From: Acidimicrobiia bacterium
GTDB taxonomy: Bacteria; Actinomycetota; Acidimicrobiia; Spongiisociales; UBA11373
DNA: 64,000 nucleotides
Direction of reading: 5' to 3'
NCBI GenBank assembly: GCA_030584185.1
Contig: CP129495.1
Location: 2,039,469 to 2,103,468, forward strand
The notes below the pieces were generated by a model. That model saw only the letters and a program-made list of their open reading frames with translations, was not told the origin of the DNA and made no database searches. Shown here piece by piece: positions 1 through 64,000 of the stretch. Numbering within the stretch: position 1 is the first letter of the stretch; each line of letters starts with the position of its first letter. The translations under genes and the position numbers were made by a program.

Positions 1-183
1 CAGGGCCGAGCCGAGCACCGACACCGCACCGGGGAGCCCGGCCCAGGTCGCCGAGCCGAGCATGTCCTTGGCCACCAGGGTGACGACGGTGATCGCCGCG
101 ATGTAGCCGGTGCGGCTGATCGCCACGCCTGCGAACAGCGTGGCGGTGAGTCTCCGGGCGACCGGCTTGGGGGCGCCGCTCAT
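1..183 (-). CDS. MFS transporter, N-terminal part (runs off the window)
   Basis: Only the first 61 codons are inside the window; reading continues off position 1. The ATG at 183 overlaps the pgpA stop (ATGA), so the two genes are translationally coupled. After a short basic N-terminus (residues 1-12, PKPVARR) there is a hydrophobic first helix at about residues 13-35 with an SRTGY turn, then a loop and the start of a second helix rich in Gly, Ala and Leu. This is the usual start of a major facilitator superfamily protein. Substrate cannot be judged. Another polytopic transporter family is possible. Confidence 0.6.
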   Translation of the reverse strand, partial: MSGAPKPVARRLTATLFAGVAISRTGYIAAITVVTLVAKDMLGSATWAGLPGAVSVLGSAL

Positions 184-635
184 GCCGCCATGGTCAGGGC
201 CCATCCCACCGCCAGTCCGTACAGTCCGGCCATCAGGTCGTCGGCCGTCACACCCCAGGCGCCGGGGAGCCGTTCGGCGCCTCTCACGCCGGGCAGGACC
301 TTGAAGATGTCGGCCAGCCGGCCGACCACCAGGGCGACAATCCACGGGAGGCCGCCCAGCCCGATGAGGGCCACCAGCGTCCCAGCGGTCTCGTCGATGG
401 ACACCCAGCCGGGGTCGGAATGGTCCGAGGCGAACGGGCGCGCCGCCCAGACCGAGAGCACCAGGAGTGCCGCAGCGAGCAGCGCCCCCACCCACCATGC
501 CGCCTCGATCAGCAGCAGCCCGCCGCCCAGGGCGGCGCCCAGGGCGGCACCGAAGGTGCCCGCCCCGGCGTCGGTGCCCCACAGGCGCCGGGGGATGAGG
601 CCGAGGCCGAGGGAAGAGGCGAGGAGGCGGCGCAT
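180..635 (-). CDS. pgpA: Phosphatidylglycerophosphatase A
   Basis: Dephosphorylates phosphatidylglycerol-phosphate to phosphatidylglycerol at the membrane. The protein has 151 residues, slightly shorter than E. coli PgpA. Family marks are GTFGAALGA at about 26-34, the acidic motif DPGWVSIDE at 74-82 (DPxxIVxDE in the family) and ERLPGAWGVTADDLMAG at 121-137, with hydrophobic helices between. The ATG at 635 is preferred over a start at 713, because 713 would overlap the divergent peptidase gene, while a TACGCT -10 box (643-648) lies 7 bases before 635. It leads a minus-strand operon with the MFS gene. Confidence 0.88.
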   Translation of the reverse strand: MRRLLASSLGLGLIPRRLWGTDAGAGTFGAALGAALGGGLLLIEAAWWVGALLAAALLVLSVWAARPFASDHSDPGWVSIDETAGTLVALIGLGGLPWIVALVVGRLADIFKVLPGVRGAERLPGAWGVTADDLMAGLYGLAVGWALTMAA

Positions 636-642
636 TCGGCGG

Positions 643-692
643 AGCGTAACGCGGCGATCCCCCGCCGCCGGCCCATGACCACCGGTTACCCT
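643..692. promoter_or_regulatory. Divergent leaderless promoter pair for pgpA and the S9 peptidase
   Basis: On the minus strand TACGCT (648 to 643) ends 7 bases before the pgpA ATG. On the plus strand TACCCT (687-692) ends 8 bases before the peptidase ATG at 701. Neither has a convincing -35 box or ribosome binding site between the hexamer and the start, so both messages probably begin at or next to their start codon. Confidence 0.6.
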
Positions 693-700
693 CGCCACCC

Positions 701-2623
701 ATGGACCCGACATCGCTCGATCGCTTCTTCACGCCCTCGGACCCGCAGATCCATCCCGACGGGGTGCGGGTCGCCTTCGTCGTCTCCCGGATGGACTTCG
801 ATTCGGACCGCTATGAGCGTCGCATCTGGTTGTGGGATGGGGTCGAGGCCCGTCCCTTCACCCACGGACCCGTGGACTCTCGCCCCCGGTGGTCGCCCGA
901 CGGATCGTCGCTGGCCTTTCTTCGCTCTTCCGGCGAGCCGGGTGCCACGCCCCAGGTGGCGGTGATGCCAGCCGGAGGGGGGGAGGCCAGGCTGCTCACC
1001 TCTTTCGACGGCGGCGCCGAGGAGGCCGAGTGGTCACCGGACGGCTCGCGCCTGGCAGTGGTGGCCACGACGCTGGTCGACCCCGACCTGGATGGCGACG
1101 AACGCAAGCGCCGACCCCGGCGGGTCGCCGGCCCCAACTACCGTTTCGACAGCATCGGGTGGCTCGCCGATCGCACCCGGAGCATCTTCGTCCAGGACCC
1201 CGACGGCGGGGATCCGGTGCGCCTCACCTCCGGTGCGGGTCGTGACTCCGGTGTCGCCTGGCGTCCCGACGGCGAGGCCGTCGGCTTCCTGAGCGCCCGC
1301 CACCCGAGGGCGTTCATCGATCCCGGCCAGCAGCCCTGGGAGGTGGCGGCGGGCGGAGGGGAGCCCACGGCGCTGGCCGAGGTGGGTGCCTGGTCGGGGA
1401 TCTCCTACGGTCCCGACGGGACCGTCCATCTCATCGGCGATCCCGACCCGTGGGACCAGCCGGGGACCTCTGGGGTCTGGCGCCTGAAGGGCGAGGTCCC
1501 GGAGCGCCTCGCCGCCGACCTCGACCGCAACTTCGCCGTGCCCTCGCCGCCGGTGGCGCCCGGTGGCCCCCAGTGGCTAGCCGATGGTTCGTTCCGATCC
1601 GTGGTTGAGGACCGGGGGACCACCATGGTGGTCGGGGTAGGGCACGACGGAGCCTGGCACAGACTGGCGTCCGGCGACCGCCTGGTCACCGGACTCACCA
1701 CGCGTGCCGACGGCTCGGCGTTCGTGATGACGGTCACCACCCCCACCGACCCGGGGGAGGTCGTCTGGTGGGAGGGCGGCGAGGAGCGCACCATCACGGC
1801 GCTCAACGAGGGGTTTCGGGCGGAGGCCGGCTTGTTGGAGCCGCAACACTTCGTGGTGGAACACGACGGGGTCGAGCTCGACGCCTGGGTGGTGCTTCCC
1901 CCCGGGGAGGAAAAGGTCCCCTTGCTGCTCAACATCCATGGCGGGCCCGCCACCCAGTACGGGTTCGGGTTCTTCGATGAGTTCCAGGTGTATGCCGGCG
2001 CCGGGTTCGGGGTCGTCGGGTGCAATCCTCGAGGGTCTTCGGGACGGGGCCGCGACTTCGTGCGGGTGCCGGTGGGACGGTGGACAGAGGAGCGCCCGCC
2101 GGACCTGGAGGACGTGCTGACCGTGGTCGACGCCGCCCTGGCCCGCTTTCCCCGGCTGGACCCCGAGCGGATGGGGATCATGGGCGGCTCCTACGGCGGG
2201 TTCCTCACCGCCCGCATCGTCGCCGTCGATCATCGGTGGCGCTCGGCGGTCCCCGAGCGGGGCGTCTACTCCTGGACGTCCTTTGCCGGCACCTCCGACA
2301 TCGGGCACACCTTCCCCCACCACTACCTGGGGAGGTGGAGCCATGACGAGTGGTCGTCGTTGTGGCAGGCGAGCCCGCTGGCCATGGCCCACCGGATCAC
2401 CACGCCCTGCCTCATCGTGCACTCGGAGGACGACCACCGATGCCCGATCGAGCAGGCCGAGCAGCTGTTCGCCGTTCTGATCGCCAACGACGTCGAGGCC
2501 GAGATGCTTCGCTTCCCGGGGAGCAGCCATGAGCTGTCACGCGGGGGAAGGCCTCGTTACCGGAGGGAGCGATTCGAGGCGATCCTGGAGTGGCATCGTC
2601 GTCATCTCGATGTGACAACATAG
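701..2623 (+). CDS. S9 family peptidase (prolyl oligopeptidase/acylaminoacyl-peptidase type)
   Basis: Cytoplasmic serine peptidase, 640 residues, no signal peptide. The N-terminal half is a beta-propeller with PD40-type repeats (WSPDGSSLAFL, WSPDGSRLAVV, WRPDGEAVGFL). The C-terminal alpha/beta-hydrolase domain carries the nucleophile Ser497 in GGSYGGF, Asp578 in HSEDDHRCP and His610 in PGSSHE, the expected order and spacing. HGGP near residue 415 forms the oxyanion region. It probably clears short oligopeptides or N-acylated peptides; the substrate is inferred from family only. It leads the operon with ilvE, whose ribosome binding site overlaps this stop codon. Confidence 0.92.
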   Translation: MDPTSLDRFFTPSDPQIHPDGVRVAFVVSRMDFDSDRYERRIWLWDGVEARPFTHGPVDSRPRWSPDGSSLAFLRSSGEPGATPQVAVMPAGGGEARLLTSFDGGAEEAEWSPDGSRLAVVATTLVDPDLDGDERKRRPRRVAGPNYRFDSIGWLADRTRSIFVQDPDGGDPVRLTSGAGRDSGVAWRPDGEAVGFLSARHPRAFIDPGQQPWEVAAGGGEPTALAEVGAWSGISYGPDGTVHLIGDPDPWDQPGTSGVWRLKGEVPERLAADLDRNFAVPSPPVAPGGPQWLADGSFRSVVEDRGTTMVVGVGHDGAWHRLASGDRLVTGLTTRADGSAFVMTVTTPTDPGEVVWWEGGEERTITALNEGFRAEAGLLEPQHFVVEHDGVELDAWVVLPPGEEKVPLLLNIHGGPATQYGFGFFDEFQVYAGAGFGVVGCNPRGSSGRGRDFVRVPVGRWTEERPPDLEDVLTVVDAALARFPRLDPERMGIMGGSYGGFLTARIVAVDHRWRSAVPERGVYSWTSFAGTSDIGHTFPHHYLGRWSHDEWSSLWQASPLAMAHRITTPCLIVHSEDDHRCPIEQAEQLFAVLIANDVEAEMLRFPGSSHELSRGGRPRYRRERFEAILEWHRRHLDVTT

Positions 2624-2630
2624 GAGGCGA

Positions 2631-3548
2631 ATGCTGCAGCCCACCTCCTTCGTGTGGTTCAACGGCCGCCTCGTACCCTGGGACGAGGCCAACGTCCATG
2701 TCCTGACCCACGGTCTGCACTACGGCACCGGAGCCTTCGAGGGGATCCGCGTCTACGCCACCGATGACGGCCCCGCCGCCTTCCGGCTCTCCGACCACAT
2801 CAAGCGGTTGATCGGCTCGGCCAAGGCCTTCGGCATTCCGATCGAATGGACGCAGGCCGAGCTGGTGGAGGCCGCCCTCGAGGTGGTCCGGGTCAACGAG
2901 CTCTCCGCCTGTTATCTGCGTCCCATAGTGTTCTACGGGATGGGGTCGCTGGGCCTCAACCCGGCCGGGGCGTCGATCGACGCCGCCATCGCCGCCTTCG
3001 TGTGGGGCGCCTATCTGGGCGAGGAGGGTCTGGAGCGCGGCATCCGCGCCAAGGTCTCCTCCTGGCGCCGGATCGGCCACGAGGCTCTGATCCCCAATGC
3101 CAAGGGAACCGGTCAGTACGTAAACAGCGTCATGGCCAAGCAGGAGGCACTCGCCGGAGGCTACGACGAGGCGCTGATGCTCAACTACGAGGGCTACGTG
3201 GTCGAGGGGAGCGGCGAGAACCTCTTCCTGGTGCGCGACGGGATGGTGGCCACTCCGTCCACCACCTCCGGCGCCCTCGACGGGATCACCCGGGCCAGCG
3301 TCATGACCCTGCTCCAAGACGACGGGTACCAGGTGGTCGAGATGCCGATCACCCGTGCCGACCTCTACTACGCCGATGAGGCGTTCTTCACCGGAACCGC
3401 CGCCGAGGTGACGCCGATCCGCGAGATCGACGATCGTCCGGTGCGGGACGGGACTCCGGGGCCGGTCACCCGTCACACCCAGGACCTGTTCATGCAGGTC
3501 GTTCACGGCCGCCTGGATCGCTATCGCAGTTGGTTGGACTTCGTCTAG
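2631..3548 (+). CDS. ilvE: Branched-chain amino acid aminotransferase
   Basis: PLP-dependent class IV aminotransferase that interconverts Leu, Ile and Val with their 2-oxo acids using glutamate/2-oxoglutarate. 305 residues, normal for the bacterial type. The N-terminus has HGLHYGTGAFEGIR; the PLP lysine is Lys158 in NAKGTGQY; EGSGENLF binds the cofactor phosphate region; TGTAAEVTPI follows near the C-terminus. AGGAGG spans the upstream stop codon 5 bases before the ATG. D-amino-acid aminotransferase or ADC lyase share the fold, but length and motifs favour IlvE. Confidence 0.93.
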   Translation: MLQPTSFVWFNGRLVPWDEANVHVLTHGLHYGTGAFEGIRVYATDDGPAAFRLSDHIKRLIGSAKAFGIPIEWTQAELVEAALEVVRVNELSACYLRPIVFYGMGSLGLNPAGASIDAAIAAFVWGAYLGEEGLERGIRAKVSSWRRIGHEALIPNAKGTGQYVNSVMAKQEALAGGYDEALMLNYEGYVVEGSGENLFLVRDGMVATPSTTSGALDGITRASVMTLLQDDGYQVVEMPITRADLYYADEAFFTGTAAEVTPIREIDDRPVRDGTPGPVTRHTQDLFMQVVHGRLDRYRSWLDFV

Positions 3549-3556
3549 GAGGTTTC

Positions 3557-3997
3557 GTGGGCCAGCAGCCGAACCTGTCGCACTCCATGGAGCACCTTCC
3601 CCGGCCCACCACCCACCCGCCGGCTCCTCGGCGTTGGTCGCCGGACCGTCCAGGGGAGCTGACCGAACCGTCGCAGGTGCCCTGGGGGGGAGCGTTCGGC
3701 ACGACCGGGCCCGACGCCGGGTTCGCCCTTCGCCTTGCCAGCGGTCGCCCGCTGCCCGGTGACGAACACCTGCGCCGGGATGTCGTCGCCGCCGTCGCCT
3801 CCGTGGCGGCGGCCAGGGCGTCGGCCCTGGGGCGCGGTCCCATGGCCGACGACCTCGACGTTGCGATCGATCTGCTCGACCTCGACGACTCCACGGCCCC
3901 CGCCCTGGCCGGCGTGGCGCACGATCACGGCAGGTTGCGCGCCCTGGTCGCCTCGATCCCGGCTGAGCGCCTCACCGCCACCATGTCGCCGCGGTGA
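3557..3997 (+). CDS. Conserved hypothetical protein, 146 aa
   Basis: Unrecognised soluble protein. The GTG at 3557 follows AGGAGG by 4 bases, 8 bases after ilvE; the stop overlaps the GTG of the next gene (GTGA), so it is a true operon member. The first 40 residues are Pro/Arg-rich and likely disordered. From about residue 44 comes a Gly-rich segment (GGAFGTTGPDAGFALRL) and then an Ala-rich helical region with a DLDVAIDLLDLDD stretch. I recall similar proteins from other actinobacteria but no function. No catalytic motif or membrane segment is visible. Confidence 0.75.
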   Translation: MGQQPNLSHSMEHLPRPTTHPPAPRRWSPDRPGELTEPSQVPWGGAFGTTGPDAGFALRLASGRPLPGDEHLRRDVVAAVASVAAARASALGRGPMADDLDVAIDLLDLDDSTAPALAGVAHDHGRLRALVASIPAERLTATMSPR

Positions 3998-4758
3998 AGA
4001 TCGTTCGGATGGCCCTGGCGGGTGACGAGATCGCCTATGGGGCGGTCGAGCCCGAAGGTGTTCGCCTCCACAGGGGCTCGCCTCTGGTCGCCTGGGAGCC
4101 CACCGAGACCGTGGTGGCATTCGACGACGTCCGGCTGCTGGCCCCGGTGCTGCCGACGAAGGTGGTCTGCGTGGGGCGCAACTACGTCGACCATGCCGCC
4201 GAGCGTGGAGCACCGGTTCCCGAGGAGCCGGTCATCTTCATCAAGCCGTCCACGGCGGTGATCGGGCCCGGAGCGGCCATCGTGCTCCCACCCGACTCGT
4301 CGGAGGTCCACCACGAGGCCGAGCTGGCGGTCGTCGTGGGCAGGGTGAGCCGCAACGTGGCCGCCGACGACGCATCGGTTTACATCCTCGGATACACGGC
4401 GGGCAACGATGTGAGCGCTCGCGACTTGCAGGCGCGCGACGGCCAATGGGCGCGGGCAAAGGGATTCGACACATTCTGTCCGCTGGGACCGGCGATCGAG
4501 ACCGAGATCGATCCCGCCGACCTGGGCATCACCTGCTCGGTCGACGGGGTGCTGCGTCAGGAGGGCAACACCGCCGACATGGTGTTCCCGGTGGGCGAGT
4601 TGTTCGCCTTCGTCACCAGGGTGATGACGCTGCTCCCCGGGGACGTGATCCTCACCGGGACACCGGCCGGGGTCGGTCCGATCGGAGCCGGCGACCGGGT
4701 CGACGTCGAGATCGAGCGCATCGGAATCCTCTCCAATCCGGTGGTGGCGGGCCGATGA
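3994..4758 (+). CDS. Fumarylacetoacetate hydrolase family protein
   Basis: Metal-dependent C-C bond hydrolase or decarboxylase of the FAH superfamily, 254 residues. An N-terminal small domain (1-55) precedes the catalytic domain with VVCVGRNYVDHAAE, FIKPSTAVIGPGA, the metal-binding stretch HHEAELAVVVG, GNDVSARDLQ and the closing TGTPAGVGP. Members include 2-hydroxyhepta-2,4-diene-dioate isomerase and oxaloacetate or acylpyruvate hydrolases; the sequence does not say which. GTGA overlap with the upstream gene and ATGA overlap with gltX place it inside the operon. GTG start. Confidence 0.9.
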   Translation: MKIVRMALAGDEIAYGAVEPEGVRLHRGSPLVAWEPTETVVAFDDVRLLAPVLPTKVVCVGRNYVDHAAERGAPVPEEPVIFIKPSTAVIGPGAAIVLPPDSSEVHHEAELAVVVGRVSRNVAADDASVYILGYTAGNDVSARDLQARDGQWARAKGFDTFCPLGPAIETEIDPADLGITCSVDGVLRQEGNTADMVFPVGELFAFVTRVMTLLPGDVILTGTPAGVGPIGAGDRVDVEIERIGILSNPVVAGR

Positions 4759-6200
4759 CCGTTCGGGTGAGGTTCGCCCCGTCGCCCACCGGCCATCTGC
4801 ACGTGGGCGGTTGCCGCACCGCCTTGTACAACTGGCTCTTCGCCCGGCACAACGGCGGGGTGTTCGTGCTGCGCTCGGACGACACCGACCTGGAGCGCAA
4901 CGCACCCGAGTACCAGCAGGACATCCTCGACGGCCTCGCCTGGCTCGGTCTCGACTGGGACGAAGGGCTGGTGGTGGGCGGGCCGCACGGCTCCTACCGG
5001 CAGTCGGAACGCTTCGCCCGCTACCGCCAGGTGGCGGCCGACATGGTTGCCGCCGGGCACGCCTACCACGACGGTGCCACCGCAGAGCAGTTGGAGGAGA
5101 TCAGACGCAGCGCCGCACTGCGCTCGGAGTCGCCCGTGTACGACGGGAGACATCGCCTGGAGCCCGAGGAGGCCGAACGGCGCCTCACCGCCGGGGATCC
5201 TCCTCCGATCCGCTTCTCCGTCCCCCGGCCGGGAGCCACCGGGTTCGAGGACGAGGTTCGCGCAGAGGTGGTGTTCGATCACTCCAACGTGGACGACTTC
5301 ATCATCCTGCGCGGAGACGGCACCCCGACCTACCACCTGGCTTCGACGGTCGACGACGTCGACTACGGCATCACCCATGTCATTCGCGGGGAGGACATCT
5401 TGTCGTCGACCCCAAAGCACCTGCTGCTCACCGAGGCCCTCGGCGCTCCTCCCCCCCGGTACGCCCACCTGTCGCTGCTCAACGGGCCCGATGGCAAGAA
5501 GCTCTCCAAGCGGCATGGTCACACCGCCCTGCGGGCGTTCCGGGAGGCCGGGTTCCTTCCCCAGGCGATGGTCAACTTTCTCGCCATCCTCGGCTGGTCG
5601 CCGGGCGAGGACCGAGAGATCGTGTCCCTCGATGAGATGGTCGCCCTCTTCGATCTGGGCGCCGTCTCCCGGAATCCGGCGGTGTTCGACGTGGCCAAGC
5701 TGGAGTGGATGAACGGCGTCTATCTGAGGGGAATGACCGCCACCGACTTCGCCGAGGCGACCCGGCCGCTCGTCGAAGCCGACCTGGACCGGAGCCTCAC
5801 CGAGACCGAAGCCGCCTCCTTGGAGTCGATCCTGCCTCACGTCCAGGAGCGGGCTCGCCTCCTCGACGAGGTGCCTGCGCAGGTGAGGTTCCTCTTCGGG
5901 CAGGAGGTGGAGCTCGACCAGGCGTCCTGGGACGAGGTGATGGCCGGCCCCGGGGCCCGAGAGTCGCTTGCTGCCGGGAGGAGCGCCCTCGTCGACGCCG
6001 AATGGACCGCCGAGGGCATCGAGGGGGCGCTGCGGGCGATGCTCGAATCCACCGGCCTGTCGGCCAAGCGGGGTCTGCAGCCACTGCGGGTGGCCATCAC
6101 AGGCTCGAAGGTGAGCCCGCCGCTGTTCGAGTCGATCGCGGTGCTCCATCGAGAAACCGTGCTGGGGCGCCTCGATCGAGCATCCGGTCTACTCGCCTGA
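4755..6200 (+). CDS. gltX: Glutamyl-tRNA synthetase
   Basis: Class I synthetase charging tRNA-Glu, 481 residues. The N-terminus shows APSPTGHLHVGG (HIGH motif), followed by LRSDDTD; the KMSKS equivalent is GKKLSKRHG. The start at 4755 overlaps the previous stop as ATGA; longer in-frame readings back to 4446 run through the FAH gene and are discarded. Genes for tRNA-Gln and tRNA-Glu follow at once. Most actinobacteria lack glutaminyl-tRNA synthetase, so this enzyme may be non-discriminating and rely on GatCAB to convert Glu-tRNA-Gln; that is inference from family and context. Confidence 0.95.
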   Translation: MTVRVRFAPSPTGHLHVGGCRTALYNWLFARHNGGVFVLRSDDTDLERNAPEYQQDILDGLAWLGLDWDEGLVVGGPHGSYRQSERFARYRQVAADMVAAGHAYHDGATAEQLEEIRRSAALRSESPVYDGRHRLEPEEAERRLTAGDPPPIRFSVPRPGATGFEDEVRAEVVFDHSNVDDFIILRGDGTPTYHLASTVDDVDYGITHVIRGEDILSSTPKHLLLTEALGAPPPRYAHLSLLNGPDGKKLSKRHGHTALRAFREAGFLPQAMVNFLAILGWSPGEDREIVSLDEMVALFDLGAVSRNPAVFDVAKLEWMNGVYLRGMTATDFAEATRPLVEADLDRSLTETEAASLESILPHVQERARLLDEVPAQVRFLFGQEVELDQASWDEVMAGPGARESLAAGRSALVDAEWTAEGIEGALRAMLESTGLSAKRGLQPLRVAITGSKVSPPLFESIAVLHRETVLGRLDRASGLLA

Positions 6201-6214
6201 CACCCGTCGGTGTC
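6199..6214 (+). terminator. Short hairpin at the gltX stop
   Basis: GACACC-CGTC-GGTGTC forms a 6-bp stem with a 4-base loop that begins inside the gltX stop codon. There is no T-run, so terminator function is uncertain; it separates gltX from the tRNA promoter. Confidence 0.35.
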
Positions 6215-6218
6215 CGGC

Positions 6219-6246
6219 TTGGATCGGTCGTGCCCGGGGCTACCAT
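6219..6246 (+). promoter_or_regulatory. Promoter of the tRNA-Gln/tRNA-Glu unit
   Basis: TTGGAT (6219-6224) and TACCAT (6241-6246) are 16 bases apart, and the tRNA-Gln 5' end lies 10 bases past the -10 box. This fits an independent housekeeping promoter for the tRNA pair in addition to any read-through from gltX. Confidence 0.55.
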
Positions 6247-6256
6247 TTGGCGCCCT

Positions 6257-6327
6257 TCGGGGGTGGTGTAATGGCAACACAGCGGGTTCTGGTCCCGTTA
6301 TTGAGGGTTCGAATCCTTCCCCCCGAG
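6257..6327 (+). tRNA. tRNA-Gln (anticodon CTG)
   Basis: The cloverleaf folds by eye: acceptor TCGGGGG (6257-6263) with CCCCCGA (6320-6326), D stem GTG/CAC, anticodon stem GCGGG/CCCGT (one G-T pair) with loop TTCTGGT giving CTG, a 4-base variable region, and T arm GAGGG-TTCGAAT-CCTTC. The discriminator is G at 6327. No CCA is encoded, so the CCA-adding enzyme is needed. Confidence 0.93.
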
Positions 6328-6352
6328 CGAGGGGCGGCGTCAGCCGCCACTC

Positions 6353-6428
6353 GGCCCCGTCGTCTAGCGGCCCAGGACGCTGGCCTCTCAAGCCAGTAAC
6401 GCCGGTTCGAATCCGGTCGGGGCTACCA
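6353..6428 (+). tRNA. tRNA-Glu (anticodon CTC), CCA encoded
   Basis: Acceptor GGCCCCG (6353-6359) pairs with CGGGGCT (6418-6424), with G1-T72 as a wobble pair. The anticodon stem is CTGGC/GCCAG with loop CTCTCAA, giving CTC. The T arm is GCCGG-TTCGAAT-CCGGT. Discriminator A at 6425 is followed by an encoded CCA (6426-6428), unlike the neighbouring tRNA-Gln. Confidence 0.95.
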
Positions 6429-6430
6429 GC

Positions 6431-6459
6431 CACCCCCCACGGAACCGCCGTGGGGGGTG
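6431..6459. terminator. Strong hairpin terminator after the tRNA genes
   Basis: A perfect 12-bp stem (CACCCCCCACGG with CCGTGGGGGGTG) and a 5-base loop start 3 bases after the tRNA-Glu CCA. No T-run follows, which is common for actinobacterial I-shaped terminators. The SDR gene ends on the other strand 51 bases further, so it may act in both directions. Confidence 0.75.
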
Positions 6460-6509
6460 ATCTACACGAGCCGAGCCAGGCCGTCAGTCCCCGCCCGGCG
6501 ACAAGCCGT

Positions 6510-7217
6510 TCAGACCTTTCCGTACACGGGCACGGCGGCGCCGTTGATCACCGATGCCTCGGGGGAAGCCAGGAAGTCGATCACGGCTGCGATCTGCGAA
6601 GGTGTCGGCCAGTCGACGTAGGTGGCGAAGGGGACGATCTCCCGGAATGCGGGGGTGTCGATCAGCGACGGGAGCACGACGTTGGAGGTCACCTCGGAGT
6701 CGGTCACCTCCTCGGCGATGCTTCGGGCGAGAGCCACGACGCCGGCCTTGGCCACGTTGTACATCGACTGGCCGGCCGGTGGGTCGACCGCAGAACGGCT
6801 GCCGACCATCACGATCCTTCCCCACTCGGCCTGCCTCAGGTGGGGGAGGGCGGCGCGCGCCGCGTTGAACGATGGCCGCAGGTTGAGATCGATCATCCTC
6901 TCGAAGCGCACGTCGTCGGTGTCCTCCACGTCGCGACCGCCGGCCCAACCGCCGACCAGGCAGGCGAGGACGTTGATGACGCCGTATCGCTCGACGGTCT
7001 CGGTGACGAAGGCGTCCATGGCGGCAGAGTCCGAGCAGTCGACCCGCTTCAGCAGCAGCCGATCTTCGGGGAGGCCGAGGAGCTCCTCGACCTCGTTGGC
7101 CTCTTCGGGAACCAGATAGGTGATGGCCAGTCGGTGACCTCTCATCGACAGCCGCTGGGCCACCTCTCGGCCCAGACCGCCGGTACCTCCGGTGATGATG
7201 CTTACGGGGTGGTCCAA
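6510..7217 (-). CDS. Short-chain dehydrogenase/reductase (SDR)
   Basis: NAD(P)-dependent oxidoreductase, 235 residues. The Rossmann motif TGGTGGLG is at residues 9-16; the catalytic set is Ser140 (MVGSRSA), Tyr153 and Lys157 (YNVAK). The usual NNAG is replaced by CLVGGWAG near 86-93. The start is a TTG at 7217, chosen because GAGGAG lies just upstream and no better codon precedes the glycine motif. It is the last gene of the minus-strand run after cofC and the saccharopine-dehydrogenase-like gene, 63 bases downstream. Substrate unknown. Confidence 0.88.
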   Translation of the reverse strand: MDHPVSIITGGTGGLGREVAQRLSMRGHRLAITYLVPEEANEVEELLGLPEDRLLLKRVDCSDSAAMDAFVTETVERYGVINVLACLVGGWAGGRDVEDTDDVRFERMIDLNLRPSFNAARAALPHLRQAEWGRIVMVGSRSAVDPPAGQSMYNVAKAGVVALARSIAEEVTDSEVTSNVVLPSLIDTPAFREIVPFATYVDWPTPSQIAAVIDFLASPEASVINGAAVPVYGKV

Positions 7218-7280
7218 GTCCGCTCCTCGCCGCCTACTGCGGCATGGTACCGGTGTCGACCGAGTCTTCCCGGCCGGCGC

Positions 7281-8405
7281 TCAGTCCGGGATCGGAGTGG
7301 CCCGTACTCCGACCTCGGCGAGGGCCCCCATCATCTCCTCGGCCTGGAACGACTCCTCCATGGTCGCCACCCCGCGCACCGAGACCGAGCCGGTGGCCAG
7401 GAGGTGCGCCAGGGCGGTGGTGGGGAAGGCCGTGGTGCGGGCCAATGCCGAGAAGGTGCCGTCATGGCGGTCCTCCACCTGGTGGCCGACCACCCGGCGC
7501 CGACCGCCCCGGTCGGCGACTGCCCACACCCTCACCAGCACCACGTCTTCGGCTCCGCGAGGCAGGTGTTGCGCCAGTGCCTCGAGAAGGACGCTCCTCG
7601 GGGCGACCCCGGTGCCGGGCTGAGGATCCTCGTCGAACAGCCCCACCTCGAGCATCGCCCGCATGATCGCTGCGTGGCCAGGGAATCGCAGGGTCTTGTA
7701 GTCGAGCGACGCGACCCGACCCTCCCAGCGATCGGGGAGCGACGACGACCCGCCCGCCGTGTGGAACGCCTCGAGCGGCCCCCATCCCTCCCAGGCGATC
7801 TCTTCGATCTCGGTCAGGGGCTCCACCTCTTCGCGCACACCGCCGTGCAGCACCTCACACGGTTCGGCGTACTCGTTGATCAGCCCGGCGGGGTTGAATG
7901 CCAGCTGGTAGCCGAGGGCGCCTCTCGGATGGGCGGGGAGGGCGCCGACGCGCAGCCGCACCTCGTCGATCGGCCCTTCCCCGATGGCCTCCACTGCGCC
8001 CGTCGCCAGCACGTTGGCCATCCCCGGAGCCAGCCCACAGTCGGGTATCACCGCGATCCCGGCCTCCCTCGCCGCTGCGTCGAGGCTGCGCTGGGCGGCG
8101 ACGATGCTGGGGTTGCCACCGAAATCCAAGTAATGGGTGCGGGTGTCGACCGCAGCCGATGCGATCGCCATGCCGAACGAGTAGGGGAGGGCCGACACGA
8201 CGATGTCATGGGGGTCGAGCATCCGGCGGACCGCATCACCGTCGCGGGCATCCAACTCGGCCGGTGTGGCTCCGGCGACTTCGGCTGCCGCCGACGCCGC
8301 CGTCAGGTCCTGGTCGGCGACGGTGACTTGGTGGCCGCGTCGCGCCATGTCCCAGGCGGCAGCGGTGCCGACGATCCCACCTCCGAGGACGATGGCGCTG
8401 CTCAT
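7281..8405 (-). CDS. Saccharopine dehydrogenase / lysine 6-dehydrogenase family protein
   Basis: NAD(P)-binding oxidoreductase of 374 residues. The ATG at 8405 puts the dinucleotide motif LGGGIVGTAAA at the N-terminus, 4 bases after the cofC stop, and is preferred to an in-frame start at 8504 that lies inside cofC. The N-terminal Rossmann domain (1-120, with VVSALPYSFG) is followed by the family's C-terminal domain (DCGLAPGMAN near 150, then FPGHAAIMRAM and a C-terminal segment FPTTALAHLLATG). This resembles archaeal and Geobacillus lysine 6-dehydrogenase-like proteins more than eukaryotic saccharopine reductase. The reaction is inferred from family. Confidence 0.82.
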   Translation of the reverse strand: MSSAIVLGGGIVGTAAAWDMARRGHQVTVADQDLTAASAAAEVAGATPAELDARDGDAVRRMLDPHDIVVSALPYSFGMAIASAAVDTRTHYLDFGGNPSIVAAQRSLDAAAREAGIAVIPDCGLAPGMANVLATGAVEAIGEGPIDEVRLRVGALPAHPRGALGYQLAFNPAGLINEYAEPCEVLHGGVREEVEPLTEIEEIAWEGWGPLEAFHTAGGSSSLPDRWEGRVASLDYKTLRFPGHAAIMRAMLEVGLFDEDPQPGTGVAPRSVLLEALAQHLPRGAEDVVLVRVWAVADRGGRRRVVGHQVEDRHDGTFSALARTTAFPTTALAHLLATGSVSVRGVATMEESFQAEEMMGALAEVGVRATPIPD

Positions 8406-8409
8406 CGAT

Positions 8410-8991
8410 TCAGGATAGGAATGTCGCCAGCCATGCCCCGTCGCGGTGGGATCGGGCCGCCTCCAGATCGGACGGCGTGTCGATCTCGACGGCGGTGGCG
8501 GCACCGATCATGACCAGGGGGTTGCGGTGGGCAGCGCGCCCGAGGTGACGGGCGAAGGAGCCCGGGCCGTAGGCGAACTCGAAGCTGCCCGACCCGGCAA
8601 CCAACTTGGTGCCGCCGTCACGCGACGGGGCCAGGACCAGGTGTCGCTCTGCGACCCCGAGAGACACGGTTCGCATGCTCTCGGCGGTGAGCAGGGGAAG
8701 GTCGCCATGGACCACAACCCACGACCCGTCAGCGGCGCCGATCACGGCGGATGCCGCGGCATCGAGGCCACCGCCGGGATCGGCTATCACCTCCAGCCCC
8801 AGTTCCGTGGCCCATGCCGCCACGGCGTCGTCGCCGGTGACGACTGCTGTCCGAAGCCCGGCTTGGGTGCAGGCCCGGGCCACGCGGGTTGCCACCCCCT
8901 TGGCCAGCGCGCTGCGTTCGTCGGGCGACAGCGCCGGATCGAGTCGTTCCTTCGCCAGGTCGAACGCCTTGAGCGGGATGGCAGCCAGCAC
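8410..8991 (-). CDS. cofC: 2-phospho-L-lactate/phosphoenolpyruvate guanylyltransferase (coenzyme F420 synthesis)
   Basis: Nucleotidyltransferase that activates 2-phospholactate (CofC) or, in mycobacteria, phosphoenolpyruvate (FbiD) with GTP at the start of F420 assembly. 193 residues with IPLKAFDLAKERL at the N-terminus, a GLDAAASA turn, VVHGDLPLL (metal site), DGGTKL, FAYGPGSFARHL and IDTPSDLE. GTG start at 8991; TAGGCT (9003 to 8998) ends 6 bases before it, so the message is probably leaderless. It diverges from pyk across 45 bases, notable because pyruvate kinase consumes PEP. No fbiA/fbiB is visible in the window. Confidence 0.88.
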   Translation of the reverse strand: MLAAIPLKAFDLAKERLDPALSPDERSALAKGVATRVARACTQAGLRTAVVTGDDAVAAWATELGLEVIADPGGGLDAAASAVIGAADGSWVVVHGDLPLLTAESMRTVSLGVAERHLVLAPSRDGGTKLVAGSGSFEFAYGPGSFARHLGRAAHRNPLVMIGAATAVEIDTPSDLEAARSHRDGAWLATFLS

Positions 8992-8997
8992 CGGTGC

Positions 8998-9027
8998 AGC
9001 CTACGTCACCCCGGGTACCGGTATCGT
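8998..9027. promoter_or_regulatory. Overlapping divergent promoters of cofC and pyk
   Basis: Minus-strand TAGGCT (9003-8998) sits 6 bases before the cofC GTG, and plus-strand TATCGT (9022-9027) sits 9 bases before the pyk ATG. The two -10 boxes are 18 bases apart, so the polymerase footprints must overlap and the genes may compete for transcription. Confidence 0.55.
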
Positions 9028-9036
9028 GACCGGGCC

Positions 9037-10458
9037 ATGGCCCGCAAGACCAAGATCATCGCCACCATCGGGCCGGCGTCCGCCACTGCCGAGATCGTGG
9101 CGGCGATGGTCGAGGCCGGCCTCGATGTCGCCCGGCTCAACTTCAGTCACGGGGACCACGACTCGCATCGAGCGGCCATCGGCTGGATACGCGATGCGGC
9201 CCGCGACCAGGGCCGCGCCGTGGCGATCCTCCAGGACATCCAGGGACCCCGGATCAGGGTGGGCACCTTCCCTGGCGGATCGATCGAGCTGGAGGTCGGG
9301 TCGCGAGTGTCGCTGGTCCCCGGACAGGGCGAGGGTGGTCCGGATCGGATATTCGTGCAGCACCTGGACTCGATCGAGCTCGGCCCGGGCAACCGGGTAC
9401 TGGTGGCCGACGGCATGGTGGGTCTGCTGGTCGAGAAGGTCGGGCCCGGGGAGATCGTGGCGATCGTGGCCTCCGGTGGGGTGGTGGCCGACCACAAGGG
9501 GGTCGCCCTCCCCGGCGCCACCATCGGTCTCCCGGCGGTGACCGCCAAGGACGAGGTGGACCTCGCCTTTGGGCTGGAAGCCGGGGTCGACCTGGTGGCA
9601 GCCTCTTTCGTCACCAGCGGCGCCGACATCCGCTCGGTCAGGGCCATCGCCGGGGAAGTGCCGGTGATCGCCAAGGTGGAGCGGGTCGACGCCTATGAGA
9701 ACCTGGCCGACATCCTGGCCGAGGCCGACGGCGTGATGGTGGCGCGGGGCGATCTCGGCGTGGAGATGGGGTTCGAGAAGCTCCCTCGGGTGCAGAAGGA
9801 GATCATCACCAGGACCCGAGCAGCGGGTGCGCTCTCGATCACCGCAACCGAGATGCTGGAGTCGATGGTGACCTCGGCCCGCCCGACCCGTGCCGAGGTC
9901 ACCGACGTGGCCAACGCCGTGCTCGACGGTTCCGATGCGGTCATGCTCTCGGCCGAAACCGCCGTGGGTCGCTATCCGGTGCGCACGGTCGAGGTCATGT
10001 CCGCCATCTGTCGGGAGGCGGAGCAGACGCCCGGTTACCCGCAGCGGGTCACCGACGGATTCCTCGAGGACGACATCCCCTTTCCGACGGCGATCGCCCA
10101 CGCCGCCGCAGAGACCGCCAGCGACCTCGGCCTGGCCACGGTGGTCGCCTTCACCGAGAGCGGCAACACCGCTCGGCTCGTGTCCCGATTCCGGCCCAAC
10201 TCCCGCATCGTCGCCTTCACCCCGATCGAAGCCACCTACCGGCGTCTGGCTGCGGTCTGGGGGGTCACACCGCTGCTATTTCCGAGATACGCCTCTACCG
10301 ATGAGATGATCGCCGAAGCGGAGAGGGTGCTCCTGGAGCGGAGTCTGGTGGTTCCAGGGGAGTGGGTGGCCATGGTCGCCGGGATCCCCCCCAACCAGCG
10401 TGCCTCCACGAACCTGCTCAAGCTGCACACGGTGGGTGGCACCTCGGCCGCGGTCTAG
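9037..10458 (+). CDS. pyk: Pyruvate kinase
   Basis: Converts PEP and ADP to pyruvate and ATP, the last step of glycolysis. 473 residues, full length. The N-terminal TKIIATIGPAS and ARLNFSHGDH, the lysine-containing AKVERVDAYENL (catalytic Lys), VMVARGDLGVEM and the signature TATEMLESM all read as in active enzymes. The C-terminal alpha/beta domain ends with a typical hydrophobic strand region. The start was chosen at the first ATG before TKIIATIGP; a much longer open frame upstream overlaps cofC and is spurious. Confidence 0.96.
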   Translation: MARKTKIIATIGPASATAEIVAAMVEAGLDVARLNFSHGDHDSHRAAIGWIRDAARDQGRAVAILQDIQGPRIRVGTFPGGSIELEVGSRVSLVPGQGEGGPDRIFVQHLDSIELGPGNRVLVADGMVGLLVEKVGPGEIVAIVASGGVVADHKGVALPGATIGLPAVTAKDEVDLAFGLEAGVDLVAASFVTSGADIRSVRAIAGEVPVIAKVERVDAYENLADILAEADGVMVARGDLGVEMGFEKLPRVQKEIITRTRAAGALSITATEMLESMVTSARPTRAEVTDVANAVLDGSDAVMLSAETAVGRYPVRTVEVMSAICREAEQTPGYPQRVTDGFLEDDIPFPTAIAHAAAETASDLGLATVVAFTESGNTARLVSRFRPNSRIVAFTPIEATYRRLAAVWGVTPLLFPRYASTDEMIAEAERVLLERSLVVPGEWVAMVAGIPPNQRASTNLLKLHTVGGTSAAV

Positions 10459-10470
10459 AGTGGCGCCGCG

Positions 10471-10773
10471 ATGGGCAAGCCGATAGCGATTCACGACACC
10501 ACGGTGATCGACGAAGTGGCCGTGATCGACACCGATCGCAGCATCACCGGTCAGGACGGAGCCGGATTCGCCACCCCCGATGAGGCCGCTGCCGGCGGCA
10601 CGCTTCCCGCGGACCTTGCGGGGCGCCTTTTCGAGGGCGTCGACGGCCTCGAGAACGTCTTCGCCGCATCCAGCCAGGTCGTGTTGCGTCGTGGCCAGGG
10701 CTGGGATGACGACTCGCTGGAAGTGGTCCGGCAGATCATCACCGACTTCTTCGTGTTCTACGACGAAGCCTGA
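10471..10773 (+). CDS. Hypothetical protein, 100 aa, downstream of pyk
   Basis: Small acidic soluble protein that I do not recognise. Residues 1-45 contain repeated Asp/Thr/Val strands (TTVIDEVAVIDTDRS); residues 48-100 look helical and end in a hydrophobic, aromatic stretch (IITDFFVFYDEA). A TAGAGT hexamer (10456-10461) that spans the pyk stop ends 9 bases before the ATG, so it may have its own leaderless message. It ends 9 bases before the convergent VanW gene, with no terminator hairpin between. Codon use matches the neighbours, supporting a real gene. Confidence 0.65.
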   Translation: MGKPIAIHDTTVIDEVAVIDTDRSITGQDGAGFATPDEAAAGGTLPADLAGRLFEGVDGLENVFAASSQVVLRRGQGWDDDSLEVVRQIITDFFVFYDEA

Positions 10774-10782
10774 TTCGAGGGC

Positions 10783-12813
10783 TCACTCCTCGACCAGCAC
10801 CCCGATCCTCACCGTCACCGTCTCGCCGACCTCCAGCCAGGTGTCCGGGCCGGGAGAGTGTGCCCGCACCGTGCCAACCATCAGCGGATCGTTGACCTCG
10901 AACGGCGGACCCTCGGCGTAGACCAGGCCGAGGGTCTGCAGGGCCGCCTTGGCCTCGGCGATGGTCATGTTCCCCAGGTTGGGGACCTTGACCGGGCATG
11001 GGATCGGCTCGTACTGGACATGGTCCTCGGGGAGCTCACAGGGATGGACCAGGATCCTGATCGGATGGGGGTCGTACGTCCAGGTCCATTTGCGGGTCTT
11101 GACCGTGCCGTCGGGGTAGGTGATGGTCCGGGTGACGTCGGCGGTGAACCCGGCCTCGCCGTCGTCGGTCTCCTGGGGCTCGCCGGGGTTGACCGTCGGG
11201 TCTGGTTCGAGGTACTCGAACGGCTCGACCAGATTGTGCTTCTCCGAGGTCTCCGACTCGACGACGATCCCGCCGTTGTCCCCGAAGAACTTGACCGTGA
11301 CGCTGTCATCCGTGTACTCGGTCTTGATGTAGATGCCGAACTCGGTGTCGTTGCGGAACACGACGTCGGGCGTCGGCCAACCCAGGGTCGCCTCACGAAC
11401 CATGGGGTACCGCTTGATGTAGAGGCTGTGCGGGCTGTGGGCGATGTCCTCCAGACCGGACCAGAAGATTGCGTTGTACAGGGTGGTGGCGAACTGGCTC
11501 ACCCCGCCGCCGATGTTCGCCGGATGGTCGCAGCAGTAGACGATCGGGCCGACGATGGCGCCGGCGGCGCGGTAGCCGTCCTCGACCGTCCTGCGTCCCA
11601 CGTACTCGTTGAGCGAGAAGGTCTCGCCGGGCAGCACGATCGCCCCGTTCACCTCGTCGGCGATGCGGTGGATGTTGATGATCCGGTTGCGGTTCTTGGT
11701 GTCGCCGCAGCAGGGATAGAAGGTCGTGGCGGTGTAGAGCAGATTGCGGATCCCCAGGGCCTCGGCCTCGGCGGTGGTGAAGGTGGGCGGGGTCCCATCC
11801 CGCGTCGGCAGGGCGGCTGTGCGGGTCACCGATGTCGCCGCCTGCATCACCGAGTCGGGCAGGTGGCCGTCGTCCACGAGGAGGGCATTGTGTCCGGGGA
11901 GGATCAGCGGCACGTCGTCGGGGCGAATCACGATCTGGGCGTCGACCGGTTCGGTCTCCACGTCTGCCCTGATCGGGTTCAGGTACTGGACCAGGGGCCC
12001 CACCTGGAAGAAGAGATCCACCTCGGGGTCGTCGGTGGGACCCGTGATCCTGCTGGCGATCGACTGCAGAAGGACTTCCGGCGGGATGGTCAAAGTGATC
12101 TCCGGGATGATCTTGGCGAGGGTCACCGGCCCGGAGACCAGGGTGCGCGCCCGGTCGACGGCGAGGTCGATGTCGGCATCCTGCAGAGACGGCGTGCGGA
12201 ACTCGGTGACCGCCGTCACCGGCTGTCGCTGACCCAGTATCTCGGCCTCGATCAGGTCGGCGGTGGCGGCGAGCGCCAATCCGGTGCCGGCCTTCGGGTA
12301 CACCGCGGCTATCTCCCCGCCGGTGACCGTGATCCCGCCCTCCTGTGGAGGATCGTTGATGGCCTGTCCCTCCCACATGGAGAGAAGCCCTTCGAGTGCC
12401 GGCCGGCTGTAGCTGCCCTCGATCTCGAGGCGATGGGTGCCGCCCCCGCCGAGGTGCCTAACCCACCAGTTCAGGTCGGACAGGAAGCCACCGGGGCGTC
12501 CGACCTGCATCGCCTGGGCCAGCAGAGCCTCCTCGTCGAGATCGAATCCCACCTGGGAAGGGAGCAGTGTGAACTCGGTGCCCTCGATGGTCACCAGGAT
12601 CGGCTCGGCCCCGAGGGCGGCCTCGACCGACCGGATCGCAGCCAACGCCTCAGACTCGTCGAGACCGCCCAGTGACAGGTCGCCGACGGTGACCCTTCCC
12701 AGGACCTCACCCCTGTCGGAGGCTCGATCCATTGCGAACACCGCCCCGACCCACACCCAGAGGGCAATGGGCACGGCGGCGATCAGCAGGGCGAGACGGA
12801 GTGGCTTGGGCAT
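10783..12813 (-). CDS. VanW family protein with PG-binding domains and a C-terminal PASTA domain
   Basis: Membrane-anchored, extracellular cell-wall protein of 676 residues. One transmembrane helix lies at about residues 6-26 (LALLIAAVPIALWVWVGAVF). Two putative peptidoglycan-binding (YoaR-like) domains follow at about 35-290; the VanW domain spans about 370-500 with FSLNEYVGRRT and NIGGGVSQFATTLYNAIF. The last 70 residues form one PASTA-like domain (VPNLGNMTIAEAKAALQTLG), preceded by paired cysteines. The ATG at 12813 is chosen over 12885 so that the helix starts the protein. VanW function is unsettled; a role in peptidoglycan metabolism is inferred. Confidence 0.87.
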   Translation of the reverse strand: MPKPLRLALLIAAVPIALWVWVGAVFAMDRASDRGEVLGRVTVGDLSLGGLDESEALAAIRSVEAALGAEPILVTIEGTEFTLLPSQVGFDLDEEALLAQAMQVGRPGGFLSDLNWWVRHLGGGGTHRLEIEGSYSRPALEGLLSMWEGQAINDPPQEGGITVTGGEIAAVYPKAGTGLALAATADLIEAEILGQRQPVTAVTEFRTPSLQDADIDLAVDRARTLVSGPVTLAKIIPEITLTIPPEVLLQSIASRITGPTDDPEVDLFFQVGPLVQYLNPIRADVETEPVDAQIVIRPDDVPLILPGHNALLVDDGHLPDSVMQAATSVTRTAALPTRDGTPPTFTTAEAEALGIRNLLYTATTFYPCCGDTKNRNRIINIHRIADEVNGAIVLPGETFSLNEYVGRRTVEDGYRAAGAIVGPIVYCCDHPANIGGGVSQFATTLYNAIFWSGLEDIAHSPHSLYIKRYPMVREATLGWPTPDVVFRNDTEFGIYIKTEYTDDSVTVKFFGDNGGIVVESETSEKHNLVEPFEYLEPDPTVNPGEPQETDDGEAGFTADVTRTITYPDGTVKTRKWTWTYDPHPIRILVHPCELPEDHVQYEPIPCPVKVPNLGNMTIAEAKAALQTLGLVYAEGPPFEVNDPLMVGTVRAHSPGPDTWLEVGETVTVRIGVLVEE

Positions 12814-12832
12814 GGTGGATCCCGGGGCTGGG

Positions 12833-12885
12833 ATTGTAAGCCACCCTGGGAGACTCGGGTCGGGGCGGCGGGTAGGGGATACCAT
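12833..12885. promoter_or_regulatory. Divergent promoters of the VanW gene and the Cas4-like nuclease
   Basis: Minus-strand TACAAT (12838-12833) would give the VanW message a leader of roughly 10 bases or more. Plus-strand TACCAT (12880-12885) ends 8 bases before the nuclease ATG, consistent with leaderless transcription. Confidence 0.5.
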
Positions 12886-12893
12886 CGGCGGGA

Positions 12894-13679
12894 ATGACGA
12901 AGTTCGGCCCGATCGAGTTTCCGGAGGTGCCGCCGGGCGAGCCGATGACGCTCAGCGCCACGGCCTATGTCGCATTTGAGCGGTGTCCCGAGCAGGCGGC
13001 GGGAAGGTTGCGCGGCGTGTACGGGCCCGAGTCGCGGGCGTCGTTCGTCGGAGGGCTCGCCCACCGTGTGTTCGCCCGCCACCTGTCGGGCGGCCCGATC
13101 GCCGAGACGGAGTTCCCGGCCGCCTGCCGTGAGGAGATCGGGACGTCGATGAACGCCAAGCTGGCGGGCCTGGGGTTGAAGCCGAGCCAGTTGGCGGAGG
13201 TGGTCGACGAGGTGGGTCGGCTGTACGAGCGTTTCAAGACCATGGGCATCGAAGGTTTCGTCGGCGCCGAGGTGATGCTCGAGGCTGAGCCGTCTCCGGG
13301 GGTGGTGCTCCGGGGTTCGGTGGACGCCGTCTTCGAGGACGAGGCCGGGGTGCGCCTCGTGGACTGGAAGACCGCTGGACTGGGGGACCCGGTCCCGCAG
13401 CTCTCCTTCTATGCGCTCCTGTGGACGCTGGCCCGTGGAGACATTCCTGGGAGGGTCGAAGCGCTGTCGGTGGGCTCCGGAGAGCGGATCGACGAAGTCC
13501 CGACCGCGGCGGGCCTTCAGGAGACTGCTGGGCGCGTGGCCCACATGGCCTCTGAGGTGAGGCGGATCTGGTCGCAAGGGGGATCCCTGGAGAGGATCGC
13601 CGGGCCCTGGTGTCGGTGGTGCCCGCTGCTCGCCGAGTGCTCGGAAGGCGCCTCTGCCGGCGCCATCCTCGGTGACTAG
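12894..13679 (+). CDS. PD-(D/E)XK nuclease family protein with an Fe-S cysteine set (Cas4/RecB-like)
   Basis: Stand-alone nuclease-fold protein, 261 residues. The core reads LRGSVDAVFEDE, then RLVDWKTA (Asp and Lys of the PD-(D/E)XK site), then QLSFYALLW (motif Q). Cys31 near the N-terminus and Cys240, Cys243 and Cys249 (C-x2-C-x5-C) match the Fe-S clasp of AddB, Cas4 and AdnAB nucleases. There is no Cas gene or CRISPR array nearby, so a repair role is likelier than adaptation. It ends by a 4-base overlap with the convergent HD-GYP gene. Confidence 0.85.
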   Translation: MTKFGPIEFPEVPPGEPMTLSATAYVAFERCPEQAAGRLRGVYGPESRASFVGGLAHRVFARHLSGGPIAETEFPAACREEIGTSMNAKLAGLGLKPSQLAEVVDEVGRLYERFKTMGIEGFVGAEVMLEAEPSPGVVLRGSVDAVFEDEAGVRLVDWKTAGLGDPVPQLSFYALLWTLARGDIPGRVEALSVGSGERIDEVPTAAGLQETAGRVAHMASEVRRIWSQGGSLERIAGPWCRWCPLLAECSEGASAGAILGD

Positions 13680-14338
13680 CCGGTGGCGCGGAACATCCCG
13701 CCCAGCGTCCCCCCCGCCGGCGGCTCCTTCTCGGCGCTCAGGGCGATGAGCCCCGTATCCCGGTCGGACCCCGAGAGCAGTCGTTCGAATGCGGCCACGA
13801 CGTCGGGGTCGAACTGTTCACCGGCACATCGGCGAATCTCGGCCACGGCGGCCTTGGAGCCCACGGCGCCGGCGTAGGGGCGCACCGAGGTGATGGCATC
13901 GAAGGCGTCGGCGACCTGGACGATTCGCACCGCCAGCGGAAGCGTCCTGAGGTCGAGGCGGAACGGGTACCCGTCCGAGTCCATCCGCTCGTGGTGATAC
14001 AGGACGCAGGCGGCCACCTCGGGATCGACGATGTCGGCGACCAGCCCATGACCGGCCTCTGGGTGGGTGCGCACAGTGCCCCACTCCTTGGCGGCGAGTC
14101 CCTCCGGCTTCCACAACACCTCCTCGGGCACGCCCAGCTTGCCGACGTCGTGGAGCAGGCCGCCCAGGTAGACGCGGTCCACCGAAGCGCCGGTCAGCCC
14201 GATCTCTGTGGCGACGGCGGCGGCGACGTGGGCGGTGCGCACTCCGTGGTCGGCCAGCTCCGGATCACGCATGCGGACCACGGCCAGCAGCTTGGCCACC
14301 ACCGCCGACGCGATCTCTCCGACCGCTCCCGGGATCAT
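13676..14338 (-). CDS. HD-GYP domain protein (metal-dependent phosphohydrolase)
   Basis: 220 residues, no receiver or sensor domain. HD motifs: GVRTAHVAAAVA near residue 31, GGLLHDVGKLGVPE near 59-72, RTHPEAG near 90, YHHERMDSDGYP near 114-125 and ADAFDAIT near 143. The family hydrolyses cyclic di-GMP, but here the usual HHExxDGxGYP reads HHERMDSDGYP, so activity is not certain. The ATG at 14338 overlaps the stop of a 12-codon upstream mini-ORF (ATGA). The C-terminal 40 residues are Gly-rich and probably flexible. Confidence 0.88.
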   Translation of the reverse strand: MIPGAVGEIASAVVAKLLAVVRMRDPELADHGVRTAHVAAAVATEIGLTGASVDRVYLGGLLHDVGKLGVPEEVLWKPEGLAAKEWGTVRTHPEAGHGLVADIVDPEVAACVLYHHERMDSDGYPFRLDLRTLPLAVRIVQVADAFDAITSVRPYAGAVGSKAAVAEIRRCAGEQFDPDVVAAFERLLSGSDRDTGLIALSAEKEPPAGGTLGGMFRATG

Positions 14339-14373
14339 CGCCGTACCCGCCCCTGTCTCGTGGTGGTGAGCAT
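14335..14373 (-). CDS. Candidate leaderless mini-ORF (12 codons) coupled to the HD-GYP gene
   Basis: ATG at 14373, peptide MLTTTRQGRVRR, stop TGA overlapping the HD-GYP ATG. TAACCT (14385-14380) ends 6 bases before this ATG, whereas nothing like a ribosome binding site precedes the HD-GYP ATG. The simplest reading is a leaderless upstream ORF whose ribosomes restart at the overlap. Expression is not demonstrated, and the three Thr and four Arg codons do not suggest an obvious attenuation signal. Confidence 0.45.
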   Translation of the reverse strand: MLTTTRQGRVRR

Positions 14374-14481
14374 GGAGGCAGGTTACGGATGGGCGTGCCT
14401 GGCGTCGCGGATTTTCGCGTACTTCTAGGTGCCACCGCCCGGGGGATGCTTCGGTCGTGCCCTCCGTGCCACAATCGCCCG

Positions 14482-15888
14482 ATGACCCACACGCCCCCGC
14501 CGGAGGCCCTGGCTGCCGTCCTGGAGAGCCTGGTGTCGCATCCCGGTCTGGGAGCGGCGGCCCTGAAGGCTAGGCGGCTCTTGGCCGAGCGAATGGGGCC
14601 GGCGTCTTCGGATCCGGACCGCCCCCTCGTGGTCGTCTTCATGGGGCCGTCGGGAACGGGGAAATCGACGCTGATCAACTCCCTTGCCGATCGAACGGTG
14701 ACTGCGGCGGGTTCCCGGCGACCCACGACGACCGAGCCGGTGGCATGGACCGGTGGGCCGATGCCGCCGGTGCTCGATGGGATTCGCTCCCGGCTGCCGG
14801 GGCTCTTGGTGGAGACCCTGAAGTCTCCGCCCGGCGGCGTGGTGCTCATCGACTCCCCACCACCCGGAATCGGGGACGGGGACGGTACCTCGGTCGTCGA
14901 AGAGCTCATCGACGCCGCCGATGGCGTGGTGCTGGTGGCTTCTGCTCGGCGCTACGCCGACGAAGCCGGCCTGGCACTCGCCCGGAGGGCGAGGCGACGG
15001 GGTTCGTGGCAGGCGTTCGTCCTCAATCGCCTCCCGACCGCGCAGGAGGACCAAGGCCCGCTGGTCGCCGACTTCGCCGCCAAGCTGGCGCAGGCGGAGG
15101 TGATCCCTTCCGGCGATCCGGGGGTGGTGATCGCAGTCGAGGAGTTTCCCGCCGACGGCGGCTCCAGGCTCCCGGACGAGGCGGTGATCGGCCTGAGCAA
15201 GGAACTCGATCACCTGTGCGATCCGGTGGTGCGCCAGGAGGTGCTGCAGTCGGTGGCTGCCGGCGCCCGTCGCGAGCTGCATCGCCTGCTCGCCGGACTC
15301 CGGGCCGCCCTCGTCGATGCCGAGGCGGAGCGCGCCGCCCGGCTCGATGCAGCAGCTCTCGCCTACGCCGGCGCCGCGCGGACCCTGGCGGTGGCGATCG
15401 ATGCGGGGGAGTACGCCCCGGGTTCGGATCCGGACGAGATGTTCGCGCTGATGGCGACGGCGGTCACCCGTCATGCCGGACGGGCGGCCCTGCGGACCGC
15501 CCACCGGTGGGAGGAGCTGGGCGATCGCCTACCGACCTCGATGTGGGTGCACGACCCGGAGACTCCCGGGCTAGCCGCGGAGAGGTTCGCCTGGTGGCAG
15601 GGCGAGGTGTTGCGGCGGGCCGGCGCCCATGGCCTGTTCTGGGGCAGACGCCGTCGGCGCCGGCTGATGGAAGCCCTCTGCCGGGCGGTGGCCGATCCTG
15701 CCGCCGCCGTCACGCCGGCGCAGGCCCGGCTGATCGATCGGCATCCAGGAGGTGCCGCTGCCGCCAGGGACTCGCTCCTTGGTGAGATCGAAGGCGTGCT
15801 CCAGGCCGATCGCGCCCGGTTCACGGGGTCGCTGGGAGGCCCGTCCCGGCCGGAGGCTCTCGAATCCCTCACCCTGGAGGCTGGATGA
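14482..15888 (+). CDS. Dynamin-like/YfjP-type GTPase, first of a tandem pair
   Basis: 468 residues. The G1 P-loop is GPSGTGKST at residues 55-63 (Lys61), a TTTEP segment may serve as G2, and the G3-like site is LIDSPPPG. A clear NKxD (G4) motif is missing; NRLP is in its place. The C-terminal half is long, Ala/Arg-rich and helical with a basic RRRRRRL patch near residue 423 and no obvious transmembrane helix. The ATG at 14482 is supported by a CACAAT box 6 bases upstream. It overlaps the second GTPase gene by ATGA, so the two proteins are probably made together and may form a hetero-complex. Confidence 0.78.
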   Translation: MTHTPPPEALAAVLESLVSHPGLGAAALKARRLLAERMGPASSDPDRPLVVVFMGPSGTGKSTLINSLADRTVTAAGSRRPTTTEPVAWTGGPMPPVLDGIRSRLPGLLVETLKSPPGGVVLIDSPPPGIGDGDGTSVVEELIDAADGVVLVASARRYADEAGLALARRARRRGSWQAFVLNRLPTAQEDQGPLVADFAAKLAQAEVIPSGDPGVVIAVEEFPADGGSRLPDEAVIGLSKELDHLCDPVVRQEVLQSVAAGARRELHRLLAGLRAALVDAEAERAARLDAAALAYAGAARTLAVAIDAGEYAPGSDPDEMFALMATAVTRHAGRAALRTAHRWEELGDRLPTSMWVHDPETPGLAAERFAWWQGEVLRRAGAHGLFWGRRRRRRLMEALCRAVADPAAAVTPAQARLIDRHPGGAAAARDSLLGEIEGVLQADRARFTGSLGGPSRPEALESLTLEAG

Positions 15889-17069
15889 GCGACATCGTCG
15901 ACCTGGTCGACGGGCTCGATCTGGTGGTGGCGCTCGCCGACGGAGGCTTGGCCGAGACCGACCTGGCGACGGCGCGTCGTGATGCGCTTCGGGCGCGCCG
16001 CGAGGTCGGCCACCTCGGGGCGACGCTCGTCGCCGCTCTCATCGGGGGCACCGGTGTGGGCAAGTCGAGCCTGCTCAACGCCATCGCCGGCGAGGAGGTC
16101 TCCACCACCGGATCGCTGCGCCCTCACACGGTCGAGCCGATCGCATGGGTCCCGAGAGACGCCGAACCGTCGCTGGTGGCGGCGCTGCACGCCATGGACG
16201 TCCGCAAGAGCGTGACCCAGGATCGCATCGCAGGGCTGGCCGTCGTCGACCTCACCGACGTCGACTCCCTGCGGCGGAGCCATCGCCGGCTCGTCGAGGG
16301 GGTGCTGCCGCTCGTGGACCTGCTCGTCTGGGTGTTCGATCCGTTGAAGTACGCCGACCCCGAGGTCCATGGCCAGTTGATCGCCCCCATGGCCGGCGCC
16401 TCCGGCCGGATGATCTTCGTGGTCAATCAAGTCGACCGGGTTCCGGACCTGGATCGTCCCGCGCTGGCGGAGCACCTCGAGTCGCTGCTCCTCGATGCCG
16501 GGCTCTCGGACCCGGCGGTGTTCCTCACCGCGGCAGCGCCTCCGGTGGGCACACCGCTGGGAGTGGACGACCTGGTGGCGCACCTCTCAGGCCGGCTCGA
16601 CGAGAAACGGCTCCACCTGAGCCGGGCCGTGGAGGCGGTCAGGGACACGGCAGGCCGGGTGGCCGAGGCTGCGGGGGTGGCCGAGGTGGCGAGCCTCGAC
16701 TTCGAGAATCGTTGGTCGGAGGCGTGCTCCGAGGTGATCGCGCTCGGCGGGCCCGGTTGCGGTCCGCATCGGGTCGAGCAGGCCCTTGTCGTCGTCGAGC
16801 GGATGGTGGCCAGGCTCTCGGTCGAGGCGGGCCGGACCTTCGGCGCTCGGATCCGGAGGGAGTGCCCGCCGGAATGGATCGAGCAGGGTGTCCGACGCGC
16901 TCTCGCCGCAGGAGGCGGCGAGGCGATCGCCGCCGAGCTTCAGCGGTCCATCGGCGCCCCGTTGCGCCTGCTGCTGTGGGAGCGTGCCGCTCTCGCCGCA
17001 GCCGTCGCCGGTTTGGCCGTGGAGACCGAAGAGGCGGGCTCCAGGCTGAGAGCCGGCAGGCGAACCTAG
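15885..17069 (+). CDS. Dynamin-like/YfjP-type GTPase, second of a tandem pair
   Basis: 394 residues. G1 is GGTGVGKS at 54-61 (Lys60), followed by LLNAIAGEEVSTTGSLRPHT; G4 is NQVD at 181-184, close to the canonical NKxD. The DxxG site is altered to DLTDVDS. The C-terminal 180 residues are helical and end in an Ala/Leu-rich stretch (LLLWERAALAAAVAGLAV) that could contact membrane. Paired GTPases of this kind occur in actinobacteria (DynA/DynB and IniA/IniC are known examples); orthology to those is not claimed. The 3' end overlaps the convergent lipid kinase by 4 bases. Confidence 0.8.
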   Translation: MSDIVDLVDGLDLVVALADGGLAETDLATARRDALRARREVGHLGATLVAALIGGTGVGKSSLLNAIAGEEVSTTGSLRPHTVEPIAWVPRDAEPSLVAALHAMDVRKSVTQDRIAGLAVVDLTDVDSLRRSHRRLVEGVLPLVDLLVWVFDPLKYADPEVHGQLIAPMAGASGRMIFVVNQVDRVPDLDRPALAEHLESLLLDAGLSDPAVFLTAAAPPVGTPLGVDDLVAHLSGRLDEKRLHLSRAVEAVRDTAGRVAEAAGVAEVASLDFENRWSEACSEVIALGGPGCGPHRVEQALVVVERMVARLSVEAGRTFGARIRRECPPEWIEQGVRRALAAGGGEAIAAELQRSIGAPLRLLLWERAALAAAVAGLAVETEEAGSRLRAGRRT

Positions 17070-17998
17070 TCCCTGTCGGCACCGGACTCGGAGGGGTCCA
17101 ACAGGCTCAGCCCGTCCGGGACCATCTCCAGAGAGAGACGGTCCACCCGTCCGAACGTCTCGCCGTCTGCCTCGAAGGCGACCGGCCCTTGGGCGACGAC
17201 CTCGATGGAAGAGATCGGGTGCCAGGTGTTCACCCCGGCGATGCCGTCGGGGGAACGGCGCAGGCCGGTGGCTGCGATCACCCGAAGCAGGCGGAGAGGG
17301 TCGACTCGCTGCACGGCCAGGGCACTGGGACCGCCGGCAGGATGCAGCGACAGGGAGCGCCTCCCCAAGTATGTGAATCGTTCCCCCACCTGCGCGATCA
17401 GGGTCACCGCCTCCACGGTCTCGCCGTCGACCGTGGCCAGGAGTTCGGGACGCCTCCTGCTGAAGCGGCGGGCGGTTCGTAGGGCACTGGAGGCGTAGTG
17501 CCAGGCGCCTGCCCCCACCTTCTTGAGGGGCCTGCGATCGGACTCGGCGATGACCTCGGCATCGAAGCCCACGCCGGCGGCGAACACGGCGATACGGTCG
17601 AAAGACCCGCTGCCGGCAACGGCGTGGAGCCGGGCGACCGGAAGCAGGCGGATCCGATTCGACCCGGCCAGGACGCGCGCCGTCTTCCGGGCCGAGCGAG
17701 GATGCCCGGTCAGCCGGGCGAACACGTTGGTCGTGCCTGCCGGTATCACCGCCATGACGGCAGAGGAGCCGTGCAGTGCGTTGGCGACCCGATGGACGAT
17801 GCCGTCGCCGCCCATGGCGGCGACCACCTCCACGCCCTCGCCGGCGGCCCTGGTGGCGGTCTCCTCGGCAGCCTCGGGTCCGTCGGGCCACACCGAGGTC
17901 ACCCGGAAGGCCTCGCCGAGGATCCCCACCACCTCGCGGTGGGTCGACGAGTTGAAGCCCGAGGCTGCCGGGTTGGCGATCAGCAGCATGCTGCGCAT
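17066..17998 (-). CDS. Diacylglycerol kinase family lipid kinase
   Basis: Soluble DagK/YegS-type enzyme, 310 residues, that phosphorylates diacylglycerol or a related lipid with ATP. N-terminal LLIANPAASG, the nucleotide-binding AMGGDGIVHRVANAL at about 61-75, and IPAGTTNVFAR at about 85-95 are diagnostic. A second domain with AAGVGFDAEVI follows. TAGCCT (18010-18005) ends 6 bases before the ATG, indicating a leaderless message. It may feed phosphatidate into the same lipid pathway as PlsX/PlsY and PgpA, but the acceptor lipid is unknown. Confidence 0.9.
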   Translation of the reverse strand: MRSMLLIANPAASGFNSSTHREVVGILGEAFRVTSVWPDGPEAAEETATRAAGEGVEVVAAMGGDGIVHRVANALHGSSAVMAVIPAGTTNVFARLTGHPRSARKTARVLAGSNRIRLLPVARLHAVAGSGSFDRIAVFAAGVGFDAEVIAESDRRPLKKVGAGAWHYASSALRTARRFSRRRPELLATVDGETVEAVTLIAQVGERFTYLGRRSLSLHPAGGPSALAVQRVDPLRLLRVIAATGLRRSPDGIAGVNTWHPISSIEVVAQGPVAFEADGETFGRVDRLSLEMVPDGLSLLDPSESGADRD

Positions 17999-18004
17999 TC
18001 GTCG

Positions 18005-18034
18005 AGGCTACCGGTGTGGTACTGCGGGTAGGCT
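18005..18034. promoter_or_regulatory. Divergent leaderless promoters, lipid kinase and phosphoribosyltransferase
   Basis: Minus-strand TAGCCT (18010-18005) and plus-strand TAGGCT (18029-18034) lie 18 bases apart. The latter ends 6 bases before the second of two adjacent GTG codons (18041), which is why I start the phosphoribosyltransferase there and not at 18038. Confidence 0.55.
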
Positions 18035-18040
18035 CGGGTG

Positions 18041-18670
18041 GTGCGCAGGTTCGAGGATCGACGGCACGCTGGGCGCCTCCTGGGGTCGTTGCTCTCCCAC
18101 CTCGCCGGGACCCGACCCGTGGTTCTGGGCATTCCCCGAGGAGGCGTCGTCGTCGCCGCCGAGATCGCAGATGCTCTCGGTGGCAGCCTGGGGGCCCTGG
18201 TGGCGGTGAAGGTGAGAGCACCGTTCAATCAGGAGCTGGCGATAGGAGCGGTGGCTCCCGGCGCCGAGCCGACCCTCGACCGCGGGCTTCTCGATCGTCT
18301 CGGCCTGTCACCGGCAGATTGTGACCGGGCGGTGGAGGTCGCCGTCGCCGAGGCCTCCCGCCGTCAGTCGGTGTTCGGGGCGGTGCCACCACTCGAGGGT
18401 GCCACCATCGTGGTCGCCGACGACGGGGTGGCGACGGGTGCCACGCTCGAGGCCGCCCTGGGCAGGGCCCGCGGCGGCCGGCCCGACCGCCTGGTGTGTG
18501 CCATCCCGGTGGGACCTCCCGACACGGTGGCGCGGCTGGCGGCCCTGGTCGACGAGATGGTGTGCCCGCTGCAGCCGGCTCGGTTCGGCGCCGTCGGAGA
18601 GTTCTTCGAAGACTTCGGTCAGGTGCCGGACGACGAGGTGCTCAGCCTGTTGGGTCGCCCACCGGCCTAG
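18041..18670 (+). CDS. Phosphoribosyltransferase domain protein
   Basis: 209 residues with a type I phosphoribosyltransferase fold. N-terminal VVLGIPRGGVVVAAEIADAL, and the PRPP loop VVADDGVATGATLEAAL at about 128-144. The middle contains VKVRAPFNQELAIGAVAPG, typical of the stand-alone predicted phosphoribosyltransferases that are often fused or adjacent to dienelactone hydrolase-like proteins. No such partner is present here. The base substrate is unknown. GTG start chosen from promoter spacing. It stands alone between the lipid kinase and a small ORF. Confidence 0.85.
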   Translation: MRRFEDRRHAGRLLGSLLSHLAGTRPVVLGIPRGGVVVAAEIADALGGSLGALVAVKVRAPFNQELAIGAVAPGAEPTLDRGLLDRLGLSPADCDRAVEVAVAEASRRQSVFGAVPPLEGATIVVADDGVATGATLEAALGRARGGRPDRLVCAIPVGPPDTVARLAALVDEMVCPLQPARFGAVGEFFEDFGQVPDDEVLSLLGRPPA

Positions 18671-18741
18671 TTCGATCCTTCCCCGAACATGTGGATGGGG
18701 TGGGAACGGTTCATGTCACTGCCGCGTTGTACGTTGTGACC

Positions 18742-18873
18742 ATGAAGAAGGAACGATCGATGAACGAAGCCGCCTTGTCCCTTTTCGTGCGTCTCCTCGA
18801 CGCCGATGTGGTGGATCGCTGCCCGGAGCCCGGTTGCTCCTGGTGCCATCCGGCGGTGCCGGCAGCAGCCTGA
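18742..18873 (+). CDS. Candidate small Cys-rich protein, 43 aa
   Basis: Short ORF not overlapping any other gene. The peptide has a helical N-terminal half (MNEAALSLFVRLLDADVVD) and a C-terminal CPEPGCSWCHPA, a C-x4-C-x2-CH cluster that could bind a metal. Two starts are possible: ATG 18742, 6 bases after TACGTT (18730-18735) as in the other leaderless genes here, or ATG 18760, 6 bases after AAGGAACG. Both give the same Cys motif. The stop lies 54 bases before the MFS start. Function unknown; it could also be chance. Confidence 0.5.
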   Translation: MKKERSMNEAALSLFVRLLDADVVDRCPEPGCSWCHPAVPAAA

Positions 18874-18927
18874 GTGTCGCCGTGGCAGAGGCCGAGAGTT
18901 CGTTCGGCCGCTGTTACCTTGACACCG

Positions 18928-20211
18928 GTGGAGAACACCTGGCGGCCCACCAGACGCAGCGTCGCCTCGTGGGCCGTCTACGACCTGGCCAACACCATCT
19001 TCGCCCTCGGCGTCGGCTCACTCTTCTTCGCCGAGTGGCTCACCGACAACCGTTCGGGGCTGCCTTCCTGGCTTACCCGGGGCGACACCGCCGACCTGGC
19101 CCTCACGCTCGCCGTCGATGCCGCCATGGTGGTGGTCATCTTCTTGGGCCCGTGGATCGGCGCTCGTAGCGATCACCGCGGATCACGGCGCGGATACCTG
19201 ATGCCCCTGACCCTGGTGGCCGTGGTGCCCACCTTCTTTCTCGCTTCGGTCGGCGTGGTGCCCTCGCTCATCCTGTTCTCGATCGCCCTGATCGGGTTCA
19301 ACCTCGGCTCCGTGGTCTACGACGCCCTACTCCCCGAGGTCTCGACCCCGGCCAACGTGGGGTTGGTGTCCGGCTTCGGGATCGCCGTCGGCTACCTCGG
19401 ATCGTTCATCGCCGTGGGCGTCGGGGCGCTGCTGCTCGACTCTCACGGCCCCGCCACGGTGTTCCGTGTGATCGCCGTGCTGTTCCTGGTCTTCGCCATC
19501 CCCACCTTCCTCTGGGTTCGGGAGCGCCCGCGGGTCGCCGAGGCGGGACCGCCGCCCGGGATCGGTTCCAGCGTGCGGCGGCTTGCCGCCTCGTGGAGAC
19601 GCGCCCGCCTCCACCGAGGCGTGGCCCGCTTCCTGGTCGGGAGGTTCTTCTACACCGATGCCGTCAACACACTCATCGGCGGGTTCCTCACCATCTATGC
19701 CAAGGAGGAGTTGGGTTTCACCTCCGGCGAGCTCCAGGCACTGCTGACGGTGGCCATCACCACCGCAATACTCGGCGGGGCGGTGGGGGGCCGGTATGTG
19801 GACCGTTTCGGGCCGCGCCGGCTCCTCCACGGCGTCCTCTACGCCTGGATGGTGGCGATGTCGATGGGAGTCGCCGCCGGCGCCGCCGGGATCAAGGCAT
19901 TGGCCTGGCCGCTCGGTGCCCTGGGAGGCGCCGCACTGGGTGCCACCTGGGCGGCGGATCGCGTCTACATGCAGCGGATCTCGCCGCCTCGGCATCTCGG
20001 GGAGTTCTACGGCCTCTACGCCACCGTCGGCCGGTTCGCCACCTTCCTCGGGCCGCTGGTTTGGGGGCTCATCGTCACCGCAGCCGGTCTGCCCCGAGAG
20101 GTCGCCCTGGGTGCACTCATCGGGTTCCTCGTCGTGGCACGCCTGATCCTGCAGGGGGTGGACGACTCCCCCCGCCAGTGGTCTGCATCCGACCTGGTGG
20201 CGGCCGGCTGA
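18928..20211 (+). CDS. MFS transporter, UMF1/Atg22-like family
   Basis: Polytopic membrane protein of 427 residues with about 12 helices. The family signature is ASWAVYDLANTIFALGVGSLFFAEW in helix 1 (given here as the segment at about 13-37), then SDHRGSRRGYLMP in loop 2-3, GFNLGSVVYDALLPEV in helix 4 and YAKEELGFTSGELQ later. GTG start at 18928, 7 bases after TACCTT (18915-18920). A second UMF1-type protein is encoded at 28424-29776. Substrates of bacterial UMF1 proteins are unknown. Confidence 0.88.
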   Translation: MENTWRPTRRSVASWAVYDLANTIFALGVGSLFFAEWLTDNRSGLPSWLTRGDTADLALTLAVDAAMVVVIFLGPWIGARSDHRGSRRGYLMPLTLVAVVPTFFLASVGVVPSLILFSIALIGFNLGSVVYDALLPEVSTPANVGLVSGFGIAVGYLGSFIAVGVGALLLDSHGPATVFRVIAVLFLVFAIPTFLWVRERPRVAEAGPPPGIGSSVRRLAASWRRARLHRGVARFLVGRFFYTDAVNTLIGGFLTIYAKEELGFTSGELQALLTVAITTAILGGAVGGRYVDRFGPRRLLHGVLYAWMVAMSMGVAAGAAGIKALAWPLGALGGAALGATWAADRVYMQRISPPRHLGEFYGLYATVGRFATFLGPLVWGLIVTAAGLPREVALGALIGFLVVARLILQGVDDSPRQWSASDLVAAG

Positions 20212-20229
20212 GGAGGTCCCGGGGTCACG

Positions 20230-20246
20230 GGCGACGCCGGCGGCGT
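20230..20246. repeat. 17-base palindromic repeat, copy A (copy B at 27530-27546)
   Basis: GGCGACGCCGGCGGCGT occurs here and again at 27530-27546 in another intergenic region. It is short and GC-only, so chance is possible, but both copies are intergenic and self-complementary. Confidence 0.35.
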
Positions 20247-20248
20247 CG
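20232..20248 (+). terminator. Small hairpin after the MFS gene
   Basis: CGACGCC-GGC-GGCGTCG gives a 7-bp stem with a 3-base loop, 20 bases past the MFS stop. No T-run. Seventeen bases of it recur at 27530-27546. Confidence 0.4.
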
Positions 20249-20306
20249 GTTATCGACCGGCACCGCGACGGGCCATACTTGGGAGTCGACGACGCCAGGA
20301 GGACCG

Positions 20307-21863
20307 ATGTTTCAGCCGTACCGACCAGAGCCGTACTCGGATTTCGCCGAGCCGGCGGCACGCGCCGCCTATGAGCTGGCCCTGGCCGGAGTCCGGGGGC
20401 GCTTCGGCGCAGAGTACGGCCTGGTGATCGCCGGCGAGACCGTGGTCACCGGTGACTGGATCGACTCGGTCAACCCGGCTCGTCCTGCAGAGGTGGTCGG
20501 TCGTGTGGCATCCGGCGGTGCTGCAGAGGCCGAGGCAGCCTTGGAGGCGGCGTGGGCCGCCTTCGCCGTCTGGTCGGCACTCGACGCCCTGGAACGCTCT
20601 CGCCTCGGGATGAAGCTGGCGGCGATCATGCGTCGTAACAAGTTCGAACTGGCCGCCATCGAGACCTTCGAGGCAGGCAAGAACTGGGCCGAAGCCGAGG
20701 CCGACGTGGCCGAGGCGATCGACTTCGTGGACTACTACGCCCGGCAGGCTCTGGAGATGGCCGAGCCCATCCCGGTGATGAGCGTGCCGGGCGAGGAGAA
20801 CGAGTCGCACCTGGTTCCGATCGGTGCCGGGGTCGTCATCCCGCCGTGGAACTTCCCCGGGGCGATCCTGGTGGGAATGGCCATGGGCCCGGTCCTCGCC
20901 GGCAACACCGTCGTGGTCAAGCCGGCCTCCAACACGCCGGTCCTCGGTGCGCGCTGGATGGAGATGCTCGACGAGGCGGGGTTCCCGCCCGGGGTGGTCA
21001 ACTATGTGCCGGGCCCGGGCGGCGAGATCGGCGACCTCCTGGTCGATCATCCTCGGACCCGGTTCATCAATTTCACCGGTTCCAAGGATGTGGGTCTCCG
21101 CATCGCCGAACGGTCGGCTCGGGTTCATCCCGGCCAGCGCTGGCTGAAGCGGGCCTTCATGGAGATGGGCGGCAAGGACGCCATGATCGTCGACGAGACC
21201 GCCGACCTCGCGGCAGCCGCCGCCGACGCCGTGCGGTCCGCCTTCGGGTTTCAGGGGCAGAAGTGCTCTGCGGCGTCACGCCTCATCCTGGTCGAGTCGG
21301 TCCACGACGAGGTGTTGGAGCGGGTGATCGCCGGTGTGGCGGCTCTGGAGATGGGCCCACCCGAGGAGAACAAGGCGGTGGGTCCGGTCATCTCGGCGGC
21401 ACAGCACCGCTCGGTGCTCGCCGAGATCGCCTCGGGCAGAGACGAGGCCAGGCTGCTCGCCGGGGGGGAGGCGGTCGACATGGATGGTGGCTGGTACCTC
21501 CAGCCGACCGTCTTCGCCGGTGTCGACCCGAAGGCGAGACTTGCCCAGCACGAGATCTTCGGGCCGGTGCTCTCTGTGATCTCGGCCCGGGACTTCGACC
21601 ACGCCCTGGAGATCGCCAACGGGACCGAGTTCGGGCTGACAGGTGGCCTCTACTCGCGTCGACGGGACCGGATCGACCGGGCGCGGCGCGAGTTTCGAGT
21701 GGGGAACCTCTACATCAACCGCAAGATCACCGGCGCCCTGGTCGGTGTGCAGCCCTTCGGAGGTTTCGACATGTCGGGTTCCAACTCGAAGGCGGGCGGA
21801 CCCGACTATCTGCGGCTGTTCATGGAGATGAAGACCGTCTCCGAACGCTGGGTCTCCAGCTGA
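20307..21863 (+). CDS. pruA: L-glutamate gamma-semialdehyde dehydrogenase (1-pyrroline-5-carboxylate dehydrogenase)
   Basis: Oxidises glutamate semialdehyde to glutamate with NAD+, the second step of proline degradation. 518 residues, the length of the stand-alone RocA/PruA form. IPPWNFPGAILVGM binds the cofactor, FTGSKDVG is the Rossmann loop, Glu286 (MEMGGKD) and Cys320 (GQKCSAAS) are catalytic. AGGAGGA precedes the ATG by 5 bases and fixes the start. No proline dehydrogenase gene is adjacent, which is unusual but not rare. It supplies glutamate, the substrate of gdhA elsewhere in the window. Confidence 0.93.
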   Translation: MFQPYRPEPYSDFAEPAARAAYELALAGVRGRFGAEYGLVIAGETVVTGDWIDSVNPARPAEVVGRVASGGAAEAEAALEAAWAAFAVWSALDALERSRLGMKLAAIMRRNKFELAAIETFEAGKNWAEAEADVAEAIDFVDYYARQALEMAEPIPVMSVPGEENESHLVPIGAGVVIPPWNFPGAILVGMAMGPVLAGNTVVVKPASNTPVLGARWMEMLDEAGFPPGVVNYVPGPGGEIGDLLVDHPRTRFINFTGSKDVGLRIAERSARVHPGQRWLKRAFMEMGGKDAMIVDETADLAAAAADAVRSAFGFQGQKCSAASRLILVESVHDEVLERVIAGVAALEMGPPEENKAVGPVISAAQHRSVLAEIASGRDEARLLAGGEAVDMDGGWYLQPTVFAGVDPKARLAQHEIFGPVLSVISARDFDHALEIANGTEFGLTGGLYSRRRDRIDRARREFRVGNLYINRKITGALVGVQPFGGFDMSGSNSKAGGPDYLRLFMEMKTVSERWVSS

Positions 21864-21881
21864 ACCCCGGCCCCGCCGAGC

Positions 21882-21900
21882 CACCCGTCGTCGCCGGGTG
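21882..21900 (+). terminator. Weak hairpin after pruA
   Basis: CACCCG (21882-21887) pairs with CGGGTG (21895-21900) across a 7-base loop, 18 bases after the pruA stop and upstream of the DUF2079 promoter. No T-run. Confidence 0.35.
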
Positions 21901-21942
21901 CAATCCGTTGGCGACGCAGGGGTGCCCGGTACCCTCGCAGCG

Positions 21943-23433
21943 GTGAACACCAGCGGCGCCCCCGAACCGGCCGTCGAGGAGCGGAAGCCCCTCTCGGCGT
22001 GGCTGCTCGGTGGTTCCCGCAGCGACCGGCTGTGGCGACTCGCCTTTGCAGCCGCACTGGTGTGGTGGGTGTGGAACTTCACCCACACCTCGTTGCGCGT
22101 CCATCACGGTCTGGGGACCTCGGCGTACGACTACGGCCTCTACGACCAGGGAGTGTGGCTGCTCTCTCGACTCGAGGCGCCGTTCATCACGCTGATGGGA
22201 CGCAACCTGTTCGGTGACCACGTCTCCCTGATCCTTGTGGTCCTAGTGCCGTTCTACTGGTTTCTTCCCGGCGCCGGGACCCTGTTCACTTTTCAGTCGA
22301 TCGGGCTCGCCGGGGGAGCGATCCCGGTCTACCTGCTGGCGCGGCGTCTGCTGGGGAGCGAGCCGGTGGCAGTGTTGCTCGGCGTCGCCTTCCTTGCCAA
22401 CCCTGCCCTGGGTGGCACCGCAATGGAGCAGTTCCATCCCGATTCGGCGTTGCCCTTGCTGTTCGGATTCGCCGTCTACTTCGCCGTCACCTCCCGATGG
22501 GGTCCTTACGCCGTGTTCGTGGTGCTGGCGCTCCTGGTCAAGGAGGACGTGGCCCTCCTGGTCATACCCCTGGGTGTCTGGGTGGCGTTCCGGCGGGACC
22601 GCACCATCGGTCTGGCGACGCTCGCCTTCGGTGTGGGGTCCCTCCTCTTCGGTATCGTCGTGCTGTTCGCACTGTCCGGAGTCGCCTTCCCCAACGCGTG
22701 GCGGATTCCTTTCGGAGGCGTGACCGGCCTCGTGGCGGCCACCCTGAGCCGGCCCGGTGAGGTATTCCGGTACTTGCTCGCCGACGGGCGACCCTGGTAC
22801 CTGTGGCAGCTGACCGCCCCCTTTGCCGGTGTGTTCCTGTTCGCCCCCGAGATCGCAGCCGTGTCGGTGCTGGTGATCGTGAGCAACGTGATCAGCACCT
22901 TCGGGTACCAGCACATGATCGGCTTTCACTACACCGCCCCACTGCTGCCCGGACTCGCCCTGGGGACCGTGTGGGCGATCTCACGAATCCCTGCCGGCCG
23001 CTTTCGCAGAGGCGCGCTCACGGCGGTGGTGGTCATGAGCCTTTGGACCGGGTACCTGTGGGGGGAGTTCCCGTTCTCACGAGCCCCCGGCGCCCACTGG
23101 CCGCCAGATCAACCTTCGGCGGTGTGGGCCCGCGATCTGATGGATCTGGTCCCGGACGACGCCGTGGTGTCGGCTCACTGGTCGATCACACCTCACCTGG
23201 CTCATCGCCGGGAGATCTACATGTTCCCCACCCCGTTCTACGCCTTGTTGTACGGGCCGCAGGACCAGGTCGTCGCCCTGGAGGGCAGCAGGCTGCCTCA
23301 GGCCGACGGTGTCGAGTACGTGTTCATCCCGACGGATCTGGACGAGCGCGATGGCGAGGTGTGGGACCGGGAGCAGCCCGCGTTCCAGTTGGTTGCGTCG
23401 AACGAGGCCTGGCAGCTGTGGCGTCGCCGCTGA
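21943..23433 (+). CDS. DUF2079 membrane protein, copy 1
   Basis: Polytopic membrane protein of 496 residues, about 9-11 helices. After a 35-residue cytoplasmic N-terminus comes WWVWNFTHTSLRVHHGLGTS, then YDQGVWLLSRLEAPFITLMG and NLFGDHVS, which recall the first extracytoplasmic loop of GT-C glycosyltransferase-like proteins. The C-terminal soluble part has VVSAHWSITPHLAHR and REIYMFPTPF. GTG start at 21943, 7 bases after TACCCT (21930-21935). The next gene is a close paralogue of the same length. Function of DUF2079 is unknown; glycosyl or lipid-sugar transfer is only a guess from fold. Confidence 0.85.
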   Translation: MNTSGAPEPAVEERKPLSAWLLGGSRSDRLWRLAFAAALVWWVWNFTHTSLRVHHGLGTSAYDYGLYDQGVWLLSRLEAPFITLMGRNLFGDHVSLILVVLVPFYWFLPGAGTLFTFQSIGLAGGAIPVYLLARRLLGSEPVAVLLGVAFLANPALGGTAMEQFHPDSALPLLFGFAVYFAVTSRWGPYAVFVVLALLVKEDVALLVIPLGVWVAFRRDRTIGLATLAFGVGSLLFGIVVLFALSGVAFPNAWRIPFGGVTGLVAATLSRPGEVFRYLLADGRPWYLWQLTAPFAGVFLFAPEIAAVSVLVIVSNVISTFGYQHMIGFHYTAPLLPGLALGTVWAISRIPAGRFRRGALTAVVVMSLWTGYLWGEFPFSRAPGAHWPPDQPSAVWARDLMDLVPDDAVVSAHWSITPHLAHRREIYMFPTPFYALLYGPQDQVVALEGSRLPQADGVEYVFIPTDLDERDGEVWDREQPAFQLVASNEAWQLWRRR

Positions 23434-23458
23434 GCGCTCGCTTCGACAACGATCGGTA

Positions 23459-24949
23459 ATGCTCGTGCCTTCCCGGACATTGGTGGGCGTGGAAGACCAG
23501 CCCTGGAGGGATCGGTTGCCGTCGGCGATCCGCCGCATCGGACCTTGGCGGCTGGCCCTGGCGCTCGTCATCGTCTGGTGGGTGTGGAACTTCACCCACA
23601 CGATGCTTCGTACCCATCACGGGTTGGGCACCGGCAACTACGACCTCGGCCTCCACGAGCAGGGGGTATGGCTGCTGTCGCGGTTGGAGGCGCCGTTCGT
23701 GACCCTGATGGGCCGCAACCTGTTCGGCGATCACGCATCCTTCGTGCTGCTCCTGCTGGCGCCGGTCTTCCGGCTGTTCCCGGCGACCGGGACCCTGTTC
23801 TTCGTGCACGTCCTGGCACTCGCTGCAGGCTCCATCCCGGTGTGGCTCCTCGCCAGGCGCCTGCTGCAGAGCGAGGCGGCGGCGACGGTCCTCGCCGTCG
23901 GCTACCTCGCAGGCCCGGCCCCCGGGGGAATCTCCCTGGAGCACTTCCATCCCGACGCCTTCCTTCCCTTCCTGGTGGGGATGGCGATCTGGTTCGCCCA
24001 CGAATCGCGCTGGGCTCCCTACTGGGTGTTCGTCGCCCTGGCGCTGCTCGTGAAAGAGGATGTGGCCCTGGTCATGATCCCGGTGGGCGTCTGGGTGGCC
24101 TGGCGCCGAAACCGGCGGGTGGGCCTGGCCACGGTGGGGGCGTCGGTGGCGGCGTCCGCCGCCGGGATCCTGGTGATCTACGCCCTCACCGGAGTCGCCT
24201 TCCCCAACTCGTGGAGGTTGCCCTTCGGCGGCTTCGCCGGCCTGCTCGCCGCCACCCTCACCCGACCGTGGGAGGTCGTCGCCCATGCCTTCGAGGGCAG
24301 GCGTCTCGACTACCTGTGGCAGCTCACCGCATCGTTCGGCGGGATCTTCCTCAGGGCACCCGAGATCGCCCTCACCTCATCGCTGGTGCTGGCGAGCAAC
24401 CTGTTGAGCACCTTCCCCTACCAGCACGACATCGAGTTCCACTACACGGCGGCGGCGCTTCCCGGTCTCGCCATGGGAACGGTGTACGCCGTGGGACGCT
24501 TCCGGGCGGCGATCAGGCCTTTCGTGCTGGGATTCGTGCTCTCTGCGGCGATGGTCTCGGGATACCTCTGGGGCGACTTCGCCTTCTCGCGGGCTCCGGA
24601 ACTGAACTGGTATCCCGATCACCCGAACGCCGTGGCCGCCAGGGAACTGATCCCCCTGGTTCCCGGGGACTCCTCGGTGGCGGCACATTGGTCGATCACC
24701 CCACACCTGGCTCGCAGGCGGGAGGTCTACATGTTCCCGACGCCGTTCTCCGCCCTGCTCTACGGTCCGCCGGGGATGGCATCACAGCGGGCGCTCGAGG
24801 GGATGAGGCTGCCCCAGGCCGACACCGTGGAGTACGTGTTCATCTCGATCGAGATGGACGAGGAACAGGCGGCGGTGTGGGCGCAAGAGCGGGACGCCTT
24901 CGAACTGGTGGCCGGCAGTGGACCGTGGGAGCTGTGGCGGCGGCGTTGA
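23459..24949 (+). CDS. DUF2079 membrane protein, copy 2 (tandem paralogue)
   Basis: 496 residues, the same length as copy 1, with matching blocks in order: WWVWNFTHTMLRTHHGLGTG, EQGVWLLSRLEAPFVTLMG, RNLFGDHASF, LEHFHPDAFLPFL, LLVKEDVAL, SVAAHWSITPHLARR and EVYMFPTPF. It starts 25 bases after copy 1, so both are probably on one message. The acidic residue pattern around GDH and KEDVAL is kept in both, so both copies are likely active. The N-terminal 20 residues differ completely from copy 1. An ATG is chosen; no ribosome binding site is evident. Confidence 0.83.
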   Translation: MLVPSRTLVGVEDQPWRDRLPSAIRRIGPWRLALALVIVWWVWNFTHTMLRTHHGLGTGNYDLGLHEQGVWLLSRLEAPFVTLMGRNLFGDHASFVLLLLAPVFRLFPATGTLFFVHVLALAAGSIPVWLLARRLLQSEAAATVLAVGYLAGPAPGGISLEHFHPDAFLPFLVGMAIWFAHESRWAPYWVFVALALLVKEDVALVMIPVGVWVAWRRNRRVGLATVGASVAASAAGILVIYALTGVAFPNSWRLPFGGFAGLLAATLTRPWEVVAHAFEGRRLDYLWQLTASFGGIFLRAPEIALTSSLVLASNLLSTFPYQHDIEFHYTAAALPGLAMGTVYAVGRFRAAIRPFVLGFVLSAAMVSGYLWGDFAFSRAPELNWYPDHPNAVAARELIPLVPGDSSVAAHWSITPHLARRREVYMFPTPFSALLYGPPGMASQRALEGMRLPQADTVEYVFISIEMDEEQAAVWAQERDAFELVAGSGPWELWRRR

Positions 24950-24953
24950 CGCC

Positions 24954-25625
24954 TCAGGTGCGGTAGCCGGCCACGAAGGCGGCGATGGCGACGAAATGGG
25001 TGGCTGCGGCGGCGACCACCAGCACGTGAAACGCCTCGTGGTAGGAGAAGACCCGTGGCCACAGGCGGGGCCGCTGCGTCACCAGGAACACCATCCCCAC
25101 CGTGTACATGACCCCGCCCGCCCCGATGAGGATCAGAGCCGTAGCCGGCAGCCGTTGGCCCAGTGGCCAGAGGATGAAGATGGCCAGCCAACCCTGGGTG
25201 GTGGATAGGGCCACCGACACCCAATGACGCCCCACCTTGGTGCGGGCCTTGAGGGCGGCACCGATGGCGACGATGCCCCACTGGATCAGCAGGGTCGCCG
25301 GCCGCAGCCAGCCGTCGAGGACGATCACCGCCAGCGGTGTGAATGTTCCCGCCACCAGCACATGGATCATCGTGTGGTCCAGCTTTTGCATTCGCTTCTT
25401 CCACTTCTCACCCCAGGGGATCGAGTGGTACAGCGACGAGGTGGTGAACAGCGCCACCAGGCTGAGGCCGAAGGCCAGCAGCGAGAGCCGGTGGGCTGCG
25501 GTTCCCGGGCTGAGCACCGTGAGCAGCACTCCGCCGACCAGGAAGGCCAGGGCGGCTCCACCGTGGAGGAAACCGCGTACCGGGTGGGTCATCTTGCCGA
25601 GGCGGGCCCTCTCGTGCGGCTCCAT
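24954..25625 (-). CDS. Hemolysin III family membrane protein (PAQR superfamily)
   Basis: Seven-helix membrane protein of 223 residues. PAQR marks: FTTSSLYHSIPWG (first conserved His), KLDHTMIHVLVAGTFTPL, and the C-terminal SYHEAFHVLVVAAAATHF. Family members (TrhA) affect membrane fluidity and lipid homeostasis; the three His and an Asp form a metal site in PAQR proteins. The ATG at 25625 is supported by TACGGT (25637-25632) ending 6 bases upstream; a longer reading to 25793 overlaps moaA. Convergent with DUF2079 copy 2, only 4 bases apart. Confidence 0.9.
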   Translation of the reverse strand: MEPHERARLGKMTHPVRGFLHGGAALAFLVGGVLLTVLSPGTAAHRLSLLAFGLSLVALFTTSSLYHSIPWGEKWKKRMQKLDHTMIHVLVAGTFTPLAVIVLDGWLRPATLLIQWGIVAIGAALKARTKVGRHWVSVALSTTQGWLAIFILWPLGQRLPATALILIGAGGVMYTVGMVFLVTQRPRLWPRVFSYHEAFHVLVVAAAATHFVAIAAFVAGYRT

Positions 25626-25662
25626 GCGGCAACCGTACCGTCGGGACGGGATTATCGGGGGA

Positions 25663-26669
<1,007 letters not shown>

Positions 26670-26673
<4 letters not shown>

Positions 26674-27479
26674 GAGGCCTCTGTGTACCGCAGATGGGAG
26701 ACCACGGTGCCGCGCTCGTCGAGGAGCAGGGCGATGTCGCCCTGATTGCCCCACACCGGCTCCTCGGAGCACCAGTAGAGGTCGGTGGGCGTCGGGGTCC
26801 CACAGCCGGATCGGACCAACACCGTGGCACCCGACTCCAGGACGAACCCGCTCGGAAACCGGAAGCGGTGGCTGGAGGTTCCGTCGCGCAGCACCCATCC
26901 GGTGAGGTCGATCGGCGGCCCGCCGTTGGTGACGGCGGCGAACTCTGCATTGGGGCTGTCCTCGTCGCGACCCGGCGGGTCTGCCTCGACGCTCCACACC
27001 CGCACATCGGGAAGGGGGATGGTCGCCCCACAGGCGTCTTCGGCCCACATGCCCAGCCGGCGCTCCGCCGCCTCGGACTCGGCCGCAAGGAACTCGGCGG
27101 CTCGGGGATGACCGAGGGTGGCGATGGCCGAGCCGCTCTGGATCGCCGACAGGTTGAGGTCGGTGTCGCCCGAGGTGGCGAACGACAGGATCCGTCCGAA
27201 CCTGTCTCTTTCGGGTCCGACCAGACCGATGGAGCTGGCGATCGCTGCCTGAAGATTCTGTGCCGAGCGGTCGGCATGACACTCGCCTCGTTCCGGGGCG
27301 TCGATTCCGATCAGGCGAACCCGCTCTTCGATCCCGTCGATCTCGACCAGCAGGGAGTCGCCGTCTTCCACGCGCACCAGGGAAGCCACCTGATCGGCGG
27401 CACGGGGAACGGTGGAGGCGGTCGGGGCGGCACCGGCGGAACACGCCGCCACCAGGACGAAGACGGCGGTCGACCTCAT
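26670..27479 (-). CDS. Putative lipoprotein: thermonuclease (SNase) domain plus lamin-tail domain
   Basis: Exported protein of 269 residues. A short signal with lipobox VAAC (Cys13) precedes a staphylococcal-nuclease fold at about 30-150: VRVEDGDSLLVEIDGIEERVRLIGIDAPE, a HADRSAQ segment and DRFGRILSF with the conserved Arg. The C-terminal 110 residues form a lamin-tail (LTD) beta-sandwich with IDLTGWVLRDG and RFRFPSGFVLESG. SNase-LTD fusions are known in exported bacterial nucleases. TAGCGT (27491-27486) ends 6 bases before the ATG. It is translationally coupled to moaA, which is odd. Confidence 0.82.
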
Positions 27480-27529
27480 CGGGCGACGCTACCGCATCGG
27501 CGGCCGGACCCCACACCGTGGCACCTGAC

Positions 27530-27546
27530 GGCGACGCCGGCGGCGT
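27530..27546. repeat. 17-base palindromic repeat, copy B
   Basis: Identical to 20230-20246. It lies in the 116-base gap between the divergent lipoprotein and hydrolase genes. Confidence 0.35.
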
Positions 27547-27595
27547 ACCCGGACGACCTCTGGCAGAATCCGGGCCTCAGGCGAGGAGATCGGTG

Positions 27596-28399
27596 ATGCC
27601 TCAGGTGCGGGTCAACGGGAACATGCTGTACTACCGCGAGATCGGAGAGGGTCCGGCGGCGTTGTTCGTGCACGGCTTTCCTCTCGATCACGGGGTGTGG
27701 CTCGACCAGATGCGCGGCCTCGCCCACGTCCGGCGCTGCATCGCCCCGGACCTCAGGGGATTCGGGCGATCCGATCCGGTGGTCGACCAGACGCTCACGA
27801 TGGAGATGCTCGCCGACGACCTGATCCAGGTCGTCGAGGCGCTGCGGATCGGACCGGTCGACCTGGTCGCCCTCTCGATGGGCGGTTACGTGGCCCTGGC
27901 ACTGTTGGAGTTGCGTCCCGACCTGGTCCGCTCGGTGGCCTTGGTGGCCACCCGGGCTGGTGCCGACGGCGTGGAGGCGCGGGCGGGGCGCGACGCAATG
28001 GCCGCCCGGATCCTCGACGGCGGGCGTGCCTCGCTCGCCGACGAGCTGATGCAGGTCCTCCTCGGCCGCGATCCGACGCGACTTGCCCAGGCCCGGCTGC
28101 GGTCGATGGTGGAGTCGACCCGGTACGAGACCCTGCTCGGAGCCATCGAGGGGATGAAGGAGCGCCGTGACCGCCGCACCGTCCTCGGCAGGATCACCGT
28201 GCCCGCCGCCGTCATCGCGGGCGATGAGGACCGCCTGATCTCGCTCGACGAGATCAGGGAGCTTGCCGCAGGCATTCCCGGCGCCAGATTGGTGATCGTG
28301 CCCGGGAGCGGGCATCTGGTGCCGATCGAACACCCGGAGCCGGTCAGCCAGGCCCTCCTGGAGCTGTTTCAGGGCCGCAAGGTGGTCTGGCCCCGCTGA
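27596..28399 (+). CDS. Alpha/beta hydrolase
   Basis: 267-residue hydrolase of the fold used by esterases, C-C hydrolases and haloperoxidase-like proteins. Oxyanion region FVHGFPLDHG near residue 24, nucleophile Ser in ALSMGGYVA near 93, Asp in IAGDEDRLIS near 210 and His in GSGHLVPIEHPE near 240 are all in place. A helical lid lies at about 130-190. GAGGAG 8 bases before the ATG sets the start. Substrate not predictable; it stands alone between two minus-strand genes. Confidence 0.9.
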   Translation: MPQVRVNGNMLYYREIGEGPAALFVHGFPLDHGVWLDQMRGLAHVRRCIAPDLRGFGRSDPVVDQTLTMEMLADDLIQVVEALRIGPVDLVALSMGGYVALALLELRPDLVRSVALVATRAGADGVEARAGRDAMAARILDGGRASLADELMQVLLGRDPTRLAQARLRSMVESTRYETLLGAIEGMKERRDRRTVLGRITVPAAVIAGDEDRLISLDEIRELAAGIPGARLVIVPGSGHLVPIEHPEPVSQALLELFQGRKVVWPR

Positions 28400-28423
28400 G
28401 CGAAGGTGCGGCCCTGAGCCCTG

Positions 28424-29776
28424 TCAGCCGGCCGAGTCGGCCTCGAATCCCCAGCGCAGCCGGCTGGCTCGCGCCTCTTCGACGTCGACCCGACTCAGCA
28501 GGAGGCCGCCGACCACGAAGAACACGACCAGGGACAGGATGGCCCCTCGTGACGAGCCGGTGATGCGATTCACGGCGAAGAAGATGAACGGGCCGATGAT
28601 CGCCGAGAACTTCTCGAAGACGGCGAAGAAGCCGTAGAACTCGGCGGACGCCGCCTCCGGGATCATGGAGCCGTACAGCGAGCGGCTCAGCGCCTGGGTG
28701 CCTCCCAGCACCAGCCCGATCAGCCCGGCGAGGACGAAGAACGGGGCCGGCTGCCCGGCAGGGATGAAGAAGCCCCAGGCGAGCACTGCGCTCCACAGCG
28801 ATATGGAGAGCAGGATCGCCGGCTTGGTGCCGTACCGGCCGGCAAGCCTGCCGAAGGCCAGGGCGCCGGCGACCGCTATCGCCTGGACCATCAGTATTCC
28901 CAGGGCCAGGGTCTCGGTCTCCAGGTCGAGGGTCTCCTTGGCGTAGAAGGGGGCGATGGCGATCACAGTCTGCACGCCGTCGTTGTAGAGGATGAAGGCG
29001 ATCACGAACCGCAGGATCTGCTTGAACTCGCCGAGGCGCTTCGTGGTGGCGATGGTTCGCCTCACCCCTACGGTGAGGTAGGCCAGTGGACGCGGCCTGG
29101 CGGCGAGGTCGACCGGCAATGGCTGTGCCACGCCGGTCTCGCCGAGATGGGAGATGGCGAACAGGCCGAAGCCGAGCCACCAGAGCCCGGCGAAGCCCAT
29201 TCCGATCCTGGCGGCGTCGATCTCGGCCAGACCCAGGTCCTCGTGGAACATGAGCATGATGAGGACGAGCAAGAAGTTGAGACCGCCCCCCATGTACCCG
29301 AAGGCGAAGCCCTTCGACGAGACCCGGTCGATGGTGTCGGGAGTGGTGATGTCGGGGAGGAACCCGTCATAGAAGACGATGGATCCGACGAATCCGGTCT
29401 GGGCGAGCAGGAAGAGGATGATCGCCAGCACCACGTCACCGGTTCCGATGAAGTACATGGAGGTGGCGAACACGGCGCCGAAGACGGCGAAGGCCCGCAT
29501 GAACCTCTTCTTGGAGGCGGAGAAGTCGGCGATCGCCCCGAGCACAGGGCTGACCAGGAACACCAGGACCGCTCCGAAGCCGATCAGCAGGCTGCCCAGC
29601 TGTTCTCCGTCGACGACGAACCCGAAGAGGCGGTAGCCCTCTGCGGGGACGATCTCGTCGACGAGGAGGGCTGGGAAGAGAACGGCCACCGTGGTGGTGG
29701 TGTACGCCGAGTTCGCCCAGTCGTACAGCGCCCAACCGCGGATCGTGCGCCGGTCGTTCTTCGGTTGGGACGGCAT
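28424..29776 (-). CDS. MFS transporter, UMF1/Atg22-like family (second copy)
   Basis: 450 residues, about 12 helices. Helix 1 carries RGWALYDWANSAYTTTTV, the Atg22-type signature, followed by SPVLGAIADFSASKKRFM, FYDGFLPDI and FAFGYMGGGLNF. The ATG at 29776 is preferred to a TTG at 29785, because TAGGGT (29790-29785) ends 8 bases before it. It differs enough from the protein at 18928-20211 to be an older paralogue and not a recent duplicate. Transported compound unknown. Confidence 0.88.
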   Translation of the reverse strand: MPSQPKNDRRTIRGWALYDWANSAYTTTTVAVLFPALLVDEIVPAEGYRLFGFVVDGEQLGSLLIGFGAVLVFLVSPVLGAIADFSASKKRFMRAFAVFGAVFATSMYFIGTGDVVLAIILFLLAQTGFVGSIVFYDGFLPDITTPDTIDRVSSKGFAFGYMGGGLNFLLVLIMLMFHEDLGLAEIDAARIGMGFAGLWWLGFGLFAISHLGETGVAQPLPVDLAARPRPLAYLTVGVRRTIATTKRLGEFKQILRFVIAFILYNDGVQTVIAIAPFYAKETLDLETETLALGILMVQAIAVAGALAFGRLAGRYGTKPAILLSISLWSAVLAWGFFIPAGQPAPFFVLAGLIGLVLGGTQALSRSLYGSMIPEAASAEFYGFFAVFEKFSAIIGPFIFFAVNRITGSSRGAILSLVVFFVVGGLLLSRVDVEEARASRLRWGFEADSAG

Positions 29777-29860
29777 CGGCCGCAACCCTAGGCGGTCGCG
29801 AAGCGCCGCGTCGTGCTCGCCGATGCGACCGGATGTCCCGGTTGTGGTCCCTGTCCACTT

Positions 29861-29962
29861 GGGACCTTCGGGTCCCTTGTCGGTGCCGTGTAGCCCTGGC
29901 GCGGCCAGCGGTCATCCAGCATCTTGTGAGCAGTTTCACGAGCCACCCCCGCCGGGGGTGGC
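29861..29962 (+). promoter_or_regulatory. Two hairpins upstream of the small membrane protein gene
   Basis: GGGACC-TTCG-GGTCCC (29861-29876) is a 6-bp stem with a UUCG tetraloop followed by TTGT. GCCACCCCC-GCC-GGGGGTGGC (29942-29962) is a 9-bp stem that ends 22 bases before the ATG at 29985. They could be a transcript leader structure, or the first could be a terminator. The promoter is not clear. Confidence 0.4.
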
Positions 29963-29984
29963 GATCGAAGGGAAAGGGAAAGCA

Positions 29985-30557
29985 ATGACTGTCACCCTGG
30001 AGCGGAAGCCCTCGGAGGTCGAGGAGCGGATTCCCCCGCTTCCCGAGCTGAGGGGTCTCTCGCCGCGACGGAGCCTGCTGCTCCTGGTGGCCGGCGTCCT
30101 GGCCATCACGGTCGGGCTCGGATCGGTCATCGGCGGAGCGGTCGGAATCGTGTACACGTGGGGACAGGCGGTCGAGCAGGGGATCGTCACCCCCGAAGAC
30201 GCCTCCATCCCCAACACGCCGGTGCGCGGCCCGTTCACGATGAAGGCGCAGGCCGACATCATCGAGCATCACCAGCTCGATAGGACCGGCGGCCTCTACT
30301 ACGCCGAGATGCCCCGTCAGGTGCAGGCGACGGATGCCGATGGCACCCTGCTGTTCGACGACACCGGAGAACCGGTGATGGTCAACAACGACGCCCGCAC
30401 CTCATGGATCACCGCCACGACTCTGACCACGGTCCTCAACCTGGGGATCATGGCCTACGCCCTTGGCGCCTTCGCCATCGTCGTCGGCCTCTCGCTGCTG
30501 GCATCCGGGATCGTGTTCCTGGTGCTTCGCCGCACACTGGCGGCAGCGCCCGCCTGA
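29985..30557 (+). CDS. Small membrane protein with an extracytoplasmic domain, 190 aa
   Basis: Unrecognised by function. Two transmembrane helices, at about residues 32-57 (LLLLVAGVLAITVGLGSVIGG) and 156-182, enclose a roughly 95-residue polar domain that contains FTMKAQADIIEHHQL, TGGLYYAEM and DDTGEPVMVNND. Similar two-helix proteins in other actinobacteria are often mislabelled as ring-opening dioxygenases; nothing here supports that. GGGAAAGGGAAAG precedes the ATG. A strong terminator hairpin follows 20 bases after the stop, so it is probably a single-gene transcript. Confidence 0.75.
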   Translation: MTVTLERKPSEVEERIPPLPELRGLSPRRSLLLLVAGVLAITVGLGSVIGGAVGIVYTWGQAVEQGIVTPEDASIPNTPVRGPFTMKAQADIIEHHQLDRTGGLYYAEMPRQVQATDADGTLLFDDTGEPVMVNNDARTSWITATTLTTVLNLGIMAYALGAFAIVVGLSLLASGIVFLVLRRTLAAAPA

Positions 30558-30576
30558 GTGCCCATCGCCGGATCGA

Positions 30577-30608
30577 GTTGGGACCCCGGGTCCGCCCGGG
30601 GTCCCAAC
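30577..30608 (+). terminator. Strong I-shaped terminator
   Basis: A perfect 14-bp stem (GTTGGGACCCCGGG with CCCGGGGTCCCAAC) and a 4-base loop TCCG begin 20 bases after the stop of the small membrane protein gene. No T-run follows. This is the most stable simple hairpin in the window and separates that gene from the racemase promoter. Confidence 0.8.
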
Positions 30609-30663
30609 GTCTGGTGCGCGAGGTGGTCTGGCGGGAGGTCGTGCCGGGTTAGGATCGCCGGGC

Positions 30664-30729
30664 ATGAGGCGGCGCACCCAGCAATCGCCCTCGCCGGGCT
30701 GGGTGGTTCCATCCGGGACCCCGGCGTGA
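30664..30729 (+). CDS. Candidate leaderless mini-ORF (21 codons) coupled to the racemase gene
   Basis: TAGGAT (30650-30655) ends 8 bases before an ATG at 30664. The peptide starts MRRRTQQSPSPGW and its TGA overlaps the racemase GTG (GTGA). The racemase start itself has no ribosome binding site apart from Gly codons inside this mini-ORF. Leaderless initiation here, with reinitiation at the overlap, would explain how the racemase is translated. Confidence 0.45.
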   Translation: MRRRTQQSPSPGWVVPSGTPA

Positions 30730-31880
30730 CCGGGCCCCTCGCCGGGACCCTCGTGGTCGAGGTCGCCGCCATCGGTCCGGCCCCGTTCGCCTCCATGGTC
30801 CTCGCCGACCTGGGCGCCGGCGTGATCCGTCTCGAGAGGCCCGACGCGGTGGGCGACCCCCGGACCGACCCTCTCCTGCGAAGCCGGGCGGCGGTGATAG
30901 GGCTCGACCTGAAGGCGCCCGGCGGGGTCGAGCGCGCCCTGAGCCTCATCGACCACGCCGACGTGCTCATCGAAGGGTTCCGCCCCGGAGTCGCCGAGCG
31001 GCTCGGCATCGGCCCCGAAGACTGCTTGTCGCGCAACCGGCGGCTGATCTACGGGAGGATGACCGGCTGGGGTCAGACCGGGCCTCGATCCGGAGAGGCG
31101 GGCCATGACATCGACTACGTCGCCGTCGCCGGGGCCCTCCACCCGATCGGACCCTCCGCCGAGCCTCCTCCACCGCCCCTCAATCTGGTCGGTGACTTCG
31201 GCGGGGGTGGAATGCTGCTGGTGGTGGGGGTACTCGCCGCCCTCTTGGAACGGGGGCGATCGGGTCGAGGCCAGGTCGTCGACGCCGCCATGGTGGACGG
31301 GGCCGCTCTTCTCACCACGATGATCCACGGGATGGCCGCCACGGGGCTGTGGTCGGATGAGCGTCAGGACAACCTCCTCGACGGTGCCGCTCCCTTCTAC
31401 CGCTGCTACCGGACCTCGGATGGGCGGTTCATGGCGGTGGGGGCACTCGAGCCCAGGTTCTACGCCGAACTGCTCGATGGCCTCGGCCTGGCGGAGGCGG
31501 GCCTTCCCGCCCAGTACGACCGTTCGGGGTGGCCGGTTCTCGCCCAACGGTTCGCCGAGGTGTTCTCCGGCAGGACTCGATCCGAGTGGACCGCCGTCTT
31601 CGAGGGAGGCGACGCCTGTGTCGCACCAGTCCTCGCCCTCTCGGAGGCGCCGGTCGATCCCCACATGGTGCAGCGCAACGCCTTCGTCTCGGTGGAGGGC
31701 GTGTTGCAGCCTGCCCCCGCTCCGCGCTTCTCCAGGACGCCCGCAGCTGGTCCGGCGGCGCCCGTCTCCGGTGCCGCCGCCGTCGGGGCCCTGCGGGCGA
31801 TCGGTCTCACCGATGACGAGGTGGCCGTGGTGATGGGCGAGAAGAGTCCGGGCCCCTCGACGGGTAGATTCCCCGAATGA
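30726..31880 (+). CDS. Alpha-methylacyl-CoA racemase (CaiB/BaiF CoA-transferase family)
   Basis: Epimerises 2-methylacyl-CoA thioesters so that branched fatty acids can enter beta-oxidation. 384 residues. His127 (GHDIDYV), Asp157 (NLVGDFGGGGM) and Glu242 (GALEPRFY) match His126, Asp156 and Glu241 of the mycobacterial racemase with a constant offset of one, and the GDFGGGGM block is typical of racemases and not of formyl-CoA transferases. GTG start at 30726. Its stop overlaps the mini-ORF that precedes the antiporter gene. Confidence 0.9.
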   Translation: MTGPLAGTLVVEVAAIGPAPFASMVLADLGAGVIRLERPDAVGDPRTDPLLRSRAAVIGLDLKAPGGVERALSLIDHADVLIEGFRPGVAERLGIGPEDCLSRNRRLIYGRMTGWGQTGPRSGEAGHDIDYVAVAGALHPIGPSAEPPPPPLNLVGDFGGGGMLLVVGVLAALLERGRSGRGQVVDAAMVDGAALLTTMIHGMAATGLWSDERQDNLLDGAAPFYRCYRTSDGRFMAVGALEPRFYAELLDGLGLAEAGLPAQYDRSGWPVLAQRFAEVFSGRTRSEWTAVFEGGDACVAPVLALSEAPVDPHMVQRNAFVSVEGVLQPAPAPRFSRTPAAGPAAPVSGAAAVGALRAIGLTDDEVAVVMGEKSPGPSTGRFPE

Positions 31881-31909
31881 GCCAGACCGCTGCGACCTCA
31901 TGGCCCTGA
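31877..31909 (+). CDS. Candidate leaderless mini-ORF (10 codons) bridging racemase and antiporter genes
   Basis: TAGATT (31865-31870) ends 6 bases before an ATG at 31877 whose TGA-containing overlap is the racemase stop. The peptide MSQTAATSWP runs over the antiporter ATG (31900) in another frame and stops at 31907-31909. The antiporter ATG has no ribosome binding site. The mini-ORF could therefore receive ribosomes either from a leaderless message or from the racemase and pass them on. Confidence 0.45.
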   Translation: MSQTAATSWP

Positions 31910-34047
31910 CCGACCACCAGGTGCTGGTGTTCCTCGTGCAGTTGGCGCTGCTGGTCGGCATCGCCAGGATCCTGGGTGGCCTGGCGCGTGCACTCGGCCA
32001 GCCGTCGGTGGTTGGTGAGCTCCTGGCGGGTGTCGTCCTCGGCCCCTCCATCTTCGCTCAGGTCTGGCCCGCCGGGTTTCGCTGGGTGTTCTCCTCGGAG
32101 CCGGCGGCGTCCTCCGCCACCTTCGGCCTGGCCTGGCTGGGCGTCGTGTTCCTCTTGGTCGTCATGGGCTTCGAGACCGATCTGGCCATCATCTCCAGGT
32201 TCCGGGCGGCTGCGGTGGCGGTGGCCGGCGGAAGCCTGCTGCTGGCGATGCTCACCACCGGGATCCTCGGCTTTGTCATCGCCCCCGAACTGGCCGGTGG
32301 GGATGATCCCCGATGGGTGGTGGCGGCGTTCTTCGCCCTCGGCCTCTCCGTGTCGGCACTCCCGGTGGTGGGCAAGATCCTGCACGACCTGGGACTGATC
32401 CGCCGCAACGTAGGTCAGATCACGATCGCCGCCGCAATGACCAAGGACGCCGTCGGCTGGTTGTTGCTCGCCGCCCTCACCGGCGTCGCCCTCGGTGGTG
32501 TCGACGCCTCGCGCATCGCCGTTTCGTTCGGTGGTCTGGCCCTGTTCGCCCTGGCGATGATGACGCTGGGCCGGAGGCTGCTGGACCTTGCCTCCAAGCT
32601 GGTCCTGGCGCGCGGCGGGGGATCGACCGCCGGGTTGAGCATCGTCGCCGTAGCGGCATTGGCGGGTGGCGCCATCACCCAGGCGCTGCACGTGGAGGCG
32701 ATCCTCGGGGCCTACCTCGTCGGGCTGGCGCTGTCCCTCGGCCGGTACCAGGTGCCCCACACCCGGCACCTCTTGGAGACCATGACCGCCGCCTTCTTCG
32801 CCCCGGTCTTCTTCGCCTACTCCGGCCTTCGGGTAGACGTCACCATCCTGTCTTCGGGGCGCGTCGCCGCCATCGCCGCCATCGCCATCGCCCTCGCCCT
32901 CATGGCCAACATCGGCGGATCGATGATCGGGGGGAGGATTGCCGGCCTCGATTCGAAGGTGGCGCGAGCCCTCGGAGCCGGGTTGACGCCACTGGGTGTG
33001 ATGGGTGTCGTGGTGGCCATCATCGGTCTCAACGCCGGGGTGCTCAGTGAGGAGGCTTACACGATCCTGGTGCTGGCGGCCGTGCTCACGTCGTTGCTGG
33101 CGCCGCTCCTGCTCAGGCTCACCGTGCACAGCATGCCGCCGGCACCCGAGGAGTCGGCCCGGCTGGAGCGAGAGTCGCTCCTCGACGAGGCCGAGATCCT
33201 CGCCGCCTCCCGCATCCTCCTTCCAACGCGAGGTGGCGCCAACATCCGCTATGCCAGCCGGCTCGTCGCCCAGGTGTTCCCCGAGGCCGAGATCACCGTC
33301 CTCACCATCGAGGTGCCCACCGAGCGCCGGCTGTTCCGGTGGAGGCGTTCGGTCGGGTCCGCCGACGATCCGGCTGCGGTGGTCGAGTCGCTCGGCGACG
33401 TCGGTGTGCGTTCGTTGCGCCGGGTGGCGCGCGATCCCGCCGAGGCGATCGCCGCCGAGAGCCGCCTCGGCTACGACCTGGTGGTGATGGGAGCTTCCGA
33501 AGGTCGCGAGGCAGGCGCAGTGATCGGTTCGACCGTGGTCGACCGGGTGATGGCGCGTGCCCGCATTCCGGTGGTGATCGTCCACACTTCTGCCGGACGG
33601 GACGACGACACCGAGCTGCCGCGCAACATCCTGGTTCCGGTCACGGCCAGCAGGTCGACCAGGGCCGCAGAGGAGTTCGCCTACTCGGTGGCCCTCGCCG
33701 CCGGTGCTGCGGTGACCGCCATTCATGTGATCAATCGGCCCGACGGCGTCGGTGAGTACGGCTCCCTGGGGGCCGCCTCCGAGTCGGCCGAGGCCGGTGT
33801 CGAGCTGGCTCGCACCGCTCAGGAGTTCGGCGCCCGCCTCGGGGTGGAGGTCGGCTCGGTGACCCGACGGGCCTTCAACGCCGAGCAGGAGATCATGGAG
33901 TACGCCAGGTTCGCCGGGGTCGACCTGCTGGTACTCGGTGCTGCGGCCCGGCCCCTCAGCCGGCTCCCCTTCTTCGGTCATCGGATCGGCTACATGATCG
34001 AACACGCCGACTTCCCGGTCGTGGTGATCGCCCTTCCCGGAGCCTGA
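31900..34047 (+). CDS. Na+/H+ antiporter (CPA2 type) with two C-terminal universal stress domains
   Basis: 715 residues. Residues 1-410 form a cation/proton exchanger of about 12 helices (GGLARALGQPSVVGELLAGVVLGPS near 23-47, then MTKDAVGWLLLAALTG and GVMGVVVAIIGLNAGVLSEEAYTILVLAA). Two Usp-like domains follow: about 440-560 (ILLPTRGG to IPVVIVHTS) and 570-713 (NILVPVTASRSTRAAEEFAYS to FPVVVIALP). Each keeps a Gly-rich nucleotide-binding end (GASEGREAGAVIGSTVVDRV; GHRIGYMIE). The tail probably senses nucleotides or stress. Ion specificity is inferred. Confidence 0.9.
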   Translation: MALTDHQVLVFLVQLALLVGIARILGGLARALGQPSVVGELLAGVVLGPSIFAQVWPAGFRWVFSSEPAASSATFGLAWLGVVFLLVVMGFETDLAIISRFRAAAVAVAGGSLLLAMLTTGILGFVIAPELAGGDDPRWVVAAFFALGLSVSALPVVGKILHDLGLIRRNVGQITIAAAMTKDAVGWLLLAALTGVALGGVDASRIAVSFGGLALFALAMMTLGRRLLDLASKLVLARGGGSTAGLSIVAVAALAGGAITQALHVEAILGAYLVGLALSLGRYQVPHTRHLLETMTAAFFAPVFFAYSGLRVDVTILSSGRVAAIAAIAIALALMANIGGSMIGGRIAGLDSKVARALGAGLTPLGVMGVVVAIIGLNAGVLSEEAYTILVLAAVLTSLLAPLLLRLTVHSMPPAPEESARLERESLLDEAEILAASRILLPTRGGANIRYASRLVAQVFPEAEITVLTIEVPTERRLFRWRRSVGSADDPAAVVESLGDVGVRSLRRVARDPAEAIAAESRLGYDLVVMGASEGREAGAVIGSTVVDRVMARARIPVVIVHTSAGRDDDTELPRNILVPVTASRSTRAAEEFAYSVALAAGAAVTAIHVINRPDGVGEYGSLGAASESAEAGVELARTAQEFGARLGVEVGSVTRRAFNAEQEIMEYARFAGVDLLVLGAAARPLSRLPFFGHRIGYMIEHADFPVVVIALPGA

Positions 34048-34088
34048 CCGGAGGCGGTGGAAGGCAAGGGGGGTAGCATCCGGCCCTC

Positions 34089-35162
34089 GTGGCCCGCGTC
34101 GGCATCCTCGGTCTCCCCAACGTCGGTAAGACGACGCTGTTCAACGCCCTCACCGGCCTCTCGGCACCCACCGCCCCACATCCGTTCTCCACGACCGAGC
34201 CGAACGTGGGGGTGGCGCGAGTCCCCGACGATCGGCTGGAGCGCGCCGCAGTGCTGGAACGGTCGGAGAAGGTGGTGCACGCCACCCTCGATCTCTTGGA
34301 CCTTCCGGCGATGTCCCAGGGAGGCTCCGGGTTCGGGGCCAGGTTCCTGGGGCGGCTCCGGGAGATGGAAGCGATGGCCGCCGTGCTCAGGGCATTCCCC
34401 GACGAGGCGGTTCCCGACGGGGAGTCAGGAGTCGATCCGGTGTCCCAAGCGGAGACACTGATGCTGGAGCTGGCGTTCGCCGACGCCGAGGTCTTCGGCA
34501 GGAGAGCCGAGAAGGCGGCCAAGGAGGCGACCTCCGATGCCTCCAAGCGGCAGGGGGCCGAGGCGTTCCTGAGGGCGGCTGCGATGCTGGGGGAGGGCCG
34601 CCAGCTGCGCTCCGGATCGTGGAGCGAGTCGGATCTGGACGCCTTTCGCGATCTCGCCTCCCTCACCCTCAAGCCGGTGGTGTGGGTGATCAACGTCGCC
34701 GAGGACGAGGCTGCCGGCGCCGAGATGGAGGCACGGGTTGCGGCGGTGGTGCCCGACGGGGATGTGGTGGTGACCCTTTCGGCCCGTCTCGAGGAGGAGG
34801 CGGCCCGTCTCGACCCGGCCGACCGGGACGAGCTGTACGAAGGGTTGGGTCTCGGGGGAGGAGCCCTGGCTCGCGTGGTCGGCGCCACCTACGCCGCCCT
34901 GGGACTGATCTCCTTCTTCACCGTGGGCCCCAAGGAGTCCCGAGCGTGGACGGTCAGACGGGGGGCGCGTGCACCCGAGGCGGCGGGAAAGATCCACAGC
35001 GACCTGGAGCGAGGCTTCATCAGGGCCGAGGTGGCCCCGATCGAGGCCGTGCTCGCTGCCGGGGGCTGGGATGCGGCCAAGGCGGCCGGCTCGATCCGGG
35101 TGGAGGGGAAGGAGTACGTCGTTGCGGAGGGGGATGTGCTGGTGATCCGCTTCTCGGTCTGA
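34089..35162 (+). CDS. ychF: Redox-regulated ATPase YchF
   Basis: Obg-family P-loop protein that prefers ATP and binds ribosomes, 357 residues. The P-loop GLPNVGKTT is at residues 8-16; the specificity motif is NVAE in place of NKxD, the reason YchF binds ATP. The C-terminal TGS-like domain contains LISFFTVGPKESRAWTVRRG, HSDLERGFIRAEV and the end KEYVVAEGDVLVIRFSV. GTG start, 9 bases after TAGCAT (34074-34079), so probably leaderless. Confidence 0.95.
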   Translation: MARVGILGLPNVGKTTLFNALTGLSAPTAPHPFSTTEPNVGVARVPDDRLERAAVLERSEKVVHATLDLLDLPAMSQGGSGFGARFLGRLREMEAMAAVLRAFPDEAVPDGESGVDPVSQAETLMLELAFADAEVFGRRAEKAAKEATSDASKRQGAEAFLRAAAMLGEGRQLRSGSWSESDLDAFRDLASLTLKPVVWVINVAEDEAAGAEMEARVAAVVPDGDVVVTLSARLEEEAARLDPADRDELYEGLGLGGGALARVVGATYAALGLISFFTVGPKESRAWTVRRGARAPEAAGKIHSDLERGFIRAEVAPIEAVLAAGGWDAAKAAGSIRVEGKEYVVAEGDVLVIRFSV

Positions 35163-35192
35163 CGGCATCACCGGGGCCGGTAGCCTCTCCCC

Positions 35193-35654
35193 GTGCGGGC
35201 AGTGGTGCAGCGAGTCGGGAGGGCGAGCGTCTCGGTTGCCGGCCAGGTGGCTGGACGGATCGGGCCGGGCCTGCTCGCCCTGGTCGGCGTCGGTCATGGC
35301 GACGATCGGCGTTCTGCAGAACGACTCGCCGACCTCATAGCCGGGTTGCGGATCTTTCCCGATGCCGACGGCAAGATGAACCTCGCCGTGGCAGAGGTGG
35401 GTGGGGAGGTGCTGGTCGTGAGCCAGTTCACGCTGTTCGCCGACGCCTCCCGGGGGAGGAGGCCGTCGTTCGCCGGCGCCGCCCCTCCCGGGCTCGCCGA
35501 GCCGTTGCTCGGACAGGTGGTGGCGTCGCTCTCCGGCCGAGGCCTCGGTGTCTCCACCGGCCGGTTCGGTGCCCGCATGGAGTTGGAGCTGGTCAACGAC
35601 GGCCCGGTGACCATCGTGCTCGACACCGAGCGGAGATCACCGGCGGAGCAGTGA
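35193..35654 (+). CDS. dtd: D-aminoacyl-tRNA deacylase
   Basis: Removes D-amino acids from mischarged tRNA, 153 residues. Starts MRAVVQRVGRASV and has the catalytic SQFTLFAD loop; the C-terminal motif reads NDGPVT (N-x-GPVT in the family). GTG start, 6 bases after TAGCCT (35181-35186). Its last 18 bases overlap the 3' end of the convergent plsY gene. Confidence 0.94.
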   Translation: MRAVVQRVGRASVSVAGQVAGRIGPGLLALVGVGHGDDRRSAERLADLIAGLRIFPDADGKMNLAVAEVGGEVLVVSQFTLFADASRGRRPSFAGAAPPGLAEPLLGQVVASLSGRGLGVSTGRFGARMELELVNDGPVTIVLDTERRSPAEQ

Positions 35655-36209
35655 GCGAACGAACTTTGGGGCGGTGAGGCCGGCAACACCGACCGCGTAC
35701 CAGGCCAGGGCTGCTTCGGGAGCGACACCCCAGGCGGTCGGCCAGGCGTTCGCCACCCATGGCGTCGCCGCCACGGACAGGGCTCCCAGACCGGCGAGGG
35801 CGCCGGTGGCCGACCCGGCGACCCTGGCGCCGGCACCGGTGACGACCAGGGTGATCAGGAGGCCTTGGGGCCAGATCACCAGGCCGGTGCCCGCCGCCAC
35901 TCCGAGGCCCTTTCCGCCGCGAAAGCGAAACCAGGGGTTGAGCACCTGCCCGGCGACGGCGGCGAGGGATGCCGCCACCGCCGTCCGGTCGCCGCCCATG
36001 GCGGCCCCGGTGAGTGCGGCGCCTGCCCCTTTCGCCAGGTCCAGGCCGAGCACCGCCAGGGCCAGGCCGACGCCTCCGACCCGCAAGGCGTTGGCGGTCC
36101 CCGGGTTACCCGACCCCGACCGGCGCAGATCGATGCGCCGGGTGCGTGCCAGGAGATCGGCGGTGGGAAACGACCCCATGGCCAGCCCGGCGACGACTGC
36201 CAGGATCAT
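35637..36209 (-). CDS. plsY: Acyl-phosphate:glycerol-3-phosphate acyltransferase
   Basis: Membrane enzyme that transfers an acyl chain from acyl-phosphate to glycerol-3-phosphate, first committed step of phospholipid synthesis. 190 residues, about 5-7 helices. Conserved blocks: GSFPTADLLAR, SGNPGTANALR and FRFRGGKGLGVAAG. The ATG overlaps the adnB stop by ATGA, so it is the third gene of the adnA-adnB-plsY message. Its partner PlsX is encoded at 61568-62545. The 3' end overlaps dtd. Confidence 0.93.
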   Translation of the reverse strand: MILAVVAGLAMGSFPTADLLARTRRIDLRRSGSGNPGTANALRVGGVGLALAVLGLDLAKGAGAALTGAAMGGDRTAVAASLAAVAGQVLNPWFRFRGGKGLGVAAGTGLVIWPQGLLITLVVTGAGARVAGSATGALAGLGALSVAATPWVANAWPTAWGVAPEAALAWYAVGVAGLTAPKFVRSLLRR

Positions 36210-39200
36210 CGCCCCATCCGTGCCCGACCCTCGGGACAGAGGTGGAGGAAGTCGCAGCGGTGGCAGGCGTCGGAAGGCGCTGGAGGGTGGTCGTCTCCGG
36301 CAGCTCGCTCCACCAGTTCTGCGAGGTGCGTTCGCGCCGCTTCCAGGCGCTGGTCGTCGACGACCTCGGTGTACTCCTCGAGGCCGCCACCCCCGAGATA
36401 CGCCAGGGTCGCCACCAGCCGGTCGGCGGGCTCGGGGAACAGGCCCGCATCGTTCACCGCAACCGAGTACGCCTCTAGCTGCACGACTCGGGCCGGGTCG
36501 TCACCGGCCCGGCCGCTCTTGAAGTCGACGATCTCCCGCCGGTCGTCCCACTCGTACACGGCGTCGATACGACCCACCACACGGGTCGTGCCGACGGCGA
36601 GGTCGAATGCCGCCTCGACCAGGGCGGGCCGCCTGGTGGCGAAGCGCGACTCGAGAAACACCTCGTATGCGGAGATCGCCGCCGGTTCCGGTTCGGGTGA
36701 TGATTCGTCGAACCGGGGGTCGATCTCGTCGAAGGCGATGGTGCCTCGGTTGTGGGCCTCGATGCGACGGTGCACCTCGACCCCGCGTCGGGCGGCGATC
36801 CCGAAGTGCCGGGGTAGGCGTTCGATATCGGACCATCGGAAGCGTCGCGGACACGATGCCAGGGTCATCAGGCCGGTGACCGATACCGACAGCGGTGGCG
36901 GTGGCGGCTCGGCCGGTGCTGGTCGGGGGAGGCGATCGAAGGCGTCGAGGAGCTCAGTCAGACGCCGATCGTACGCATCGCCGACACCCTTCTCCACTGC
37001 CATGGCGCGGGCGGCAGAGGCGTCGGCGGCGACGGTGGCGAGAGCCATCGCCGGGCCGTTCGGAAAGAGTGGATCGGGAGTCGGGGCGACCGGCTCCTGG
37101 GAGAAGCCCTCGGGGCGCCCCCCAGGCTCGGTGCAGGACAGGGGGTCGGGGCCGGCGACTCCGCTCAGGAGTTCGAACAGCGGGCTCGGCAGCCGATGTT
37201 GGGCACCCCCGGTCCAGAATGCCCCGCTGGCGGCGAGCAGGCTCCGCGATCGGGTCACGGCCACGTACGCCGTCCGCCACTCCTGCTCGGCATGGCGCAT
37301 CTTCAGCCGGTCTTCGTCGCTCTCCCCATCGTCGCCGTCGAGTCGGAGCCCGCCGGGAAGCACCGAGGGGTCCTTCTCCGGGTTCTCCAGCGACACGACC
37401 TTGGCCGGGAAGACGTCCTTCTCCAGAGCAGGCAGGAACACTGCATCCCACTCCAGGCCCTTGGCCTGGTGCACGGTCATGAGCGGTACGGCATCCTCCC
37501 CGCTGATGCGGGCGGTGTCGAGGTCCTGGCGGGCGTCGTCCTCGGCCAGCCGGTCCAGATGGTCGAGGAAGGCGGTGAGGGTTGGTGGGCCGAGCACTGG
37601 GCTCCATGTCTCGGCCAGGTCGAGGAAGCGGAACAGGTTGAGCCGGGTGGAGAGACGCGCCGCATCGGATAGGGCCTCGACCTCGGGCCAAACCTCGGTC
37701 GCGTCGAGGACGGCGCGGCACAGGTCGCCGTGCCCTAGCCCCTGGGCCTCCGTGACGAGGCTTCGGTAGGTCTGGCGGAACCGGTCGATCTTCTTCATGC
37801 CGGACGTCGAGATCTCCGAGCCCTCGGTCAGGTCGTCGACGGCTTCGAGCAGCGCCCAGCCCGGTGCGTCGCCGACGCCGTCGGCTGGGCGGCGTCGCAT
37901 TCGTGCCACGGCGGCGAGGTCGGCCAGTCCCAGGCGATGTCGGGCCCCGGTGAGGATGCGGGCCACGGCGACCGCGTCGTCGGGTCGGGCGAGGAGACGC
38001 AGCCAGGCGTGGAGATCGACGACCTCTGGAACCTCGAGCAACCCGCCCATGGAGGTCACTTCCACCGGTACCTCTGCCGCTACCAGGGCATCGCGGATGG
38101 AAGCCATCTGGCGGTGCTTTCTGAACAGGACTGCCATCTGGCGCCAGGGAAGCCCCTCATCGTGAAGGGCGAGCACCTTCTCCGCCAGGTGACGCGCCTC
38201 ATCCTCACGGGTGCGGAACCAACGTGCGTCGACCGATCCGGGACCGGAGCCGGGGCGGTCCATCAGGCGATCGAGCGGCCCGGGGGACTGCATTCTCTCG
38301 CGGACCCGGTTGGCGGCATCCACGATCGCCCGGTCGTTCCGCCAGGTGACCGAGAGCCCGAGCGTCGGCGCCGGGGTGCCATCGGCTCGCGGAAAGTGGG
38401 TGGGGAAGCCATCGAAGTTGTCTGCCGACGCTCCTTGGAACTCGAAGATGGTCTGGTCGGTGTCGCCGACCGCAGTGACCGGGAAGCCTCCACCGAAGAT
38501 GGCCCGCAGCAATTCGCGCTGTGCCGGGTTGGTGTCCTGGTACTCGTCGAGCAGGGCCAGGCCGTAGCGGTCTCGTACCCGCTCGGCCACCAGCGGATGT
38601 TCCACCACCAGACGGTGTGCGCTCCTCACGAGGTCGGCGAAGTCGAGTACTCCGAACTCGGCCTTGCTTCGCTGATAGGCGGCAGCCACCTGGGCCAGGG
38701 CTCGTCGCTCGGCAGCGACCGGTCCTTCACCGGGGTACTCGAAGAGTTCGTCGGGTGTTCGGAGATGGTCGCCGAGACGGGCCGTCAGAGAGGCGACTCC
38801 ATCGATGACCGCCGAGGGTCGGCGCAGGTCAAGATCGAGGGGTGCGACCTCCGTCAGGGCCCGCCGAAGCAGCTGCCGGGCGATGCTGGCGGTCACCACA
38901 CGCGCCTCACGATCGATGCCGACCAGGGGTCCGAACTCACGGATCAGGCTCAGGGCGAAGCCGTGGTAGGTGGTGACCTCCACCTCCCTGCCCTCGGCGG
39001 CGAGGTCGGGAAGATGGGAACGCAGCCTGTCTGCCAGCTCACCTGCAGCCTTGCGGGTGAAGGTGATGCCCAGGGCGGCCTCGGGTTCCACCTGCCCGGA
39101 GGCGACGAAGTGGGCAAGCCGCATGGCCATGGTTCCCGTCTTGCCGGAGCCGGCACCGGCAACCACGCGAAGCGGAGTGAGGGGATGATCGATCACCGCC

Positions 39201-39235
39201 TTCTGTTCCGGCGAAGGCTCGTAGTGGAGGTTCAT
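36206..39235 (-). CDS. adnB: AdnB-like ATP-dependent helicase-nuclease subunit
   Basis: Second subunit of the AdnAB double-strand-break resection machine, 1009 residues. N-terminal UvrD-like motor: Walker A AGAGSGKT with Lys32, LGITFTRKAAGELADRL (motif Ia), LLDEYQDTNPAQ (motif II), VGDTDQTIFEFQGA (motif III), MTVHQAKGLEWDAVFLP (motif V) and VAVTRSRSLL (VI). The C-terminal RecB-type nuclease has VVGRIDAVYEW and EIVDFKSG, framed by Fe-S cysteines ASCPRRF and Cys991, Cys994, Cys1000. ATG 39235 overlaps the adnA stop. The nuclease residues are intact. Confidence 0.92.
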   Translation of the reverse strand: MNLHYEPSPEQKAVIDHPLTPLRVVAGAGSGKTGTMAMRLAHFVASGQVEPEAALGITFTRKAAGELADRLRSHLPDLAAEGREVEVTTYHGFALSLIREFGPLVGIDREARVVTASIARQLLRRALTEVAPLDLDLRRPSAVIDGVASLTARLGDHLRTPDELFEYPGEGPVAAERRALAQVAAAYQRSKAEFGVLDFADLVRSAHRLVVEHPLVAERVRDRYGLALLDEYQDTNPAQRELLRAIFGGGFPVTAVGDTDQTIFEFQGASADNFDGFPTHFPRADGTPAPTLGLSVTWRNDRAIVDAANRVRERMQSPGPLDRLMDRPGSGPGSVDARWFRTREDEARHLAEKVLALHDEGLPWRQMAVLFRKHRQMASIRDALVAAEVPVEVTSMGGLLEVPEVVDLHAWLRLLARPDDAVAVARILTGARHRLGLADLAAVARMRRRPADGVGDAPGWALLEAVDDLTEGSEISTSGMKKIDRFRQTYRSLVTEAQGLGHGDLCRAVLDATEVWPEVEALSDAARLSTRLNLFRFLDLAETWSPVLGPPTLTAFLDHLDRLAEDDARQDLDTARISGEDAVPLMTVHQAKGLEWDAVFLPALEKDVFPAKVVSLENPEKDPSVLPGGLRLDGDDGESDEDRLKMRHAEQEWRTAYVAVTRSRSLLAASGAFWTGGAQHRLPSPLFELLSGVAGPDPLSCTEPGGRPEGFSQEPVAPTPDPLFPNGPAMALATVAADASAARAMAVEKGVGDAYDRRLTELLDAFDRLPRPAPAEPPPPPLSVSVTGLMTLASCPRRFRWSDIERLPRHFGIAARRGVEVHRRIEAHNRGTIAFDEIDPRFDESSPEPEPAAISAYEVFLESRFATRRPALVEAAFDLAVGTTRVVGRIDAVYEWDDRREIVDFKSGRAGDDPARVVQLEAYSVAVNDAGLFPEPADRLVATLAYLGGGGLEEYTEVVDDQRLEAARTHLAELVERAAGDDHPPAPSDACHRCDFLHLCPEGRARMGR

Positions 39236-42153
39236 GAGGCGAACGCCTCCCTGCCTTCGGGCCACATGGGGCACACGATGCGCACCGCGCATCCTTCACA
39301 ATGGCTTCCCGGGGTCGGCCGCCACTCTTCGGCGAGGATTCCCACCTGAGCATTGCGCATGGCGTTCTCGACCTCGTCCAGGGTGCCCAGGTCGAACTCC
39401 CGGACGGCGACGCTCTTGCGATCGCCCGGCTGGTGTCCCGGGTACCAGAACTCGGCGCCGGCGACCTCCGGGCCGAGCGCCATCGTGTAGAAGCCGAGCT
39501 GGATCGAAGCGCCGGCCTCGGCTTTGGTCGCAGGTGTGGCGCCGGTCTTGTAATCGATCACGTGGAGCCCTTCGCCACGCTGCTCCACGCGGTCGATGCG
39601 GCCTCTCCAGGTGATCCCGTCGAGCACGAGCTCGACGTCGCGCTCGAACTCGACACCGGGACCCTTCCCCGGCCACAGGGCGTACAGGTGGCGCAGTATC
39701 GCCTCGGCGTGGCGGCGCCAGGAAGCAGCCCAGGGTTCTCCTCCGAACTCGGAGGGATCGAACTGGTCGTCGAGACAGGCGACGGCTTCGGTGGCGGCGG
39801 CGTGCTCCCTGCCGGTGGCGGCGGCCCTGCGTTCCACGGTCTCCAGGACACCGTGCAGCAGCGAGCCCAGTGCCTGGTAGACGGTGGTTGCGCCCCCCAC
39901 TCCGAGATGCCGTTCGAACACGTAGCGGCGAGGGCATCTCAGGTACGACTCGGCCTGGCTGGGTGAGAGCCGGTGTCTGCCGGTGAGGACACCGTGGTCG
40001 GTCCCCGGGGCCTCGATGCCGGCGAACCGTTCGGGATGCCGCGGCCGCCACCAGGTGTTGGCGGCGATCGCCCCCAGGGCTGCCAGTCGCTCGACATCGG
40101 GCATGGACGGGTCCGAGACGCGGCGGCGGAGCCAGGCCTCGACCTCGGCCGCTGTGGTGGGGTCGTGTCGCAGGGGGGGTGGGTTTGCCGCCTCCTCCAG
40201 GGGCAGCCCCGACACCAGGCTCAAGAACCGGCTTGGTCCGCCGCCGGTGATGCGCTCCGGGTCGCCATCGGTGGTGGCCGTCCACACCACCCGGGCCCGT
40301 GCCCGGCACATGGCCGTGTAGGCCAGCCGGCGCTCCTCCTGGACGCGAAAGCGACGGTAGGCGTGGTCGTCGCCCGTGAGGGTCGGTGAGAGGTGACGGG
40401 TACCGAGAATGGAGTCGCGTCTTCTCAGGTCGGGCAGCACACCTTCGCGGGCATCGGCGATGAAGACCACGTCGAACTCCATGCCCTTCGCCTGATGCAG
40501 AGTTGCCAACACCACCCGGTCGTCGTCGGGGAGGCTGGCCAGCAGAGGCTCGGCCTCGAAGTCCTCGGAGTCGAGCAGTGCTGAGTAGCCCGCCAGGGTC
40601 ACGGTGGGGTCCCGCTCCGCCAGCCTCCCCAGCGCCTGGGAGAAGGCGGTGAGGGCACGTCTGGCTTCCGCATCGTGCAGCGCCATCTCCCCGAGTGCCG
40701 GCAGGCCGATCCACGCCCGCCAGAATCCCTCGACTGCTGGCAGGCGCGTCGCCCACCCGGGGTCGGCCACGAGGTCGGCGAGCGGTGCGGTCGCCTCGGC
40801 CGAGCGCAGGGCGGCCTCGGGGGACTCGGCCACCGCCTGGTGCTCCAGCTGGCGAGCCGCCGCCAGGCCCAGCCGACCGAGCATGCCCAGCGCGAGGCGA
40901 CGCACACCGGCTGGCGTGGGCTCGGCGGCGGTGCCGGCGAGGTCGAGGATCGGACGAACACAGGCGTGGTCGCCGAGGCGGGTGTCGGGCCGCAGGTGGG
41001 GGATCCGGTGGCTGTCGAGCACGCGCGACATCTCTCCGAGGAAGCGACGCTTCGAGCGCACCAGGATGCCGATCCGGTGCAGCGGGACGCCGTCGCGCAG
41101 GCGAACCCGGTCGATCTCGGCGGCGATCCACTCGGTCTCCCCGGACTGCTCCCGGAACCCATGGGTCTCGACCGAGCCACTGCCCGGTGCGGCGACGACC
41201 GGGCCGGCAGCCCCGGGAAGCCCCGCCCCCTCGGTGAGCCGTACCGCGGCGTCGAGTATCGCCGCCGGAACGCGAAACGAGGTTGTGAGGACGATTCGGC
41301 GAGCAGGTTCCCCCCTTGCGTCACGAAACCGGTCGGGGAAGTCGGCCACGTTGGAGAGCTCGGCGCCACGAAAGGAGTACACCGACTGGTAGGGATCGCC
41401 CGCGGCCGTGATGTTGCGGTGGGAGGCGACCAGGAGTTCCAGCAGCCGGGCCTGGGCGACGGTGGTGTCCTGGAACTCGTCGACCAGGACGTGGCCGAAG
41501 CCGCCACCGACGGCGGTGGCGACCACGGGATCCTCCAGGAGGCGGACCGCCTCCACCTGCAGCGATCCGTAGTCGATGCGGTTGGCGGCGATCAGCGCCG
41601 TTCGATAGCGCGCCAGGAAGCCGGGCAGAGGGCGCCAGTCGTCCCGGCCGAGTGCGTCGATCTCGGAGGGTCCCATGAGCCGTTCCGAGGCGCGCAGAAC
41701 GAAGTCGGCAACCTCCTCGGCGAAGTTACGGGATGGGAGCAACGGTCGAAGCGTGCTGGGCCACCGTCTGGGATCTTCGGACCCGAGCAGGCGCGCCACC
41801 ATCTCCACCTGCTCGGGACCGGTGAGCAGGGTCGGCACCCGAGGCCAGTCGCCGGCACCTCCATGAGCCTCGACGACCCGCATCGCCAGCGAGTGGAATG
41901 TGGAGGCCGGGATCGAGGTGAAGGAGCGATCGAGACCGGAGGTCACGCGGTCCCGAAGAGCCGACGCACCACGCCTCGAGAAGGAGAGCAAGAGCACCGA
42001 ATCCGTCGGGGTGCCTCGTTCGATGAGGTGGCGGGCGCGGCGGACCAGGAACTCGGTCTTGCCTGCCCCGGGCCCTGCCACCACCAGCTGGGGCCCCTCG
42101 GCTTGGGGGACGATGAGGTCCCAATCCTCGGGGTCGACCCTGATCTCGGTCAT
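39232..42153 (-). CDS. adnA: AdnA-like ATP-dependent helicase-nuclease subunit
   Basis: First subunit of the AdnAB pair, 973 residues. Motor domain: Walker A AGPGAGKT with Lys32, LSFSRRGASALRDRV, VLVDEFQDTTVAQ, AGDPYQSVYSFRGA, LATLHQAKGMEFDVVFIAD and YTAMCRARARVV. The C-terminal nuclease has WRGRIDRVEQ and HVIDYKTG, with the Fe-S set YLRCPRRY plus Cys952, Cys955, Cys961. Gene order and overlap (ATGA) match mycobacterial adnA-adnB. TAGCGT (42165-42160) ends 6 bases before the ATG, consistent with a leaderless operon message. Confidence 0.92.
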   Translation of the reverse strand: MTEIRVDPEDWDLIVPQAEGPQLVVAGPGAGKTEFLVRRARHLIERGTPTDSVLLLSFSRRGASALRDRVTSGLDRSFTSIPASTFHSLAMRVVEAHGGAGDWPRVPTLLTGPEQVEMVARLLGSEDPRRWPSTLRPLLPSRNFAEEVADFVLRASERLMGPSEIDALGRDDWRPLPGFLARYRTALIAANRIDYGSLQVEAVRLLEDPVVATAVGGGFGHVLVDEFQDTTVAQARLLELLVASHRNITAAGDPYQSVYSFRGAELSNVADFPDRFRDARGEPARRIVLTTSFRVPAAILDAAVRLTEGAGLPGAAGPVVAAPGSGSVETHGFREQSGETEWIAAEIDRVRLRDGVPLHRIGILVRSKRRFLGEMSRVLDSHRIPHLRPDTRLGDHACVRPILDLAGTAAEPTPAGVRRLALGMLGRLGLAAARQLEHQAVAESPEAALRSAEATAPLADLVADPGWATRLPAVEGFWRAWIGLPALGEMALHDAEARRALTAFSQALGRLAERDPTVTLAGYSALLDSEDFEAEPLLASLPDDDRVVLATLHQAKGMEFDVVFIADAREGVLPDLRRRDSILGTRHLSPTLTGDDHAYRRFRVQEERRLAYTAMCRARARVVWTATTDGDPERITGGGPSRFLSLVSGLPLEEAANPPPLRHDPTTAAEVEAWLRRRVSDPSMPDVERLAALGAIAANTWWRPRHPERFAGIEAPGTDHGVLTGRHRLSPSQAESYLRCPRRYVFERHLGVGGATTVYQALGSLLHGVLETVERRAAATGREHAAATEAVACLDDQFDPSEFGGEPWAASWRRHAEAILRHLYALWPGKGPGVEFERDVELVLDGITWRGRIDRVEQRGEGLHVIDYKTGATPATKAEAGASIQLGFYTMALGPEVAGAEFWYPGHQPGDRKSVAVREFDLGTLDEVENAMRNAQVGILAEEWRPTPGSHCEGCAVRIVCPMWPEGREAFAS

Positions 42154-42159
42154 GTCGCC

Positions 42160-42220
42160 ACGCTAACGCCCGGGTGTGACGGCCCGAAGGGAGCGGCCCG
42201 ATCCGGTGTCCGGTTAGATT
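42160..42220. promoter_or_regulatory. Divergent promoters of adnAB-plsY and gdhA
   Basis: Minus-strand TAGCGT (42165-42160) serves adnA. Plus-strand TAGATT (42215-42220) ends 8 bases before a GTG mini-ORF, giving the gdhA message a leader of roughly 85 bases. Confidence 0.5.
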
Positions 42221-42228
42221 GGTCGGCG

Positions 42229-42267
42229 GTGTGCGCCAAGGACCGTCAACATGGGCTGGTGGCGTGA
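42229..42267 (+). CDS. Candidate leader peptide (12 codons) upstream of gdhA
   Basis: GTG at 42229, 8 bases after TAGATT; peptide MCAKDRQHGLVA, stop TGA at 42265-42267, 45 bases before the gdhA ATG. Unlike the other mini-ORFs here it does not overlap the main gene, and gdhA has its own AGGAAGG site. A role in attenuation is possible but no competing hairpins are obvious to me. Confidence 0.4.
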   Translation: MCAKDRQHGLVA

Positions 42268-42312
42268 CCGGGGTCGAACCGACAGAGAAGACGCGCATCC
42301 AGGAAGGGTGAG

Positions 42313-43599
42313 ATGGTCCAGGGCATTCTCGACGACGGGCTCCGCGAGTGGGAGTCGCCGCTGTACCGCGAGGCACTCAAGCAGTTCGATCACGTTGCCG
42401 GCCTGATGAACCTGGACGGCAACATCGCCGAGCGGCTGCGGGTGCCGCAGCGGTCGATGGTGGTCACCTTCCCCTACCGCCACGACGACTACTCGGATGT
42501 GGACAGCCTCTTCGGGTATCGGGTGCAGCACGTGCTCACCATGGGCCCCACCAAGGGCGGGATTCGCTTCGCCCCCGACGTCAACCTCGGTGAGGTCGCC
42601 GCCCTGGCGATGTTCATGACCTGGAAGTGTGCCATCGTGGGCCTGCCCTTCGGCGGGGCAAAGGGTGGGGTGCGGGTGGACCCCATGAGTCTCACCCGCG
42701 CCGAAAAGCAGCGGGTGACCAGGCGCTACACCGCCGAGATCATCAACTTCATCGGTCCCGACAAGGACATCCCGGCCCCCGACATGGGCACCGACGAGCA
42801 GGTGATGGCCTGGATCATGGACACCTACAGCCAGCAGGTGGGACACACCGAGCCGGCGGTGGTGACCGGCAAGCCTCCCGCCCTCGGAGGTTCGATCGCC
42901 CGCCGCGAGGCCACCGGGCGGGGACTGGTCAGCCTGCTGCCCACGGCAGCCAACCGGCGTGGTATCTCCACCGACGGCATTCGGGTTGCGGTCCAGGGTT
43001 TCGGAAACGTCGGACAGTACGCCGCCCTGGCCGCCGAGCAGAGTGGTGCCACCGTTGTGGCCATCTCCGACATCTCGGGGGGCATCTACAACGGCCGCGG
43101 TATCGACGTGGCCGAGGCGATGACCTGGGTGGGGGAGCACCGGACGCTGGAGGGCTACACCGGGGACGGCGACCGCATCTCCAATGAGGACCTGCTGGTG
43201 AGCGACTGCGACGTCCTCATGCCGTGCGCCACCGGCGGCGTGCTCACCGAAGAGAACGCCGGTGGGGTCCAGGCGTCCATCGTCATGGAGGGAGCCAACG
43301 GGCCGACGACCATGGAGGCCGATCGCATCCTCAACGATCGAGGCGTGCTGATCGTGCCCGACGTCCTCGCCAACGCCGGTGGGGTGACCGTCTCCTACTT
43401 CGAGTGGGTGCAGGATCTGCAGAACTACTTCTGGTCGGAGTCGGAGATCGTCGGCCGGTTGCGGGAGATCCTGACCCGGGCATTCGACGAGGTCATATCG
43501 GTGGCCACCCGCCACGACACCGACCTGCGCACCGCCGCCCTGATCAAGGGGATCGGACGGGTCGCCGACGCCAAGCTTGCTCGCGGCGTCTTCCCCTGA
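42313..43599 (+). CDS. gdhA: Glutamate dehydrogenase (Glu/Leu/Phe/Val dehydrogenase family)
   Basis: Interconverts glutamate with 2-oxoglutarate and ammonia, 428 residues, the length of the small hexameric type. TKGGIRFAPDVNLGEVAALAM binds substrate, Lys117 lies in PFGGAKGG, PAPDMGTDEQVM follows, and the C-terminal Rossmann domain has VQGFGNVGQYAA. NAD versus NADP preference cannot be read with confidence. AGGAAGG precedes the ATG by 5 bases. Stop is 13 bases from the convergent RecB-like nuclease gene. Confidence 0.93.
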   Translation: MVQGILDDGLREWESPLYREALKQFDHVAGLMNLDGNIAERLRVPQRSMVVTFPYRHDDYSDVDSLFGYRVQHVLTMGPTKGGIRFAPDVNLGEVAALAMFMTWKCAIVGLPFGGAKGGVRVDPMSLTRAEKQRVTRRYTAEIINFIGPDKDIPAPDMGTDEQVMAWIMDTYSQQVGHTEPAVVTGKPPALGGSIARREATGRGLVSLLPTAANRRGISTDGIRVAVQGFGNVGQYAALAAEQSGATVVAISDISGGIYNGRGIDVAEAMTWVGEHRTLEGYTGDGDRISNEDLLVSDCDVLMPCATGGVLTEENAGGVQASIVMEGANGPTTMEADRILNDRGVLIVPDVLANAGGVTVSYFEWVQDLQNYFWSESEIVGRLREILTRAFDEVISVATRHDTDLRTAALIKGIGRVADAKLARGVFP

Positions 43600-43612
43600 G
43601 CCTCGGAGGACC

Positions 43613-44389
43613 TCAACCGGCAGCGGCCAGGCCATCGACCGCGAACGCCGGGCACCGGTCGCGGAACGAGCACCAGTCACAGAGCCTGCTCACCCGTGGC
43701 GGGAAGTGGCCATCGTCGAGTGCCCGCTCGATGGCCCCCCAGAGGGCGCGCAGCTGGCGATCCATGGCGTCCAGGGCGGCGTCCGAGACCGGGATCGAGT
43801 ACACGGTGGGGCCGTTCAGGTAGATCAGCTTGACGGCATCGGGGGTGCGCTTGGTGCGTCGTCGAATCAGCAGGGCATAGATCTTGAGGGCGAAGAAGGC
43901 GGGCAGGGCGTACTGCTCGGGGGGCGCCTTGCCCGTCTTGTAGTCGGTGATCACCAACCGGCCGTCGTCGGTCTCCTCCATGCGGTCGAGGATTCCCCGG
44001 ATGACGATGCCATCGAGATCCTCGAGGAGGTCCAGTTCCCGGTCGAGTGGCTCGATGCGGGTCGGATCCTCCACCGTGAAGTAGTTGGCCAGCAGTTCGA
44101 GGCTCTCGATCCCCCAGTCGCGTTCTTCGTCGAGGTCGGTGAACAGGCCCTCGAACTCGGAGGTACGGAGTTCGGCCCACGCCTGGCGGAACAGCTCGTA
44201 GAGGGTTTCGGGAGTTCGCTCGTCGGCCGGACGGTCGAAGAGCCGCTGCAACGCGAGGTGGGCGGTCGTCCCTCGGGCCTGTGCGGGTGTGGTCGGCTCC
44301 GGCAGACGATCGATGGCGCGGAACTTGAAGAGTTGCGGACAGTGCTTGTAATCGCCGGCCCGACTCGGGGAGAGCGTCTCGAGTCCCAT
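43613..44389 (-). CDS. Solitary RecB-family PD-(D/E)XK nuclease with an Fe-S cysteine set
   Basis: 258 residues. LSPSRAGDYKHCPQLFKFR opens the protein (Cys17), IRGILDRMEE and LVITDYKTG hold the active-site Asp and Lys, and Cys237, Cys240, Cys246 close the Fe-S clasp with the same C-x2-C-x5-C spacing as AdnA, AdnB and the protein at 12894. Similar RecB-family exonucleases occur in mycobacteria. TATAGT (44402-44397) ends 7 bases before the ATG and overlaps the region of the upstream MFS stop, so it has its own promoter. Confidence 0.88.
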   Translation of the reverse strand: MGLETLSPSRAGDYKHCPQLFKFRAIDRLPEPTTPAQARGTTAHLALQRLFDRPADERTPETLYELFRQAWAELRTSEFEGLFTDLDEERDWGIESLELLANYFTVEDPTRIEPLDRELDLLEDLDGIVIRGILDRMEETDDGRLVITDYKTGKAPPEQYALPAFFALKIYALLIRRRTKRTPDAVKLIYLNGPTVYSIPVSDAALDAMDRQLRALWGAIERALDDGHFPPRVSRLCDWCSFRDRCPAFAVDGLAAAG

Positions 44390-44404
44390 GGGGCTGACTA
44401 TACG

Positions 44405-45574
44405 TCAGGTGAGTGACAGGCGTGTAGTTCGGCGGGCCAGGCTGCGCTCCCAGAGGGCGAACCAGGTGAGGCCCCCCAGGACCCAGACGGCGGCGATGCG
44501 GAACATCGCCGGGTAGTCGAGCCAGGCGACGATGGCACCCAGCACAGGGGCGCCCACCAGCGCTCCCATGTCGAAGAGCCCCGTGAAGATGGCCGAAGCC
44601 GAGCCGCGTGAGCCCTCCAGCGCCCTGCCGAAAGAGAGGGCGTAGAGGATGGGAAAGCCGTAGCCGTGACCGGCGCCACAGAGCACCCCGGCGAAGGCGA
44701 TTGCACCTCCCGATCGAGCTGACGAGATGACCACCAGGCCGGCGGCGAAAAGGATCATCGACGGGTAGAGGACACGCGTGAGGCCGAGACGGTCCGGTAC
44801 CCACCCGGCGACCAGCCGGAGCGTGATGGCGGTGCCGGCGTAGGCGCCGAAGAAGGTGCCCACCGACCCCACCCCGGTGGTGTCGACGAAGGTGCGCAGG
44901 AAGGTGAAGTAGGCGGTGAGGGCGAACGAGAACACGAGGGTCACCCACCACAGCGGCAGCAGGTCTCGCTGGGTCAGCGAGGCGGTGAACGAGATCCGGG
45001 TGGCGTCGGGCGCAGGCGCCGCCGACTCCCTCAGTGGGATTGCCAGGAGGAGCGCCACCGCCCCGAGGATGATCGCCGCCGTGAACACGGCGTCGAAGTC
45101 GCCGCGCGAGAGCAGGGCGTCGCCCAGGATCCCACCAACGGCGATCGGGAGCATTCCCGAGACTCCGAAGAGTGCCAACCCCTGGGCGCGCCGTCCCTCG
45201 GGCACGAGGTCTGCGGCGTAGGTGAAGATCGAGGCGAAGGTGAGGGCCTCACCCAATCCGTGCAGGACCCGCACGGTGTAGAGCCACGGGCCGATCGAGT
45301 CGATCGTCGGGTACAGCACCAGGGCGAGCAGATGCACCGCCGATCCGGCGAGGATCACAGGCCGCCGGCCCCTGCGGTCCATGACCCGGCCGAGTGCTGG
45401 CCTGATGGCGATCGCCGCCAGGGCGGTCGATGCGACCACGACTCCGATCTCGGTGGTGCTCGCTCCCAGGTCCTCCAGATATCGGGGGAAGTGGACGAAC
45501 AAGAAGAAGGCCAGACCCGAGGAGAAACTCAGAAGCCAGGCGAGGACGAACCGACCCGAGAGTAGGGAACCCAT
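44405..45574 (-). CDS. MFS transporter
   Basis: 389 residues, about 12 helices, no long extramembrane domain. GRVMDRRGRRPVIL in loop 2-3 is the MFS loop motif; the first half ends near residue 195 and a second copy of the six-helix unit starts near 210 (WWVTLVFSFALTAYFTFLRTF). It looks like a drug or small-metabolite exporter, substrate unknown. TAACCT (45589-45584) ends 9 bases before the ATG. The gene ends 15 bases before the RecB-like gene, and no terminator lies between. Confidence 0.87.
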   Translation of the reverse strand: MGSLLSGRFVLAWLLSFSSGLAFFLFVHFPRYLEDLGASTTEIGVVVASTALAAIAIRPALGRVMDRRGRRPVILAGSAVHLLALVLYPTIDSIGPWLYTVRVLHGLGEALTFASIFTYAADLVPEGRRAQGLALFGVSGMLPIAVGGILGDALLSRGDFDAVFTAAIILGAVALLLAIPLRESAAPAPDATRISFTASLTQRDLLPLWWVTLVFSFALTAYFTFLRTFVDTTGVGSVGTFFGAYAGTAITLRLVAGWVPDRLGLTRVLYPSMILFAAGLVVISSARSGGAIAFAGVLCGAGHGYGFPILYALSFGRALEGSRGSASAIFTGLFDMGALVGAPVLGAIVAWLDYPAMFRIAAVWVLGGLTWFALWERSLARRTTRLSLT

Positions 45575-45669
45575 CGCGGGGAGAGGTTAGGAACCGGAGG
45601 GATGGCCGGCGTCATCCGAATCGCTCGCGAAAACTACTCTTATGACGCGAAATTCAGGCTGCAGTTTTT

Positions 45670-45699
45670 CTGGCAAGCCTCGATCGCCGGGCCTATGGT
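45670..45699 (+). promoter_or_regulatory. Candidate promoter of RNA element 1
   Basis: CTGGCA (45670-45675) and TATGGT (45694-45699) are 18 bases apart inside the most AT-rich patch of this stretch. Predicted start near 45706. Confidence 0.4.
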
Positions 45700-45918
45700 T
45701 CACCCACTTCCTCCCCTGACCGCAAGCGAAGGGGAGGCGGCCCCGGGGAACACCCCCGCAAGGGGGCCGCCGGAGAGGGTCTTCGGGCTCACTTCGGCGC
45801 CACGGGGCCACGGCCCACCCCCCGGGCTCCGGCTCGGAGGGAGGGTGCCGGAACGGCGGCAACGTCGAACCGGTTCCCCCTGAGGGCGGCCCGCAAGGGT
45901 TCGTCGACAGGGGGACAT

Positions 45919-45973
45919 GGAGCCCCGAGGGGGCTGAGGCTTCGGCCAAGGCTTCCTCGGGGTTCCGCCTTTT
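45919..45973 (+). terminator. Intrinsic terminator of RNA element 1
   Basis: Twelve-pair stem (one G-T) with an inner UUCG hairpin, then GCCTTTT. No plus-strand protein gene lies upstream after gdhA, so it must end an RNA transcript. Confidence 0.65.
45937..45966 (+). repeat. 30-base direct repeat, copy 1 (copy 2 at 46425-46454)
   Basis: Thirty identical bases, beginning AGGCTTCGGCC and ending CCTCGGGGTTCC, occur at both positions at the 3' end of the two RNA elements. The bases just before also correspond (CCCCGAG then GGG). Confidence 0.9.
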
Positions 45974-46189
45974 CCGGGTGGCCGCTCTCCTTCGACACTC
46001 ACCGACCGGCTCCCACCGCTGCACCGAACTGGTCCTCGCCGCGACCTTCGCCGCTGCGTGTCGGGTCCATCCATCGGCCTCCGTCCATCATCGAGTCCGG
46101 ACTCGTGGCGGCCCGATGCCGTTCGAGAACCGGGCCGCCTCACCTGGGAAAACTTCCGCAAGCTCGCGAAATCCAGGTCGGCCCTGGAC
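45974..46189. other. Spacer between the two RNA elements
   Basis: 216 bases without a convincing gene, repeat or hairpin. An open minus-strand frame (46218 to 45700) crosses it but also crosses RNA element 1 and has no family features, so I do not call it. Confidence 0.5.
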
Positions 46190-46219
46190 TTGACGGCAGT
46201 GTGAACGATGGCGTACATT
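46190..46219 (+). promoter_or_regulatory. Near-consensus promoter of RNA element 2
   Basis: TTGACG (46190-46195) and TACATT (46214-46219) with an 18-base spacer. This is the best -35/-10 pair in the window. Predicted start near 46226, just before the first stem of the RNA element. Confidence 0.65.
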
Positions 46220-46407
46220 CATCACTGTCACCCGGAGCGATCCGGGGACGCCAAAGGGAGGCAACTTCCGGAGGCGGCTACCGACCTCGCTCCCGCAAGG
46301 GAGGGTCGCACCAGGCGAAAGCCGAGTGCGGTCGCCGGGCCAGCCTTCGCACCGGACTCGTCCGAGGCGGGGGACAGGAGTGAGCCGAAAGGAACACTTC
46401 GTACGGT

Positions 46408-46453
46408 GAACCCCGAGAGGGTCAAGGCTTCGGCCAAGGCTTCCTCGGGGTTC
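46408..46453 (+). terminator. 3' stem of RNA element 2
   Basis: A 10-bp perfect stem around an inner UUCG hairpin. The T-rich stretch further on (46472-46484) is weak, so it may be a conserved domain of the RNA as well as, or instead of, a terminator. Confidence 0.5.
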
Positions 46454-46454
46454 C
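46425..46454 (+). repeat. 30-base direct repeat, copy 2
   Basis: Identical to 45937-45966, in the same orientation and 488 bases away. Confidence 0.9.
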
Positions 46455-46568
46455 CCGCGTTCCGGGTCATGCTTGCTGTTTCTCTCCCGGTGGGCCGGGA
46501 TCGGGTCGGCTCGCAGCCCTGGGCGGGTCGAGAAGCGTTCCCCCCGCCTCGCGCGTTACGCTTCGGTC

Positions 46569-47183
46569 ATGACGTACCCCCGCCGCCTGCTCACCGAAGG
46601 CGAGGAGGTGATCCGCGAGTTCCGGCCCCACTGGCGGCTGCTGATCATCCCGTTCGCCTGGACCCTGCTCTTCGCCGTGGCCGTGTTCCTCACATGGAGG
46701 TACCCGCCCGACGCCTCCGCCTTCGACTGGGCGGTGACTGCGGTGGCGGGGATCGCCTTCGCCCGGCTGGGGCTGTACCCGGTGATCGCCTGGTGGTTCA
46801 CCCACTACGTGCTCACCAATGAGCGGCTGATCCGCCGCTCCGGGATCCTCTCGCGCGCCGGCAAGGAGATCCCGCTGGAGAACATCAACGACCTGGCGTT
46901 CTCGCAGACGATCCTCGAGCGCATCCTGCGCTCGGGCGACCTGCTCATCGAGTCGGCGGGCGAGCAGGGGCAGCAGCGTTTCGGCGACATCCCCGACCCC
47001 GAGGCCTTCCAGAGTCTCGTGTACAAGATCCGCGAGGAGCGCTCACGCAGCCTGGAGCATCGTGGAGGCCCGGTGGGGGACGACCCCATCTCCCGGTTGG
47101 AGCGGCTCGGCAAGTTGCTCCAGGAGGGTCTCATCACCCAGGAGGAGTACGACCGCAAGAAGGCGGAGCTGCTCGGCGGCTAG
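46569..47183 (+). CDS. Membrane protein with bacterial PH domain and C-terminal SHOCT domain
   Basis: 204 residues. Two helices at about 23-45 (LLIIPFAWTLLFAVAVFLTW) and 53-75 precede a bPH_2 (DUF304-type) domain: THYVLTNERLIRRSGILSRAGKEIPLENINDL. The C-terminal 32 residues are a SHOCT domain (LERLGKLLQEGLITQEEYDRKK). TACGCT (46557-46562) ends 6 bases before the ATG. SHOCT domains often mediate oligomerisation; the function of the combination is unknown. The next gene follows after 21 bases. Confidence 0.88.
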   Translation: MTYPRRLLTEGEEVIREFRPHWRLLIIPFAWTLLFAVAVFLTWRYPPDASAFDWAVTAVAGIAFARLGLYPVIAWWFTHYVLTNERLIRRSGILSRAGKEIPLENINDLAFSQTILERILRSGDLLIESAGEQGQQRFGDIPDPEAFQSLVYKIREERSRSLEHRGGPVGDDPISRLERLGKLLQEGLITQEEYDRKKAELLGG

Positions 47184-47204
47184 ACGGCCGGGAGGAATTC
47201 GGCG

Positions 47205-48818
47205 ATGCCCCACATGATGGATGACTTCCCCCTGCTCCTGTCCACGCTCTACGACCACGCCATGACCGTCCACGGGGGGCGGACCATCGTCTCCGTGGAG
47301 CACGACCGATCCATCGTGCGGACCACCTACACCGCCACCGACGATCGGGTGCGCCGGCTGGCGACGGCCATCGCCGGGCTGGGCGTCGGGCCGGGTGATG
47401 CCATCGGAACCTTTGCCTGGAACAACCGGCGCCACCATGAGCTGTACTGGGCCACCGCCAACACCGGACGGGTGTGTCACACGCTCAACATCCGGCTGTT
47501 TCCCGACCAACTGGCGTACATCGTCAACCACGCCGGGGATCGCCTGCTGTTCGTCGACCCCGACCTGGTGCCGCTTGTGGAGCGCCTCGCCCCTTCGCTC
47601 ACGACAGTGGAGCGGTTCGTGGTGATGGGGGACGCCGTCGGGGATACCACCCTTCCCGACGCCATCGCCTACGAGGACCTGATCTCCGACACCGAACCGT
47701 GGAAAGAGTGGCCCGTCCTGGACGAGCGGTCGCCGATGATGCTCTGTTACACGTCGGGCACCACCGGGAACCCCAAGGGGGTCGCCTACACCCAGCGCTC
47801 CACCTACCTGCACACCATCTCCAACCTGGCGATGAACCCACTGGAGCCGACCGACGTGATGCTTCCCGTGGTGCCCATGTTCCACGCCGCCGCCTGGGGT
47901 TACCCGTTCATGGCGGTCACCGCAGGCGCCGGATTGGTGTATCCGGGGCCCGACCTGAGTCCGGCCGGGCTTGTGGGTTTGTTCCAGAGCGAGCGGGTCA
48001 CCTTCGCCGCCGGGGTGCCCACGGTGTGGGCCGGGGTGCAGCAACACCTGCTGGAGCATCCCGAGGCCGACGTCTCCAGCATCCGCACCTTCCTGTGTGG
48101 GGGCTCGGCGGTGCCGCGGGCGATGATCGAGTGGTTCCTGGAGAACCGGGGAATCCTGGTGCGACAGGGGTGGGGGATGACCGAGACCAACCCGGTGGCC
48201 ACCGTGGGCACCCTGCTTCCCGAGCACCAGGGCCTGGGCCTGGCCGAGCGCCTGGATCGGCTGGAGACCGCCGGGATTCCGGTTCCCGGACTTCAGGTGA
48301 AGATCGTCGACGAGGAGGGAACGCCACTTCCCCGCGACGGCGAGGCGTTCGGTGAGTTGCTGATCCGGGGCCCGTGGATCGCCGCCGAGTACTTCCGTGA
48401 CGCCAGGCAGGAGGCGTTCGTCGACGGCTGGATGCGCACCGGCGACGTCTGCAAGATCACCCCCGAGGGCTACGTGGTGATCACCGACCGGGCCAAGGAC
48501 GTGATCAAGTCGGGCGGCGAGTGGATCTCGTCGCTCGACCTGGAGCGGGAGCTGATGGCCCATCCCGCCGTCGCCGAGGCGGCGGTGGTGGGGGTGAAAC
48601 ACGTCAAGTGGCAGGAGCGCCCACTGGCCCTGGTAGTGCTGCGCCCGGGCATGGCCGTCACCGAGGACGAGCTGCGGGAACACCTCTCCGGCCGGGTGGC
48701 CGACTGGTGGCTGCCCGACGTGATCGAGTTCGCCGCGGAGCTGCCCAAGACGGGCACCGGCAAGTTCGACAAGAAGGTGGTGCGGGAGAGGTACTCGTCG
48801 CTGCTGCTCGATGGGTGA
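47205..48818 (+). CDS. Acyl-CoA synthetase (AMP-forming, FadD/AlkK-like)
   Basis: Activates a carboxylic acid to its CoA thioester through an acyl-adenylate, 537 residues. P-loop-like motif MLCYTSGTTGNPKGV near residue 180, WGMTETNP near 323, GWMRTGDVCKITPEGYV near 408 and KSGGEWISSLDLE near 435; the catalytic Lys in KTGTGKFDKK near the C-terminus. Length and the GWGMTE block fit medium or long-chain fatty-acid ligases of the AlkK branch. GGAGG precedes the ATG. It overlaps the YbaK gene by 8 bases. Confidence 0.9.
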   Translation: MPHMMDDFPLLLSTLYDHAMTVHGGRTIVSVEHDRSIVRTTYTATDDRVRRLATAIAGLGVGPGDAIGTFAWNNRRHHELYWATANTGRVCHTLNIRLFPDQLAYIVNHAGDRLLFVDPDLVPLVERLAPSLTTVERFVVMGDAVGDTTLPDAIAYEDLISDTEPWKEWPVLDERSPMMLCYTSGTTGNPKGVAYTQRSTYLHTISNLAMNPLEPTDVMLPVVPMFHAAAWGYPFMAVTAGAGLVYPGPDLSPAGLVGLFQSERVTFAAGVPTVWAGVQQHLLEHPEADVSSIRTFLCGGSAVPRAMIEWFLENRGILVRQGWGMTETNPVATVGTLLPEHQGLGLAERLDRLETAGIPVPGLQVKIVDEEGTPLPRDGEAFGELLIRGPWIAAEYFRDARQEAFVDGWMRTGDVCKITPEGYVVITDRAKDVIKSGGEWISSLDLERELMAHPAVAEAAVVGVKHVKWQERPLALVVLRPGMAVTEDELREHLSGRVADWWLPDVIEFAAELPKTGTGKFDKKVVRERYSSLLLDG

Positions 48819-49281
48819 GACCGCTGCGGTGACGGCCGTCAGGGCCTCCGGCCTGCGTCATCGGGTCGTCGAGTTCGAGCCGGCGCGCAGCGTCGAGGAG
48901 GCGGCGGTGGCCCGCGGCGTGCCCCTCCACGCCGTCACCAAGACCATCGTGGTGCGCCGCGGCGACGGCGACCTGCTGATGGTGCTGGTGCCGGGGGATC
49001 GCACCATCGACTGGCGGCGGCTCCGATCCCACCTCGGGGTGAGCCGGCTCTCGCTGGCATCGGCCGAAGAGGCTCACGCCGCCACCGGATACCGGCCGGG
49101 GACGATCACGCCGTTCGGGTCGACCACCTTGCTGCCGGTCATCGCCGACGCCTCGATGGACGGTTTGGTCTCGGTGGGTGGCGGTGCACCGGGGATGGCG
49201 ATCGAGCTGGAGGCCGCCGACCTCGTACAGGCTCTGGCCGCGGCCGTTGCCGATGTGACGCAGACCGCCACGGGACGGTGA
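48811..49281 (+). CDS. YbaK/EbsC (prolyl-tRNA editing domain) protein
   Basis: 156-residue stand-alone editing domain that removes wrong amino acids from tRNA-Pro or tRNA-Cys relatives. VVEFEPARSVEEAAVARGVPLHAVTKTIVVR has the conserved Lys; TGYRPGTITPFG and SVGGGAPGMAIELEAADL complete the signature. ATG start 8 bases inside the upstream gene. The tRNA target cannot be told from sequence; YbaK, ProX and YeaK subtypes overlap. Confidence 0.9.
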   Translation: MGETAAVTAVRASGLRHRVVEFEPARSVEEAAVARGVPLHAVTKTIVVRRGDGDLLMVLVPGDRTIDWRRLRSHLGVSRLSLASAEEAHAATGYRPGTITPFGSTTLLPVIADASMDGLVSVGGGAPGMAIELEAADLVQALAAAVADVTQTATGR

Positions 49282-49294
49282 TCGCGGGCCGTGA

Positions 49295-51088
49295 TCAGTC
49301 AGGCTCGGTCCTGGCGTTGCGCTTGCTGGTCCGGGTCGGACCGGACGAGCGCCGCCTGCTGGCGCCCGCCTGTGAGGCACGCTTGGAGAAGTCGGACATC
49401 TCATCGAACCCGATGGTGCCCTCGGAGGCGTCGACGTCTGCGAGGAGGTCTCGATGGCGCTCCGCCTGTCCCGGCTTGAGCAGCACCCTCACCGGTGTCG
49501 TCCTGCCGAACTCGGTGCGGTATCGGTGAAGGACCTCCCGGTTCTCGGCGACGTCGAGGTCGAGTTCGAAGAGGATCCCGTCCGCCATGGCCGCCAGCTG
49601 GCACTCGCCGGAGTCGAGCAGGCTGCAGCAGCCGTTCTGCTCCGGGCCCCGGCAGGAGAGGACCATGTGGCCCATGTCCTCCAGGCGAGCCCGGCTGACG
49701 TGGTCTCCGTCGGCAGCGACGGTGAGGACGACACCCTGAAGGTCGCCTTCGACCAGATGCCCCAGATCGCCGATCGGCGGCTCCTTCGACGGCGTCGCTG
49801 CGGCGTGAGCCGCCTGCAGGGTGAAGACGAACGACGGGCCCCTGGGGTGGTCGGCGTCGTACAGGACTTCACCTCCCATGGCACGCGCCAGGCGGCGGGC
49901 CACCGGCAGACCGAGGCCCAGGCGGGGGGGCTCCCTGACGGTCCCGTGGGTGACATACGGCTCGAAGATCTCGTCTCGAATCCTTGCCGGTATCGGAGGG
50001 CCGCCGTCGGTGAGGCCCAGCAGGACACGATCGCCCGCCAAGACCTCGAGCCAGAGAGCCGGCCGGCCGCCCCCGTGCTCGGCGGCGTTGCGCAGGAGGT
50101 GTCGCATCACCATGGTGGCGTAGTAGGGATGGGCCCGTACCAAGACCGCTGCATCGACCGTCATGTCCGTCCATCCCGAGTACCCGGTGTCAGCAACCGC
50201 CTTGTCCACGACCTCCCCGATCTGGAGCGTCGACATCTCGGGAGCGAGATCCCGGTACCCCGCTGTGGTGGATACCAGCAGGTCGTCGACGATTCCCCAC
50301 ATGCGGCGTCCCTCCTGGCCGATCGCAGCCAGGTACTCGCGCATCTCCTCGGGTCCGGCGGCGTCGGTTCCATCCACCAGGTCGGCGTATCCGACGACCG
50401 TGGTCAGTGGGGTGCGCAACTCGTGGCCGACGCTGGCCAGGAACTGATCCTGGGCCTTCTGGGCCTCGCTGCGAAGCAGGATCTCGGAACGAAGCTGGAG
50501 GAACACGAAGGTCACCGCCACGAACAGAAGCCCCTGTGCTCCGAGCGTGATCAGATGATCGGTCCCGTGACCGTTGGTGAGGAGACACCGCCCAAAGTGG
50601 ATCCCTCCGGCGGCACCGATGGTCACCAGGAACCAGGAGAGTCGTCTCTGATCGGCGATCAGGAACACTCCGATGGGGGCGAACCCGACGAGGAGCGTGC
50701 CGAAGCCGAGGCTCATCTCTGGGGAGACATGACCGGGCATCACCAGGATGGCGATGGTGAAGGCGAAGATGTGGGCGATCGGAAAGAAGCGCCCGACGTG
50801 GAGCTCCCAGGCGGCGGCGACCCCCGAGACGGCGCCGACGATCCCGAGGATCACCCACTGCACCTTCCCGCCGGTGGCCAGGGAGAAGGCTGCCAGGGTG
50901 GCGCCGGACACGCCGGCGAGGACGAACGCCGCCGTGACGGATCGCGTGAATCGCTCCTGGCCGGAGCGCCTGAGAAGGGCCACACGGGGGGTTTCGGCTC
51001 GAATGCGTTTGGTCTGAACCGGTTTGGCAGATCGTTCCGGGAGTTTCTCGCGCCCCGAGTCCGATCCGGATCTGCCCTGCGTTGCCAT
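49295..51088 (-). CDS. Membrane sensor histidine kinase with a Cys-rich C-terminal extension
   Basis: 597 residues. About six helices at 50-200, then a HisKA domain with His222 (SVGHELRTPL), an N-box Asn334 (LLRNAAEH), G1 DGGPP and G2 GLGLP. HATPase ends near 428. The last 170 residues form a separate domain: 436-530 begins like a degenerate receiver and has Cys479, Cys487, Cys488 and Cys496 in a compact cluster; a basic, low-complexity tail follows. No response regulator gene is adjacent. ATG 51088 is preferred to a start at 51142, since a basic juxtamembrane N-terminus follows. Confidence 0.87.
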   Translation of the reverse strand: MATQGRSGSDSGREKLPERSAKPVQTKRIRAETPRVALLRRSGQERFTRSVTAAFVLAGVSGATLAAFSLATGGKVQWVILGIVGAVSGVAAAWELHVGRFFPIAHIFAFTIAILVMPGHVSPEMSLGFGTLLVGFAPIGVFLIADQRRLSWFLVTIGAAGGIHFGRCLLTNGHGTDHLITLGAQGLLFVAVTFVFLQLRSEILLRSEAQKAQDQFLASVGHELRTPLTTVVGYADLVDGTDAAGPEEMREYLAAIGQEGRRMWGIVDDLLVSTTAGYRDLAPEMSTLQIGEVVDKAVADTGYSGWTDMTVDAAVLVRAHPYYATMVMRHLLRNAAEHGGGRPALWLEVLAGDRVLLGLTDGGPPIPARIRDEIFEPYVTHGTVREPPRLGLGLPVARRLARAMGGEVLYDADHPRGPSFVFTLQAAHAAATPSKEPPIGDLGHLVEGDLQGVVLTVAADGDHVSRARLEDMGHMVLSCRGPEQNGCCSLLDSGECQLAAMADGILFELDLDVAENREVLHRYRTEFGRTTPVRVLLKPGQAERHRDLLADVDASEGTIGFDEMSDFSKRASQAGASRRRSSGPTRTSKRNARTEPD

Positions 51089-51299
51089 GTTCAACCAGAT
51101 ACTCGTCCCCTTGTAGCCCGGATCGTGGGAAATCGGGTCCACGGGTCCAGGTGCGCGTCCTGAGCGGGTGCGTGTCGGGGAGCGACAATCGGTACTGCGG
51201 CCTGGGCCCTCCTGCCCACCGCCGAGCCGACGTCAAGACTTCGGGCCGACCGCCCGTCCTCGGTGAGCCGGTGTGGCAGGTGGCCTAGCCTCCCCATCC

Positions 51300-51914
51300 A
51301 TGTTCGGCGACATCCCCGAAGAAGTGGTGGACCGCATGCGACACCTCGAGGCACGCGACGCCGCCGATCGCCTCGACGGCACCGGTCGCCTGGAGAGACT
51401 CAGGCAGATACCGCCGGAGACGGGCAGGTTCATCGCCCTGCTCGCCGCCGCAGCCCCGCACGGGAGGGTGATCGAGGTCGGGACCAGCGGCGGTTTCTCG
51501 ACGCTGTGGCTGGCACTCGCTTGCCGGGAGCGAGGTGACCGCCTGGTCACCTTCGAGGTGCTCCCCGAGAAGGCGGCCATCGCCGCCGAGACCTTCCGGG
51601 TGGCCGGCGTCGACGACCTCGTCGACCTGGTCGTCGACGATGCCCGAAACCACCTGGATGGGATGTCGGGAATCGCCTTCTGCTTCCTCGATGCCGAGAA
51701 GGAGGTCTACCGCGATTGCTATCGGTCGGTGGTGCCCAACCTGGTTCCCGGCGGACTCCTGGTCGCCGACAATGCCCTGAGCCACGCCGAGGACCTCCAG
51801 ACGATGATCGACGATGCGATGGAGGACGATCGGGTGGACGCGCTGGTCCTGCCGATCGGGAAGGGCGAACTCGTCTGCCGGAGGCCTTCCCGGGCCGGGC
51901 GAGCCGTTCGGTAG
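51300..51914 (+). CDS. O-methyltransferase (class I SAM-dependent, type 3)
   Basis: 204 residues. [17 protein letters not shown] is the SAM-binding motif I at about 58-74; [13 protein letters not shown] and [11 protein letters not shown] follow; [13 protein letters not shown] carries the metal-binding Asp seen in catechol-type enzymes, and [11 protein letters not shown] the second acidic site. ATG 51300 is set by TAGCCT (51286-51291), 8 bases upstream. Substrate unknown, perhaps a catechol or phenol. Confidence 0.88.
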
Positions 51915-51923
51915 CATCGCCCG

Positions 51924-52280
51924 ATGCGCACGCTTCACGCCTACTGGTTCTGGGTGGCGGTCCTGGACACCGGCTTCGTAGGAGTCTGGGGACTGGTCCT
52001 CACGGTGATGCGGCGAAAGCCGGATCGGGGTTTCCGGCTGGCGACCCGTGTGGCGATCTTCTCCATGCTGGTCCAGGTCGGCCTCGGCTTCGGCGCCTAC
52101 TCACAGGGGTTCCGGCCCGCCAACGACTTCCACATCTTCTACGGCTTCGTCATCCTGTTCACCCTGTCGTTCGTCTACATCTACCGCACCCAGATGGAGA
52201 AGCAGCCCGCGCTCGCCTGGGGCCTGCTGTTGCTCTTCGTGATGGGACTCGGGCTGAGGGCCTGGGCCAACGTGTCCTGA
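51924..52280 (+). CDS. Small hydrophobic membrane protein, 118 aa
   Basis: Unrecognised. About four helices: 7-27 (YWFWVAVLDTGFVGVWGLVL), 43-60, 68-86 (HIFYGFVILFTLSFVYIYR) and 96-112. TAGCAT (51912-51917) ends 6 bases before the ATG, a textbook leaderless spacing, so it is expressed apart from the methyltransferase gene 9 bases before. I recall similar proteins in other actinobacteria but no function. Confidence 0.72.
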   Translation: MRTLHAYWFWVAVLDTGFVGVWGLVLTVMRRKPDRGFRLATRVAIFSMLVQVGLGFGAYSQGFRPANDFHIFYGFVILFTLSFVYIYRTQMEKQPALAWGLLLLFVMGLGLRAWANVS

Positions 52281-52329
52281 GGCCCGCCTTGCACCGATAG
52301 CATTGGTTCCCGGCTCCGAGGAGGGATCT

Positions 52330-53118
52330 GTGCTGCTCGAAGGCAAGCGCCTGCTGATCACCGGCGTGCTCACCGACGACTCGATCGCCTGGCACACCGC
52401 CCGCATCGCCCAGGAGCAGGGCGCCGAGGTGGTCCTCACCGGGTTTGGGAGGGGGATCGCACTCACCCGAAGGGTGGCCGGGCGGCTTCCCTCCGAGCCC
52501 GACGTCCTTGAGCTCGACATCAACGACCCGGCCCACATGGAGGTCCTGGTCTCCGATCTGGAGCGAAGGTGGGGAGCGATCGATGGTGCCCTACACGCCA
52601 TCGCCTTCGCTCCCGAGGATGCTCTCGGCGGCAACTTCCTCAACACGCCGCCGCAGAGCGCGGCGACGGCCTTCATGACCTCGGCGTTCTCCTACAAGAC
52701 CCTGGCGGTGGGTCTGCTTCCGCTGCTGAAGGAGGCGGGTGGAGGGTCACTGGTGACCCTCGACTTCGACAACACCCAGGCCTGGCCCGCCTACGACTGG
52801 ATGGGGGTCGCCAAGTCGGCCCTGCAGTCGGTGACCAGGTACCTGGCGCGTGACCTGGGCAGGCACGGGATCCGGGTGAACGCCGTGTCGGCGGGACCGC
52901 TGGCCACGGTGGCGGCGAAGAACATTCCCGGCTTCGGTCGGTTCAAGGACGTCTGGGGGGAGCGGGCACCGCTCGGCTGGGACGTGGGCGATCCCTCGCC
53001 GGTGGCCCGGATGATCTGCGTACTCCTCTCCGACTGGGCGCCAGCCACCTCCGGTGAGGTGGTTCACGTCGACGGCGGGTTCCACGCCATCGCCGCCGGC
53101 CTCGGCGAGCCCGAGTAG
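52330..53118 (+). CDS. fabI: Enoyl-[acyl-carrier-protein] reductase (InhA/FabI type)
   Basis: Reduces enoyl-ACP with NADH in fatty-acid elongation, 262 residues. LLITGVLTDDSIAWHTARIAQEQG is close to mycobacterial InhA; active-site Tyr155 and Lys162 (YDWMGVAK) match InhA Tyr158 and Lys165. The Ser-to-Ala-type resistance position corresponds to TAFMTSAFSYK here, whose role I do not judge. GTG at 52330, 4 bases after GAGGAGGGA. TAGCAT (52298-52303) would give a leader of about 20 bases. Confidence 0.9.
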   Translation: MLLEGKRLLITGVLTDDSIAWHTARIAQEQGAEVVLTGFGRGIALTRRVAGRLPSEPDVLELDINDPAHMEVLVSDLERRWGAIDGALHAIAFAPEDALGGNFLNTPPQSAATAFMTSAFSYKTLAVGLLPLLKEAGGGSLVTLDFDNTQAWPAYDWMGVAKSALQSVTRYLARDLGRHGIRVNAVSAGPLATVAAKNIPGFGRFKDVWGERAPLGWDVGDPSPVARMICVLLSDWAPATSGEVVHVDGGFHAIAAGLGEPE

Positions 53119-53170
53119 GCGGGGCCGCCTCCCCGGATACACTCGGAGCACGGCGACGAAACGGTGAGCG

Positions 53171-54184
53171 ATGGCGCGCGTTGCGGTCTTCTTCGGGGGT
53201 CGGTCCGAGGAGCACGATGTCTCGTGCGTCTCGGCGGTGTCCACCCTCGCCGCCCTGTCATCACGCGGTCACGAGGTGGTGGCGGTGGGTATCGACCGGT
53301 CCGGAGGGTTTCACCTGGCAGATCCCGGCCTGGCGCCGCTGGTCGCCGAGGGTCCGGCCCTGCGGGTCGAGGTCCCGGGAGGCGCCCTGGCGATCGGGAG
53401 CGAGCGGATCGTCGTGGATGTCGCCTTCCCGGTGCTCCACGGTCCCTTCGGTGAGGACGGGACCATCCAGGGCCTCTTCGAGATGGCCGGGCTGCCCTAT
53501 GTGGGATCGGGGGTGCTGGGGTCGGCGATCGCCATGGACAAGGACGTGGCCAAGAGGTTGTGCCGGGAGGCCGGAATACCGGTGGGGGAGTACCTGGTGA
53601 TCCGGGCACCGGAGTTCGGTGACGATCCGGGCGCCGTGGCCGATCGGGTCGGGTCCGAGCTCGGGTTCCCGGTGTTCGTCAAGCCGGCCAACCTGGGGTC
53701 GTCGGTGGGTATCGCCCGGGCCGACGACGAGGCCTCCCTGAAGGACTCGGTGGAGGCGGCTTTCGTTCACGATCCCAAGGTGCTGGTGGAGGCCGAGGTG
53801 AGGGGGCGAGAGATAGAGGTCGCCGTCCTCGAGGGTCCCCGGGCGTCCCTGCCTGGAGAGATCGTCGTCGGAAGTGGCTGGTACACCTACGAGGCCAAGT
53901 ACCGGGACGACTCGACCGACCTGGTGGTGCCGGCGGTCCTCGGCGACGCCGCCACCGAGACGGTGCGTCGACTCGCCTGTCTCGCCTTCGGGGCGCTGGA
54001 GTGTCGGGGGCTGGCCCGGGCCGACTTCTTCTACGAGGAGGGCGGACGCGGGTTCCTGCTCAACGAGGTGAACACCATGCCCGGATTCACCCCCAAGTCC
54101 ATGTTCCCGATGATGTGGGCCGCCACCGGAATGCCCTACCCGGAGCTGTGCGACGAGCTGGTGTCCCTGGCCCTGGGACGCTGA
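53171..54184 (+). CDS. ddl: D-alanine--D-alanine ligase
   Basis: ATP-grasp enzyme that makes the D-Ala-D-Ala dipeptide of peptidoglycan, 337 residues. FFGGRSEEHDVSCVSA is the N-terminal signature; PVLHGPFGEDGTIQG, then KPANLGSSVGIARA, EVRGREIEVAVLEG and LLNEVNTMPGFTPKSMFP. The ATG at 53171 is chosen after a weak site; TACACT (53138-53143) is 27 bases upstream. D-Ala-D-Lac specificity is unlikely given the SSVG and FTPKSMFP blocks. Confidence 0.94.
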   Translation: MARVAVFFGGRSEEHDVSCVSAVSTLAALSSRGHEVVAVGIDRSGGFHLADPGLAPLVAEGPALRVEVPGGALAIGSERIVVDVAFPVLHGPFGEDGTIQGLFEMAGLPYVGSGVLGSAIAMDKDVAKRLCREAGIPVGEYLVIRAPEFGDDPGAVADRVGSELGFPVFVKPANLGSSVGIARADDEASLKDSVEAAFVHDPKVLVEAEVRGREIEVAVLEGPRASLPGEIVVGSGWYTYEAKYRDDSTDLVVPAVLGDAATETVRRLACLAFGALECRGLARADFFYEEGGRGFLLNEVNTMPGFTPKSMFPMMWAATGMPYPELCDELVSLALGR

Positions 54185-54199
54185 GAAGTGCGGCAGTGG

Positions 54200-54242
54200 G
54201 CACGACGAGAGGCACGGTCACGGAATTGTGACCGGCTCGTGC
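54200..54242. terminator. Bidirectional terminator between ddl and the RAM-domain gene
   Basis: An inner 7-bp stem CGGTCAC/GTGACCG (54215-54221 with 54228-54234) with loop GGAATT, and an outer 6-bp stem GCACGA/TCGTGC (54200-54205 with 54237-54242). It sits between two converging genes. Confidence 0.6.
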
Positions 54243-54251
54243 TCCGTCGGG

Positions 54252-54485
54252 CTACAGCTTGACGACGGGGCAGGTGAGCGTGCGGGTGATCCCTTCGATG
54301 GCCTGGATCTTGGCCACGACCAGCTTGCCGAGGGCGTCGACGTCGTCGGCAACGGCGTGCACGATGGCGTCGTACGGACCGGTCACGGCATGCGACGACT
54401 TGACGCCGTCGATCTTGTCCATGGCCAGGGCAACCTGGGCGGCCTTGCCAACCTCGGTCTGGATCAGCACGTACGCTTCGACCAT
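54252..54485 (-). CDS. Stand-alone Lrp/AsnC ligand-binding (RAM) domain protein
   Basis: 77 residues, no DNA-binding helix-turn-helix. The whole protein is one RAM domain: VEAYVLIQTEVGKAAQVA, KIDGVKSSHAVTGPYDAIVHAV and GITRTLTCPVVKL. Such proteins bind small ligands such as amino acids and form rings; they are common in actinobacteria near various genes. GAGGAG before the ATG and a TATAGT box (54517-54512) give a short leader. Ligand unknown. Confidence 0.87.
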   Translation of the reverse strand: MVEAYVLIQTEVGKAAQVALAMDKIDGVKSSHAVTGPYDAIVHAVADDVDALGKLVVAKIQAIEGITRTLTCPVVKL

Positions 54486-54578
54486 GTCTCTCCTCGAGTC
54501 GCCTGACGCCGACTATACCGGAGGCGGGCCGATCGAGTCGCCGGCCAGGGGTCGCTTTGGTCCCGGCAAGGCTACGAG

Positions 54579-55133
54579 TTGAGGGATCAGGTCCTCGCAT
54601 CGGGGCTGCTGCTGAGGCCGTTCGTCGCCTCCGATGCCGCCTCCCTGCTCGCCACCGTCGACGGATCGCGCCTCCGGCTCGCGCGCTGGATGCCCTGGGT
54701 GCCGTACTCCACCACCGTCTCCGACTTCGCCGCCTTCATCGATGGTGCCGGTCGATCGGAGGCCGACGGCGGCGCCTTTCATCGGGGCCTGTTCTCCGAC
54801 GGAGTCCCGGTGGGGGCGGTCGGCGCCTCGCTGGACCTGGTCAACCACTGCGCCGAGGTCGGCTACTGGCTTGTCCCGGAGTGGGAGGGTCGGGGGGTGG
54901 TGACCGAGGCGGTGGGGCTGATGCTCGATTTCCTCTTCGAGGAGATGGCGGTGCACCGGGTGGCGTTGCGGGCGGCGACGCAGAACCGCCGCAGCCGGGC
55001 CGTGGCGGAACGGCTCGGGTTCGAGTTCGAGGGGGTGTTGCGGGAGGCGCTGTGGCTGGAGGACCGCCCCACGGACACGGCGCTGTACTCGCTGTTGGAA
55101 CCGGAGTGGCGGGGACGCCGGGAGGGTCAGTAA
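54579..55133 (+). CDS. GNAT N-acetyltransferase (RimJ/RimL-like)
   Basis: 184 residues. LLLRPFVASDAASLLATV opens the fold, GYWLVPEWEGRGVVTEAV is the acetyl-CoA motif A, and LRAATQNRRSRAVAERLGFEFEG motif B. This is the RimJ/RimL branch that acetylates N-termini of ribosomal proteins or similar substrates; the target is unknown. TTG start at 54579. It overlaps the 3' end of the convergent cold-shock-like gene by 7 bases. Confidence 0.85.
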   Translation: MRDQVLASGLLLRPFVASDAASLLATVDGSRLRLARWMPWVPYSTTVSDFAAFIDGAGRSEADGGAFHRGLFSDGVPVGAVGASLDLVNHCAEVGYWLVPEWEGRGVVTEAVGLMLDFLFEEMAVHRVALRAATQNRRSRAVAERLGFEFEGVLREALWLEDRPTDTALYSLLEPEWRGRREGQ

Positions 55134-55342
55134 CCCTCGGTGCCGAAGCGCACCGTGTGTGCGAAGCGCCTGCCGCCCTGTTCGTCGAGATCGAACACGA
55201 TTCGCTGACCCTGGCGCAGGGTGCGAAACGAGCTCCCCTTCAGGCTTCCCGGGCGGAGGAACACCTCGGAGCGGTCGGTGTCGAGCACGACCACGCCGAT
55301 CCCGGTGGCCGGGTCGTACACCTTGACCACGCCCTGGGCCAC
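55127..55342 (-). CDS. Cold-shock-like OB-fold protein coupled to rpmB
   Basis: 71 residues with the CSD frame GVVKVYDPATGIGVV, EVFLRPGSLKG and LRQGQRIVFDLDEQ. The RNP1 aromatic residues are altered (GIGVVV where CspA has GFGFI) and RNP2 reads EVFLRP, so nucleic-acid binding is weakened or changed. GTG at 55342, 3 bases after the rpmB stop, so translated with L28. A divergent CSD protein is the best call; function is open. Confidence 0.7.
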   Translation of the reverse strand: MAQGVVKVYDPATGIGVVVLDTDRSEVFLRPGSLKGSSFRTLRQGQRIVFDLDEQGGRRFAHTVRFGTEGY

Positions 55343-55345
55343 CGC

Positions 55346-55534
55346 CTAGGCCTTCTCGACCTTGCCGGCCTTGATGCAGGAGGTGCACACGCGGGCACGG
55401 CGCGAGTTGCTGCCGTGCTTCACCCGTACCCGCTGCACGTTGGGAAGCCAGCGTCTGGAGGAACGCTTGTGGGAGAACGACACCTGCTTGCCCACCCAGG
55501 GCTCACGGCCGCAGATTTCGCAACGGAACGACAC
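55346..55534 (-). CDS. rpmB: 50S ribosomal protein L28 (zinc-binding form)
   Basis: 62 residues, [21 protein letters not shown] at the start. Cys5 and Cys8 pair with Cys50 and Cys53 as the zinc site of the C+ form. GTG start at 55534 with AGAAGGA upstream; an in-frame longer reading to 55657 overlaps the divergent kinase gene. TAACCT (55569-55564) is 29 bases upstream, so this gene keeps a leader. Confidence 0.95.
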
Positions 55535-55616
55535 TTGGGAATCCTTCTGGAGAACGGCGCTGGAGGTTACCAGCCCACACCGGGGACGCCAGACGGCTGT
55601 TCGTATACTCGCCGGG

Positions 55617-57263
55617 ATGGCCACCCGACGGGCGCTGCTGATGGCGCAAGACCTCAAGGCGGTGATGCACCGCTACCTGGAGCGGCTTCGCCAGCATCGC
55701 ACCGCCATCGATCGGCTGAACGTCTATCCGGTTCCCGACGGGGACACCGGGACCAACATGACCTCGACCGTCGAGTCGGTGATGGCGGCCGCCGACGGTG
55801 CCGAGAGCATGGTCGAGATCGCCCACGCCATGGCTCACGGATCCCTGATGGGAGCCCAGGGGAACAGCGGGATCATCCTCTCCCAGATACTGCGGGGCCT
55901 GGCCGACGCCTTCGGCGACCAGGCCTCGCTGGGGACGGAACAACTGGTCGACGCCCTGGAGCGGGCGTCGCAGGCCGCCTACGAGGCGGTGGGACGCCCC
56001 GTGGAGGGCACCATCCTCACCGTGCTGCGCGCCGCAGCCAAGGCCGCCCGGGCCGCCGACACCCCGGCCGGCGAGGACCTTGCCGGCCTGATGCTGCGGG
56101 TGTACGGGCGCGCCCTGCAGTCCCTCGAGGAGACTCCCGAGCTGCTTCCGGTCCTCAAGCAGGCGGGGGTCGTCGACGCCGGTGGCGCCGGGTTCCTCCT
56201 GCTGCTGGCGGCGTTCCTCGAGGAGGTGACCGGGGAGGAGCCGCTCCTCCCGGCCACCATCTTCAGGGCGGCGGCCACCGCCCTGGTGGTGGATCCCGGC
56301 GGGGATGATCCGGAGGCCAACCTGGCCGGTCTTCGCTACGAGGTGATGTATCTCCTCCACTGTGCGGACTCCGACGCCGGAGACCGGTTGCGGGAGGCCT
56401 GGGTCGGGCTCGGCGACTCGGTGGTGGTGGTCGGCGGCGAGGGTGTTTGGAACTGCCACATCCACACCGACCACATCGGTCCGGCGATCGAGGCCGGGAT
56501 CGGCTTGGGGAGGCCGGAGCGGATCAAGGTGACCGACCTGCTGATCCAGGCGGCGGCGGAGCAGGCCGCCCGGGAACCCGACTTCGAGCCGCTCCCAGGG
56601 TTCGCCGGCACCGCCCTCGGGGTGGTGGCGGTCGCTTCCGGCACCGGGGTGGTCGAGCTGTTTCGCCAGAGCGGGGCGCAGGGCATCGTTGCCGGCGGCC
56701 AGACCCGCAACCCCTCGGTACGGGAGATGCTTCAGGCGGTGGAGCGGGTGCCGGCCGCCGCCGTGCTCCTGCTTCCCAACAACAGGAACGTCATCCCGGC
56801 CGCCGAACAGGTGGTGGACCTCACCTCGAAGCGGGTGCTCGTGGTGCCGACTAGATCCGTCCCCGAGGGGCTTGCCGCCATGTTCGGGTTCATGCCCGAC
56901 GGCGACCCCGAGGTGATCGCCGCCGCCATGAGTGCGGCGGCCGCCCGATGTGCTTGGGGTGAGGTGACCCAGGCGGTCGGCGACGCCATCACGCCGGCGG
57001 GCCGCATCGCCGCCGGCGATTGGCTGGGCGTGGTGGCCGGGGAGGTGTCGATCGTCGCCGGAGGCGTCGCCGAGGCGGCGATCGGGGTGCTCGACCACCT
57101 GGTGTCGGAGGAGTGCGAGTTGGTCACTGTGATCGAGGGCGAAGGGGCGACCCCCGAGGCGACCTCGGCGATAGCCGGGCACCTGTCGGCCGGATGCGCG
57201 GCCGAGGTCACCGTCCTCCGCGGCGGACAGCCCCTCTACGCCTACCTCCTCGGCGTGGAATGA
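55617..57263 (+). CDS. DAK-domain protein (FakA-like fatty acid kinase family)
   Basis: 548 residues. The N-terminal DhaL-like kinase domain has [20 protein letters not shown] near residue 39 (Asp ligands for Mg-ATP) and [21 protein letters not shown] near 77. The middle and C-terminal domains match the YloV/FakA layout. FakA works with FakB to make acyl-phosphate from fatty acids; no FakB gene is in the window. TATACT (55604-55609) ends 7 bases before the ATG. It leads the operon to recG, with an ATGA overlap. Confidence 0.9.
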
Positions 57264-59341
57264 CCGGGAACTCGCTCGCCGAGCTGGCGGACAAGGACAT
57301 CGACCTCGTTCCCGGCCTGCGAGGAAAGCGCGGGGCAGATCTGCGCAAGGCGGGTGTCGCCACCGTCGCCGATCTGCTGCTCCACATCCCCCGCAGGTAC
57401 CTGGATCGCTCCAAGACGGTCCCCCTCGAGGCGCTTCCGCTGGGCGAGGAGGTGACGGTGTTCGGCCGGGTGGAACGGATCAAGGAGCGGCGCCCCCGCC
57501 GCAACCTGCTCATCGTGGAGGCGACCATCGACGACGGGACCGGCATCCTGCACGTGGTCTGGTTCAACCAGTCGTTTCGCATGAGGCAACTCGCCGAGGG
57601 CACCGAGGTGGCCCTCTCCGGCAAGGTGGAGCGGTATCGGGGGAGGCTGCAGATGCAGGGGCCCGATGCCGATGTGCTCGACCGGTCCGGGGAGTCGCTG
57701 ATCACCGGGCGGGTGATGCCGGTGCACCCCACCGTGGGCGGAGTGGGCCCGGGCCACCTGCGGCGCGCCATCCACGACGCCCTGCGCAAGGCGCGCCCGA
57801 TGCCCGACCCGCTTCCCGATGAGGCGAGGGTACGCCTCGGGCTGGTGGAGCGCGACCGGGCCATCGGCGACATCCACTTCCCTTCGGAGGTGTCCGACGC
57901 CATTGCTGCACGCCGTCGGCTCGCCTTCGACGAGCTGTTCCGCCTGGAGGTGGCGCTGGCCGCCCGCCGCCAGCGGATCGTGGACACGGCCGAGGGAATC
58001 GCCCACAGCACCGACACCGGGCTGGTCGAGGAGTACCTGTCCTCCCTGCCCTTCGAACCGACCGCCGCCCAACTCCGGGTGATCGACGAGATCCGATCCG
58101 ACATGGCGGCCCCTCATCCCATGCACCGGCTGCTTCAGGGGGAGGTCGGCTCCGGCAAGACCGTGGTGGCGATGGCGGCCCTGCTCATCGCCGTCCAGGG
58201 CGGACACCAGGGGGCCGTGATGGCGCCCACCGAGGTGCTGGCGGAGCAGCACCATCTGGGCCTGGCGCCGCTGGGGGCCCTGGTCGGAGTCCGCATGGCC
58301 CTGCTCACCGGATCGTCGCCCGATCGGGAGCAGGTGCTGGCGGCGGTGTCCGCCGGCACCGTCGACGTGGTGGTCGGCACCCACGCCCTCATCCAGGAGG
58401 GGGTTCGCTTCGCAAGACTCGGGCTGGCAGTGGTCGACGAGCAGCACCGCTTCGGCGTCCACCAGCGGGTGGAGCTGAGGGAGCGCTCCGAGGGACCGCA
58501 GCCGGACATGCTGATCATGACGGCCACCCCCATTCCCCGCACCTTGGCGATGACCCTCTACGGTGACTTGGTGATGTCGCGTCTCGACGAGATGCCCCGG
58601 GGCCGGATGCCGGTCGAGACCGTGGTCCTGGCGCAGGACGAGCAGGGCGAAGAGCAGGTGTTCGCCCGCATCGGCGCCGAGGTGGCTGCCGGGCGTCAGG
58701 CTTTCGTGGTGTGCCCGCTGGTGGAGGACTCGGAGAAGCTGGCTGCGGTCTCTGCGACCGCCGAGCATCGACGCCTCGCCGAGGCATGGCCCGACCTGCG
58801 CTTCGGGCTCCTCCACGGGCAGATGCGCTCCGCAGAGAAGGAAGCGGTGATGGCGGAGGTGCGTCGCCGGGAGATCGACGTGCTGGTGGCGACGACGGTG
58901 ATCGAGGTCGGCATCGACGTGCCCAACGCCACGGTGATGGTCGTCGAGGACGCCGACCGCTTCGGGCTGAGCCAGCTGCATCAGCTTCGAGGTCGCGTCG
59001 GTCGCGGTGAGCACCGATCGTGGTGCTTCCTCATGGCATCGGAGCCCTCGGAGGAGGGCTCCGCCCGCCTGGCCGCCATGGCCTCCACCAACGACGGGTT
59101 CCGCCTCGCCGAGGAGGACCTGCGGATCAGGGGCCAGGGCACCGCCTTCGGATCGCGTCAGGCAGGGGGCACCGACCTCCGGATCGCCGACATCCTCGCC
59201 GACCAGGAGTTGCTCGAGATCGCTCGTCGCGAGGGTTTCGCCCTGGTGGCGGCCGATCCGGGGCTGCGCAGGCACCCGGCGATCGCCGAAGAGGTGAACG
59301 CCTTCATCGGGCGCTCCGACGAGTGGCTGTTCATCTCGTGA
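57260..59341 (+). CDS. recG: ATP-dependent DNA helicase RecG
   Basis: Remodels stalled forks and Holliday junctions, 693 residues. N-terminal wedge OB domain (VFGRVERIKERRPRRNL), then SF2 motor: GEVGSGKTVVAMAAL (motif I), VVDEQHRFGV (II), MTATPIPRTLAMTLYG (III), VVATTVIEVGIDVPNATVMV-type motif V (20 bases of reading frame context only) and QLHQLRGRVGRGEHRSW (VI). Start ATGA overlaps the upstream stop. Confidence 0.96.
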   Translation: MTGNSLAELADKDIDLVPGLRGKRGADLRKAGVATVADLLLHIPRRYLDRSKTVPLEALPLGEEVTVFGRVERIKERRPRRNLLIVEATIDDGTGILHVVWFNQSFRMRQLAEGTEVALSGKVERYRGRLQMQGPDADVLDRSGESLITGRVMPVHPTVGGVGPGHLRRAIHDALRKARPMPDPLPDEARVRLGLVERDRAIGDIHFPSEVSDAIAARRRLAFDELFRLEVALAARRQRIVDTAEGIAHSTDTGLVEEYLSSLPFEPTAAQLRVIDEIRSDMAAPHPMHRLLQGEVGSGKTVVAMAALLIAVQGGHQGAVMAPTEVLAEQHHLGLAPLGALVGVRMALLTGSSPDREQVLAAVSAGTVDVVVGTHALIQEGVRFARLGLAVVDEQHRFGVHQRVELRERSEGPQPDMLIMTATPIPRTLAMTLYGDLVMSRLDEMPRGRMPVETVVLAQDEQGEEQVFARIGAEVAAGRQAFVVCPLVEDSEKLAAVSATAEHRRLAEAWPDLRFGLLHGQMRSAEKEAVMAEVRRREIDVLVATTVIEVGIDVPNATVMVVEDADRFGLSQLHQLRGRVGRGEHRSWCFLMASEPSEEGSARLAAMASTNDGFRLAEEDLRIRGQGTAFGSRQAGGTDLRIADILADQELLEIARREGFALVAADPGLRRHPAIAEEVNAFIGRSDEWLFIS

Positions 59342-59880
59342 GGATCATCGGGGGTGTCGCCGGTGGAAGGAGGCTCAAGGGCCCGCGCTCACCGGATACC
59401 AGGCCGATGATGGACCGGGCCAAGGAGGCGATCTTCTCGGCGCTCGGTGATCGCGTCCGGGGTGCGGCAGTACTCGACCTCTACGCCGGTTCGGGATCCC
59501 TCGGCCTGGAGGCGCTGAGCCGCGGCGCCGCCTCGGCCACCTTCGTCGAGTGGGGGCGAGAGGCCCGCGCCGCCTTGAGGGACAACATCTCCGCCGTCGG
59601 GCTTGGAGGCGAGGTTGTGGCCATGAAGGTGGAGGAGTTCCTGGGAAGGCCCGGTCCCGCCTACGACCTGGCATTCGTTGACCCTCCTTACGCCTTGCCG
59701 CTACCGTCCGTGGAGCAGGTGCTCGGCGCGCTTTCCTTCAGGCTGGCCCCGGGTGCGGTTGCGATACTGCACCGTCGGGCCGGCAGCGGTGAGGCGATGC
59801 CGCCCGACGGCCTCGTGGCCGAATGGCGACGCCGCTACGGCGATGCCGACATCACGAGGTTGATCAAGGAGGAGCGGTGA
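59338..59880 (+). CDS. rsmD: 16S rRNA (guanine(966)-N(2))-methyltransferase
   Basis: 180 residues. VRIIGGVAGGRRLKGP opens the protein, VLDLYAGSGSLGLEALSRG is the SAM motif, and AFVDPPYALP carries the catalytic DPPY. GTG at 59338 overlaps the recG stop by GTGA; a longer reading from 59020 lies inside recG. Modifies G966 of 16S rRNA before coaD in the operon. Confidence 0.94.
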   Translation: MRIIGGVAGGRRLKGPRSPDTRPMMDRAKEAIFSALGDRVRGAAVLDLYAGSGSLGLEALSRGAASATFVEWGREARAALRDNISAVGLGGEVVAMKVEEFLGRPGPAYDLAFVDPPYALPLPSVEQVLGALSFRLAPGAVAILHRRAGSGEAMPPDGLVAEWRRRYGDADITRLIKEER

Positions 59881-60350
59881 TCACTGCGCTGGTTCCGGGG
59901 AGCTTCGACCCGCCGACCAACGGCCACGTCGACGTGGTCTCGCGCTGCGCATCGCTGTTCGAGCGGGTGGTGGTCGCCGTCGTCGCCAATCCATCCAAGA
60001 AGGCGCTGTTCACCATCGAGGAGAGGCGCGACCTGCTAGTGGAGTGTTGCCCGTGGGAAAACGTCGAGGTGGCCGCATTCGACGGGCTCCTGGTCGACTT
60101 CGCTCGCGACGTCGGAGCCAACGTGATAGTCAAGGGGCTGCGGGCGATGACCGACTTCGACTACGAGATCCAGCTATCGCAGATGAACCGGCACCTCTCC
60201 GGCATCGTGACCATGTTCGTCGCCACCAAGCCGGAGTTCGGTTACCTGTCGTCTTCCCTGGTCAAGGAGGTCGTCGCCCTGGGCGGCGAGGTTTCCGGCC
60301 TGGTTCCCGACTCTGTTTCCAAGGCCCTTGCGGAGAGGTACCGATCATGA
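59877..60350 (+). CDS. coaD: Phosphopantetheine adenylyltransferase
   Basis: Makes dephospho-CoA from 4'-phosphopantetheine and ATP, 157 residues. PGSFDPPTNGHVDV contains the T/HxGH site with His17; GLRAMTDFDYEIQLSQMNR and YLSSSLVKEVVALGG complete the signature. GTG start overlaps the rsmD stop (GTGA). Confidence 0.96.
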   Translation: MITALVPGSFDPPTNGHVDVVSRCASLFERVVVAVVANPSKKALFTIEERRDLLVECCPWENVEVAAFDGLLVDFARDVGANVIVKGLRAMTDFDYEIQLSQMNRHLSGIVTMFVATKPEFGYLSSSLVKEVVALGGEVSGLVPDSVSKALAERYRS

Positions 60351-60862
60351 GCGACGAGCTCGAGCTCGATCAGCAGGAGTCGATGCCGGTTCCCCCGACC
60401 TCGGGGGAGCTGTTGGAGCTGGTCGACGAACTGATCATCGCCGTGGAGGGGGCGCGCACCGTGCCCCTCTCCGGAAACGTGATGCTCGACCGCGATCGCC
60501 TCCTCGACATGCTGTACCGGCTCCGGGATGAGCTGCCGGAGGAGATGCGGGCGGCGCGCTGGATGGTGCGGGAGCGCGAATCGTTCGTGGCCCGGACCAA
60601 CGAGAAGGCCCGGGAGATGTTGGAGCGCGCTCGGGAGCGATCCGAGGAGTTGATCAGCGAGTCGTACATCGTCAAGGAGGCGGTCGACGAGGCCAACGCC
60701 CTGGTGCGACGCGCCGAGGGTGAGTCCACCCGGATCCGGCTCGAGGCCGAGGACTACAGCGAACAGGCCTTCGAGCAGACCGAGTCGGTGCTCTCCGACC
60801 TGCTCGGGCAGGTGCGACGATTCCGGGCCGAGCTGCATCAGGCGAGGCGGGAGGGGGACTGA
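60347..60862 (+). CDS. sepIVA: DivIVA-like coiled-coil protein (SepIVA type)
   Basis: 171 residues, mostly helical and highly charged. Residues 22-65 (ELLELVDELIIAVEGARTVPLSGNVMLDR) form a capping region, and 66-170 a long coiled coil with heptads rich in Arg, Glu and Ala (KAREMLERARERSEELISE). Position immediately upstream of DUF177 and rnc matches mycobacterial SepIVA (Rv2927c), a septal growth protein; the match is by context and composition, not alignment. ATGA overlap with coaD. Confidence 0.82.
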   Translation: MSDELELDQQESMPVPPTSGELLELVDELIIAVEGARTVPLSGNVMLDRDRLLDMLYRLRDELPEEMRAARWMVRERESFVARTNEKAREMLERARERSEELISESYIVKEAVDEANALVRRAEGESTRIRLEAEDYSEQAFEQTESVLSDLLGQVRRFRAELHQARREGD

Positions 60863-60864
60863 TC

Positions 60865-61362
60865 GTGGAGCGGGGGTCGCCGTTCCGGTTCCCCGTCTCC
60901 GATCTGCTCTCCGACCCGGGCAGCAGGCGTCGGGTCTCCATCGACGCCCCCATCGACTGGCCGCTCGAGCTCTCGGTGGCGGGTCCCGCGATACATGCCG
61001 AGATCGTCCTCCAGGAGGCTGCGGGCGGCATCCTGGTGCGGGCGACGGCGTCGACCACCGTGCATCACACCTGCCACCGCTGCCTGACCGAGTGGGACGA
61101 GACCATGGCGGTATCGATCGACGAGCCCATGGGCGTGGGCGACGACGAGGACGAGTATCCGATCCTGGGCGAGGTCGTCGACCTCGAGCCGCCGCTGCGC
61201 GACGCCGTATTGTTGGAGATCACCCCGGTGCCGACCTGCCGTCCCGAGTGTCTCGGACTTTGCGCCGTGTGCGGAGCCGACTTGAATACGGGTCCCTGCC
61301 CGGGGCACGACGAGGAGCCCGACTCCCCGTTCGCATCCCTGCGCGGCCTGCTCGAAACCTGA
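60865..61362 (+). CDS. DUF177 (YceD) family protein
   Basis: 165 residues, linked with rRNA processing and L32 expression in many bacteria. Two Cys motifs: HHTCHRCLTEW near 71-81 and CRPECLGLCAVCGADLN near 126-142, as in actinobacterial members. PFRFPVSDLLSDPG opens the fold. GTG start 2 bases after the sepIVA stop. It sits upstream of rpmF, the classic pairing. Confidence 0.93.
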   Translation: MERGSPFRFPVSDLLSDPGSRRRVSIDAPIDWPLELSVAGPAIHAEIVLQEAAGGILVRATASTTVHHTCHRCLTEWDETMAVSIDEPMGVGDDEDEYPILGEVVDLEPPLRDAVLLEITPVPTCRPECLGLCAVCGADLNTGPCPGHDEEPDSPFASLRGLLET

Positions 61363-61383
61363 TGAACCTGAAAGGGCGCGTCC

Positions 61384-61557
61384 ATGGCGGTCCCAAAGAA
61401 GAAGATGTCCCGCTCCCGCACCAGGCAGCGCAAGGCGAACTGGAAGGTGGAGGCGCCCAACGCCTCCCGCTGCCCGCAGTGCCACGCAGCCAAGCTTCCC
61501 CATCGCGCCTGCCCGGAATGCGGCTCGTACCGCGGCCGGGAGGTCGTCCCGTCCTGA
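61384..61557 (+). CDS. rpmF: 50S ribosomal protein L32 (zinc-binding form)
   Basis: 57 residues: MAVPKKKMSRSRTRQRKANW then Cys30, Cys33, Cys43 and Cys46 as the zinc site (CPQC and CPEC). Too short for a 60-residue cut-off, but the sequence is unmistakable. Starts 21 bases after DUF177. Confidence 0.96.
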   Translation: MAVPKKKMSRSRTRQRKANWKVEAPNASRCPQCHAAKLPHRACPECGSYRGREVVPS

Positions 61558-61567
61558 GGTCGGGTCG

Positions 61568-62545
61568 ATGGCGCGCATAGCCCTCGATGCGATGGGGGGC
61601 GACCTGGCACCCGAACAGGCGGTGCTGGGCGGTGTCGACGCTGCGGCGCGCGGTGTCGATGTCGTCCTGGTCGGTGACGACGGTGCGATCGCCCCGATCC
61701 TCGAGGCCCAGGGCGTTTCGCTTCCGATCGTCCACGCTCCCGAGGTCATCGACATGGGTGATGATCCGGCTGCGGCCATTCGCCGCAAGAAGGGCGCCTC
61801 GGTGACGGTCGCCGCTCGACTGGTGGCCGATGGTGAGGCCGACGGGATGGTCTCCGCCGGCTCGACGGGAGCGGCGATGGCGGCGGCGACCCTGGTCATC
61901 GGTCGTATCGACGGGGTCTCTCGACCGGCGATCGCCACCATCTTCCCCCTGGGGAGCCCGACCGTCGTGCTCGACGCCGGCGCCAACCTCGAGGTCCGTC
62001 CAGAGCACCTGGTGCAGTTCGCCGTCATGGGGTCCGTCATCGCCGAGATCTACCTGGGCAGGGAGCGCCCAACGGTGGGGCTGCTCAACATCGGCGAGGA
62101 GCCCGGGAAGGGAAGAGATCTCGAGAAGGCTGCCCACGCCGCACTCTCCATGCTCCCCGACTTCGTCGGCAACGTCGAGGGGCGCGATCTGGGCCGCGGG
62201 AAGGCCGACGTGTTCGTCACCGACGGGTTCTCCGGCAACGTGCTTCTCAAGACGGCCGAGGGCGTGGCCCGGGTCGTGGGCCGCTTCGTCCTCGAGGGGC
62301 TGGCCGAAGGAGCCGACGCCGCCACCCAGGAGGCGCTCGAGGTCCTGATGCCACACTTCCTCGCCCTTCGCCAGCGCTTCGACCCGGAGGCCTACGGCGG
62401 GGCTCATCTCGTAGGCGTGCGAGGGGCAGTGGTCATCGCCCATGGGTCGTCCAGCCGGGTGGCCATCGCCAACGCCGTGGCGATGGCGGCCGAAGGGTGC
62501 GATCGGGGCCTGGTGCCCCGCATCGAGGCCGGAATCCGTGGCTGA
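61568..62545 (+). CDS. plsX: Phosphate acyltransferase PlsX
   Basis: Converts acyl-ACP to acyl-phosphate for PlsY, 325 residues. RIALDAMGGDLAPEQAVLGG at the N-terminus, GMVSAGSTGAAMAAATLVIG in the middle and VGLLNIGEEPGKGRDL, then FVTDGFSGNVLLKTAEGV. It overlaps rnc by 8 bases. PlsY is in a different operon (35637-36209), so the acyl-phosphate pathway is split across the window. Confidence 0.95.
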   Translation: MARIALDAMGGDLAPEQAVLGGVDAAARGVDVVLVGDDGAIAPILEAQGVSLPIVHAPEVIDMGDDPAAAIRRKKGASVTVAARLVADGEADGMVSAGSTGAAMAAATLVIGRIDGVSRPAIATIFPLGSPTVVLDAGANLEVRPEHLVQFAVMGSVIAEIYLGRERPTVGLLNIGEEPGKGRDLEKAAHAALSMLPDFVGNVEGRDLGRGKADVFVTDGFSGNVLLKTAEGVARVVGRFVLEGLAEGADAATQEALEVLMPHFLALRQRFDPEAYGGAHLVGVRGAVVIAHGSSSRVAIANAVAMAAEGCDRGLVPRIEAGIRG

Positions 62546-63272
62546 GTCCAGGGGTGATGGGGATGAAGCACTCGGCGAGGGTCGGCGGCCGGTCCCGGTG
62601 GGGCGGCTGGAACGGGCCCTGGGTCACCGATTCGCCGACCGGTCGCTGCTCCACCGCGCCTTGACCCATCCTTCGATGTCGGCCGAGATGCCCGGGGAGG
62701 AGTCGAACCAGCGACTCGAGTTCCTCGGAGACGCCGTGCTCGACCTGGTGGTGGCGGCGACGCTGCATCGGGACTGGGATCTCCCGGAGGGATCGATGAG
62801 CAAGGTTCGGGCGGCGGTGGTCGACGAGGGCACCCTGGCCGAGGTGGCACGCGGCATCGGTGTGGACGGCGCCATCCGGCTGGGCAAGGGCGAAGAGGCA
62901 TCTGGAGGCCGCAACAAGGATCCGATCCTCTCCGACTCCATGGAGGCCATCATCGGGGCGGTGTTCCTCGATGCCGGTTTCGAGGCTGCCGCCGCCGTGG
63001 TGGAGAGACTGTGGGCGCCGCAGATCTCCATTCGCGTGGAGGCTCCTGGCGAGCCGGACCACAAGACCCGTCTCCAGGAGATGCTCGCCCGCCAGGGATT
63101 GGCACCGCGATATGAGGTGTCAGGGACCGGCCCGGCTCACAGGCGGACCTTCACCGCCACCGTCTGGCTGTCGGGCCGGCCGCTCGGCACCGGCGTCGGG
63201 ACGTCGAAGAAGCGCGCTCAGCAGGAGGCCGCACTCGCCGCTCTGGAGGTGTTGGAAGCCGGCGATGCCTGA
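62538..63272 (+). CDS. rnc: Ribonuclease III
   Basis: Cleaves double-stranded RNA in rRNA and mRNA processing, 244 residues from the GTG at 62538. Signature NQRLEFLGDAVLDLVVA and a second acidic site DSMEAIIGAVFLDAGF; the C-terminal dsRNA-binding domain has DHKTRLQEMLARQGLAPRYE and KKRAQQEAALAAL. The GTG start gives 15 extra N-terminal residues (VAESRGDGDEALGEG) that look unstructured; a start further in is possible. Overlaps mutM by 8 bases. Confidence 0.94.
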   Translation: MAESRGDGDEALGEGRRPVPVGRLERALGHRFADRSLLHRALTHPSMSAEMPGEESNQRLEFLGDAVLDLVVAATLHRDWDLPEGSMSKVRAAVVDEGTLAEVARGIGVDGAIRLGKGEEASGGRNKDPILSDSMEAIIGAVFLDAGFEAAAAVVERLWAPQISIRVEAPGEPDHKTRLQEMLARQGLAPRYEVSGTGPAHRRTFTATVWLSGRPLGTGVGTSKKRAQQEAALAALEVLEAGDA

Positions 63273-64000
63273 ACTGCCCGAGGTCGAGGCGACCCGGCGG
63301 CATCTCGAGCCTGCCGTGGTGGGGAGGCGGATCGTCGCCGTCGAGGTGCGCCGCAGCCGCATGGTGCGGCGGCATCCGGATCCCGACGCCTTCGCCGACA
63401 TGGTGGCGGGGCGACGGGTGCGCCGTCTGTGGCGGCGGGGAAAGTTCCTGCTCGCCGACCTGGATGGCGACATCGTCTGGGTGACCCACCTGGGAATGTC
63501 GGGTCGCATCGCCCTGGCCGAGAGTGGCGACGCGGTGGCACCGCACACCCAGGTGGTGGTGGCTCTCGACGGCGGGGCGGAGGTGCGGCTGGTCGACCCA
63601 CGCACGTTCGGGTTCGTGGCCGCCTTCACGCCGGAGGATCTCGAGGTCGCCCTCGGCGGGTTGGGGCCCGATGCCCTCGACGATCTGCCGTCGGCGGTGG
63701 CACTCGCCGACGCCCTCTCTCGGCGGACCGCTCCGATCAAGGCGCTGCTCCTCGATCAGCGGATCTTGGCCGGCCTGGGGAACATCTACGCCGACGAGGT
63801 GCTGCATCGGGCTCGGATCTCGCCGCTGCGCCCCGGCGGCTCGCTGGAGCACGGCGAGTTGGCGGCACTGAGAAGGGCGATCCGCCCGGTGCTTCGCGCC
63901 GGGCTGCGTAGGGGCGGCACCAGCCTCGGAGACCTGGCGTATCTGCTGCCCGACGGGCGGGCCGGTGAGCACCTCGCTCACCTTGCCGTGTACGGGCGCG
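63265..64000 (+). CDS. mutM: Formamidopyrimidine-DNA glycosylase, cut by the window end
   Basis: Excises oxidised purines such as 8-oxoguanine. The 245 codons present start MPELPEVEATRRHLEP, with catalytic Pro2 and Glu3, GKFLLADL, THLGMSGR and LLDQRILAGLGNIYADEVLH. The C-terminal zinc finger should follow the last codons (HLAVYGR) outside the window. Nothing indicates a pseudogene. Confidence 0.95.
   Translation, partial: MPELPEVEATRRHLEPAVVGRRIVAVEVRRSRMVRRHPDPDAFADMVAGRRVRRLWRRGKFLLADLDGDIVWVTHLGMSGRIALAESGDAVAPHTQVVVALDGGAEVRLVDPRTFGFVAAFTPEDLEVALGGLGPDALDDLPSAVALADALSRRTAPIKALLLDQRILAGLGNIYADEVLHRARISPLRPGGSLEHGELAALRRAIRPVLRAGLRRGGTSLGDLAYLLPDGRAGEHLAHLAVYGR

Follow-up and report, generated by a model that had tools for sequence, protein, structure and literature searches.

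A gap of 1 kb in the genome of an Acidimicrobiia bacterium contains two hairpin-rich elements, raising the question of what they are and what they might do. Within the window, the whole 64,000-nucleotide stretch of DNA that was analyzed, this gap is bordered by a minus-strand MFS transporter gene (44405–45574) and a plus-strand bPH_2-SHOCT protein gene (46569–47183). The analysis shows that, in sequence architecture, fold and locus, the gap is composed of two stand-alone, untranslated, terminator-ended structured RNA genes, for which no expression data are available. They belong to an undescribed RNA family spread across the class Acidimicrobiia, with family, structure, locus and operator all established. 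Our main finding goes further and is inferred: judged by their operator, and in the absence of co-expression data, the RNAs appear to belong to a replication regulon as untranslated members.

Architecture of the RNA1 and RNA2 genes

RNA1 (45706–45979, ~270 nt) and RNA2 (46226–46467, ~240 nt) are multi-hairpin structured RNAs encoded on the plus strand, with starts inferred from their -10 elements. The RNA1 promoter (45670–45699, plus strand), recognized from sequence, is composed of a -35 element, CTGGCA (45670–45675), and a -10 element, TATGGT (45694–45699). Its RNA2 counterpart (46190–46219, plus strand), recognized in the same way, comprises TTGACG (46190–46195) and TACATT (46214–46219). 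Both promoters have an 18-bp spacer, and relatives keep the RNA1 promoter at the aligned position and likewise retain that of RNA2.

Each RNA ends in a terminal hairpin with a nested UUCG stem, the terminator, positioned at 45920–45979 in RNA1 and 46408–46467 in RNA2 (plus strand) and matched in both by model R1, a covariance model of this hairpin built from 66 sequences. The 60-nt hairpin, 85% identical between the two RNAs, possesses an outer CCCCGAG/CUCGGGG stem enclosing a GGC-UUCG-GCC stem. The bodies are not close copies; RNA1 (alignment A3) and RNA2 (alignment A2) represent two families, each alignable only separately by sequence. Protein coding by either RNA was ruled out, leaving no plausible protein reading, because homologue indels are not multiples of three and break the frame and because base changes are compensatory.

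An earlier note, made without database searches, had placed two related elements at about 45706–45973 and 46226–46460, each behind a candidate promoter and neither with a plausible protein gene. The positions, the promoters (as sequence features) and the absence of a protein gene all held, and the relatedness held in part, being confined to the terminator, the promoter architecture and a common style.

Fold, tetraloops and covariation

Minimum free energy folding against dinucleotide shuffles gave z values of -5.6 for RNA1 and -5.4 for RNA2, with 0 of 200 shuffles equally good for either. The hairpin loops of these folds are GCAA (four), UUCG (two) and UCCG in RNA1, and GCGA, GCAA (two), GAAA (two), GCCG, CUCG and UUCG in RNA2; the consensus folds of both are multi-branched hairpins. 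The 64 promoter-to-terminator RNAs analyzed from the order contain 2.04 GNRA/UNCG tetraloops per 100 nt, whereas shuffles contain 0.08; this is an ~25-fold excess, and every one of the 64 exceeds its own shuffles.

Covariation shows that RNA structure is under selection. Both-sided changes occur in 31 of 85 RNA1 pairs (eight homologues, 92.0% paired) and in 24 of 71 RNA2 pairs (ten homologues, 94.2% of cells paired); when the partner is shifted one column as a control, the paired cells of RNA2 fall to 52–58% and its both-sided pairs to 7–9. The consensus folds came from the same alignments, which would account for part of the excess over the shifted controls; the shuffles agree nonetheless. 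In the terminator hairpin, both-sided changes occur in 7 of 17 pairs, and the observed scores were reached by 0 of 500 shuffles.

Outside the terminator, the sole well-conserved sequence of the family, conservation is poor and hairpin number differs freely, with stable loops and stems retained. The 66 extracted RNAs are 94–828 nt long, with assembly gaps in the two shortest, and a minimal form of ~142–156 nt (families f3 and f5) is composed of a few hairpins followed by the terminator. No conserved single-stranded seed was found in the RNA bodies across families, and the 8-mers common across orders revealed no conserved body sequence except hairpin words. These observations bear on one alternative, that the RNAs are trans-acting sRNAs that pair with mRNA targets. 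A promoter-like element and terminator of their own, as in many sRNAs, would fit; the missing seed and bodies that evolve via compensatory change and hairpin gain or loss speak against it, and we regard this alternative as very unlikely.

Comparison with known RNA families

A cmscan search with 4227 Rfam models at the gathering threshold returned only tRNAs from the window and 45 related loci, and at a lenient threshold the best matches in the window were at chance level, far below the cut-off. No Acidimicrobiia RNA of this kind was found in the open-access literature searched. The many-tetraloop folds with a shared UUCG-nested end, the selection on RNA structure and the lack of a nameable family, all proposed in the earlier note, were thus upheld by the loops, tetraloop density and 60-nt hairpin, by covariation and by Rfam, respectively. 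Two findings it had named as refuting did not materialize: covarying pairs are present, and an Rfam match to a terminator or attenuator class is absent. Its further suggestion of an orphan guide RNA of the IscB/OMEGA type was rejected, with no IscB/TnpB-type nuclease adjoining the RNAs, no mobile distribution and a vertically inherited locus.

The foremost alternative, itself unlikely, is a regulator of the 6S or Ms1 type, in which an abundant structured RNA binds RNA polymerase, keeps it occupied and adjusts transcription to growth. Actinobacteria generally lack 6S, and many have Ms1 in its stead (PMC9130861). The likeness is that of stand-alone, syntenic, structured RNAs of 200–300 nt with candidate growth-linked control in Actinobacteria; many copies are of this size, and a growth-linked promoter would fit. 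Against this, no Rfam family matches, 6S included; the fold is multi-hairpin rather than a long rod with a central bubble; and a range of 94–828 nt is too variable. RNA1 and RNA2 also differ in having several copies and an operator common to dnaA and nrdJ, and the synteny of Ms1 with HAD-IB hydrolase and oxidoreductase genes (PMC9130861) is absent, the flanks here being a PDDEXK nuclease and bPH_2-SHOCT.

Next in rank, and also improbable, is a large RNA-only or membrane assembly like OLE, ROOL or GOLLD, ornate GNRA-rich RNAs of unknown function, in which tetraloops would engage in tertiary contacts and the RNA would self-assemble, perhaps with the membrane-type bPH_2-SHOCT protein. OLE is linked to a membrane-protein gene, and ornate RNAs that form homo-oligomers provide a precedent (PMC12286853). 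The very high GNRA density and the close proximity of bPH_2 to the RNA in most families favor such an assembly. However, most copies are short, with a minimal form of ~145 nt, sequence conservation outside the terminator is poor, and bPH_2 is not beside the RNA in some genomes. The family is also shorter than these RNAs, very variable in hairpin number and located at a vertically inherited chromosomal locus. None of the three models gave a cmscan match, assuming that all are among the 4227 searched.

CsrB and RsmZ RNAs carry repeated hairpins of variable number, have their own promoter and terminator and occur in several copies per genome. The RNA1/RNA2 family resembles them in all three respects, but its loops are of the GNRA/UNCG type (UUCG, GCAA, GAAA, GAGA) rather than GGA, and there is no evidence for a CsrA-type partner. 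A sponge- or scaffold-like mode of action is possible but serves only as a working analogy. We rate the family as categorically new, since it passes no defining test of a known family; its mechanism could still prove to be of a known kind.

A syntenic locus with nuclease and bPH_2 genes

To the left of RNA1, a PD-(D/E)XK nuclease gene (43613–44389, minus strand; Pfam PF12705, 5.7e-36) forms the syntenically conserved flank. The MFS gene between the two, identified by Pfam and synteny, is present at the RNA locus only in the window's family among clustered loci. To the right of RNA2, the bPH_2-SHOCT gene (Pfam PF03703 and PF09851) is the other flank conserved by synteny. Gene clustering and tblastn across families f1–f8 revealed a recurring arrangement, composed of a divergent PD-(D/E)XK nuclease, the RNA copies and then mostly bPH_2-SHOCT in the direction of the RNAs, with the nuclease and/or bPH_2 genes flanking RNAs at loci of all eight families. 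The nuclease lies 0.25–2.5 kb upstream, and bPH_2 usually starts within 150 nt of the last terminator (often ~15–150 nt), some genomes lacking bPH_2 beside the RNA. The neighboring nucleases include PDDEXK_1 and a UvrD-PDDEXK protein.

The proximity of bPH_2 raises the alternative that RNA2 is a cis-acting leader or attenuator controlling the gene directly downstream, and the short distance past the terminator favors it. However, many relatives have a TANNNT box a few bases 5' of the bPH_2 ATG, the arrangement of leaderless genes, and RNA2 therefore does not look like a bPH_2 leader. From these boxes we infer, without transcript data, that bPH_2 in relatives is leaderless with its own -10. In addition, RNA1 is closed by a terminator of its own, beyond which lies RNA2 or, in L062, an opposing gene. 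Leader function is thus very unlikely and ranks last after polymerase binding, self-assembly and base pairing.

A mobile or repetitive element, whether REP/MITE or orphan guide RNA, would account for tandem, hairpin-rich copies. This reading is contradicted because the copies sit at a single syntenic locus in all eight families; with only 1–4 copies per genome and no matches in phage and plasmid collections, it is all but excluded. We conclude that the RNA locus is vertically inherited and not mobile in its distribution.

A search of other orders for the nuclease/bPH_2 locus found it only in family f13 (L278), in which the RNA directly precedes a PD-(D/E)XK nuclease gene and shares its orientation. 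This adjacency raises the possibility that part of the locus predates the order.

Distribution across the class Acidimicrobiia

Of 99 relatives, 60 were found by DNA search to carry the element, frequently with at least two copies per contig, 0.3–6 kb apart. A pattern scan of GTDB contigs matched 53 stretches, with titles naming Acidimicrobiia, less specific taxa and, for two, Acidobacteria; the latter are probably mislabelled, one coinciding with a match in a relative of the window. Within the window's order, model R1 detected the terminator hairpin in 106 of 120 genomes, mostly as two copies and at one conserved locus; outside the class, only two genomes gave matches, both weak.

Terminator relatives extend to the other Acidimicrobiia orders, with matches to a second model, R2, in 64 of 225 genomes from 23 families. 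R2 includes some sequences from these orders, its E-values are rough, and most RNA bodies behind its matches were not inspected. The weak R1 matches in other orders represent the same gene type, composed of a hairpin RNA with promoter-like -35 and -10 elements and a terminator of the same type, with tandem double copies in G149 and G323. R1 matches at E ~1e-3 to 1e-2 (L281 and L285) look like chance and were set aside. The RNA of family f23 (L265–L284) is distinct: it measures ~240 nt, its core includes GTCCGACA, and it ends in a terminator of the same type; two genomes have it in tandem copies.

It is rare for an RNA gene that is conserved throughout a class and has a covariation-supported structure to belong to no described family. 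Because the record titles are those of metagenome assemblies and one environmental genome, the family may have escaped RNA-seq surveys of cultured bacteria.

A tandem CGCGAAA operator common to the RNAs, dnaA and nrdJ

The earlier note had recognized neither the operator nor the synteny nor the link to replication. Upstream of the -35 element at nearly every RNA copy in relatives are two direct CGCGAAA repeats, ~20 bp apart from start to start. The RNA1 operator (45626–45652, plus strand) is a tandem CGCGAAA-N13-CGCGAAA with a start-to-start distance of 20 bp. In the RNA2 operator (46145–46171, plus strand), the first repeat is degenerate (TGGGAAA) and the second CGCGAAA intact, giving two mismatches; relatives have it intact. 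The tandem operator is present in 93 of 99 relatives, with a reversed control nearly absent, and RNA copies account for all but two of the 26 exact sites in the window's family (the distal G010 site was included by analogy with G002).

The operator sequence is common to the RNAs, dnaA and nrdJ. In the window's own 2.2-Mb genome, RNA1 has the only exact match to the tandem pattern, and the sole site with one mismatch lies upstream of dnaA; nrdJ is preceded by a single CGCGAAA at roughly the same distance from its -35. In the f2 relatives, each of the six fully listed genomes has the operator at dnaA and nrdJ as well as at the RNA pair, the nrdJ sites of L179 and L203 being assigned by sequence. 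One relative (L201) carries it before dnaB. In family f12 (L155–L169), with ~1-Mb genomes that we take to be probably Candidatus Actinomarina, there is mostly one CGCGAAA-N13-CGCGAAA site despite the very AT-rich DNA; it lies upstream of dnaA in the genomes examined (profile test on L158), with no recognized RNA. In f7 and f3/g35, operator sites also precede unrelated sequences. Neither a CGCGAAA/dnaA motif nor a tandem CGCGAAA site was found in the open-access literature searched.

Operator or DnaA-box-like repeats upstream of -35, before dnaA and ribonucleotide reductase, resemble DnaA-regulated and nrd promoters; the difference is that in Acidimicrobiia this site also lies ahead of an untranslated RNA. 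That the RNAs share their operator with dnaA and ribonucleotide reductase points to a replication regulon that includes an RNA, making the CGCGAAA-box activator and the partner of the RNA directly testable.

Several operator-related features were observed in passing. In G085 (L204–L210) and f7 (L143, L146, L151 and L154), tandem CGCGAAA sites number several per genome, and a repeated element resembling GGGCCCACCCCCGCCACCACC comes after them. In L214 (G096), two LexA-type CGAACNNNNGTTCG boxes adjoin a tandem CGCGAAA site ahead of an unknown gene. The class II ribonucleotide reductase NrdJ of the window's own genome, encoded outside the window (G000:C1:1598073-1602818; L247 and L248), was matched in pieces; it forms one 1999-aa frame with two inserts of ~390 and ~440 aa that are probably inteins.

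Proposed function

We propose that an activator, as yet unidentified, would bind the tandem CGCGAAA repeats upstream of -35 and turn the RNAs on, presumably together with replication genes. The finished RNA would be a string of stable tetraloop hairpins, variable in number, predicted to bind one or more proteins in trans as a scaffold or sponge, with no partner identified; such binding would couple some cell function to chromosome replication. Because hairpin number varies and no single-stranded sequence is conserved, repeated structural binding sites are favored over target base pairing. Without expression data, we place this overall reading, replication-linked, operator-controlled RNAs acting in trans by protein binding, at a probability of ~0.5, with the inferred protein-binding step as its least supported part.

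A bolder version, which we hold more tentatively and consider clearly less likely than not, makes the class-wide RNA itself a component of Acidimicrobiia chromosome-replication control. It would be made together with dnaA and nrdJ via DnaA or a dedicated replication activator and would exert feedback on the neighboring recombination nuclease, on nucleotide supply or on replication itself.

DnaA-box-like repeats in other orders

In several other orders, DnaA-box-like repeats replace the CGCGAAA operator at the RNA promoters. Upstream of most of the RNA promoters located there through weak R1 matches are 9-mers resembling the DnaA box TGTGGATAA, with 37 on the forward strand and 2 on the reverse against 4.7 expected, in a test run only after the pattern was noticed. 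Among fresh sequences, the pattern is absent in f19, g102 and most of f39, and it holds in further f42 members and g142. The RNA promoters of f19 show CGCGAAAA instead, and one f39 genome possesses another tandem repeat.
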